NCBI GenBank assembly: GCA_021814145.1
Contig: JAKAIY010000022.1
Span: 1-34,165, forward strand
Length of the DNA: 34,165 nt
From: Chloroflexota bacterium
GTDB taxonomy: Bacteria > Chloroflexota > Ktedonobacteria > Ktedonobacterales > JADMIN01
Reading direction: 5' to 3'
The translations under genes and the position numbers were made by a program. The first letter of the stretch is position 1. Each line of letters opens with the position of its first letter. The notes beneath the pieces were generated by a model. It ran no database searches, was not told the origin of the DNA, and saw only the letters and a list, made by a program, of their open reading frames with translations. Positions 1-34,165 of the stretch are shown in pieces.

Positions 1-574
1 TTGTCGAGCCACCCAGGCGGATGGTCTTCCCTTCGATCTCGAATTCGACCGCGATGGTTTTGACACGTGTATCCGTGGTGATGATGCCTTGGGCGAAAGC
101 GTCGCCGCCATCGCTGGAGACCTCGACCGCGCCGATTCCCGCCTCGACCTTGTCCATTGGCAGCAGGCGCCCAATGATGCCTGTGGCGGAAATCATGACC
201 AGGCTGGGGTCAATACCCAACTTCGCGGCCGTCAGCTCCGCCATGCGCCGCGCGTCGCGCATGCCCTGTGGACCGTTGGAGCAGTTGGCGTTGCCGCTAT
301 TGAGAACGACAGCCTGCGCGATCCCACCAGTTTTGGCGAGATGCTCTTTGCAGAGGATAACGGTATGCGAGGCGGTACGGCTGGGAGTGAACGTGCCAGC
401 GGTCACGCATGGGGAGTCAGCGACGAGCATCGCGAGGTCAGGTGTGCCGTCAGCGGACTTGATACCGGATGATACGCTGCCGGCGCGAAATCCTGGCGCG
501 GCGGTCACTCCGCCATCAATGAGGCGCATTCCCGTGGGTAAGTCGCGGGTCATCAATTCAGGATAATCAGGCAC
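1..574 (-). CDS. argJ: ArgJ, glutamate N-acetyltransferase / amino-acid acetyltransferase (5' part only)
   Basis: The reverse strand encodes the N-terminal ~191 residues of an ArgJ protein; the 3' end lies beyond position 1. ArgJ moves the acetyl group from N-acetylornithine to glutamate in the cyclic arginine pathway. The translation contains LNSGNANCSNGPQG and an ATGIIGRLLPMDKV segment, which match the conserved oxyanion-hole region of the family. The self-cleavage Thr site lies outside the window. I chose the GTG at 572-574 because GAGGAG sits 9 nt upstream of it; an in-frame ATG at 551-553 has no such site. The ORF track misses this gene because it has no stop in the window. The gene is divergent from hppA. 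Confidence 0.9.
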   Translation of the reverse strand, partial: MPDYPELMTRDLPTGMRLIDGGVTAAPGFRAGSVSSGIKSADGTPDLAMLVADSPCVTAGTFTPSRTASHTVILCKEHLAKTGGIAQAVVLNSGNANCSNGPQGMRDARRMAELTAAKLGIDPSLVMISATGIIGRLLPMDKVEAGIGAVEVSSDGGDAFAQGIITTDTRVKTIAVEFEIEGKTIRLGGST

Positions 575-691
575 GAAAAACAGCTCCTCTATGAGCGGCG
601 CGCCATAAAGGCGGTATTGACGAGGCGAGTCCGCTGAAGAGGACGACTTGCCAGAAGATGCGTTCGCTTCGAGCGGCGCCACAGCCTGGGT

Positions 692-721
692 ATTGTATCC
701 CCCTGCGAGGAGACGCCGCAA
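692..721 (-). promoter_or_regulatory. Putative sigma70-type promoter for argJ
   Basis: On the minus strand TTGCGG (716-721) and TACAAT (692-697) are separated by 18 bp. The -10 matches the consensus at 5 of 6 positions; the -35 is weak. It would give a leader of about 110 nt before the GTG. Prediction by eye only. Confidence 0.35.
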
Positions 722-758
722 CCGCGCCAGGATGCGGATTCGCGCGTCTTGGGGCGTC

Positions 759-787
759 TTGCCAATCCGACATGCCTATGTTACACT
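759..787 (+). promoter_or_regulatory. Putative sigma70-type promoter for hppA
   Basis: TTGCCA (759-764; 5 of 6 matches) and TACACT (782-787; 4 of 6) are spaced by 17 bp. Transcription from about 794 would begin at the perfect hairpin ATGCGC-AGAT-GCGCAT (797-812), leaving a long leader before hppA. Confidence 0.4.
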
Positions 788-796
788 CGTTACGTT

Positions 797-812
797 ATGC
801 GCAGATGCGCAT
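797..812 (+). promoter_or_regulatory. Small perfect hairpin at the predicted 5' end of the hppA transcript
   Basis: ATGCGC (797-802) and GCGCAT (807-812) flank the loop AGAT. Its place next to the predicted transcription start would suit a 5'-end stabilising stem, but G+C-rich DNA gives such stems by chance. Confidence 0.25.
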
Positions 813-1008
813 CCGCTTCTGAGACAACCTGCATGGCACGTGGGTGGCTTACCGCGATGCTCGGGACCCCCAGGCGAGCGCTTTTGTAGGCGCGCCAGCC
901 ATTTTACTTCCCACCGAATCTGGCGCGGGCTTCCCCCTCCTCCGGATTTCGTATGTGGGCGCTCGGTGGCGCGCGCCGCTGTGTTCGCACGTTCGCGTGG
1001 CCCTGCGT

Positions 1009-1041
1009 CAACGCAGCGCAGCGTTGTCTGGTATGTCCAGA
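1009..1041 (+). promoter_or_regulatory. Two abutting hairpins just upstream of the hppA ribosome site
   Basis: CAACGC (1009-1014) pairs with GCGTTG (1021-1026), and TCTGG (1027-1031) pairs with CCAGA (1037-1041). Both stems are perfect and directly adjacent, and end 6 nt before AGGAGGG at 1047-1053. The position suits control of translation start, but no ligand or protein is implied. Confidence 0.3.
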
Positions 1042-1064
1042 TCAGCAGGAGGGCAAAGGGACCC

Positions 1065-3329
1065 GTGAGCAATACCATGTGGTGGTTGGTTGTCCCGATT
1101 GGGGCAAGCCTGATCGCCTTGACGGTGGCCATTGGCTTGGCGCGCTGGGTGATTTCTCAGGATACTGGCACCCCAGAGATGCGCAAGGTGTCAGACGCTA
1201 TTTTTACCGGCGCGCAAGCGTTCTTGAACCGCCAGTACAAGACGATCACGCTTCTGGCGCTTGGCAGCGCTGTGGTGATTGGCGTTTTGCTGGGAGCGCT
1301 GACCGCGCTGAGCGCGCCGGGCCAGACAGGCATAAACGGGCCGCTTGGTGTTGGAATTCGCACGGCGATCTCGTTCCTGTTTGGCGCGGCATGCTCTGGC
1401 ACCGCGGGCTTCATTGGCATGCAGGTGGCAGTGCGAGCGAACATCCGCGTCGCGAGCGCGGCGCGCCGCGGCCTGGGTGACGCAGTGATGGTGTCGTTGC
1501 GTGGTGGGGCCGTTTCAGGGTTCTTTGTCATCTCACTCAGCTTGCTCGGCGTCAGCGTGCTCTATCTCATCTTCGCCGCGCTCAATCCCGCCACAGGAGC
1601 GGTCGTGGCGCCAACGGACATTGTTGGGTTCGGTTTTGGCGCGAGCTTTGTGGCGCTCTTCGCCCAGCTTGGAGGCGGTATCTATACCAAAGCCGCTGAC
1701 GTGGGAGCGGACCTCGTGGGCAAAGTCGAGGCGGGCATCCCAGAGGACGATCCCCGGAACCCGGCGGTGGTCGCTGATCTGGTGGGCGATAACGTCGGTG
1801 ACTGCGCTGGTCGTGGCGCTGACATTTTCGAGTCCACCGCCGCCGAGAATATTGGCGCCATGATTCTGGGCGCGGCAGTCGCGGTTGGGCTGGCTGGCGG
1901 CGTGTTGAACGCGGCGCGTGCGGAGTGGGTTGTTTTTCCCCTTGTTGTCGTGGGATTGGGTATTTTCTGCTCGCTGGTTGGACTGGCGATGGTTCGCAAG
2001 AGCGCGATGAGAGAGCCGGGTCAGACGAATGGCCGCGATCCCAGCAAGATTGCGATGGGACAACTCAACGTCGGCTATTACACGACAGCTTCGCTTTCCG
2101 CGATCGCGATCTTTGGCGCGTCATACTTCATCCTCTCCCCGGTTACACCCAAGTGGTGGGCGTTTGGAATCGCGGGCCTGATTGGCATCGCGAATAGTAT
2201 CGCCTTCTTGTTCATTACCCAGTACTACACATCCAGCGCTTTCCGCCCTGTGCATGAGATTGCTAACGCGGCGAGGACTGGTCCAGCGACGGTGATCATC
2301 GCCGGCCTCGCTGTCGCGTTTGAGAATGTCACAGCGCCGGTGCTGTCTATCAGCCTGTCGCTAGGTATTTCTTACTTGCTTGGCTCGTTTGCCGACCTCG
2401 GCACGACGGGTATTGTGAGCACCGGCGGCATCTATGCTACCGCCGTGGCGACCATGGGCATGCTGATGAGCGCGGGCTATATCCTGGCGATGGATACCTT
2501 TGGCCCTATCACCGATAACGCGGGTGGCATCGTTGAGATGAGCAACGCGCCGGAGTCGGTTCGCGACATTACTGACGCGATGGACGAGGTTGGAAATACA
2601 ACCAAGGCGCTGACCAAGGGCTATGGCATCGGCTCCGCCGCGTTGGCGGCTTTCCTGCTCTTCAGCGCGTACCTGGACATCATTTACACGTATCGCCGGG
2701 AGGTGCAGGACGTCGCCGCGAGCGTCGCCGCCGCCGCTTACTCGGTGAATCTAGCGGACCCGCCCGTGTTCATCGCTGCTCTGATCGGCGCGATGCTGAT
2801 CTATCTGTTCAGCTCGCTTGCGATTCGCGCCGTTGGGCGCGCCGCGCAGTCCATGATCCAGGAAGTGCGCCGGCAGTTCAGAGCAAACCCCAAGATTATG
2901 AAGGGTGAGGAAACGCCGGATTACGCCAGATGTGTGGACATCAGCACGTCTGCCGCGTTGCGCCAGATGGTCGCGCCTGGAGTGCTGGTGGTCTCCACAC
3001 CGATCCTGGTCGGCATCGTGCTTGGCCCTGAGGCTGCCGCGGCGCTGCTGATGGTAGGCACAATCGTTGGTATCCTGGTGGCGCTGTTCATGAACAATGG
3101 TGGCGGCGCGTGGGACAACGCCAAGAAGTACATCGAGGCGGGCTTCCTGAAGGACGACCAGGGGAACAAGCTGGGCAAGCGGACCCCGCCGCATGAAGCC
3201 AGTGTCGTCGGTGACACGGTGGGCGATCCTTTCAAGGATACCGCTGGCCCATCACTGCACGTGGTCATCAAGTTGCTGAGCACGATTACATTGGTGATGG
3301 CGCCGCTGTTCCTGGCGCTCCATCCCTAA
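1065..3329 (+). CDS. hppA: Membrane H+-translocating pyrophosphatase, K+-independent type
   Basis: A 754-aa polytopic membrane protein that couples PPi hydrolysis to ion pumping. The substrate-binding block DVGADLVGKVEAGIPEDDP starts near residue 212, with DNVGDCAGRGADIFES following and GDTVGDPFKDTAGPS near the C-terminus. These are family hallmarks. The position that sets potassium dependence reads GNTTKA (Lys514), not GNTTAA, which in this family marks the K+-independent proton pumps. I start at GTG 1065 because AAAGGG and AGGAGGG lie just upstream; the ORF track's 139-residue extension has no hydrophobic or conserved content. It stands alone between a long leader and a strong terminator, so it is probably monocistronic. 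It would recover energy from biosynthetic PPi as proton motive force. Confidence 0.96.
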   Translation: MSNTMWWLVVPIGASLIALTVAIGLARWVISQDTGTPEMRKVSDAIFTGAQAFLNRQYKTITLLALGSAVVIGVLLGALTALSAPGQTGINGPLGVGIRTAISFLFGAACSGTAGFIGMQVAVRANIRVASAARRGLGDAVMVSLRGGAVSGFFVISLSLLGVSVLYLIFAALNPATGAVVAPTDIVGFGFGASFVALFAQLGGGIYTKAADVGADLVGKVEAGIPEDDPRNPAVVADLVGDNVGDCAGRGADIFESTAAENIGAMILGAAVAVGLAGGVLNAARAEWVVFPLVVVGLGIFCSLVGLAMVRKSAMREPGQTNGRDPSKIAMGQLNVGYYTTASLSAIAIFGASYFILSPVTPKWWAFGIAGLIGIANSIAFLFITQYYTSSAFRPVHEIANAARTGPATVIIAGLAVAFENVTAPVLSISLSLGISYLLGSFADLGTTGIVSTGGIYATAVATMGMLMSAGYILAMDTFGPITDNAGGIVEMSNAPESVRDITDAMDEVGNTTKALTKGYGIGSAALAAFLLFSAYLDIIYTYRREVQDVAASVAAAAYSVNLADPPVFIAALIGAMLIYLFSSLAIRAVGRAAQSMIQEVRRQFRANPKIMKGEETPDYARCVDISTSAALRQMVAPGVLVVSTPILVGIVLGPEAAAALLMVGTIVGILVALFMNNGGGAWDNAKKYIEAGFLKDDQGNKLGKRTPPHEASVVGDTVGDPFKDTAGPSLHVVIKLLSTITLVMAPLFLALHP

Positions 3330-3355
3330 CTTTCCGCGCATCCACTGAATCGCGC

Positions 3356-3402
3356 AAAAACCGTCGGTCTGGTGTAGACTCTACACGGACCGGCGGTTTT
3401 CG
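3356..3402 (+). terminator. Rho-independent terminator after hppA
   Basis: AAAACCGTCGGTC pairs with GACCGGCGGTTTT through one G-U pair; the inner GTGTAG/CTACAC stem closes a 3-nt loop after a one-base bulge. The stem is about 20 bp and runs into TTTT. The A-run on the left arm also lets it work in the opposite direction. Confidence 0.85.
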
Positions 3403-3458
3403 TTTGCTGTCCGCTGGCGAGGTGGGGGGAGAGCTGGCAAGTCGAGGAGGCTGGTCGC

Positions 3459-4538
3459 TTGAAAGGTAAACGGATGGCCCGCGCGATACTGGCGCTCGGT
3501 ATGGTGTGTATGACGCTGGGCGCGTGCGCCGCGCCCTCGGCTTCATCGAGCGGTGCCACGGGGGGAAGCGCCACGGGCCAGTGCGCTGGCGCAGGGTGTG
3601 GCGCTGTGCCAGCCGGAGCGGGCGCGACGAGCGGGCTCAGCGTTTTCGTCGAGCCCGCCGCGGGTGAGACGCCGGTTTTACATGCTATTGAGGGCGCGCA
3701 GCGATCCGTGTGGGCGGAGATCTATCTGCTGACCGACCGCAATGTTATCAATGCGCTCGAAGACGCGGCCAATCGCGGGGTGGATGTGCGCGTGCTGCTG
3801 GAACTGTCCCCCTATGGGAGTGGCTCGACAGGCCCACAGGAGACGCTTCAGGAGCTCCAGGCGGCGGGCGTGAAGGCGGAGGGGGCTGATCCGGCATACC
3901 ATTACACTCATGAGAAGGTGATCATCGTGGATGGCGCGACACTGGAGATTCTGACCGCGAATCTTAGCAAATCGGGTCTGGGTGGCAGTTCCTACAGCAA
4001 GAACCGCGAGTATGGCGTTGTTGACACGAACGCTGCCGATGTTCAGGAAGCAATGAGCATATTTTCCGCTGACTGGCAACGGACAGCGCCGACATTGACT
4101 GATCCCAATCTTGTCGTGAGCCCGGTAAACGCGCGTCCGCGCATCGCGGCGTTCATCGCCTCCGCGAAGTCAACGTTGTTCGTCGAGGATGAGGAGATGT
4201 ACGATACCGCGTCAGTTGACGCGCTTATCGCGGCGGCGAAGCGCGGTGTGACTGTCGAAGTCGTTTTGCCTGCGCCCAACGGCTCAGCGGGCGCGGAACC
4301 GACTGTGGCGCGGCTGCTGCAGGGCGGCGTGCGTGTGCGTTATATCTCAACGGTCTACATGCATGCAAAGATGATGCTCGCTGACGGCGAGCGGGCGTTT
4401 ATAGGGTCGGAGAATTTCTCCGCTACCTCGCTCGATGACAATCGCGAGTTAGGGCTGCTGATCGCGGATTCTAGTGTAATCGGGACGTTAAACCAGACTT
4501 TTCAGCAGGATTGGGGTGACGCGCAAGACGCCGCCTGA
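3459..4538 (+). CDS. Secreted phospholipase-D-superfamily lipoprotein with two HKD motifs
   Basis: A 359-aa protein with a lipoprotein signal peptide: basic start, hydrophobic core and lipobox L20-G-A-C23. A Ser/Gly/Ala-rich tether follows. Two PLD catalytic motifs are intact: HEKVIIVD (His151) and HAKMMLAD (His302), the second followed by the typical GSENFS. The enzyme should act outside the membrane on phosphodiesters; the substrate (phospholipid or nucleic acid) cannot be told from sequence. The TTG at 3459 is preferred because GAGGAGG sits 8 nt upstream; ATG 3474 lacks a comparable site. The downstream ABM gene follows by 29 bp, so the two may be cotranscribed. Confidence 0.85.
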   Translation: MKGKRMARAILALGMVCMTLGACAAPSASSSGATGGSATGQCAGAGCGAVPAGAGATSGLSVFVEPAAGETPVLHAIEGAQRSVWAEIYLLTDRNVINALEDAANRGVDVRVLLELSPYGSGSTGPQETLQELQAAGVKAEGADPAYHYTHEKVIIVDGATLEILTANLSKSGLGGSSYSKNREYGVVDTNAADVQEAMSIFSADWQRTAPTLTDPNLVVSPVNARPRIAAFIASAKSTLFVEDEEMYDTASVDALIAAAKRGVTVEVVLPAPNGSAGAEPTVARLLQGGVRVRYISTVYMHAKMMLADGERAFIGSENFSATSLDDNRELGLLIADSSVIGTLNQTFQQDWGDAQDAA

Positions 4539-4567
4539 CCGGGTCATTTCAGAAAGGGAGATGGACG

Positions 4568-4861
4568 ATGGTGCTGGAAATTGCAGAATATACCGCACAG
4601 CCGGGCAAAGCGGAGGAATTTCAGGCAGGCCTGCTCAAGGGCGCAGAGGTAATTCGTCGCGCGCAGGGGTGCCGCTCGGTGACTCCACGCCGGCAGATCG
4701 AGGATCCGCACAAGTTTATCTTGACGATTGAGTGGGAAACGCTCGAGGACCATACCGTGGGATTCCGTGGAAGTCCACAATTCGCCGAATATCGCAGCTA
4801 TCTCGCCGGGCTGTTCGTGGACCCTATTGTCGCGCGGCACTATGAGGTCATTGACGGCTAG
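4568..4861 (+). CDS. Antibiotic-biosynthesis-monooxygenase (ABM) domain protein
   Basis: A 97-aa single-domain protein of the dimeric alpha+beta barrel class. The start VLEIAEYTAQPGKAEEFQ is the usual first strand and helix, and the segment around FILTIEWETLEDH is the typical core strand and turn. Members range from quinol monooxygenases to haem-degrading enzymes and to proteins of unknown role; nothing here picks one. GGGAG lies 7 nt before the ATG. It follows the PLD lipoprotein by 29 bp. Its TAG stop overlaps the stop of the convergent GNAT gene in the palindrome CTAG. Confidence 0.75.
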   Translation: MVLEIAEYTAQPGKAEEFQAGLLKGAEVIRRAQGCRSVTPRRQIEDPHKFILTIEWETLEDHTVGFRGSPQFAEYRSYLAGLFVDPIVARHYEVIDG

Positions 4862-5727
4862 ACTGTTGGCGTCGCGGTCTGGAAGAGATATTCGGTGACG
4901 TCGCTCACAGGCTCGTAGCCTATTGCCCGATAGATGTGGTTTGAGATGGGGTTCGCCAGATCGGTGAAGAGAAAACAGAACTGGCGACCCTCATCGAGCA
5001 GACGCTGGCTGGTTTGAGCGACTAACGCGCTGGCATAGCCGCGTCCTCGCAGGTCTGGAGGCGTGTACACTGGCCCAATGCGGATTCCGTTGGGTGTTGG
5101 ATTGCCAAAGCCGGCGATGGATACCGGCTGGCCATCCTCCCATAGATACATACCGCTGGGCTTCCCTCGCAGCCTTCCATCAATCATTTTCTCAACGGGC
5201 GTCTCCTGTCCCAGGGCTTCGCGCATGAAGTCGCGCAGCCAAATGCGCAGCAGGCCGCGGTCACTCTCTTCGATATGGCGCAGCCTGCCTGGCGTGGAAC
5301 GAGGCCACTGGACCTGGCGCAGACGATAGATGCGCTCACGTAGATTAGCCCGGTAACTGTTTCCTGTAAACGCACGCCATGCGCTGGCGAACGCTTCAGC
5401 CAACCCGCTTGGCGCGTGGACTCCGGGCAGCGTCCCGCAAGCGTCGCGCGCGTCGCTGACGAGAGCCTGAATGGCGGCTGTGGCGTCAGAGCCATCGGCA
5501 GGCAGCGAGAGCACGATATTATGTGGTGGCGTTTGGATCGCGACTAGCGCGATACGCTCATCCTCTTCCGTGACGCACCCCATGTAAAGAGGCTCATCAT
5601 CCTGAAACCCGGCGAGCCGGGTAGACAGGATGCCAATGGGCAGGCAGTGCTCAGCCTCGTGGGCGAACAGATAGGGGTTGACGCGCGCCGCGAAGGCGGC
5701 CAGATCGGTATAGCGGGTGACGCGCAT
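4858..5727 (-). CDS. GNAT-family N-acetyltransferase
   Basis: A 289-aa protein whose C-terminal half is a GNAT domain. GPVYTPPDLRGRGYASALV carries the acetyl-CoA pyrophosphate-binding motif R-G-R-G-Y-A, and NHIYRAIGYEPV is the usual C-terminal strand and helix. The N-terminal ~130 residues form a second domain with an LAGFQDDEPLYMG segment that I read as a degenerate GNAT-like half, by analogy with two-lobed GNAT proteins. AAGGAG lies 10 nt before the ATG. It follows pccB by 29 bp, so it is probably the last gene of the mce-pccB operon. The acetyl acceptor is unknown. Confidence 0.8.
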   Translation of the reverse strand: MRVTRYTDLAAFAARVNPYLFAHEAEHCLPIGILSTRLAGFQDDEPLYMGCVTEEDERIALVAIQTPPHNIVLSLPADGSDATAAIQALVSDARDACGTLPGVHAPSGLAEAFASAWRAFTGNSYRANLRERIYRLRQVQWPRSTPGRLRHIEESDRGLLRIWLRDFMREALGQETPVEKMIDGRLRGKPSGMYLWEDGQPVSIAGFGNPTPNGIRIGPVYTPPDLRGRGYASALVAQTSQRLLDEGRQFCFLFTDLANPISNHIYRAIGYEPVSDVTEYLFQTATPTV

Positions 5728-5756
5728 TGCTCCGGGACTCCTTCGCGGCGTGGCGA

Positions 5757-7310
5757 TCAGAGGGGGATGTTGCCGTGCTTCTTCGGAGGCAGTGAGTCAC
5801 GCTTGTTCTTGAGCATATCTAACGCGACGATCAATTTCTCGCGCGTGTGGCGTGGCTCGATTACCTCATCTACGTAGCCACGCGCGGCGGCGACATAGGG
5901 GTTGGCGAATTTTTCCTGGTAGTCAGCGACCAGTTCCGCACGGCGCGCTTCGGGATCGGCTGCGCGGGCGATCTCGTCTTTGAACACGATGTTGACCGCG
6001 CCATCTACCCCCATCACGGCGATCTCGGCGGTAGGCCAGGCATAGTTGATATCACCACGGATATGCTTGCTGCTCATGACGTCATAAGCCCCGCCATACG
6101 CCTTGCGCGTGATGACGGTGACTTTTGGGACTGTCGCTTCACAATAGGCGAAGAGCAGCTTGGCGCCGTGGCGGATGATGCCATTGTGCTCCTGCGCTAC
6201 GCCAGGCAGGAAACCTGGCACATCCACCAACGTGACGATGGGGATATTGAAGCAATCGCAGAAACGGACAAAGCGCGCCCCCTTGTCTGATGAGTTGATG
6301 TCAAGCACGCCCGCCAGGACATTGGGCTGCTGGGCGATGAAGCCCACCGGTTTGCCGTTGAGGCGCGCGAAACCAACAACGATGTTGCGAGCAAACTGCT
6401 CCTGCACCTCGAAGAACGAGCCGTGATCGGCGACCGAGCGGATAATGTCCTTCATATCATATGGCCGGTTGGGATTGTCAGGAATGATCTCATCGAGCGC
6501 ATCATCCGCGCGGGTAACGGGATCATCCGAGGGAATGGCTGGCGGATCTCCCATGTTGTTCGATGGCAGGTAACTGAGCAGTGTTCGGATCTGGCGCAGA
6601 ACCTCCACCTCGCTCGGGGCCGCGAAGTGGGCTACGCCGCTGGTGGCGTTGTGGATTGTGGCCCCACCAAGCTCATCGAAGGTGACATCTTCATGAGTGA
6701 CGGTTTTGAGCACGTTCGGGCCAGTCACAAACATATGGCTTGTGCCCTCGACCATGAAGATAAAGTCGGTAATGGCGGGCGAATAGACCGCGCCACCCGC
6801 GCATGGACCCATGATGGCGGAAATTTGTGGAATCACTCCGCTCGCCAGGGTGTTGCGCAGAAAGATGTCGGCGTAGGCGCCAAGGCTGACGACGCCTTCC
6901 TGGATGCGGGCTCCGCCAGAGTCATTCAGGCCAATAACTGGCGTGCCGTTCTTCATCGCCAGATCCATGATCTTGCAGATTTTTTCGGAGTGCGCTTCGG
7001 AGAGTGAGCCGCCGAACACAGTGAAATCCTGCGAGAAGACGTACACCAGCCGCCCATCAACCTTGCCGTAGCCTGTCACAACGCCATCGCCGAGGATGCG
7101 CTGCTCTTCCAGGCCAAAGCCTGTGGCGCGATGGGTGGCGAACATGTCGAGTTCCTGGAATGTGCCAGAATCCACAAGCAGCTCGATGCGCTCACGTGCG
7201 GTTAGTTTGCCTTTCTTGTGCTGGGCGGCGATGCGTTCAGCGCCTCCGCCTTGCAGCGCCTGCTCTTTCAGCAGCCGGAGCTCTTCGATCTTCTCACGGG
7301 TGGTCTTCAC
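5757..7310 (-). CDS. pccB: Acyl-CoA carboxylase carboxyltransferase subunit (propionyl-CoA carboxylase beta / methylmalonyl-CoA decarboxylase alpha type)
   Basis: A 517-aa carboxyltransferase of the usual length. It has the N-terminal crotonase half with [11 protein letters not shown] and [13 protein letters not shown], and the C-terminal half with [22 protein letters not shown] and [11 protein letters not shown], which build the acyl-CoA and biotin sites. It transfers CO2 between biotin and propionyl-CoA (or removes it from methylmalonyl-CoA). Biotin carboxylase and biotin carrier genes are not in this window, so the direction is undecided. The GTG start has GAGGAG 9 nt upstream. It sits 91 bp after mce and 29 bp before the GNAT gene, all on the minus strand; mce next door supports propionyl/methylmalonyl-CoA as substrate. 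Confidence 0.93.
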
Positions 7311-7371
7311 AGTGACTTACTCCTCATCGAGTTGAAGCGGAACCACGTCCCAGGCGTGGATTTATGGGGTT

Positions 7372-7393
7372 CGCTCGCCGCGTGCGGCGAGCG
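7372..7393. repeat. Perfect 9-bp inverted repeat between mce and pccB
   Basis: CGCTCGCCG (7372-7380) and CGGCGAGCG (7385-7393) flank the 4-nt loop CGTG in the 91-bp gap of the operon. There is no T-tract, so it is not a simple terminator. It could be an mRNA-processing or stabilising stem that sets mce and pccB expression apart. Confidence 0.5.
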
Positions 7394-7401
7394 TGCGCTG
7401 G

Positions 7402-7845
7402 TTACGCGCCTATAGGCGAGGAAGCGTCGGTCCGCTGGACGAGCTCCAGCAACACACCAAACGCGCCCTTGGGATGGAGGAAGACGCCGCGCCCTTCAGC
7501 GGTCTTGCGCGGAGTTGTATCCAGCAGACGCGCGCCTTGCGCTTGCAGGTCCGCGAGCGCCTGCTCAACGTCGGGGACTTCGAGGCAGATGTGGTGCAGA
7601 CCGCCGCCACGACTGGCAAGGAATCGTCCAACTCCTGTTTCCGGGTCCGCAGGTTCCAGAAGCTCGATCTGGCTGCCGTTCTCGCCGCCCAGCGGAAGAA
7701 ACGCTATACGGACACCTTCACTGGGGAATTCCACGACGCTGGATGGAGCGAGGCCAAGCGTATCACGGTAAAAGGTCAGCGCGTCATCCAAACTGGCGAC
7801 GACAATCGCGACGTGGTCTATGCGCTTCACGGCGCTGGTGAGCAT
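7402..7845 (-). CDS. mce: Methylmalonyl-CoA epimerase (VOC/glyoxalase superfamily)
   Basis: A 147-aa protein of normal length with two VOC modules. Likely metal ligands are visible in order: His in RIDHVAIVV, the QIELLEP strand, His in GGLHHICLEV, and Glu in FGVLLELVQ. It interconverts (R)- and (S)-methylmalonyl-CoA, linking propionyl-CoA carboxylation to the B12-dependent mutase; the mutase is not in the window. AAAGGAG lies 9 nt before the ATG and a good promoter sits just upstream. It leads the mce-pccB-GNAT operon. A generic glyoxalase is possible on motifs alone, but the pccB neighbour favours this call. Confidence 0.88.
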   Translation of the reverse strand: MLTSAVKRIDHVAIVVASLDDALTFYRDTLGLAPSSVVEFPSEGVRIAFLPLGGENGSQIELLEPADPETGVGRFLASRGGGLHHICLEVPDVEQALADLQAQGARLLDTTPRKTAEGRGVFLHPKGAFGVLLELVQRTDASSPIGA

Positions 7846-7879
7846 CGCGCCACTCTCCTTTGTTCGCTGGTTTCGCTGT

Positions 7880-7909
7880 ATCCTACGTCTGGCGTGAAAA
7901 GCGCGTCAA
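7880..7909 (-). promoter_or_regulatory. Putative promoter of the mce-pccB-GNAT operon
   Basis: On the minus strand TTGACG (7904-7909; 5 of 6) and TAGGAT (7880-7885; 4 of 6) are spaced 18 bp, in the gap between mce and the divergent DUF72 gene. It predicts a leader of about 28 nt. Confidence 0.5.
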
Positions 7910-7982
7910 GGCGAGCGCGCGCGTTGAGGATAACGCGCGGATGCATGCGGGACTTCCCGGTGGTGTGGAAGGAGAGATGGCT

Positions 7983-8957
7983 ATGACCCGAATTCGCGTT
8001 GGAACGGCAAGCTGGACGGATCACGAGCCGTTCTACCCGCCAGAGTATTCACGCGCGGACATGCGCTCGCGCCGTATTGAATACTATGCCCGCTTCTTTT
8101 CGCTGGTCGAAGTGGATTCGACCTTCTACAGCTTGCAGCCGGCGCGTAATTTCGCGCTTTGGGGGGAGCGCACGCCAACTGATTTTATCTTTGACGTGAA
8201 GGCCTATAGCGAACTGACCTGGCATCACCGTGATGAGCGTGGCAAGGGCCAGCCGCCGCACAGCGACACATTCGCGCGCTTCAGTGAGATGATCCAGCCG
8301 CTGCGCGACGCGGGCAAGCTGGGCGCGATCCTGTTCCAGTTTCCTCCGTGGTTCACGTTCGCGGATGATGGGCTGGAATACCTGAGCCTTGTGCGTGAGT
8401 CGCTCCCGAATGATACGATCGCGGTCGAGTTTCGCCACCGCTCCTGGCTGGAAGGGCGGAATGTCTCGCGCACACGGGAAACGCTGACCTCTGAGCGGCT
8501 GGCGTATTGCGCGGTGGATGAGCCGCAGGTCGGATCGGGATCCGTGCCACCAGTTGCGCTGATCACTGACCCGGGCTTCTCGATGGTGCGGTTTCATGGA
8601 CGCAACCGGGCGACGTGGTACGGCAAGGGGTTGACAAGCAGTCGCCAGCGGTACGATTATCTGTACTCGCTTGACGAGCTTAAGCCCTGGGTCGAGCGAA
8701 TCCAGCGCATCGCTGAGAGGTTGACAGGAAGCGAAGTCCACGTCATCGCCAATAACAACGCCAGCAACTATGGGGTCGTCAACGCGCTTGACCTGCAAGG
8801 GCTGCTCGGCCAGCCAGTGGGCAGAGGACAGCCGCTGCCTGAACCAATCCTCGCGACTATTCGTGAGCGCGCTGGTCGCGATGCAAGTGGGCAGGCGCCG
8901 GGCGCGGGCGTGTCATGGTGGCTCGGGAATGAGAGTGGGGCGGGCGCTAGACGTTGA
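7983..8957 (+). CDS. DUF72 (YecE-like) family protein
   Basis: A 324-aa protein of the DUF72 family, a TIM-barrel-like fold of unknown biochemical role. The start RIRVGTASWTD, the VEVDSTFYSL strand, FDVKAYSELTWHH, ILFQFPPWF and VEFRHRSW are the conserved family blocks in the right order. The C-terminal block VHVIANNNASNYGVVNA corresponds to the usual F-N-N-x4-A-x-x-N-A end. I use ATG 7983 because AAGGAG is 8 nt upstream; ATG 7977 is only 2 nt from it, and the longer ORF extension is not family-like. It is divergent from mce and overlaps the 3' end of the next minus-strand gene by 11 bp. Confidence 0.85.
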   Translation: MTRIRVGTASWTDHEPFYPPEYSRADMRSRRIEYYARFFSLVEVDSTFYSLQPARNFALWGERTPTDFIFDVKAYSELTWHHRDERGKGQPPHSDTFARFSEMIQPLRDAGKLGAILFQFPPWFTFADDGLEYLSLVRESLPNDTIAVEFRHRSWLEGRNVSRTRETLTSERLAYCAVDEPQVGSGSVPPVALITDPGFSMVRFHGRNRATWYGKGLTSSRQRYDYLYSLDELKPWVERIQRIAERLTGSEVHVIANNNASNYGVVNALDLQGLLGQPVGRGQPLPEPILATIRERAGRDASGQAPGAGVSWWLGNESGAGARR

Positions 8958-10179
8958 TATGGCTGCGGTGGTAGAGCAGGTAAAGCATGAGCGCCTGCCG
9001 GTAGTCAGCGGTGGTCGCGTGGCCCTGGGCTGTCACCCGGTCGGTGAGCGCAAAGACGCCTTCCGCAATACGTAGATCGGCCTCGTCCACAAAGCCCGAA
9101 CGCCGCAGTTCATCGAGGACACTGGCCGGGTCACCGCCGTGTCCTGGAAGCCCGTAGCTCCGCGCGGCCAGGCGAACATATGCCTCGAGTTGATAGCGCA
9201 GCTGCCAGAAGATGAGTTGATCGCCACGCGCGTCCGCAGGACTCGCGGCAGGCGTAGCCGGGGGAATAGATGGCGGGCTTGCGAGGGGCTGTGGCGCTGA
9301 AGGCATGCGAACGGGCGCTGGCTGCTGTGGCGTCGGCGCCGCTGGCCGGACAGGCGCGGGAACATCCGGTTCCTGGTCACCAAGGTAAGCGCCATAGAGG
9401 TTGAGCAAATCTGGCGGAAGTTCCCGCATCGAAGTTTGCCCACCGCTGGCTATGGGTGGTGGCGCTACCACGGCGAGGGGGCCAGTGGGCTGGTCGGCGA
9501 GATCGGCGGGAGCCACGGGCGCGCTCGCGTGCGAGTTCGCCACGAAGACCTCAAATGGGACGATGCCAGGAAGCGATTGCGGGCCACTTACGATGGGCGC
9601 TGGAACAGTCGCGTCAGCGGGCGCGCTCTTGAGCGATTGGCGCGCGGGTTCACTTGGCGCGCTACGCTCAGGTTTCCGCAGGACTGCCTCCAGCAAGCGG
9701 CTGTTATGGTCGCTTCCAGACGCGGAGCTATGGTCACCACGCTTGACGGAAGCCCAGGAAGCGGCCTTTCGCCGGGCGCCGAAGTCGCGATTCTCGCCTT
9801 TCAGGTGCGCGACGAAGCTTCGATGGGTTTCGGAGGCGAGACGAGACGCCTGGGCGCGTATAACGGGCAGATAGCGGGCTCCATGTGGAGTGGCCAGCGA
9901 TGGATTGACTTCCAGGTAGCGGAGAATGAGCCGCTCGATAAAGCGTCGTGTATCGGGCGAGGATGGTGATGCGTTCTCGATGGGAGCAAAGTTCGCGGAG
10001 CCGATGAACTGCTCGATTTCAGCGACCTTCGCGCGGTCAATGGGGCGTGTGCGAAGCTTGCCTGCGCGGAAGTCGAAGAACGGTGGATAGGCGAGGGCAG
10101 CGGAGATAGCTTCGATAATCTCCACTCGCAGCCGCTCAATGTGGCGAGGCTCAACCAGATCACTCGCGCGCGTCGCCAT
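8947..10179 (-). CDS. Hypothetical protein, two domains joined by a long Pro/Ala/Ser-rich linker
   Basis: A 410-aa protein I do not recognise. Residues ~1-120 look like a compact helical domain (IERLRVEIIEAISAALAYPPFF, then RFIERLILRYLEVNP). Residues ~150-320 are a low-complexity Pro/Ala/Ser linker. Residues ~325-410 form a second helical domain with WQLRYQLEAYVRLAARSYGLP and a hydrophobic C-terminal MLYLLYHRS helix; its layout recalls DUF4145-like helical modules, but I would not assign it. There is no signal peptide or clear membrane span, so it is probably cytoplasmic. It is divergent from the GT4 gene, with a strong hairpin in between, and overlaps DUF72 tail to tail. No clear ribosome site was found for the ATG. 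Confidence 0.7.
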   Translation of the reverse strand: MATRASDLVEPRHIERLRVEIIEAISAALAYPPFFDFRAGKLRTRPIDRAKVAEIEQFIGSANFAPIENASPSSPDTRRFIERLILRYLEVNPSLATPHGARYLPVIRAQASRLASETHRSFVAHLKGENRDFGARRKAASWASVKRGDHSSASGSDHNSRLLEAVLRKPERSAPSEPARQSLKSAPADATVPAPIVSGPQSLPGIVPFEVFVANSHASAPVAPADLADQPTGPLAVVAPPPIASGGQTSMRELPPDLLNLYGAYLGDQEPDVPAPVRPAAPTPQQPAPVRMPSAPQPLASPPSIPPATPAASPADARGDQLIFWQLRYQLEAYVRLAARSYGLPGHGGDPASVLDELRRSGFVDEADLRIAEGVFALTDRVTAQGHATTADYRQALMLYLLYHRSHINV

Positions 10180-10211
10180 GTCGCTTCGATCCTCTGGACA
10201 TCAAGTACTTT

Positions 10212-10245
10212 GACGGCGCCGTATGCGAGCGCATACAGCGCCGTT
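10212..10245. repeat. Long near-perfect inverted repeat in the divergent region upstream of the hypothetical gene and GT4
   Basis: ACGGCGC-C-GTATGC (10213-10226) and GCATAC-A-GCGCCGT (10231-10244) flank the loop GAGC: 13 paired bases with a single C/A mismatch. It lies 33 bp upstream of the minus-strand hypothetical gene, inside its likely leader or promoter, and about 90 bp upstream of the GT4 promoter. It may be an operator palindrome or a leader hairpin. Confidence 0.5.
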
Positions 10246-10332
10246 GCGCCGCTCCGTCTGCGGGCCAGTCTATCACGGGGGAGCGCGCGCGGCCAATTAT
10301 GTAGGGCAGTTGGATGATGAAGCGCGGCGCTA

Positions 10333-10341
10333 TGTTATACT
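10333..10341 (+). promoter_or_regulatory. Putative extended -10 promoter for the GT4 gene
   Basis: TG-T-TATACT at 10333-10341 fits an extended -10 element; the nearest -35-like hexamer, TTGGAT, is 20 bp from TATACT. It implies a ~93-nt leader to the ATG at 10441. Confidence 0.4.
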
Positions 10342-10440
10342 CATCCAGGGAGGCAAGAGCGTTGAGCCACGCTTGATCCCCGCTATTTCTCTGGTTTTTG
10401 GCGCTTGCTTAACGCTGTCGCGGAATGGGGTTTCTCGCTG

Positions 10441-11577
10441 ATGCGTGTGCTGGTGGACTATACATCGGGGATCGCGCAGAGCGCGGGGATCGGCCGCTAT
10501 ACGCGCAATCTCGTGGACGCGATGCTGCGCATGGATCACGCTGATTCGTTCACCCTGTTCTCGGCTGATAAGCCAGGCGCTTCTCGTGGGTTTCCTTCCG
10601 CGCCTAATGTTCGCGCTGTTGTAGGCCCTATCAGCAACAAGCGCATGACCACGCTCTGGCATCGCTTTCGCACGCCGCTGCCGATTGAGGCGCTCGCTGG
10701 CGCGGCGGATGTATTTCATGCGCCCGATTTTAGCCTGCCGCCAGTGGCGCGCGCGCGGAAAGTGGTAACGATCCACGATCTGGCGTTTATTACTCACCCG
10801 GAATGTTCGGTTCCCAGCTTGCGTAATTATTTGCTGCGCGTTACGCCGCATGCGATACGCAGCGCCGACCGCATCATCGCGGATTCACAGCGCACAGCGG
10901 ATGATCTGGTGACGCTGATGGGCGCGCCCAGAGAGAAGATCACGGCAATCTATCTGGGGGTGGATCCAGGCCTCAAGCGTATAGATGATCTTGTACGGCT
11001 GACGGAAACCGCCAACCAATACGGCCTGCGCGGCCCGTTCTTTTTGGCGGTAGGAACCATCGAACCGCGAAAGAACTACGCGCGACTCATTCAGGCGTTC
11101 GCCCGCATCAACGGAATGCCCGGCGCGCCTACGCATCTGGTGATCGTCGGTCGCAAAGGATGGCTATATGAGAGCGTCTTTGAGACACTGGAATACTCTC
11201 GGCTAGGAGATTCCGTGCGTATTCTCGAAAATGTCTCCGATAGTGACCTGGCGGCGATGTATTCGATGGCTTCCGCCCTGGTAACTCCTTCCCTGTACGA
11301 GGGGTTTGGCATCCCGCCAGTGGAGGCTATGGCCTACGGACTACCGGTCATCGTGAGTGATGGCGGCTCGCTGCCAGAAGTGGTAGGGGACGCGGGGTTG
11401 GTTGTCCCGGCGATGGATGTGGACGCGCTCGCGGACGCGATGCTCCGCGTCGCGTCCGATGAGGCGCTGCGGGCTGAGATGAGCCGCCGAAGTCTCGAGC
11501 GCGCGCGCCTATTTGACTGGGGCGCCGCGGCGCGCGCAACCCTCGATGTTTATCGCCAGGTTGTAGATGCGCATTAA
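10441..11577 (+). CDS. Glycosyltransferase family 4 (GT-B fold)
   Basis: A 378-aa retaining GT4 enzyme. The N-terminal lobe begins MRVLVDYTSGIAQSAGIGRYTRNL, containing the Gly-rich acceptor-side loop; the second lobe has VGTIEPRKNY, VIVGRKGW and the donor-sugar E-x7-E motif EGFGIPPVE (Glu287 and Glu295). It resembles mannosyltransferases of cell-surface polysaccharide pathways, but donor and acceptor cannot be read from sequence. The ATG at 10441 fits the first strand; the ORF track's TTG at 10405 adds 12 residues without a ribosome site. The ribosome site of 10441 is itself weak (GGGG). alkA follows by 72 bp on the same strand with no obvious functional link. Confidence 0.9.
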   Translation: MRVLVDYTSGIAQSAGIGRYTRNLVDAMLRMDHADSFTLFSADKPGASRGFPSAPNVRAVVGPISNKRMTTLWHRFRTPLPIEALAGAADVFHAPDFSLPPVARARKVVTIHDLAFITHPECSVPSLRNYLLRVTPHAIRSADRIIADSQRTADDLVTLMGAPREKITAIYLGVDPGLKRIDDLVRLTETANQYGLRGPFFLAVGTIEPRKNYARLIQAFARINGMPGAPTHLVIVGRKGWLYESVFETLEYSRLGDSVRILENVSDSDLAAMYSMASALVTPSLYEGFGIPPVEAMAYGLPVIVSDGGSLPEVVGDAGLVVPAMDVDALADAMLRVASDEALRAEMSRRSLERARLFDWGAAARATLDVYRQVVDAH

Positions 11578-11649
11578 GTCCTGGCCAGCCGCTTGCCGCC
11601 TTCCCCCATTTGAGCGCTGAAGATCACGTGTTTGTGAGGCCCGCTCCGC

Positions 11650-12561
11650 ATGCTCAACGATACCGCTCGTCAAGTGATTTATCTGAGAGCGCCATTTGAT
11701 CTGGCGATCACCGCCGCTGTAGCCCGTAGGCTGCCATCCAACGTCCTCTATCCCATCCATGACGGTGAGCTGCGGGTTGTCATGTCGCACGGGGATGAGA
11801 ACTGGTTAATAGGTGTGCGGCAGACTGGTCCGCGCGCTGTAGCGTACCGGACGCTCGGGAGCGCGCTCAGCGACAGGCGGCAGGCGACGATTGAGGCGAA
11901 TGTGCGGCGGCTACTTGGCCTGGATGTGGATCTGGAGCCTCTGAGAGCGCTCCTTGCACATGAGCCTGTCCTGGGGCTACTTGCCCAGCGAATGTCGGGA
12001 ATGTTCCCCCCCCGATTTCTGAGTCTGTGGGAAAGCTTTGTCCAGGTAATTCCTTTCCAGCAGGTGAGCCTGGCCGCGGCGATGACTATGGTGAACCGCC
12101 TGGCTCTGGCTTATGGGCCGCGGGTGCGATTTGAAGATAAGGAATATGTAGGCGCGCCGGATGTCAATCGGGTGCGCGCCGCGCCGATAACCACGCTTCG
12201 CGAGTGCGGGCTCAGCGCCACCAAGGCGATGGCGCTGCGTGAATGCGCGGATTGGATAATTACGGGAAAGGTCTCAGAGGATAGGCTCGCTGGAATGACA
12301 GACGCTGAGGCGGAGCGGTTGCTGTGCACGCTGCCAGGCATCGGCCCCTGGAGCGCGCAACTCGTTCTGTTGCGCGGCATGGGGCGGCTGGGGCGCTTCC
12401 CTGTTGGCGATTCTGGGGCGGCCAGGGGATTGCGCGAAGTATTTGCTGAGGCGACGCCCGACCCAAACGCAGCCGCGGCGGCGGCGCTGGAGCGTCTGGG
12501 CGCTTGGCGTGGCTACCTTTACTTCATGCTGTTGGCGCGAAAATATGTAACGGCAACCTGA
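11650..12561 (+). CDS. alkA: DNA-3-methyladenine glycosylase II-like base-excision enzyme (AlkA/HhH-GPD)
   Basis: A 303-aa protein with an AlkA-like N-terminal alpha/beta domain (~1-95) and an HhH-GPD domain. The hairpin-helix-hairpin LCTLPGIGPWSAQL is followed by the Gly/Pro-Asp motif FPVGDSG, whose Asp254 is the expected catalytic base. It removes alkylated purines from DNA. Length and domain order match AlkA rather than the shorter MutY/Nth enzymes, which also have an Fe-S cluster that is absent here. GAGG lies 10 nt before the ATG. It is convergent with the kinase-fusion gene; the 148-bp gap holds no strong terminator that I can see. Confidence 0.88.
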   Translation: MLNDTARQVIYLRAPFDLAITAAVARRLPSNVLYPIHDGELRVVMSHGDENWLIGVRQTGPRAVAYRTLGSALSDRRQATIEANVRRLLGLDVDLEPLRALLAHEPVLGLLAQRMSGMFPPRFLSLWESFVQVIPFQQVSLAAAMTMVNRLALAYGPRVRFEDKEYVGAPDVNRVRAAPITTLRECGLSATKAMALRECADWIITGKVSEDRLAGMTDAEAERLLCTLPGIGPWSAQLVLLRGMGRLGRFPVGDSGAARGLREVFAEATPDPNAAAAAALERLGAWRGYLYFMLLARKYVTAT

Positions 12562-12709
12562 GTTTGGCGGCGCTTTTCATATAGCCGTCAACTATGGACA
12601 TGTGCGGACAAATGCTGGCATGCACGAGCAAGAGAAGCGCATGCTCGACGCTCTCATAGCATTCCCGCGTCTCTCTTTTTCCTCCGATGCCGGCTCGTTG
12701 AGGCCAGCG

Positions 12710-14470
12710 TCACTCAGAGGTGTAGTCTAGCCAACAGGCAAGCCGGGGAATGCCCAGCTCTGTAAAAACATGTTCAACTTGTTGAGGATATGGCCGGGTT
12801 GTGTCAATGATGGCATGGTCTAAATCTGGCTCGGCGCCCGGATTATAAGGTTCCCAGCGGAGCGCCTGATGAACATAGATTTCTGGCCGCCCGTCGGAAG
12901 CGAAGATTACATCGCGATTATCGCTTGCGCCCTGAAGCTGTATTTTCGCTTGCCAGCGCGCGTTAAGGCGGCTTATCGCGACATCGCTCGGGCAGACACA
13001 TTCGAGGAAAATCGCGCGAGCGCCCGTCTCACGCGCAAGACGGGCTATCATCTGGCGGCGCTCGCGCAGTGTGAATGTGGCGTCAAGTAGTATGGAACGC
13101 CCTTCCGCCAGGCGCGCGCTTCCTTCTTCCATCAGGCGCTCGTAGACACGGCGGTCCCAGTCAGCGGAATAGATGCTTTGCTGATCCCGTGCGCTGATAG
13201 GGGCGGTGAGTGGCAGACCCGCCATGCGCTTGCGCAAGATATCCGATGAGATGACCGGCCAGCCCAGCTCAGCGTGAAGGATGCGAGCAAGCGTGCTTTT
13301 ACCTGTGCCCATCAGACCCCCCATAAGCGCAATGACGGGTTCGGTGGGGCCTGCCGCGTGATGCGCCGCCAGTCCGTACATCGCTTCGGCGTCTTCGCGA
13401 ACGCTCGCCCGCGTCATGGAGTCTAAGCCTGACTGCCTGAGAAGGATGGAGCGCACTTTCCCTCTCACCATCGCGCGATACACCTGATAGAGCGGCAGGA
13501 CCTCAAGTAGATCGCTGACGCCCGTCTCTTCGATGTATGCGCGCGTGAAGGCGCGCGCCAGATCGAGGCGGCCCGCGCGCTCCAGCTCGATCACCAGGAA
13601 CGCGATCTCGCCCGCGACATCACCATAGCGGAAGCGCGGATCGAATTCGATGCGGTCCACCATGAGCAGGTTGACGCGATTTTCGCCATCGCCTGGCTCC
13701 GCTGGTATGGCGTAGACGTGCTCAAGCCGGAGATCTCCGTGGCAGTCCCGCACCCAGCCAGCGCGCAAGCGTGATTCCAGCAGCTCGCGCTTACGCTCGA
13801 CGAATCGGGTGATGTAACGCCGTATCGCCGCATGCGTTTCGCCAGAGATCGTGACGCCAATGTCAGCTTCAGACTGATCGAGTGTCTGTATGATGTTTGC
13901 CAGAACCGTTTCAACGGTCCCGTACGGCGATAAAGGTGGACCGTTTTCCGCCGCAAGGTGGAATCTGGCGGTTGCGCGCGCGACCTGACGGAGAAGGTCC
14001 CCATTCGCCTCACCCGCGCTGACCAGCGAGGCAAGCGTGCGAGATTCAGGCAGGCGGCGCATGACGACAGCGAAATCCACAACCTGCTGATCTTCAATCC
14101 AGGCGCCTAGAGACGGAACCTGTGAAACCGGGAAGGCGGCCCCGAAGCGGGGAGCGCCATCAGGCCGAGAAAGAACCGGCGCGACGCCGAGATAGACACC
14201 TGGGGCGAGCGCCTGGTTGATGGCGCATTCCTCGATGCAGAAACGCCGCCGGCGTTCGGCTGTGGAATAATCAAGGAATTCGAGATTCACGGGTTTTTTG
14301 AGCTTGTATGCGCGTGTCTCGGTAAGGAGAACGGCCGAGGCGTGCGTTTGCATGATACTGATGGTCGCGCCTGGAGTGACGCGGGCTTCTGGCGGAAAGG
14401 CCTCTGGCCGCGCAAGGGCATGAAGAAATGTTTGAAAGTCGTCTGGAAGATCATCGTTCCGGAATTTCAT
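12710..14470 (-). CDS. Bifunctional aminoglycoside-phosphotransferase-like kinase / P-loop (zeta-toxin or gluconokinase-like) kinase fusion
   Basis: A 586-aa fusion. The N-terminal ~330 residues form an APH-like kinase: a nucleotide-binding Lys region (AYKLKKPVNLEFLDY), the catalytic loop CHGDLRLEHVY (His244-Gly-Asp) and the metal motif IEFDPRF (Asp277). The C-terminal ~200 residues form a P-loop kinase with Walker A GTGKST (Lys391) and LLDATF in the Walker B region. Proteins of this architecture are often annotated as AAA or aminoglycoside phosphotransferase proteins; the substrate is unknown and a resistance role should not be assumed. I use ATG 14470 because GGAG lies 9 nt upstream; the ORF-track ATG at 14506 has no ribosome site. 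The gene is divergent from the MbfA-like gene. Confidence 0.85.
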   Translation of the reverse strand: MKFRNDDLPDDFQTFLHALARPEAFPPEARVTPGATISIMQTHASAVLLTETRAYKLKKPVNLEFLDYSTAERRRRFCIEECAINQALAPGVYLGVAPVLSRPDGAPRFGAAFPVSQVPSLGAWIEDQQVVDFAVVMRRLPESRTLASLVSAGEANGDLLRQVARATARFHLAAENGPPLSPYGTVETVLANIIQTLDQSEADIGVTISGETHAAIRRYITRFVERKRELLESRLRAGWVRDCHGDLRLEHVYAIPAEPGDGENRVNLLMVDRIEFDPRFRYGDVAGEIAFLVIELERAGRLDLARAFTRAYIEETGVSDLLEVLPLYQVYRAMVRGKVRSILLRQSGLDSMTRASVREDAEAMYGLAAHHAAGPTEPVIALMGGLMGTGKSTLARILHAELGWPVISSDILRKRMAGLPLTAPISARDQQSIYSADWDRRVYERLMEEGSARLAEGRSILLDATFTLRERRQMIARLARETGARAIFLECVCPSDVAISRLNARWQAKIQLQGASDNRDVIFASDGRPEIYVHQALRWEPYNPGAEPDLDHAIIDTTRPYPQQVEHVFTELGIPRLACWLDYTSE

Positions 14471-14732
14471 AAGAGCCGGCTCCAGAAGTGCGGTTCCCAG
14501 TTTCATTGACGCCGCGGCGGCGAGCTGTCGGCATGGCGATCATACCCACGCGGTTGTACTGTACCATCGTTGTGGAAACGGCAAATACAGGAAACCATTG
14601 GTCGGACGCGCGCTGTGATTGGTGTGAGACGCGCGCGGTTCAGGAGGAGAGTCTGGTGTGAGCGGCAGACGCTAGCGTACAGAGAGACGGTTTGTAGCTG
14701 GCGCCAACCGCCATGATGAAACGAGGAGCCAG

Positions 14733-15866
14733 ATGGCGGAGTCGAATGAGACGATCGCGCGATACGCGGCGAATCTGCGTGATGAGCGTGAGAGCGCGGC
14801 GCTCTATAAGACCTTTGCCGAGGTTGAGCGCGACAAGCGGCTTTCCGAGGTCTACACCCGCATGGCGGAGGTAGAGTCGCGCCATGCTGATGCGTGGGCC
14901 ACCCGGTTGCGTGATGCGGGCGGCAAATTACCGCCTGATACGCTGAGCTGGCGGACGCGTTCACTTATGTGGATGACGCGGCGTTTCGGCGTCGGCGCGG
15001 TGTTGCCTATCGTTTCCGCTGGTGAACGGAACGCTAGCCATGCCTATGATACACAGCCGGAAGCCCGGGCGTCTGGTATGCCGGCGGATGAGCGCTCTCA
15101 CGAACGCGTCTTCGGCTATCTGCTGAGGACGACCAAAGGGGGTGTTGTAGGCTCGACGCTAGCTCAGATTGAAGGGCGACATCGCGGCACGTCAGGTGGA
15201 AATGCGCTGCGGGCGGCGGTTCTGGGCTCAAGCGATGGACTGACGTCGAACCTCAGCCTAGTGATGGGAGTCGCGGGCGCGTCACTGGCATCGCAGCAAG
15301 TCTTCCTGGCTGGCATGGCGGGCTTGCTGGCTGGCGCGCTCTCGATGGCGATTGGTGAGTGGCTCTCAGTACAGAGCGCGCGTGAACTCTACGGACGACA
15401 GATTACCATCGAGCGCGAAGAGTTGGAGCGATCGTCAGAAGAAGAGCGCGAAGAACTGTCACTCATCTATCAGGCGAAAGGGCTCGATCCCGACGCCGCT
15501 GATGCGACGGCGGCGCGCATCCTCTCCGATCCTTCCAGCGCGCTGGATACTCTGGCGCGCGAGGAGTTGGGAATAGATCCGTCTGAACTGGGTGGCTCGG
15601 CCTGGGAAGCCGCTATCGCGTCATTCATGCTGTTCGCGGTTGGCGCGATCGCGCCGGTTATTCCATTCGCGTTTCTTTCGGGATGGACCGCCACAATTCT
15701 CAGCGTCGCGCTAAGTGTCATCGGGTTGTTCATCATTGGAGCCGGCATCACCCTGACCACAGGCGCGCCGTTGTGGAAGGCGGCAGGGCGCCAGATCGCC
15801 TTGGGGCTGGCGGCGGCGGTGATCACGTTTAGCCTTGGCCGGCTCGTGGGCGCAGTGGTCGGATAA
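14733..15866 (+). CDS. MbfA-like iron/manganese exporter: ferritin-like domain fused to a VIT1/CCC1 transporter
   Basis: A 377-aa protein with two parts. Residues 1-~150 are a ferritin/rubrerythrin-like bundle: a first helix with DERESAALY, the E-x-x-H of EVESRH (Glu48, His51), and a later ERSH pair; these are di-iron ligands in the family. Residues ~170-377 are a VIT1-type membrane domain, with the hallmark LLAGALSMAIGEWLSVQSA in an early span and two hydrophobic spans after a charged cytosolic segment (EREELERSSEEEREEL). Known relatives (MbfA) export iron and protect against peroxide. GAGGAG lies 4 nt before the ATG. No metal-responsive operator is evident. It may be cotranscribed with the GNAT gene 178 bp downstream. 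Confidence 0.87.
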   Translation: MAESNETIARYAANLRDERESAALYKTFAEVERDKRLSEVYTRMAEVESRHADAWATRLRDAGGKLPPDTLSWRTRSLMWMTRRFGVGAVLPIVSAGERNASHAYDTQPEARASGMPADERSHERVFGYLLRTTKGGVVGSTLAQIEGRHRGTSGGNALRAAVLGSSDGLTSNLSLVMGVAGASLASQQVFLAGMAGLLAGALSMAIGEWLSVQSARELYGRQITIEREELERSSEEEREELSLIYQAKGLDPDAADATAARILSDPSSALDTLAREELGIDPSELGGSAWEAAIASFMLFAVGAIAPVIPFAFLSGWTATILSVALSVIGLFIIGAGITLTTGAPLWKAAGRQIALGLAAAVITFSLGRLVGAVVG

Positions 15867-15965
15867 GTACGATCACAAGTGGCTCACATCGGGAAGCTTG
15901 GGTAGCCGCTGTTAGCCCGCAACGCGGTAAGAGGGGAAATGTAGACGATATATTTAGTGAATGGG

Positions 15966-16012
15966 GGAAGTGAGATGACTTCCTTCTGGCGGGGAACGCT
16001 GGTATTTCCCGC
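15966..16012 (+). promoter_or_regulatory. Two consecutive hairpins in the leader of the Pat-like GNAT gene
   Basis: GGAAGT (15966-15971) pairs with ACTTCC (15978-15983), loop GAGATG. GCGGGGAA (15989-15996) pairs with TTTCCCGC (16005-16012) with one G-U, loop of 8 nt. They end ~20 nt before the AAAGGAG of the next gene. A -10-like TATATT at 15949-15954 lies just upstream, without a clear -35. Confidence 0.35.
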
Positions 16013-16044
16013 TTGCGTTACCATCCCGAAAGGAGCGGACCGCT

Positions 16045-16668
16045 GTGAGTACCGCACAAACTTTCAATCAACGACCCGCCGCGCCGACTGAACTCGACAC
16101 CGAAGCGGCCTGGGCAGCGTTCGCGCGCCACAACGCCGCTTCACTGGCGGAAACCATACATCTGCGCACTGGCGCGACGATTCAGATGCGAGCGATCCAG
16201 CCCAGCGACGCGGAACGCTTGCAAGAGTTCCATGCGCGACTTTCGCCCGACACAATTGTCATGCGGTATTTCCGCGTGGCTCCGGTGCTGCACGCGCAAG
16301 ACGCCTGGCGACTGACACATCTCGACTATGATCGCCGGATGGCGCTGGTCGCGACCATCGGTGAAGGTCAGGACGAGCGCATCATCGGTGTCGTGCGCTA
16401 TGAGCCACTTTCTGACACTGAGGGAGAGCTCGCGTTTGTCGTTGAGGATGACTGGCAAGGCCAGGGGATCAGCACAAAGGCGCTCTCGCGGTTGCTACGC
16501 TACGCCCGGCGGCATGGTTACACGGCGATGAGCGCCGTCACAATGGCCAACAATGTACGCATGCGGGATGTCCTGACGCATACCGAGTATCCGTGCGCGA
16601 CACGCTATGAAGATGGCTGTCTGCGTGTCACGCTTGATATTTCGCAGCCAGGCTCCGCACACGCATAG
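16045..16668 (+). CDS. GNAT acetyltransferase related to the acetyltransferase domain of Pat-type protein lysine acetylases
   Basis: A 207-aa protein. A ~35-residue N-terminal tail precedes a GNAT domain with the Pat-like opening IQMRAIQPSDAERLQEFHARLSPD, then IIGVVRYEPL, LAFVVEDDWQGQGIS (acetyl-CoA loop Q-G-Q-G-I) and the C-terminal NNVRMRDVL. In Pat enzymes this domain acetylates metabolic enzymes such as acyl-CoA synthetases; here it stands alone, without the NDP-forming acyl-CoA synthetase domain or a visible cNMP domain. The start is GTG, with AAAGGAG 9 nt upstream. A strong terminator follows directly. The target protein is unknown. Confidence 0.85.
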   Translation: MSTAQTFNQRPAAPTELDTEAAWAAFARHNAASLAETIHLRTGATIQMRAIQPSDAERLQEFHARLSPDTIVMRYFRVAPVLHAQDAWRLTHLDYDRRMALVATIGEGQDERIIGVVRYEPLSDTEGELAFVVEDDWQGQGISTKALSRLLRYARRHGYTAMSAVTMANNVRMRDVLTHTEYPCATRYEDGCLRVTLDISQPGSAHA

Positions 16669-16688
16669 ATTCAAACCGGATGGTTCAG

Positions 16689-16727
16689 GGATGGCGGCGC
16701 TACGCTATAGCCGCCATCCGATTTTTT
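16689..16727 (+). terminator. Rho-independent terminator after the Pat-like GNAT gene
   Basis: GGATGGCGGC (16689-16698) and GCCGCCATCC (16710-16719) form a perfect 10-bp stem with an 11-nt loop, followed by GATTTTTTT. Confidence 0.92.
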
Positions 16728-16798
16728 TCTGAGGCGGATCCTCCACGCTGTAATTCGCTTTATAGCTTGCTTCAACGTATCCTTTCCGCGTGTTTTCA

Positions 16799-16842
16799 GC
16801 GAGTCAGCGGGTGGTGAAACTGGTTGCGCCCGGCCGACTCGC
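16799..16842. repeat. Imperfect inverted repeat upstream of uspA
   Basis: GCGAGTC (16799-16805) and GACTCGC (16836-16842) pair perfectly, and the stem continues inward with two mismatches (AGCGGG against CCCGGC). It lies ~100 bp before uspA and may be a leader hairpin or operator; I found no convincing promoter in this 276-bp gap. Confidence 0.3.
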
Positions 16843-16944
16843 ATAACGCGATAGTGACGGGGCGCGGCTAGCAGTTATCGGGCAGAAGCAGGTTCGCTGA
16901 AACTTGGCAGGCCGATTGCGGGATGCGGGCGTGGAGGTGTTCCG

Positions 16945-17844
16945 ATGACAGCCAGTGAGACAACCCCAACGCGCACTATTCTGGCGCCGCTTGATGGCTC
17001 TGATATGGGCGAGTTCGCCGCGCCATATGTGGCGCGTGTCGCGCTGGCGCTAGATATGCCCGTGATCGTGATGCGTGTCGTTGAATGGAGCGCCTGGGCC
17101 GCGAGTGATTCAGGATACCTGTTGGCGCCGCAGGTGTACAAGGAGGTCACTACGGCGGCGATGGAAGCGGCGCGGGAAGAATCGCAAAACATCAGTGACG
17201 AGCTTCGGAGCGCGGGAGCGCAAGTTCGGGCGGTTGTTGTAGAGCACGGAAATCCACGCGCTGACCTGCTCAATCTGGAGACAACCGAACATGTCGCGCT
17301 GACGATTATGGCGACTCATGGCCGTTCAGGCCTGGCGCGCGTCGCTTTGGGAAGCATCGCGGATTACATGTCGCGCCACGGGCATTCGCCGGTATTACTG
17401 ATTCGCGCCAGAGGCCCCTTGGTCGAGCGGCCCGCGTTGGAACGAGCGCTCATTCCTCTGGATGGATCGCAAATGAGTGAGCTCGCGTTTGAGCCACTGG
17501 CGCTTGTGGCTGGGCCGCTGACGCGCCAGGTCACATTGTTGCGGGTAATTGATCCGGATGAGCCAGCGGGCGCTTCCAGAACCGCGAAGCGTTATCTGGG
17601 GGAGGCGCGGGAGCGTGTGGAGAAACTGCTTGGCGAGCGGGGCGTAACATGCGATATCGCTATTCGCTGGGGCGCTCCGGGTGATGAGATTCTACGGGCG
17701 TCACAAAGCTATGATCTGGTCATCATGACTACACACGGCAAGACAGGCGCGACGCGCTGGGCATATGGAAGTGTCGCCGACGAAGTGATTCATAGCGCGA
17801 ATGCGCCGCTATTGCTTACACGTCCCGGTGCGCGCGCCCAGTGA
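16945..17844 (+). CDS. Universal stress protein with two tandem UspA domains
   Basis: A 299-aa cytoplasmic protein made of two Usp domains, ~1-153 and ~160-299. Each begins with the first-strand motif (RTILAPLDGSDMGE, then RALIPLDGSQMSE) and ends with an ATP-loop-like segment: MATHGRSGLARVALGS in the first and MTTHGKTGATRWAYGS in the second. Both keep the G-x2-G-x9-G-S/A pattern, so ATP binding is plausible. Usp proteins act in stress survival, usually without a known reaction. GGAGG lies 7 nt before the ATG. It is upstream of the DsrE2-TusA-SQR genes on the same strand but separated by 220 bp. Confidence 0.93.
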   Translation: MTASETTPTRTILAPLDGSDMGEFAAPYVARVALALDMPVIVMRVVEWSAWAASDSGYLLAPQVYKEVTTAAMEAAREESQNISDELRSAGAQVRAVVVEHGNPRADLLNLETTEHVALTIMATHGRSGLARVALGSIADYMSRHGHSPVLLIRARGPLVERPALERALIPLDGSQMSELAFEPLALVAGPLTRQVTLLRVIDPDEPAGASRTAKRYLGEARERVEKLLGERGVTCDIAIRWGAPGDEILRASQSYDLVIMTTHGKTGATRWAYGSVADEVIHSANAPLLLTRPGARAQ

Positions 17845-17966
17845 TCTGGGCGTGCGCGAAATGCCTTTCAATGCTCCTCGCTTGCGGGATTCATGCGTGA
17901 CAACGTTTCCCCTGGCCGTGATTTGGCTGTGAGCGAGTTGCCATAGCCTGTAACGGGAGAAGCGCG

Positions 17967-18008
17967 AATGATCTGGCGCGAAAAGCGCTACTGAGAGAAC
18001 AGGTCATT
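17967..18008 (+). promoter_or_regulatory. Nested hairpin in the leader of the dsrE2-tusA-sqr cluster
   Basis: AATGATCTG (17967-17975) pairs with CAGGTCATT (18000-18008) at 8 of 9 positions, and inside it GCGC-GAAAA-GCGC (17976-17988) forms a second small stem. It ends ~55 nt upstream of the DsrE2 ATG. A regulatory role is speculative. Confidence 0.3.
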
Positions 18009-18064
18009 GCGATTTCTCAACCGGCTCACACGAGACCCAACAAAGATGAAAGAGAGGATACTCG

Positions 18065-18481
18065 ATGTCGGACCGCATGTCATTGGTCCTGTTCTCAGGC
18101 ACCGTGGATAAGCTGATGGCGGCTTCCATTCTGGCGACAGGCGCCGCCGCCATGGATATGGAGGTGGAGCTCTTCCTGACCTTCTGGGGGCTTCAGGCGT
18201 TCCGAAAAGGCGCTTATCAGGACAACACCGCGATCACCAAAGATTACGAGGAGTATGCGCCTGCGATGTTCGAAGCCATGCAGGCCAAGCACGTTCCAAC
18301 GTGGATGGAGAACCTGCAGGCGGCGCGTGAAATTGGTAATGTTCGCATCGAGGCATGCAGCATGACCATGGAGCTTTACGGCCTGAAGCTCGAGGACTTC
18401 GAGCCCATCGTTGACGACGTCACGGGCGTGGCTTCGTTTATCGAGCGGGCCAAGGACAGCAAGATCACGCTGTTCCTTTAG
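18065..18481 (+). CDS. DsrE2-like sulfur-carrier family protein (DsrE/DsrF superfamily)
   Basis: A 138-aa protein of the DsrE superfamily. MSLVLFSGTVDKLMAASILATGAAAM is the typical first strand and helix of this family. One cysteine, Cys98 in RIEACSMTMELYGL, sits at the conserved position for persulfide binding. Related proteins carry sulfane sulfur to TusA and onward. The next genes encode TusA and an SQR-like flavoprotein, which strongly supports a sulfur-transfer role. GAGAGG lies 7-8 nt before the ATG. Some DsrE2 proteins have N-terminal membrane spans; this one has only a moderately hydrophobic stretch and is probably soluble or peripheral. Confidence 0.85.
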   Translation: MSDRMSLVLFSGTVDKLMAASILATGAAAMDMEVELFLTFWGLQAFRKGAYQDNTAITKDYEEYAPAMFEAMQAKHVPTWMENLQAAREIGNVRIEACSMTMELYGLKLEDFEPIVDDVTGVASFIERAKDSKITLFL

Positions 18482-18571
18482 CGCCGCCATTGCACGCGTC
18501 GCCTCGCCATGACGCCGGGGGCGCGGCCAGGCGCGCGTGTGGAACGAGATGAGAAAAGAGAGGCTTGCCAC

Positions 18572-18820
18572 ATGGTCGCCGAGCAGGATATTCACATTGA
18601 CAAAGAGATTGACGCGCGCGGGAGTTTCTGCCCAGGTCCGCTGATGGAGCTTATTCGCGGGATGAAGGCTTTGCCAGTCGGCGGCGTTCTTGCTGTGCTG
18701 TCTAGCGATCCCGGATCCGCAAAAGATATTCCCGCTTGGATCGAGAAGGCGCATCACGATTACCTGGGCGCGTTCCAGCATGAAGGGTACACGCGCTTTG
18801 TCGCGCGGAAGAGCCACTGA
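18572..18820 (+). CDS. tusA: TusA-family sulfur carrier protein
   Basis: An 82-aa TusA-fold protein. The family signature DARGSFCPGPLMEL supplies the persulfide cysteine Cys20 and the C-P-x-P motif. The C-terminal block has SSDPGSAKDIPAW, the usual second half of the fold. It would hand sulfane sulfur between DsrE2, SQR-derived persulfide and other acceptors. I use ATG 18572 (GAGAGG 8 nt upstream) rather than the ORF-track start at 18509, which adds 21 charged residues not seen in TusA proteins. It lies 90 bp after the DsrE2 gene and 35 bp before SQR. Confidence 0.92.
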   Translation: MVAEQDIHIDKEIDARGSFCPGPLMELIRGMKALPVGGVLAVLSSDPGSAKDIPAWIEKAHHDYLGAFQHEGYTRFVARKSH

Positions 18821-18855
18821 GGTCGCTGGACTCCTTCTCTAGTAGGGGGTGGGCT

Positions 18856-20034
18856 ATGCCCCAAAAGATTGTGATCATCGGCGGCGGCGTTGGTGGAACG
18901 ATTGTCGCCAACGTGACCGCACGCGCGCTGGGAAGTGAAGATGCCCAGATCACGCTCATTGACGCGACTGGGCAGCACATCTACATGCCTGGATGGCTCT
19001 ACCTGCCGTTCAATACGGCTGAGGGCATTGAGTTATCGCGGCCTGAGCGCTCACTTCTGCATCACCGGGTTCAATTGCTAATTGGCGTGGTTGAGAGCGT
19101 CGAGCCGGCAGAGCGGAGTGTCCGCGTGCGTCGCGTGCTGGCAGGTGGTGAATCGGTGTCAGAGGTCATTCCATATGACTATCTGGTGCTTGCGACAGGC
19201 GCCAGGCTCGCGCCACAAGATCTTCCTGGACTGGTAGAAGGCGCTGGTCAGTGGCATGACTTCTATAGCCTGGAAGGCGCGCTCCGCTTGCGATCGGCCC
19301 TGTCAGAGTTTGAAGGTGGGCGGATTGTTCTGGCGATTGGCGGCATTCCGTATCGCTGCCCGCCAGCTCCGCTAGAGTTCGTCTTTCTACTTGATGAATG
19401 GCTGACGAAGCGGAACATCCGATCACGGAGTGAGATCCAGTATCTCTACCCGCTGCCGCGAGTGTTCCCGATCGAGACAGTCGCGGAACTCGCCACACCG
19501 ATCCTTGATGAGCGCGGCATCAAGTATGAGACGTTCTTCAACACGGAGAGCGTGGATACTGAGCGAAAGGTGGTGACCTCGCTCGAGGGCAGTGAGATAC
19601 CCTACGATCTCCTGGTGGTGGTGCCGCCGCACCGTGGTGTCGCCGCGATTGAGGCGTCTGGTCTGACGGACCCGCAAGGCTGGATCCCCACAGAGCGCAC
19701 GACGCTCGAGGTGAAGGGACAAACTGGTATCTACGCGATAGGGGACGCGACTGATCTGCCGGTTTCGAAGAGTGGCTCAGCCGCGCACTTTGAGGCCAAG
19801 GTCGTCGCCAGGCGAATTATCGCCGCTATCCGAGGAGAAGAGCCCAGCGACCAGTCAGACACCTACACCGGTGAGGTGATGTGCTTCCTGGAAACCGGCC
19901 ATAACCAGGCGAGCCAGCTGGTATTCGATTATGAGCACCCGCCGCGCCCGCCACGGCCCAGCCTCTACTACCACATGGAGAAGCAGCTGTTCAATCGCGC
20001 GTACTGGTACATCGTGCCGCAAGGCCTGGTGTAG
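18856..20034 (+). CDS. sqr: Sulfide:quinone oxidoreductase-like FAD-dependent enzyme
   Basis: A 392-aa flavoprotein. The FAD-binding GGGVGG loop is at residues ~9-14, the second motif is YLVLATGARL, and the C-terminal FAD motif is GIYAIGDATDLP. Two redox cysteines lie where SQR enzymes have them: Cys168 in YRCPPAPLE and Cys343 in MCFLETG. A third cysteine found in some SQRs is absent. The C-terminal LYYHMEKQLFNRAYWY is an amphipathic stretch suited to membrane attachment and quinone access. It would oxidise sulfide to sulfane sulfur, passed to TusA/DsrE2. It ends the cluster before a strong terminator. A related FAD enzyme with another thiol substrate is possible. Confidence 0.88.
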   Translation: MPQKIVIIGGGVGGTIVANVTARALGSEDAQITLIDATGQHIYMPGWLYLPFNTAEGIELSRPERSLLHHRVQLLIGVVESVEPAERSVRVRRVLAGGESVSEVIPYDYLVLATGARLAPQDLPGLVEGAGQWHDFYSLEGALRLRSALSEFEGGRIVLAIGGIPYRCPPAPLEFVFLLDEWLTKRNIRSRSEIQYLYPLPRVFPIETVAELATPILDERGIKYETFFNTESVDTERKVVTSLEGSEIPYDLLVVVPPHRGVAAIEASGLTDPQGWIPTERTTLEVKGQTGIYAIGDATDLPVSKSGSAAHFEAKVVARRIIAAIRGEEPSDQSDTYTGEVMCFLETGHNQASQLVFDYEHPPRPPRPSLYYHMEKQLFNRAYWYIVPQGLV

Positions 20035-20047
20035 GCAGACTTCGCAC

Positions 20048-20093
20048 ACGCGCCGCCAGGCACACTACCCGGTGTGCCTGGCGGCGCGTTTTT
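20048..20093 (+). terminator. Strong rho-independent terminator after sqr
   Basis: CGCGCCGCCAGGCACAC (20049-20065) and GTGTGCCTGGCGGCGCG (20072-20088) form a perfect 17-bp stem (18 with the flanking A-T pair) with loop TACCCG, followed by TTTTT. It is the clearest terminator in the window and separates the sulfur genes from the Nudix gene. Confidence 0.95.
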
Positions 20094-20212
20094 CGCGGGA
20101 CTGCTGACAGGCGCGCCTGCCATTGCGCGTGATATGGTGAGTTGGTGTCCGTTGATGACGTGTTCATATAGTCATAGTCTACAAAAGTCCGCAACATAAC
20201 GGTAATACGCAT

Positions 20213-20665
20213 ATGAAAGACGCACAACCAACAGCAACAGGCGTTGTCACCTGTTTCATTCTGCGGCAATCCGCCGATGGCCAGGATGAGGTGCTGCTCG
20301 TGAGACGCAGTGACCGCGTACGCACCTATCGCGGCCACTGGGCGGCCATTAGCGGATATCTGGAGGCGGGAGCCACCCCGCTTGACCAGGCGCGTGAGGA
20401 GTTGCGGGAGGAAGTGGGGCTGGAAGCTGATGACGCGCCGCTTGTTCGAGCGGGAGAGCCGCTGACTTTCACGGACAACACTATCGGCGTTACCTGGACA
20501 GTGCACCCATTCCTGTTCCGGCTGCGCGAGGGCCGCGAAATTCATACTGACTGGGAAGCCAACGCTTCACGATGGATGCCGCCGACAGAGCTCGTATCGC
20601 TGCCCACCGTGCCGATGCTGCGAGAGGCGCTGGCGCGAGTCTATCCTGGAGGCGCCAGCGCATGA
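20213..20665 (+). CDS. Nudix-domain protein with a non-canonical Nudix box
   Basis: A 150-aa single Nudix domain. The box starts at Gly48 and reads GYLEAGATPLDQAREELREE, then VGL. The metal-binding Glu residues of the E-L-x-E-E core are present, but position 7 is Ala54 instead of Glu and position 15 is Glu62 instead of Arg. These two normally form a salt bridge, so both partners are changed. Hydrolysis of a nucleoside diphosphate derivative is plausible but the substrate is unknown. The ribosome site is poor. Its TGA overlaps the ATG of the IF2B-like gene (ATGA), so the two are translationally coupled and probably work together. It follows the sqr terminator. Confidence 0.85.
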   Translation: MKDAQPTATGVVTCFILRQSADGQDEVLLVRRSDRVRTYRGHWAAISGYLEAGATPLDQAREELREEVGLEADDAPLVRAGEPLTFTDNTIGVTWTVHPFLFRLREGREIHTDWEANASRWMPPTELVSLPTVPMLREALARVYPGGASA

Positions 20666-21786
20666 GCGCGCGATTCGACGCCCCACTCCCACTCCCTTCC
20701 CGCTGGGCGTCGCTGGTGGATGTTGTGCGCGACGATCATATCCACGGCGCAAGCTGGCTCGCGCGCAGCGCCGCCGAAATACTCGCGGAGCGCGCAAGAG
20801 AAGAATCCGCCAGGATCGCCAAAGCGCGCGAAACGGGCAGGGGTAGCGCATCCGCATCAGGAAAAGAGAGCCTCAATGATCTCGCGGCGCTGGCATGGGG
20901 GCTGGCGTGGGCGCGCCCCAGCATGGCCGCGATCGCCAACACGATGACAGCTATCTGGAAACTGGCGCTTCCCGCTTCGCTGGAGGATCTAGAGCGGGTG
21001 AAAGCCGCGGCGGCTATCGGGCGGCTGCGCGACGAGGCGATGCGCCTGCGTGACAGCTGGAGTCACGTCACTACTGAACTGGAGCGCCACATCAGCAAGC
21101 TGCTGCGCGACCCGGTTTTTACGCTCAGCCGGTCTGGGTCCGTGGAGCATGCGCTCATAGCCGCCGCGAGCGCGCGCTCGCCAGACGCGCCAATGGAAGT
21201 TATTATCGCGGAGTCTCTCCCTGGAGGCGAGGGTGTAGATATGGCGCGTGCGCTGGCCGCCGCTGGAGCGCGCGTTTCCGTCGTTACCGATAGCGCGGTG
21301 GGCGTAGGCATGGCTCGCGCGCGAACGCTGCTGCTGGGCGCTGATAGCGTACGTAGCGATGGATCGCTGGTCAATAAGGTCGGCACGTACCCTGCGGCGT
21401 TGGTGGCCGCCGATTTAGGCATTCCGGTCTATGCGCTCTGTGAGCGCCTGAAGATCACGCCACAATCCTACCCGCTGACGCTGGAGCGCGTGTCTGGAGC
21501 CGCCGGAGAGGAATGGAAAGAGGGCGGCTGGCTCTTCGATGTGACGCCAGCGCGCCTGGTTACCGCGATCATTACCGAAGAGGGCGCATTATCACAGGAA
21601 GCGGTCGCACGACTAGCGTCCGACGCGGAGGTGGCGCTGACGCGGCTTAAGAATTACGTGGAGCGGGCGCCTGCTCGCCACTCCCAGGGCGCTCATCCTG
21701 AGAGCGCGTCTCCAGAACGAGCGCCAGCGCGCGGGCGTAAGCCTCCGCTGCGCTCTGACAGTCGTAGTAGGAATCGCCTATCATGA
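20662..21786 (+). CDS. eIF2B-alpha/beta/delta-like (IF-2B family) protein lacking the isomerase cysteine
   Basis: A 374-aa protein of the IF-2B family, which holds sugar-phosphate isomerases (MtnA, ribose-1,5-bisphosphate isomerase) and eIF2B subunits. The core matches: FTLSRSGSVEHAL, VIIAESLPGGEG, VVTDSAVG, LLLGADSVRSDGSLVNKVGTYPAAL and IPVYAL. The isomerase Asp is kept (Asp228 in GAD), but the T-H-C-N segment that carries the catalytic Cys reads L-S-R-S-G (~155-159), as in eIF2B-like subunits. An isomerase reaction is therefore doubtful. GGAGG lies 9 nt before the ATG, which overlaps the Nudix stop. The C-terminal ~45 residues are Arg/Ser/Pro-rich and coincide with the overlap with the minus-strand gene. 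Confidence 0.82.
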   Translation: MSARFDAPLPLPSRWASLVDVVRDDHIHGASWLARSAAEILAERAREESARIAKARETGRGSASASGKESLNDLAALAWGLAWARPSMAAIANTMTAIWKLALPASLEDLERVKAAAAIGRLRDEAMRLRDSWSHVTTELERHISKLLRDPVFTLSRSGSVEHALIAAASARSPDAPMEVIIAESLPGGEGVDMARALAAAGARVSVVTDSAVGVGMARARTLLLGADSVRSDGSLVNKVGTYPAALVAADLGIPVYALCERLKITPQSYPLTLERVSGAAGEEWKEGGWLFDVTPARLVTAIITEEGALSQEAVARLASDAEVALTRLKNYVERAPARHSQGAHPESASPERAPARGRKPPLRSDSRSRNRLS

Positions 21787-21964
21787 TGCGGTAGCGCGCT
21801 TTCCATTTCCGGGCGGCGGCAGGCGCGAGGCGATACAGCGTATAGGTTCGCGCATATGATTCGAGGAGACGCCGCAGCTTCACCTCACCAGTCAGGTGGA
21901 TGTCATAGGCGGCGAGGCGTTCCACAACATCCAGGGGAAGCGGCGTGTCCTGTTCTGGTTCCAT
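21647..21964 (-). CDS. Small hypothetical protein overlapping the 3' end of the IF2B-like gene
   Basis: A 105-aa protein I do not recognise. The central part, KWKARYRIMIGDSYYDCQSAA and the following AYARALALVLETR, reads as a real strand-helix unit, and the first half is helical (VERLAAYDIHLTGEVKLRRLLESYA). The last ~17 residues are low-complexity. GGGGAG lies 10 nt upstream of the ATG, which supports expression. It is convergent with the IF2B-like gene, overlapping it by 140 bp, and divergent from the ROK-like gene. No domain or function can be named. Confidence 0.6.
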   Translation of the reverse strand: MEPEQDTPLPLDVVERLAAYDIHLTGEVKLRRLLESYARTYTLYRLAPAAARKWKARYRIMIGDSYYDCQSAAEAYARALALVLETRSQDERPGSGEQAPAPRNS

Positions 21965-22131
21965 GAGCTCGCATCTCCCCAGCCGTGTGAACCTGCGCGG
22001 CCATCTCAGACTCCTGGGGCGCCCGAGGAGCGCCTGGGAAGCGCGTCAGTGACGGTAAGTGTATCGCTAGCGCCCGGGAGTGTCAAATCAGGAACAGGCG
22101 CGACCCGGAAACGCGGGAGTGGAGAATTCGC

Positions 22132-23127
22132 ATGGCCAACGCAGGCGCGGGATCAGAGCGCACTGACCCCGCTTATCTGGGACTGGAGATCGGTGAGCTC
22201 GCCGCATGGATAACGATGACGTATGGCGCGGACCGTCCGGAGCGACAGTGGCGAAAGCGCTTTATGACGCCTCCGACTCCTGACGAATTCTTCCAGCATG
22301 TCGCGGAAGGAGCCTGCATAGCGCGCGGCGGCGCTGGAATCGCTGGTGTGGGTGTCGCGACATGGGCGCATGTAAATAGCGCGGATGGCTCTGTTCAGGC
22401 CAGCGCTATCTCGCCAGATTGGGAAAGCGTCGCACTCGCCACGCGCCTGAGCGACCTGCTTCACGCGCCCGTACGTCTGCGCTCCGCCGTGGACGCCGCC
22501 GCACTCGCGGAGACGAGGCTGGGCGTAGGGAAAGGCGCTGATCCAGTGGTGTATGTCCATCTCGGACGGGAAGTGTTATCCGCTCTCGTTTACCATTGCG
22601 CGCCTCTCATCGGAGCGCATGGCCGGGCCGGACAGATTGGGCACTGGCGGATCGCTGAAGACGGGCCTCGCTGCGCCTGTGGAGCGGTAGGCCATCTCAA
22701 CCCTTTGTGCTCATCGCAGGGTTTTGTCCGGCAGGCGATCGGGCTGGCTGCGCTGGATGAGAGCGTTCTAGCGGCGATGACTGAGGCGACCGGCGGGCGT
22801 GTCGAAGCGATCACAGCGCAGCGCGTTGTGGCCCTTGCCAGCGCTGGCGTCACGCCGCTGCGTGACCTGACGCGGCGATCAGCGGAGGCGTTAGGGATCG
22901 CGCTTGCGCGGCTGGCGCTGGTTGTGGACCCGGAAGTGATTGTCCTGGATGGCCCGCTTGGAGTGGCTGGCAGTCCATTTATCGAATGGACAGGTGAGCG
23001 GATGACGGAGGAGTTACGCGCGGTTTCCGGGGGTGAGCAGGCGCCCCGGTTAGCCTCCGCGCGCCTGGCTCCGCTGAGCGCGCTGACCGGCGCATGGCTA
23101 CTAGGGAAAGACGCGGCGGACAAGTAG
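22132..23127 (+). CDS. ROK-family (sugar kinase/repressor fold) protein with lost catalytic residues
   Basis: A 331-aa ROK-fold protein. The family layout is clear: first strand YLGLEIGELAAW, AGVGVATWAH, the DAAALAETRLG helix, GRAGQIGHWRIAEDG and the Zn-site region CACGAVGHLNP. Key positions differ from active kinases. The phosphate motif D-x-G-G-T reads E-I-G-E-L; the N-D-A-N motif holding the catalytic Asp reads S118-A-V-D, so the Asp is Ala119; the third Zn cysteine is His; and the E-x-G-H Glu is Gln. No DNA-binding domain is present, so it is not a typical ROK repressor. Sugar phosphorylation is unlikely; sugar sensing is an inference. GGAG lies 7 nt before the ATG. A kinase-like gene follows by 67 bp. 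Confidence 0.82.
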   Translation: MANAGAGSERTDPAYLGLEIGELAAWITMTYGADRPERQWRKRFMTPPTPDEFFQHVAEGACIARGGAGIAGVGVATWAHVNSADGSVQASAISPDWESVALATRLSDLLHAPVRLRSAVDAAALAETRLGVGKGADPVVYVHLGREVLSALVYHCAPLIGAHGRAGQIGHWRIAEDGPRCACGAVGHLNPLCSSQGFVRQAIGLAALDESVLAAMTEATGGRVEAITAQRVVALASAGVTPLRDLTRRSAEALGIALARLALVVDPEVIVLDGPLGVAGSPFIEWTGERMTEELRAVSGGEQAPRLASARLAPLSALTGAWLLGKDAADK

Positions 23128-23194
23128 CCTAGCGCAATAGCGCATAGTGAGGAATGCGTGGCATAATAGCCTCGTGCCATGAGATGTTCGCTGG

Positions 23195-24505
23195 ATGTGT
23201 CATGGCCTGGTCTGTTGGGAAAAGAGATTCAGGGATAAGTGTGGCGTCGAAGTGGATCCGCGAGAAGACACGTTGAAAGCCACCTGGCTGGCGAATCGCT
23301 ATCAGGTCGCGGGGCTTCGGGCGCAGGGAGCGTTTTGCCTGGTCTATCAGGGACAGGACACTGTATTGCAGCGTCCTGTCGCTATCAAGGCCCCCTTTGC
23401 GACGCATGCTGACATGTATCGCGCCACGCTAACACAGACGGCTGCTCTGGCGCATCCCGCTTTCCTCGCGCTCTACGATGTCATTGAACAGGATGGGGCG
23501 CTGTTCCTCGCATATGAATTTGTCGAGGGACGTCCACTTGCGAGCTATATCGCTACGGGCCTGCCCCTGCGCCGCGCGCTCGCGCTGGTCCTTCAGGTAA
23601 CACGCGCGCTGGCCTACGCGCATGCGCATGGCGTCACTCATGGTGACCTAACCCCATCCGCCATTCTGATAGATCACGCCGCGGTCGCGCGGGTTGCGAA
23701 TGTTGGTCTGGCGGCGGATGACGCCTACTTTGATGATGTCGCCACGAGCGCATACGCTTCGGGGGTCGCGGACGATCCCGATATCACCGCGTCGCTGCTC
23801 TCGGAACGTGTCGAGCGGCTGGATACCTGGGCGGCGGCAGCGCTTCTCTGGCAGCTCATTACTGACGCGGATATCGAAAAGAGCTTCCTTGCGCGTGTCA
23901 GATCATACCGCGCGGATACGCCAGACCAGTTACGCGATATAATCGAACGGGCGATGCGTGTCAGCCATCCGAATGCGATTTCCACGGCGGAATCACTAGG
24001 AATCGAGCTGGCGGCGCTCAACGATGCGCTCGCGGCCAATAACGTCGTGGGCGAAGAGTCTACTCCTCCCATGATTCTCGCGCTGCGATCCGCGCGCAAA
24101 CATGCCACGGGAGCCGTGACGGGAGCAGCGGTTGACGTCGCTGGAGTGCGTTGGCGTGGAATGAGCGCTAGAGGCGTTTCGCCTACCGCAACCACCAGTT
24201 ATGGTGATCCAGACGATGGAGCGCTCGCTCAGGATGACCCCAATATCACCCAACCAGCCGGTGACGCTGGATACGAAGCCCAGGCTCCGCGCCTCCGTCT
24301 GCCGTCGCGTTCAACCAGCGTGACTGATCCACGCCTGCCCGGCGCCCAATATGCGGCCGCACAGGAGACACAGCCCTGGCGCGCGGAGGCGCGCGGGCGT
24401 CTCAGTGGCTGGTTGTGGGCGTTGATCTCGCTGGCGGTTTTCGCGCTCTGCTTCCTGGCGGGATTCTTCCTGGCGCCTGCGATACCGCTTCCACAATTAC
24501 CCTGA
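23195..24505 (+). CDS. Membrane-anchored Ser/Thr protein kinase-like protein, probable pseudokinase
   Basis: A 436-aa protein with a Hanks-type kinase fold at ~30-275, a Pro/Ser/Thr/Asp-rich linker at ~280-405 and one C-terminal membrane span (WLWALISLAVFALCFLAGFF). It keeps the beta3 Lys (VAIK, Lys65) and an F-helix-like DTWAAAALLWQL. The Gly loop is degenerate (AGLRAQGAFCLVY), HRD is H149-G-D, the K and N of D-L-K-P-x-N are Thr and Ala, and DFG is N169-V-G. Losing the metal-binding Asp and Asn argues for a pseudokinase with its kinase domain inside the cell. No clear ribosome site was found; GTG 23252 or TTG 23273 are alternative starts that would still keep the kinase fold. The ROK-like gene is just upstream. 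Confidence 0.82.
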   Translation: MCHGLVCWEKRFRDKCGVEVDPREDTLKATWLANRYQVAGLRAQGAFCLVYQGQDTVLQRPVAIKAPFATHADMYRATLTQTAALAHPAFLALYDVIEQDGALFLAYEFVEGRPLASYIATGLPLRRALALVLQVTRALAYAHAHGVTHGDLTPSAILIDHAAVARVANVGLAADDAYFDDVATSAYASGVADDPDITASLLSERVERLDTWAAAALLWQLITDADIEKSFLARVRSYRADTPDQLRDIIERAMRVSHPNAISTAESLGIELAALNDALAANNVVGEESTPPMILALRSARKHATGAVTGAAVDVAGVRWRGMSARGVSPTATTSYGDPDDGALAQDDPNITQPAGDAGYEAQAPRLRLPSRSTSVTDPRLPGAQYAAAQETQPWRAEARGRLSGWLWALISLAVFALCFLAGFFLAPAIPLPQLP

Positions 24506-24546
24506 GCGCGTCTGCGCGCGTGTGGAAAGGATAAAAGGCTAGCCCA

Positions 24547-25050
24547 ATGCGTCAACTCTGGGCGCCATGGCGCATGACCTATGTCGGCGGTGAGAACCCC
24601 CGAACAGGGTGTATCTTCTGCGCGAAAGCGAGTGAGAGCAAAGACGAGGAGAATCTGATCCTTGTTCGCGGCGAAACGTGTTTCGCGCTGATGAATCTCT
24701 ACCCGTATAACACGGGCCACCTTATGATCGCTCCCTACGCCCATGTGTCGGGTATCCAGCAGATGAGCGTTGATTCGCTGACCGAAATGATGACGCTCTC
24801 CCAGCGCCTTCTCGACGCGCTCCAGCAGGCGCTGGGGCCGCACGGCTTCAATCTTGGCATCAACCAAGGTGAGATCGCGGGAGCAGGCATCGCTGATCAC
24901 GCGCACCTGCATATCGTGCCGCGCTGGAGTGGTGACACCAACTTCATGCCGGTTATCGCGGATGTGAAAGTCCTGCCAGAGTTTCTGGAGTCAACCTACC
25001 AGAAGATTCGCGAGCGGCTCCAGATGACAGCGGCGCCGCGTGAGCCATAG
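24547..25050 (+). CDS. HIT-family hydrolase / Ap4A phosphorylase-like protein
   Basis: A 167-aa HIT protein. The N-terminal LWAPWRMTYV and the C-I-F-C pair (GCIFCAK) are typical of the Ap4A phosphorylase-like branch, and the active site is HAHLHIVPRW with the histidine triad. The NTGHLMIAPYAHV segment is the usual nucleotide-binding strand. It should cleave a dinucleoside polyphosphate or nucleoside phosphoramidate or ester; the natural substrate is not set by sequence. An AAAAGG lies ~8 nt before the ATG, 41 bp after the pseudokinase gene. It may be cotranscribed with that cluster, but it is also common as a lone housekeeping gene. Confidence 0.92.
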   Translation: MRQLWAPWRMTYVGGENPRTGCIFCAKASESKDEENLILVRGETCFALMNLYPYNTGHLMIAPYAHVSGIQQMSVDSLTEMMTLSQRLLDALQQALGPHGFNLGINQGEIAGAGIADHAHLHIVPRWSGDTNFMPVIADVKVLPEFLESTYQKIRERLQMTAAPREP

Positions 25051-25065
25051 CGGCGATCACGCCGC

Positions 25066-25095
25066 TTGCGATGACATACGGCCACAGGCTATGAT
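25066..25095 (+). promoter_or_regulatory. Putative promoter for the acylphosphatase-gatCA genes
   Basis: TTGCGA (25066-25071) and TATGAT (25090-25095; 5 of 6) are separated by 18 bp in the gap after the HIT gene. The -35 matches at 4 of 6 positions. Confidence 0.4.
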
Positions 25096-25148
25096 GCCGG
25101 TATTCATGCGCTCCAATGAGGGAGAGCGTTAGCAACGCCGAGAAAGAC

Positions 25149-25424
25149 ATGAGCACAGTCCGGCTTCGCGTTTCCGTGCGCGGTGTAGTTCAAGGCGTGG
25201 GGTATCGCGCGTTCGCGCAGCGCCATGCCCGCACGCTCGGTATCAGGGGCTACGCGCGCAACATGGATGACGGCTCGGTGGAAGTGATCGCCGAGGGGCC
25301 GCGCGCCACGCTAGAATCGCTTCTGGACGCTCTCAGGCGTGGCGCGCCATACAGCAGGGTGGACACAACCGAGGTTCACTGGGAAGCGGCGACTGGCGAG
25401 TATACGACATTCCTGATTCGATAA
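25149..25424 (+). CDS. acyP: Acylphosphatase
   Basis: A 91-aa protein of normal length for the family. The phosphate-binding loop GVVQGVGYRAF supplies the catalytic Arg, and YARNMDDGSVEVIAEG supplies the catalytic Asn; both are intact. It hydrolyses acyl phosphates such as acetyl or carbamoyl phosphate. I start at ATG 25149, where acylphosphatases usually begin a few residues before the first strand; the ORF-track ATG at 25116 adds 11 residues and also lacks a good ribosome site. gatC follows by 33 bp, past a weak GCGC-TCTG-GCGC-ATTTTT hairpin that could reduce read-through. Confidence 0.92.
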   Translation: MSTVRLRVSVRGVVQGVGYRAFAQRHARTLGIRGYARNMDDGSVEVIAEGPRATLESLLDALRRGAPYSRVDTTEVHWEAATGEYTTFLIR

Positions 25425-25457
25425 CGCGCTCTGGCGCATTTTTAAGGAGCACAGGTG

Positions 25458-25754
25458 ATGAGCATTGATCGGAAGACAGTGGAGCATGTAGCCAGGCTTG
25501 CGCGACTGGCGCTGACACATGAAGAACGCGGCCGCATTCAGGAACAGCTTTCTTCCATTCTCGGCCATATCAATGTTATCAATGAGGCGGATACAAGCGG
25601 TGTCTCGGCTTCAGCGAATATCCTGCCGATGACGAATGTGATGACGGAGGATGCTTCGCGCCCACCAGTGCCACCCCAGACTCTGCTCGAGAACGCCCCA
25701 GCGCGCGAGGATGGGTATTTCCGCGTGCGCGCTGTGCTGGAAGAGGACGAATGA
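25458..25754 (+). CDS. gatC: Asp-tRNA(Asn)/Glu-tRNA(Gln) amidotransferase subunit C
   Basis: A 98-aa GatC. The N-terminal IDRKTVEHVARLARLALTHEE is the conserved helical start and the C-terminal part has TEDASRPPVPPQTLLENAPAREDGYF, diagnostic for GatC, which wraps round GatA. With GatA and GatB it amidates misacylated tRNA. I prefer ATG 25458 (AAGGAG 8 nt upstream) over the GTG at 25455. gatA follows by 70 bp; gatB is not in the window. The pair implies that the organism makes Gln-tRNA and/or Asn-tRNA by the indirect route. Confidence 0.95.
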   Translation: MSIDRKTVEHVARLARLALTHEERGRIQEQLSSILGHINVINEADTSGVSASANILPMTNVMTEDASRPPVPPQTLLENAPAREDGYFRVRAVLEEDE

Positions 25755-25824
25755 GGCCCTCGGCCAATTCTGAACCGCGAGATTGTCTGAATGCGCGCAA
25801 ACTGATACTGAGGAGATAGAGCAC

Positions 25825-27321
25825 GTGCCTGAACTCTGGCAATTGACAATCAGTGAAGCCTCTGAGGCGCTGCGGCGGCGTGAGATCAGCGCGACTGAGT
25901 TGACGCGAGCGCACCTTGATCGCATCGAGCAGGTCGAGGGATCCGTACGCGCGTTTGTAACCGTGACGGACCAGCAGGCGATGCGTGACGCGGAGCAGGT
26001 TGACCGGCTTCGCCGTGAAGGCGTGGAACTGGGGCCGCTAGCGGGTGTGCCGCTGGCGATCAAGGATGTTATCAGCACCAAGGGTGTGCGCACAACCTGC
26101 TCATCGCGCATGCTGGAGCATTACACCCCACCCTACGACGCGACCGTCATGACACATCTGCATGAAGCCCATGCGATCATGCTTGGCAAGACCAATATGG
26201 ATGAGTTCGCGATGGGGTCGTCCACAGAAAACTCTGCGTTCTTCACAACCCACAATCCCTGGGACCTCAACCGGGCGCCCGGTGGAAGCAGCGGCGGGTC
26301 CGCGTCGGCTGTGGCGGTAGGTGAGGCGATGGCGGCGCTCGGTTCCGATACTGGCGGCTCCGTGCGCCAACCAGGCGCGCTGACTAATACCAACGCGCTC
26401 AAGCCAACGTATGGGCGAGTATCCCGCTATGGGTTGATCGCGTTCGCGTCCTCGCTCGACCAGATTGGCCCATTCACGCGCAACGCGCGTGACATGGCGC
26501 TGATGCTGCAGGCCATCGCGGGCTATGATCCGCTCGACTCTACTTCCATTAACGCTCCTGTCCCAGACTATTCCGCCGCACTGACTGGCGATATCAAGGG
26601 GATGCGCATCGGCGTCCCGCAAGAGTATTTCGTGGAAGGGACTGAGCCAGGCGTGCGCGCCGCCGTCGAGCAGGCGATTGAGACGCTCAAATCGCTCGGC
26701 GCGGAGATTGGCGAGTGCTCACTGCCGCACACACGCTATGGCATCGCGGCGTACTACATCATTGCCCCCGCGGAGTGCAGCGCTAATCTGGCGCGGTATG
26801 ACGGCGTGAAGTACGGCCATACGGCCAAGAAGCTGAGTGGCGGACTGATTGATTTTGTGTCCGAGACGCGCGCGGAAGGGTTTGGCGCTGAGGTCAAGCG
26901 GCGCATTATGCTCGGAGCCTATGCGCTCTCGTCCGGTTACTACGACGCTTACTATCTTAAGGCCGAGCGTGTTCGCACGCTTATCAAACAGGACTTCGAC
27001 GCGGCATTCGCACGTTTTGACGCGCTGATCAGCCCGACAAGCCCCAGCGTCGCCTTTGAGCTAGGCTCCAAGGTGTCAGATCCCTACGCGATGTACCTGA
27101 ACGATGTATTTACCATTCCAGCGAATCTGGCGGGAATCTGCGGCCTCTCGATACCGGGCGGTTTTAGTGAAGGGCTGCCAGTTGGGGTGCAACTGCTGGG
27201 GCCTGCGCTTGGAGAAGCGACGTTGCTGCGCATCGCGGACGCCTTCCAGCGAGCTACGGATTACCATACGAAGTGGCCAGAGACACCGGTGGCGAAAAAG
27301 AAGAGTCGCAAGCGCTCCTGA
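25825..27321 (+). CDS. gatA: Asp-tRNA(Asn)/Glu-tRNA(Gln) amidotransferase subunit A (amidase)
   Basis: A 498-aa amidase-signature enzyme that releases ammonia from glutamine for GatB. The Ser-cisSer-Lys triad is visible: Lys80 in LAIKDVI, Ser155 in PGGSSGGSAS and Ser179 in SDTGGSVRQP, almost the same numbers as in characterised GatA proteins. KPTYGRVSRYGL follows. The segment between Ser179 and KPTYG reads GALTNTNAL, a variant of the usual F-C-G block. The start is GTG 25825, with GAGGAG 9 nt upstream; the ORF-track start at 25783 adds 14 residues without a ribosome site. The C-terminus is a Lys/Arg-rich tail. Confidence 0.96.
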   Translation: MPELWQLTISEASEALRRREISATELTRAHLDRIEQVEGSVRAFVTVTDQQAMRDAEQVDRLRREGVELGPLAGVPLAIKDVISTKGVRTTCSSRMLEHYTPPYDATVMTHLHEAHAIMLGKTNMDEFAMGSSTENSAFFTTHNPWDLNRAPGGSSGGSASAVAVGEAMAALGSDTGGSVRQPGALTNTNALKPTYGRVSRYGLIAFASSLDQIGPFTRNARDMALMLQAIAGYDPLDSTSINAPVPDYSAALTGDIKGMRIGVPQEYFVEGTEPGVRAAVEQAIETLKSLGAEIGECSLPHTRYGIAAYYIIAPAECSANLARYDGVKYGHTAKKLSGGLIDFVSETRAEGFGAEVKRRIMLGAYALSSGYYDAYYLKAERVRTLIKQDFDAAFARFDALISPTSPSVAFELGSKVSDPYAMYLNDVFTIPANLAGICGLSIPGGFSEGLPVGVQLLGPALGEATLLRIADAFQRATDYHTKWPETPVAKKKSRKRS

Positions 27322-27355
27322 GGCTTTTTCACAGGCTTTTCACTGGAGGCGCTCT

Positions 27356-28003
27356 ATGCGACTGCTCATCGCGCGCCACGGCGCGACACAACACAATCTG
27401 GATGGACGCCTGACAGGGCAGATTGACGCGCCGCTCAGCGCTCTGGGAGAACGGCAGGCCATGGCGCTGGCCGACCGGCTGGCAAGCTGGCGCTTTGACA
27501 CGATCATCGCGTCCGACCTCACGCGAGCGAAAGCGACCGCTGAAGCGATCGCGAAATATCACGGGCTGCCTGTCCTGCTCGACGCGGATCTCCGCGAGAT
27601 TGATATGGGCGCATGGGCTGGCAGGCCCTACACGGAGTGGACCGCTGATGAACGGCTGCGCTTCGAGGCGATGGAATGTGACCCGACCGGGAGCCTTTCC
27701 GCACCTGGGGGCGAGAGCTTCGCCGCGCTGGCGGAGCGGACGGAGCGCGCCTTGCTGCGAACCCGTAAGCGGCACCCGGACGGAACTGTGCTATGGGTAG
27801 CGCATGGCGGCGTCATCAGCGTGTTGCTGGTGCGCGCGCTGGGGCTGGGGTTTCACCAGGGACGGCAGTTCCAGCGGTCGAACTGCGCGCTTTTTGAGCT
27901 TCGTTATGAGGGCAAGCATGTCACCATAGCGCGGTTGAATGACATCGCTCACCTCGAGTCCTTAGAGGCGAACGAGCCCAGCGAGGCGCGCCAGGCGCTC
28001 TAA
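27356..28003 (+). CDS. Histidine phosphatase (phosphoglycerate-mutase-like) family protein
   Basis: A 215-aa protein. The phospho-His motif ARHGATQHN is at residues ~6-14, followed by the phosphate-pocket strand TIIASDLTRAKATAEAI, the acid loop LREIDMGAWAGR and the second His in VAHGGVISVLL. The length and acid loop fit the broad phosphatase branch (GpmB/CobC/PhoE-like) rather than a true glycolytic mutase. The substrate is unknown. ATG 27356 has GGAGG 6 nt upstream; the ORF-track start at 27104 is an extension inside gatA. It follows gatA by 34 bp and so is likely cotranscribed. Confidence 0.92.
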   Translation: MRLLIARHGATQHNLDGRLTGQIDAPLSALGERQAMALADRLASWRFDTIIASDLTRAKATAEAIAKYHGLPVLLDADLREIDMGAWAGRPYTEWTADERLRFEAMECDPTGSLSAPGGESFAALAERTERALLRTRKRHPDGTVLWVAHGGVISVLLVRALGLGFHQGRQFQRSNCALFELRYEGKHVTIARLNDIAHLESLEANEPSEARQAL

Positions 28004-28083
28004 ACGTGACGGCCAGCGCGAGCCTCACGGAAATAAATGGTCCCGGCCCGGCCAGCGGAAATCATCAAGGAGCTGGTTGTTTC

Positions 28084-29754
28084 ATGGCAGAGAGTAATTC
28101 GCCCACGACCTTCCAGGGTTCGCGGGATGTGAATGAGTTCTGGGCGCGAGGAGATTTTCAACCCCGCGATGGAGTCCAGGCTTCTCCCCTGATTGATGGT
28201 CGGGCGGCGATGCTGGCTATGTGCCGGGCGTTTCTCAGCGCGCGTGACTACATCTTGCTGGCTGGATGGGATATTCGGGCAGACCTGCTCATGGTGCGTG
28301 GGGAGGATGCTCGCATGGGGCCTGATGGAAGCCCGGAACAGGAAGCGTTTCTCGCGGGTCTGCGCGAGGAAGGTCTTACGGATGACGCGCTGGCGCTCTG
28401 GGCGGAGGGCCGGCTGCGCGTCAGTGAGGTATTGGGCTTCGCCGCGCGGCGTGGTGTGAAAGCTGGCGTTCTCCTCTGGGATGCGCCCCATTTGGGCATG
28501 CATATCACGAATGACCCCAAAGAACAGCGGAAAGCGCTCGAAGCGGCGGGAGTGAATTGTGTGCTGGACACCAGCAGTCGCAAGCTCACGCACATGCTCG
28601 AGGCGCTACATCAGAAATGCGCGGTCGTGGACGGGAAGGTCGCTTTTGTTGGTGGCGTAGACCTGACGCTCCAGGCCGACGGCGACTATGATCGCTGGGA
28701 TACGAACGCGCATCCCCCGGAATCCCCCGAGCGCGGCTCAGCCCGGAGGGTGTCCACCCATCCCTGGCACGACGCGCACCTCCGCATCCTGGGTCCGGCA
28801 GTCGCTGATATTCAGAGCAACATTGTGCAGCGCTGGGCAGACGTGATTGAGCGCGAAGGCGGGCCAGAGTGGCCACTGGCGATCCCCCCCGCATCCACCA
28901 CGCCGCTCACAGGCGGCGTGACGGCCCAGATTACGCGCACGATTCCTCCTGACACCTATGCGTTCGCTCCTGGCGGAATCAAGACCATTTACGAATCCTA
29001 TATGCGCGCGGCGCGCGCGGCGCAGCGATACATCTATCTGGAGAGCCAGTATTTCTGGCCAGAGGTCTATCGAGGAATAGACTCACTCCTCTGGGGTGGC
29101 CGCTCTGAAGAGATGGCCGCGTTCATCGAGGAGCTCGCTGGCGCGCTGACCCGGGGCGCCTACGTCTGCCTCGTTCTGCCGGATCATCCAAACTGTGGCA
29201 GGCGCTACAGTGACGCGGGCATCACGCTGCTAAGCGAGCTGGCGCCTGACGCGGTAGCAGCCGGGCGGTTGCTGGTGTTCACGCTCGGCGCTTCACATCC
29301 TGAAGCGGAAGCGCCCGGAGGCATGCTCTACCGACCAGTCTATGCGCACGCGAAGGTGGGCATTGTGGATGATTACTGGCTAACAGTTGGCTCGGCGAAT
29401 TTGAATAATCGTGGGTTCCTTAATGACGCCGAGCTCAATATAGCCATCGTTGATCCACACATGGCTGGCGAGCTGCGCATGTCTCTCTGGGCGGAGCATT
29501 TGCGGGCGCGCCTGGAAGAAATCACGGCGCTTCGTGATATTGAGGCGGGAGTGGCGGCGCTGAAACAGCAAGCGCAAGAGAATTTTGACCGCGTGACACG
29601 GCGAGAGCCACTGCAAGGCCACCTTCTGCCGTATATCACGTCTGATAAGGCCAGTGAATGGGGCGCGGTGGTCAATCCTGAGCACGGCTGGCTGGACTCC
29701 ATTGAGGGAGGGCTTGGAGCAACCGCGGAAGCCTATCGAAACCGCTATCTGTGA
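28084..29754 (+). CDS. Phospholipase-D-superfamily protein (cardiolipin synthase/PLD-like), cytoplasmic type
   Basis: A 556-aa protein with two complete HKD motifs: HQKCAVVD (His176) with GGVDL after it, and HAKVGIVD (His422) followed by GSANLNNRG. The layout, including HPWHDAHLRILGPAV and YIYLESQYFW, matches bacterial PLD/cardiolipin-synthase-like proteins that begin without a membrane anchor. No signal peptide is seen, unlike the lipoprotein PLD at 3459. I use ATG 28084 (AAGGAG 11 nt upstream) instead of GTG 28006, which has no ribosome site. Likely products are transphosphatidylation or phosphodiester cleavage products. Confidence 0.87.
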   Translation: MAESNSPTTFQGSRDVNEFWARGDFQPRDGVQASPLIDGRAAMLAMCRAFLSARDYILLAGWDIRADLLMVRGEDARMGPDGSPEQEAFLAGLREEGLTDDALALWAEGRLRVSEVLGFAARRGVKAGVLLWDAPHLGMHITNDPKEQRKALEAAGVNCVLDTSSRKLTHMLEALHQKCAVVDGKVAFVGGVDLTLQADGDYDRWDTNAHPPESPERGSARRVSTHPWHDAHLRILGPAVADIQSNIVQRWADVIEREGGPEWPLAIPPASTTPLTGGVTAQITRTIPPDTYAFAPGGIKTIYESYMRAARAAQRYIYLESQYFWPEVYRGIDSLLWGGRSEEMAAFIEELAGALTRGAYVCLVLPDHPNCGRRYSDAGITLLSELAPDAVAAGRLLVFTLGASHPEAEAPGGMLYRPVYAHAKVGIVDDYWLTVGSANLNNRGFLNDAELNIAIVDPHMAGELRMSLWAEHLRARLEEITALRDIEAGVAALKQQAQENFDRVTRREPLQGHLLPYITSDKASEWGAVVNPEHGWLDSIEGGLGATAEAYRNRYL

Positions 29755-29813
29755 AACGCGGGGGCGCATTCGGCGGCTGTTGGCTGTCAATCGCCGTCCG
29801 CTGTACCAGTATG

Positions 29814-29842
29814 TTGGGGTATTATAAAGTATCCCGTACACT
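29814..29842 (+). promoter_or_regulatory. Putative promoter upstream of the MBL-glgB genes
   Basis: TTGGGG (29814-29819) and TACACT (29837-29842) are spaced 17 bp; TACACT is the same -10 as in the proposed hppA promoter. An AT-rich TATTATAAAG lies within the spacer and could itself serve as a -10. Confidence 0.35.
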
Positions 29843-29916
29843 GGAGTAAGCAAGCGGCTGCTCTATTACGCGAGCTTGATGCGCGCGCGTCAATAGAAGG
29901 TCCTAGAGGAACAATC

Positions 29917-30894
29917 ATGAACACACAGCCAGCGGGTCATGCAAAGCGGCTCGCTCCTGATCTTTGGGTCATAGACACCCTGTTTCAGGGCGAGCGGGGA
30001 ATCATTGCGAGTTATCTGCTGACGGGTCCGCATGGGCTGGCGTTAGTGGATGTCGGGTCGGCGGCGTCGCTGAATGAATTGCTCGCTGGTATCCAGGTGA
30101 CAGGACACGATCCGCGCGAGATCCAGCACATCGTTCTTACGCATGTGCATCTCGATCACGCGGGCGCGACGGGGGCGCTGCTGGCGCATACGCCGAATGC
30201 CCGGGTATACGTCCATCACATCGGCGCTCCCCATCTGATCAATCCAGACAAGCTTCTCGCCAGCGCGACACGCATCTATGGCGACCAGATGGAGCGGCTC
30301 TGGGGCGCTATTCTTCCCGTGCCAGCCGAGCGCGTGACGCCCATTGATGATGGCGCGGAGCTAGCGGTAGGTGAGCGCGTATTACGCGCGCTTTATACTC
30401 CGGGGCATGCTATCCATCACGTGGCGCTTCATGATTCCGCCAATAATGTGATCTTTTCCGGTGATGTGGGAGGCGTGCGGCTTGAGGATATCTCGTATGT
30501 CCGGCCGCCGACGCCTCCCCCGGACCTCAATCTGGAGGACTGGTCAACCAGCATTGAGCGGCTGAGAGCGCTGCGACCCAAGACCCTGTATCTTCCACAT
30601 TTTGGCGCGGTCGAAGGCAATCTCGACGCGCATTTCGACGCATTGCGGACGCGCCTTTATGCCTGGGGGGAGCTGATGCTGCGCGGCATCCGCGCGGGTA
30701 AGAGCGACTCCGAGCTGGCGGCGGATCTAGCGGCGGCTTCTGACCCTGATGTGGCGAGCGCGGCGTCCGCTCTGGAAGGTGGCGATCAGGCGAACGCGGT
30801 GAAGCGCTATGAGCTGGCGACCAATTACCTTATGAGCGCCCAGGGGTATGTGCGCTATTACCGCAAGACACGCCCCGACTTGCTGAACGGATAA
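29917..30894 (+). CDS. Metallo-beta-lactamase-fold hydrolase
   Basis: A 325-aa MBL-fold protein. Metal ligands appear in order: THVHLDHAG (H-x-H-x-D-H), the later His in YTPGHAIHH, Asp in FSGDVGG and the C-terminal His in YLPHFGA. It belongs to the broad glyoxalase-II/hydrolase-like group; true class B lactamases have a different context and a signal peptide, which is absent here. The C-terminal ~85 residues are helical and may form a lid or an oligomer surface. AGAGG lies 8 nt before the ATG. glgB follows by 42 bp, so they are probably cotranscribed, with no evident pathway link. Confidence 0.88.
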   Translation: MNTQPAGHAKRLAPDLWVIDTLFQGERGIIASYLLTGPHGLALVDVGSAASLNELLAGIQVTGHDPREIQHIVLTHVHLDHAGATGALLAHTPNARVYVHHIGAPHLINPDKLLASATRIYGDQMERLWGAILPVPAERVTPIDDGAELAVGERVLRALYTPGHAIHHVALHDSANNVIFSGDVGGVRLEDISYVRPPTPPPDLNLEDWSTSIERLRALRPKTLYLPHFGAVEGNLDAHFDALRTRLYAWGELMLRGIRAGKSDSELAADLAAASDPDVASAASALEGGDQANAVKRYELATNYLMSAQGYVRYYRKTRPDLLNG

Positions 30895-30936
30895 ACGGAT
30901 AATAGGCGCGTCGCGGACAGAGAGAGGCGACAGGGA

Positions 30937-33243
30937 ATGGCAAACCAGCGTGTCGTGAGGAAGACAGCGCTTCGGGATCCACTTGACCGGGGAGCGATCG
31001 AGGCGATCGTCACAGGCAGACATGGGGCGCCATTTGATGTGCTCGGACCACACGCGATGTCGCTAGAAGGCAGACCGGTCTGGATTGTCCGCGCGTTTTT
31101 GCCAGGGGCGGCGGCGGTCTGGCTGGAGCCGCATGGCGCGCCATCACAGGAAGACGCCAATGACATTACCGGGGCGCGGCGCGTTTCCGCCGATGCGCTA
31201 CCGATGCGTTCGCTGCACCCCGCAGGGTTATTCAGTGTGGTCGGGATGGGCGAGGCCGCTCCCGCCTATACGTTGCGTGTGCGCTGGGAGTCAGGCGCCG
31301 AGGAAGCGCTGACTGACCCCTACGCTTTCGCGCCGCTGCTCTCCGACTATGACCTCTATCTCATCGGCGAAGGCTCTCATCTGAATCTCTACGAACGCCT
31401 GGGCGCGCACCCCTGTCAGGTGAATGGCGTGTCAGGGGTCATGTTCGCCGTTTGGGCGCCGAACGCGCGACGAGTGAGCGTCGTGGGGGATTTCAACCTC
31501 TGGAACGAACTGCGGCATCCCATGCGGATGCGCTCGAACGGAATCTGGGAGCTCTTTCTGCCCGAAGCGCCATTGGGGGCGCTGTACAAATACGCGATTC
31601 TCTCCTGGAATGGGGAGTTTCGCACGTTGAAGGCTGACCCGTTCGCTTTCTACGCCGAACTGCGGCCTGGCACCGCATCGAAGGTCTGGGACCTTTCCGG
31701 GTATGTATGGGGCGATAGTGACTGGATGGGCGATCTCGCGCGTGGAAACGGGCTTGACGCGCCAATGATGGTATATGAGATGCACCTGGGCTCCTGGCGG
31801 CCGGATCCTGGTCAGGACAACTGGAATGTCACGTACCGTGAGCTGGCCCATCAGCTCGCGCCCTACCTTGTCGAGATGGGATATACCCACGTCGAGTTGC
31901 TGCCGGTAGCTGAACACCCATACGATGGCTCATGGGGTTATCAGGTGACCGGCTATTACGCGCCGACGAGCCGGTACGGCTCCCCCCAGGATTTCATGTA
32001 TTTCGTGGATTATCTCCATCAGCATGGCATTGGGGTGATCGTTGACTGGGTGCCAGCGCATTTCCCCAAAGACGAGCATGGCCTGGCGTTTTTCGATGGC
32101 TCCCATCTCTATGAGCACGAAGACCCCCGCCAGGGCGAGCATCCTGATTGGGGAACGCTGGTCTTCAACTTTGGCCGCAATGAGGTGCGCAACTTCCTGA
32201 TCGCCAACGCCCTGTTCTGGATGGAGAAATACCATGTTGATGGGCTGCGCGTAGACGCGGTCGCATCCATGCTGTACCTTGATTACTCACGCGAGGCGGG
32301 AGCGTGGATCCCGAATCAGTACGGCGGGCGTGAGAACCTGGCGGCGATTGAGTTTCTCAAGCGCTGCAACGCGACCGTGGCTGAACAGTTCCCACACCAT
32401 CTGATGATCGCGGAAGAATCCACCGCCTGGCCTGGCGTGACTCATGCGACCCAGGAGGGTGGGCTCGGCTTTTCTCTCAAGTGGAACATGGGATGGATGC
32501 ATGACATCCTCCAATATTTCCATCGCGACCCCATTCACCGCAAGTATCATCAGAGTGAGTTGACCTTTTCCTTCGTGTACGCGTTCTCCGAACGGTTCAT
32601 GCTGCCTTTTTCACACGATGAAGTCGTACATATAAAAGGCAGTATGCTGAACAAGATGCCTGGCGACCACTGGCAGAAATTCGCGAACCTGCGGGCGCTG
32701 TATACCTTCATGTACGGGCATCCCGGAAAAAAGCTGCTGTTCATGGGATCAGAGTTTGGGCAGTGGGCGGAATGGAATTACGCGGGCTTCCTTGATTGGG
32801 GACTGCTGGATGCGCAAAACGTGGAGGTGAGCCGCCACAGACAGTTACGCGAGCTTGTTCGCGATCTCAACTCCGCGCTCAAAGCGTCCCCAGCGCTGTA
32901 TGAACGCGACTTTATCCCTGAAGGGTTCGAATGGATTGATGGCAGCGACGCGGCGCAAAGCGTTGTCGCATTCGCCCGCTGGGGAGACGAGGGCCGCGAT
33001 ATGGTTGTGGTCGTGGGCAATTTTACGCCGGTTCCGCGAGAAGGATATCGTATCGGAACGTCGCGCGCGGGACGCTACCGGGTCTGGTTCAATTCAGATG
33101 AGGAGCGCTATGGGGGCTCGGGTATCCTGCCCAGCGGCGATCTATGGACCGACCCCATCGCAGCCCACGGAAAAGCGCAATCGCTCACCTTGACGCTTCC
33201 CCCTCTCGCCACGGTGTTCCTACGTTTTCAGGGCGAAGCGTGA
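30937..33243 (+). CDS. glgB: 1,4-alpha-glucan (glycogen) branching enzyme
   Basis: A 768-aa GH13 enzyme of the long GlgB type. An N1 and a CBM48 domain occupy roughly residues 15-230 (GRHGAPFDVLGPH, then GVMFAVWAPNARRVSVVGDFN). The catalytic barrel has GYTHVELLPVAEHP, GLRVDAVASMLY with nucleophile Asp440, IAEEST with acid/base Glu493, and FSHDEVVH with the transition-state Asp. A C-terminal beta-domain ends the protein. It cuts alpha-1,4-glucan and rejoins it as alpha-1,6 branches. GAGAGG lies 9 nt before the ATG. No glgA, glgC or glgP is in the window, so the glycogen genes are dispersed. Confidence 0.97.
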   Translation: MANQRVVRKTALRDPLDRGAIEAIVTGRHGAPFDVLGPHAMSLEGRPVWIVRAFLPGAAAVWLEPHGAPSQEDANDITGARRVSADALPMRSLHPAGLFSVVGMGEAAPAYTLRVRWESGAEEALTDPYAFAPLLSDYDLYLIGEGSHLNLYERLGAHPCQVNGVSGVMFAVWAPNARRVSVVGDFNLWNELRHPMRMRSNGIWELFLPEAPLGALYKYAILSWNGEFRTLKADPFAFYAELRPGTASKVWDLSGYVWGDSDWMGDLARGNGLDAPMMVYEMHLGSWRPDPGQDNWNVTYRELAHQLAPYLVEMGYTHVELLPVAEHPYDGSWGYQVTGYYAPTSRYGSPQDFMYFVDYLHQHGIGVIVDWVPAHFPKDEHGLAFFDGSHLYEHEDPRQGEHPDWGTLVFNFGRNEVRNFLIANALFWMEKYHVDGLRVDAVASMLYLDYSREAGAWIPNQYGGRENLAAIEFLKRCNATVAEQFPHHLMIAEESTAWPGVTHATQEGGLGFSLKWNMGWMHDILQYFHRDPIHRKYHQSELTFSFVYAFSERFMLPFSHDEVVHIKGSMLNKMPGDHWQKFANLRALYTFMYGHPGKKLLFMGSEFGQWAEWNYAGFLDWGLLDAQNVEVSRHRQLRELVRDLNSALKASPALYERDFIPEGFEWIDGSDAAQSVVAFARWGDEGRDMVVVVGNFTPVPREGYRIGTSRAGRYRVWFNSDEERYGGSGILPSGDLWTDPIAAHGKAQSLTLTLPPLATVFLRFQGEA

Positions 33244-33270
33244 TGGCTCTCTGACAACAGCGCTGCGCGT

Positions 33271-33296
33271 CCGCTCCAAAGGAAATGGTGGAGCGG
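33271..33296. terminator. Inverted repeat between convergent glgB and lysozyme-like gene
   Basis: CCGCTCC (33271-33277) and GGAGCGG (33290-33296) form a perfect 7-bp stem with a 12-nt loop 28 bp after the glgB stop. There is no T-tract, so termination is possible but not assured. Confidence 0.35.
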
Positions 33297-33356
33297 CGCG
33301 CAACGCGGCTATGAGCAGCCTTATGGCATACCACAGACATCGCCAGTCAGGAGAGC

Positions 33357-34019
33357 CTACGGGCGGCACGCCCACTCGCGCCAGTTATTGCCATCGCGGT
33401 GGAAAATCTCATACGCCGCCCGGATGTTGGCGTCCGCGTTATAGGGCGAGGCGTTTCGACTGGATGTTGTGTACCAGGTGCTGGTATCAAGAATCTGGAA
33501 CAAACCGGCGGCATGCGCCCGACCAACTGGGCGCGGGTTACGCGCGTTGGGATTTAGGCCAGATTCACAGCTAGCGATGGCCAGAGCCTGGTTGGCGTAA
33601 GGGCCAAAAACGGAACGGATTTCATTGACGATCGCGCTCCGTCCCGGGTTATACACGCCGCCGCTAGCTAGGGCATGGTTGGTCGGGTGGCTCACAGGGG
33701 TGGTTAGATGTTTGGACGCGGAAACCGAACCATAATTTGGCGTCCAGGCAGGGTTGTACGAAATGATCCGGCCATTCACGCGGCCCCAGTGGCGCGTGCA
33801 ATGATATGCGCCATTCGCCCAACCATAGCAGTACCACCCGTGCTGGAGAGAGTAGCCCCGGTGATACTGAAGTCCTCCGGAGGAGGCCTGGGCGGTTGAG
33901 GGAAGAGCGGTAGCCGCTCCCGCGACAGTTACAGCTACCGCGCCGGTGATAACCAGCGCTTTGGGCGCGAATCGAAGATCCGACGCTACACGACGAAACG
34001 ACTGAAAGACATGACTCAC
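33357..34019 (-). CDS. Secreted lytic-transglycosylase / lysozyme-like cell-wall protein
   Basis: A 220-aa exported protein. A signal peptide is clear: basic start FRRVASDLRFAPK, hydrophobic ALVITGAVAVTVAGAATALP and cleavage after STAQA. A short Tyr/Trp/His/Cys-rich domain follows (YHRGYSLQHGWYCYGW, YHCTRHW), then a linker and a lysozyme-like SLT domain at ~128-220: IASCESGLNPNA with catalytic Glu152, and HAAGLFQI. Cys151 and the Cys of the C-terminal WACRP could pair. It should cut peptidoglycan. The GTG at 34019 has a perfect AGGAGG 9 nt upstream; the ORF-track ATG at 34142 would put 41 extra residues before the signal peptide. It is convergent with glgB. Confidence 0.88.
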   Translation of the reverse strand: MSHVFQSFRRVASDLRFAPKALVITGAVAVTVAGAATALPSTAQASSGGLQYHRGYSLQHGWYCYGWANGAYHCTRHWGRVNGRIISYNPAWTPNYGSVSASKHLTTPVSHPTNHALASGGVYNPGRSAIVNEIRSVFGPYANQALAIASCESGLNPNARNPRPVGRAHAAGLFQILDTSTWYTTSSRNASPYNADANIRAAYEIFHRDGNNWREWACRP

Positions 34020-34145
34020 GAAGGGAAACCTCCTGTGGCTTGATAGTGTCCAATTGAGTGTGGGGATTTGAGGTCGGTTGACGAGATCGGCCAGCAGGTG
34101 ATTCTCATCGGGTAGATGAAGAACCCGTTCGAGGAGGATCACGGC

Positions 34146-34165
34146 ATGGCCGACGAGACTAGCAT
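34146..34165 (+). CDS. Start of an unknown protein truncated by the window end
   Basis: ATG 34146 follows GAGGAGG with an ideal 8-nt gap and opens an uninterrupted frame to the end (M-A-D-E-T-S). Only six complete codons are visible, so nothing can be said about function. It is divergent from the lysozyme-like gene, with 126 bp between the two starts. Confidence 0.5.

Follow-up and report, generated by a model that had tools for sequence, protein, structure and literature searches.

The locus considered here raises the question of why four neighbouring proteins with the folds of the Nudix, IF-2B, ROK and protein kinase families should all depart from their catalytic motifs, and whether they jointly form a ligand-sensing module for sugar phosphates or nucleotides, as a preliminary description of this DNA had proposed. 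The window, i.e., the whole analysed stretch of 34,165 nucleotides, corresponds to contig C66 in a draft genome of 3.9 Mb, and the families of the order to which this genome belongs are designated f1 (the window's own), f2, f3 and f4. The relevant features are as follows:

20048-20089, plus strand: intrinsic terminator of the SQR-like gene, with a 19-bp stem, a 4-nt loop and a T run
20213-20665, plus strand: Nudix protein (Pfam match at 1e-14; 30 orthologues)
20662-21786, plus strand: IF-2B family protein (Pfam match at 1e-36; best solved relative 1vb5)
21647-21964, minus strand: small conserved gene (105 aa), with 44-58% identical relatives at the equivalent place in f1
22132-23127, plus strand: pseudo-ROK protein (Pfam match at 4e-29; motif columns in 44 orthologues)
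23195-24505, plus strand: pseudokinase with a C-terminal transmembrane segment (Pfam match at 4e-15; 46 of 47 order genomes)
24547-25050, plus strand: HIT protein, the downstream neighbour in f1, outside the order-wide pair

The terminator has a folding energy of -46.2 kcal/mol (z -7.4, hairpin folding) and is absent from the list returned by a consensus terminator scan. The locus had been described as a plus-strand run from a strong terminator to a HIT gene; the hairpin is real and the HIT gene does start at 24547, but the small minus-strand gene had been overlooked. The ATGA overlap reported for the first two genes was found at 20662-20665, which sets the IF-2B start at 20662, while the true start of the pseudokinase may be about 23255, later than 23195. 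The small gene is convergent with the IF-2B gene and divergent from the ROK gene, and its relatives occupy the equivalent place, or lie just upstream of the ROK gene, in most f1 genomes. Its profile matched 37 of the 47 order genomes, with one marginal match among 353 others of the phylum. Pfam, PHROG and PDB searches returned no convincing match for the 105-aa protein, its PDB matches being rejected because they stem from a short repeat present in designed proteins; a fold from the single sequence was of low confidence (pLDDT 47) and was left unused. Upstream of the terminator, the SQR-like gene (18856-20034) has the type III sulfide quinone reductase model as its top NCBIfam match, under the cut-off of that model. 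At approximately 12.6-20.1 kb of the window, AAA_33, VIT1, GNAT, USP, DsrE and SQR-like genes are inserted between the OGG and Nudix genes; in G005, G007 and G010, unlike in the window, the Nudix gene directly follows OGG.

Profile matches confirmed the Pfam family of each of the four proteins, and inspection of the motif columns bore out the claim that all of them deviate. The window kinase, whose matches among solved structures are of the PknA and PknB types, carries NVG in place of DFG, as had been described, and its catalytic loop (HGDLTPSA) is altered at the HRD-Arg, the loop Lys and the loop Asn besides. An orthologue, one per genome, was detected in all but one of the 47 order genomes (E<=1e-24), and 46 kinase sequences were recovered, as compared to 44 for the ROK protein. 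The VAIK Lys is kept in 46/46 kinases; the HRD-Arg is replaced by Gly, the loop Lys by Thr and the loop Asn by Ala, Ser or Thr (46/46 each), and the DFG-Asp by Asn (45/46). The HRD-Asp is kept in 43/46, with Asn in G028, G031 and G032; G028 is the genome whose kinase has the DFG-Asp, but it lacks the HRD-Asp. Of the residues that characterize an active Ser/Thr kinase, the VAIK Lys (46/46) and mostly the HRD-Asp (43/46) are thus present, while the loop Asn (0/46) and, in all but one orthologue, the DFG-Asp (1/46) are missing. A C-terminal hydrophobic segment, recognized by hydropathy only, is present in 39/46, several of the others being truncated by contig ends. The protein thus has the attributes of a membrane-anchored bacterial pseudokinase, i.e., a fold identified by profile, broken motifs and, by hydropathy only, a transmembrane segment, and the suggestion that it serves as scaffold or output is plausible. 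As controls, individual stretches of the same genome were examined: thirteen of 14 other kinase frames possess an HRD-type loop with Asn and DFG, DLG or DFD, while one lacks an HRD-like motif by the pattern used. A scan of genome contigs with the kinase returned five loci, which were judged to be ordinary, unrelated kinases.

The ROK fold of the protein encoded at 22132-23127 is indicated by its Pfam match, together with a GH...CxCG zinc-type motif, and Pfam returned no domain besides ROK in the window protein. Its top match among solved structures is the kinase domain of human GNE/MNK (E 2.3e-24). As had been noted, Ala replaces the catalytic Asp (RSAVDAAALAE) and GLEIGELA stands in place of D-x-G-G-T, so that both hallmarks of a ROK sugar kinase, namely D-x-G-G-T and the catalytic Asp of the ENDAN motif, are lacking. 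Of the 44 orthologues, G040 is gapped at the catalytic position and 42 of the remaining 43 are without the Asp; G013 alone has it, though not D-x-G-G-T. The first Asp of the phosphate loop is present in 1/41. The GH His is invariant (44/44), as is CxCGxxGH (44/44), in which His replaces the third zinc Cys. The f2 proteins exhibit the sugar-pocket motifs DNNANAA, GEIGH and GHLE, while in f1 and f3 the residues of this pocket are eroded and not conserved. Another ROK protein of the window's own genome has NNDAN and CxCGxxGC, and its loop reads GVDIGRT. Because the departures recur in orthologues while own-genome paralogues are canonical with few exceptions, they are beyond chance.

In all 42 genomes with both genes on one stretch, the ROK gene lies directly upstream of the pseudokinase gene on the same strand, at a distance of -8 to 278 nt. 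Outside these 42, G033 is at a contig edge, G009 has the ROK and kinase genes on different contigs, G028 (locus L155) and G036 (L151) possess the pseudokinase gene and no ROK gene on the stretch read, and G013 has the ROK gene without the kinase gene. The ROK partner is possibly dispensable, since no adjoining ROK gene is seen in G028, G036, G033 and G009. The linkage could in part be inherited gene order; the flanks of the pair in f2 (asparaginase, CoA-transferase and aminotransferase) differ from those in f1. A ROK-kinase distance correlation of 0.94 was left out of the evidence, as vertical descent alone yields it. Within genus g12, dN/dS amounts to 0.02-0.07 (ROK) and 0.06-0.13 (kinase), as compared to 0.03-0.07 for the adjacent asparaginase gene, and the proximity of the first two values to that of a neighbouring enzyme indicates that the genes are not decaying. 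Judged on sequence, the ROK protein and the pseudokinase are the unit for which there is real evidence, the Nudix and IF-2B proteins representing a weaker, looser pair.

The Nudix box of the window protein, GYLEAGATPLDQAREELREEVGL, has A7 and E15, and thus, as had been described, lacks the E7/R15 pair; E16, E19 and E20 are all present. These metal-ligand Glu residues are invariant (30/30 orthologues), while position 7 is Val, Ile or Ala in 30/30 and position 15 is Thr, Val, Gln, Glu or Ile, never Arg, among the same orthologues. The protein therefore retains the metal-binding Glu residues of a Nudix hydrolase and lacks E7 and R15. Its matches among solved structures, to NUDT18 and CoA pyrophosphatase, are weak. 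In the window's own genome, a pattern search recovered five other Nudix boxes, all canonical, a control from which two loci that missed the pattern are excluded. Nudix relatives also occur on the minus strand in the small-genome phylum members G053 and G065 (L140 8361-8771 and L159 8311-8718), where the box is two residues shorter and the YTE..EE core is the same.

The IF-2B protein has Ser in place of the isomerase Cys (TLSRSGS), again as described, and keeps the GAD Asp and the NK Asn. The Cys position is Ser in 29/29 orthologues and the Asp is kept in 30/30; of the catalytic Cys and Asp that characterize MtnA and R15P isomerase, the Cys is thus replaced. The nearest solved relative, Pyrococcus PH0440 (1vb5, E 7.8e-20), reads VIITHSFSSTV at this position and thus has Ser as well, while the other IF-2B protein of the window's genome has THC and GAD, like MtnA. 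A Cys135Ser variant of PH0208 is inactive, yet binds R15P with a Kd of 13.8 uM, while its Cys135Ala variant does not bind the substrate (PMC5789824), and in eIF2B-alpha the ancestral pocket accommodates sugar phosphates (PMC8187479). By analogy with these two cases, a ligand-binding, non-isomerising role may reasonably be proposed for the window protein. The four proteins are not of one kind: the ROK protein and the kinase are true pseudoenzymes, the Nudix protein keeps its metal ligands and the IF-2B protein resembles Cys-less relatives such as PH0440. Searching plasmids for relatives of the Nudix and IF-2B proteins yielded nothing useful.

In f1, the only family in which the contiguous run was observed, the genes are part of a longer syntenic block with the order DUF72, unknown gene, GT4, OGG, Nudix, IF-2B, small gene, ROK, kinase, HIT, acylphosphatase, GatC and GatA. 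The f1 tally, which leaves out G010, finds the full run on one contig in the window, G005 and G004, a compatible arrangement interrupted by contig ends in G001 and G007, and the run without the small gene in G002; the two pairs lie apart in G006, G008, G003 and G009. The pairs are also apart in f2 and f3, where the residue changes persist, and adjacency of the Nudix and IF-2B genes was observed in f1 and in G013 of f4. The proposed linkage of all four genes therefore holds for ROK and pseudokinase, whose adjacency is kept order-wide, and not for Nudix and IF-2B, which are located elsewhere in the rest of the order. Two outcomes had been named in advance as speaking against the proposal, namely scattered orthologues and close homologues with intact catalytic residues; the former was found only in part, as the ROK-kinase linkage is conserved, and as to the latter, no orthologue examined is fully canonical.

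These distributions bear directly on the idea that all four proteins constitute one ligand-sensing module assembled in f1. Contiguity in the three genomes with a full run, the consistent arrangement in G001 and G007 and that in G002 minus the small gene are in its favour, as is the clustering of non-canonical members of four families whose paralogues are mostly canonical. However, the run is embedded in a longer block with housekeeping genes and interrupted by a minus-strand gene, and the pairs separate in four f1 genomes and in f2/f3 with the residue changes nevertheless kept. The f1 run is explained by inherited gene order, which does not in itself demonstrate joint function. The single module, with a nucleotide or sugar phosphate handled or sensed by Nudix and IF-2B and the output supplied by the ROK-pseudokinase pair, was not upheld, and we regard it as unlikely. 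An even less probable explanation, to which we attach very little weight, is that of four decaying genes that are neighbours by chance. Large families commonly include one degenerate member, and the f1 pairs evolve faster, with measured dN/dS values of 0.19-0.29; these are nevertheless well below 1, the frames are open, specific substitutions are common to the whole order, and the selection test disfavours decay. The earlier view that the genes are conserved and constrained rather than decaying is thus sustained, as is its emphasis on the membrane pseudokinase.

It is also conceivable, if improbable, that the kinase and the ROK protein retain an unusual catalysis, e.g., one without Mg2+ or with another transfer chemistry. 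The survival of the VAIK Lys throughout and of the HRD-Asp in most orthologues makes residual nucleotide binding or unusual activity possible, and new activities are reported for the pseudokinases SelO and SidJ in a review (PMC12599244). Against this stand the alteration of both kinase metal-ligand positions throughout, the Asn at the HRD-Asp position in three genomes, and a ROK protein devoid of both phosphate loop and catalytic Asp. With the motifs ruined, and adjacency and selection kept order-wide, the ROK-pseudokinase pair most probably serves as a non-catalytic signalling or scaffold unit. The explanation that we favour, with moderate confidence and from sequence comparison, is that the ROK protein and the pseudokinase form a conserved membrane complex without catalytic function, accompanied by an independent Nudix/IF-2B ligand-binding pair. 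The conserved losses, the pairing and the purifying selection are demonstrated, while complex formation, ligands and output are proposed.

According to this ROK-pseudokinase model, the core would be a two-gene unit of pseudo-ROK followed by membrane pseudokinase, two unrelated kinase folds. The pseudokinase, having lost the residues for the usual Mg-ATP binding, would be anchored in the membrane through its C-terminal helix, and its ROK partner, which has kept its fold and zinc-type motif and lost its phosphoryl-transfer residues, would most likely be in complex with it, the two acting through binding and conformational change, rather than catalysis, as a scaffold or allosteric regulator. In f2, a large family, the ROK protein may sense a sugar, since the residues expected to bind it are kept; in f1, where these are eroded, a structural role would be left. 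The upstream pair would consist of a Nudix hydrolase that, to judge by its metal ligands, is probably active, beside an eIF2B-alpha-like protein in which Ser for Cys should permit sugar-phosphate binding and not isomerisation. More tentatively, the pair may represent an undescribed order-wide signalling unit of two dead enzymes, in which the binding of a sugar to the ROK protein would be relayed through the pseudokinase. To our knowledge, a partner has been identified for few bacterial pseudokinases; the present one adjoins the same degenerate sugar kinase nearly always across the order, which provides a testable partner and a possible ligand. Within the one library searched, no paper was found that joins a pseudokinase with the ROK family, or the ROK family with a pseudoenzyme.

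The bacterial Ser/Thr pseudokinases described in the review include ActPs1-3 (incl. MviN), GLW, CP1, DYD, DLHK and EssB/YukC, and its text makes no mention of Chloroflexi (PMC12599244). The window pseudokinase resembles these families in its PknB-like fold with broken motifs, and shares a membrane segment with EssB and many ActPs3 members (PMC12599244); a scaffold role is plausible. It differs from them, as far as the passages compared go, in its motif set (VAIK kept, HGDLTPxA, NNF/NVG for DFG) and in being encoded beside a ROK protein. The latter is similar to ROK kinases and repressors (GNE/MNK, glucokinase, Mlc/NagC) in its fold, GH and CxCG zinc-type motif and, in f2, its sugar-pocket residues, yet window-type proteins are distinguished by the absence of D-x-G-G-T and the catalytic Asp and by His for the third zinc Cys. 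The IF-2B protein is like PH0440, of the eIF2B-alpha/R15P isomerase/MtnA family, in that Ser occupies the Cys position while the Asp and the Asn are retained; it is set apart by the neighbouring Nudix gene and by the presence, in the same bacterium, of an MtnA-like protein with the Cys. Finally, Haloferax HVO_1934 is annotated as a NUDIX family hydrolase/eIF-2B domain protein (PMC8576121), and, likened by this annotation, the same two domains are fused in one polypeptide there and encoded by adjacent genes here.
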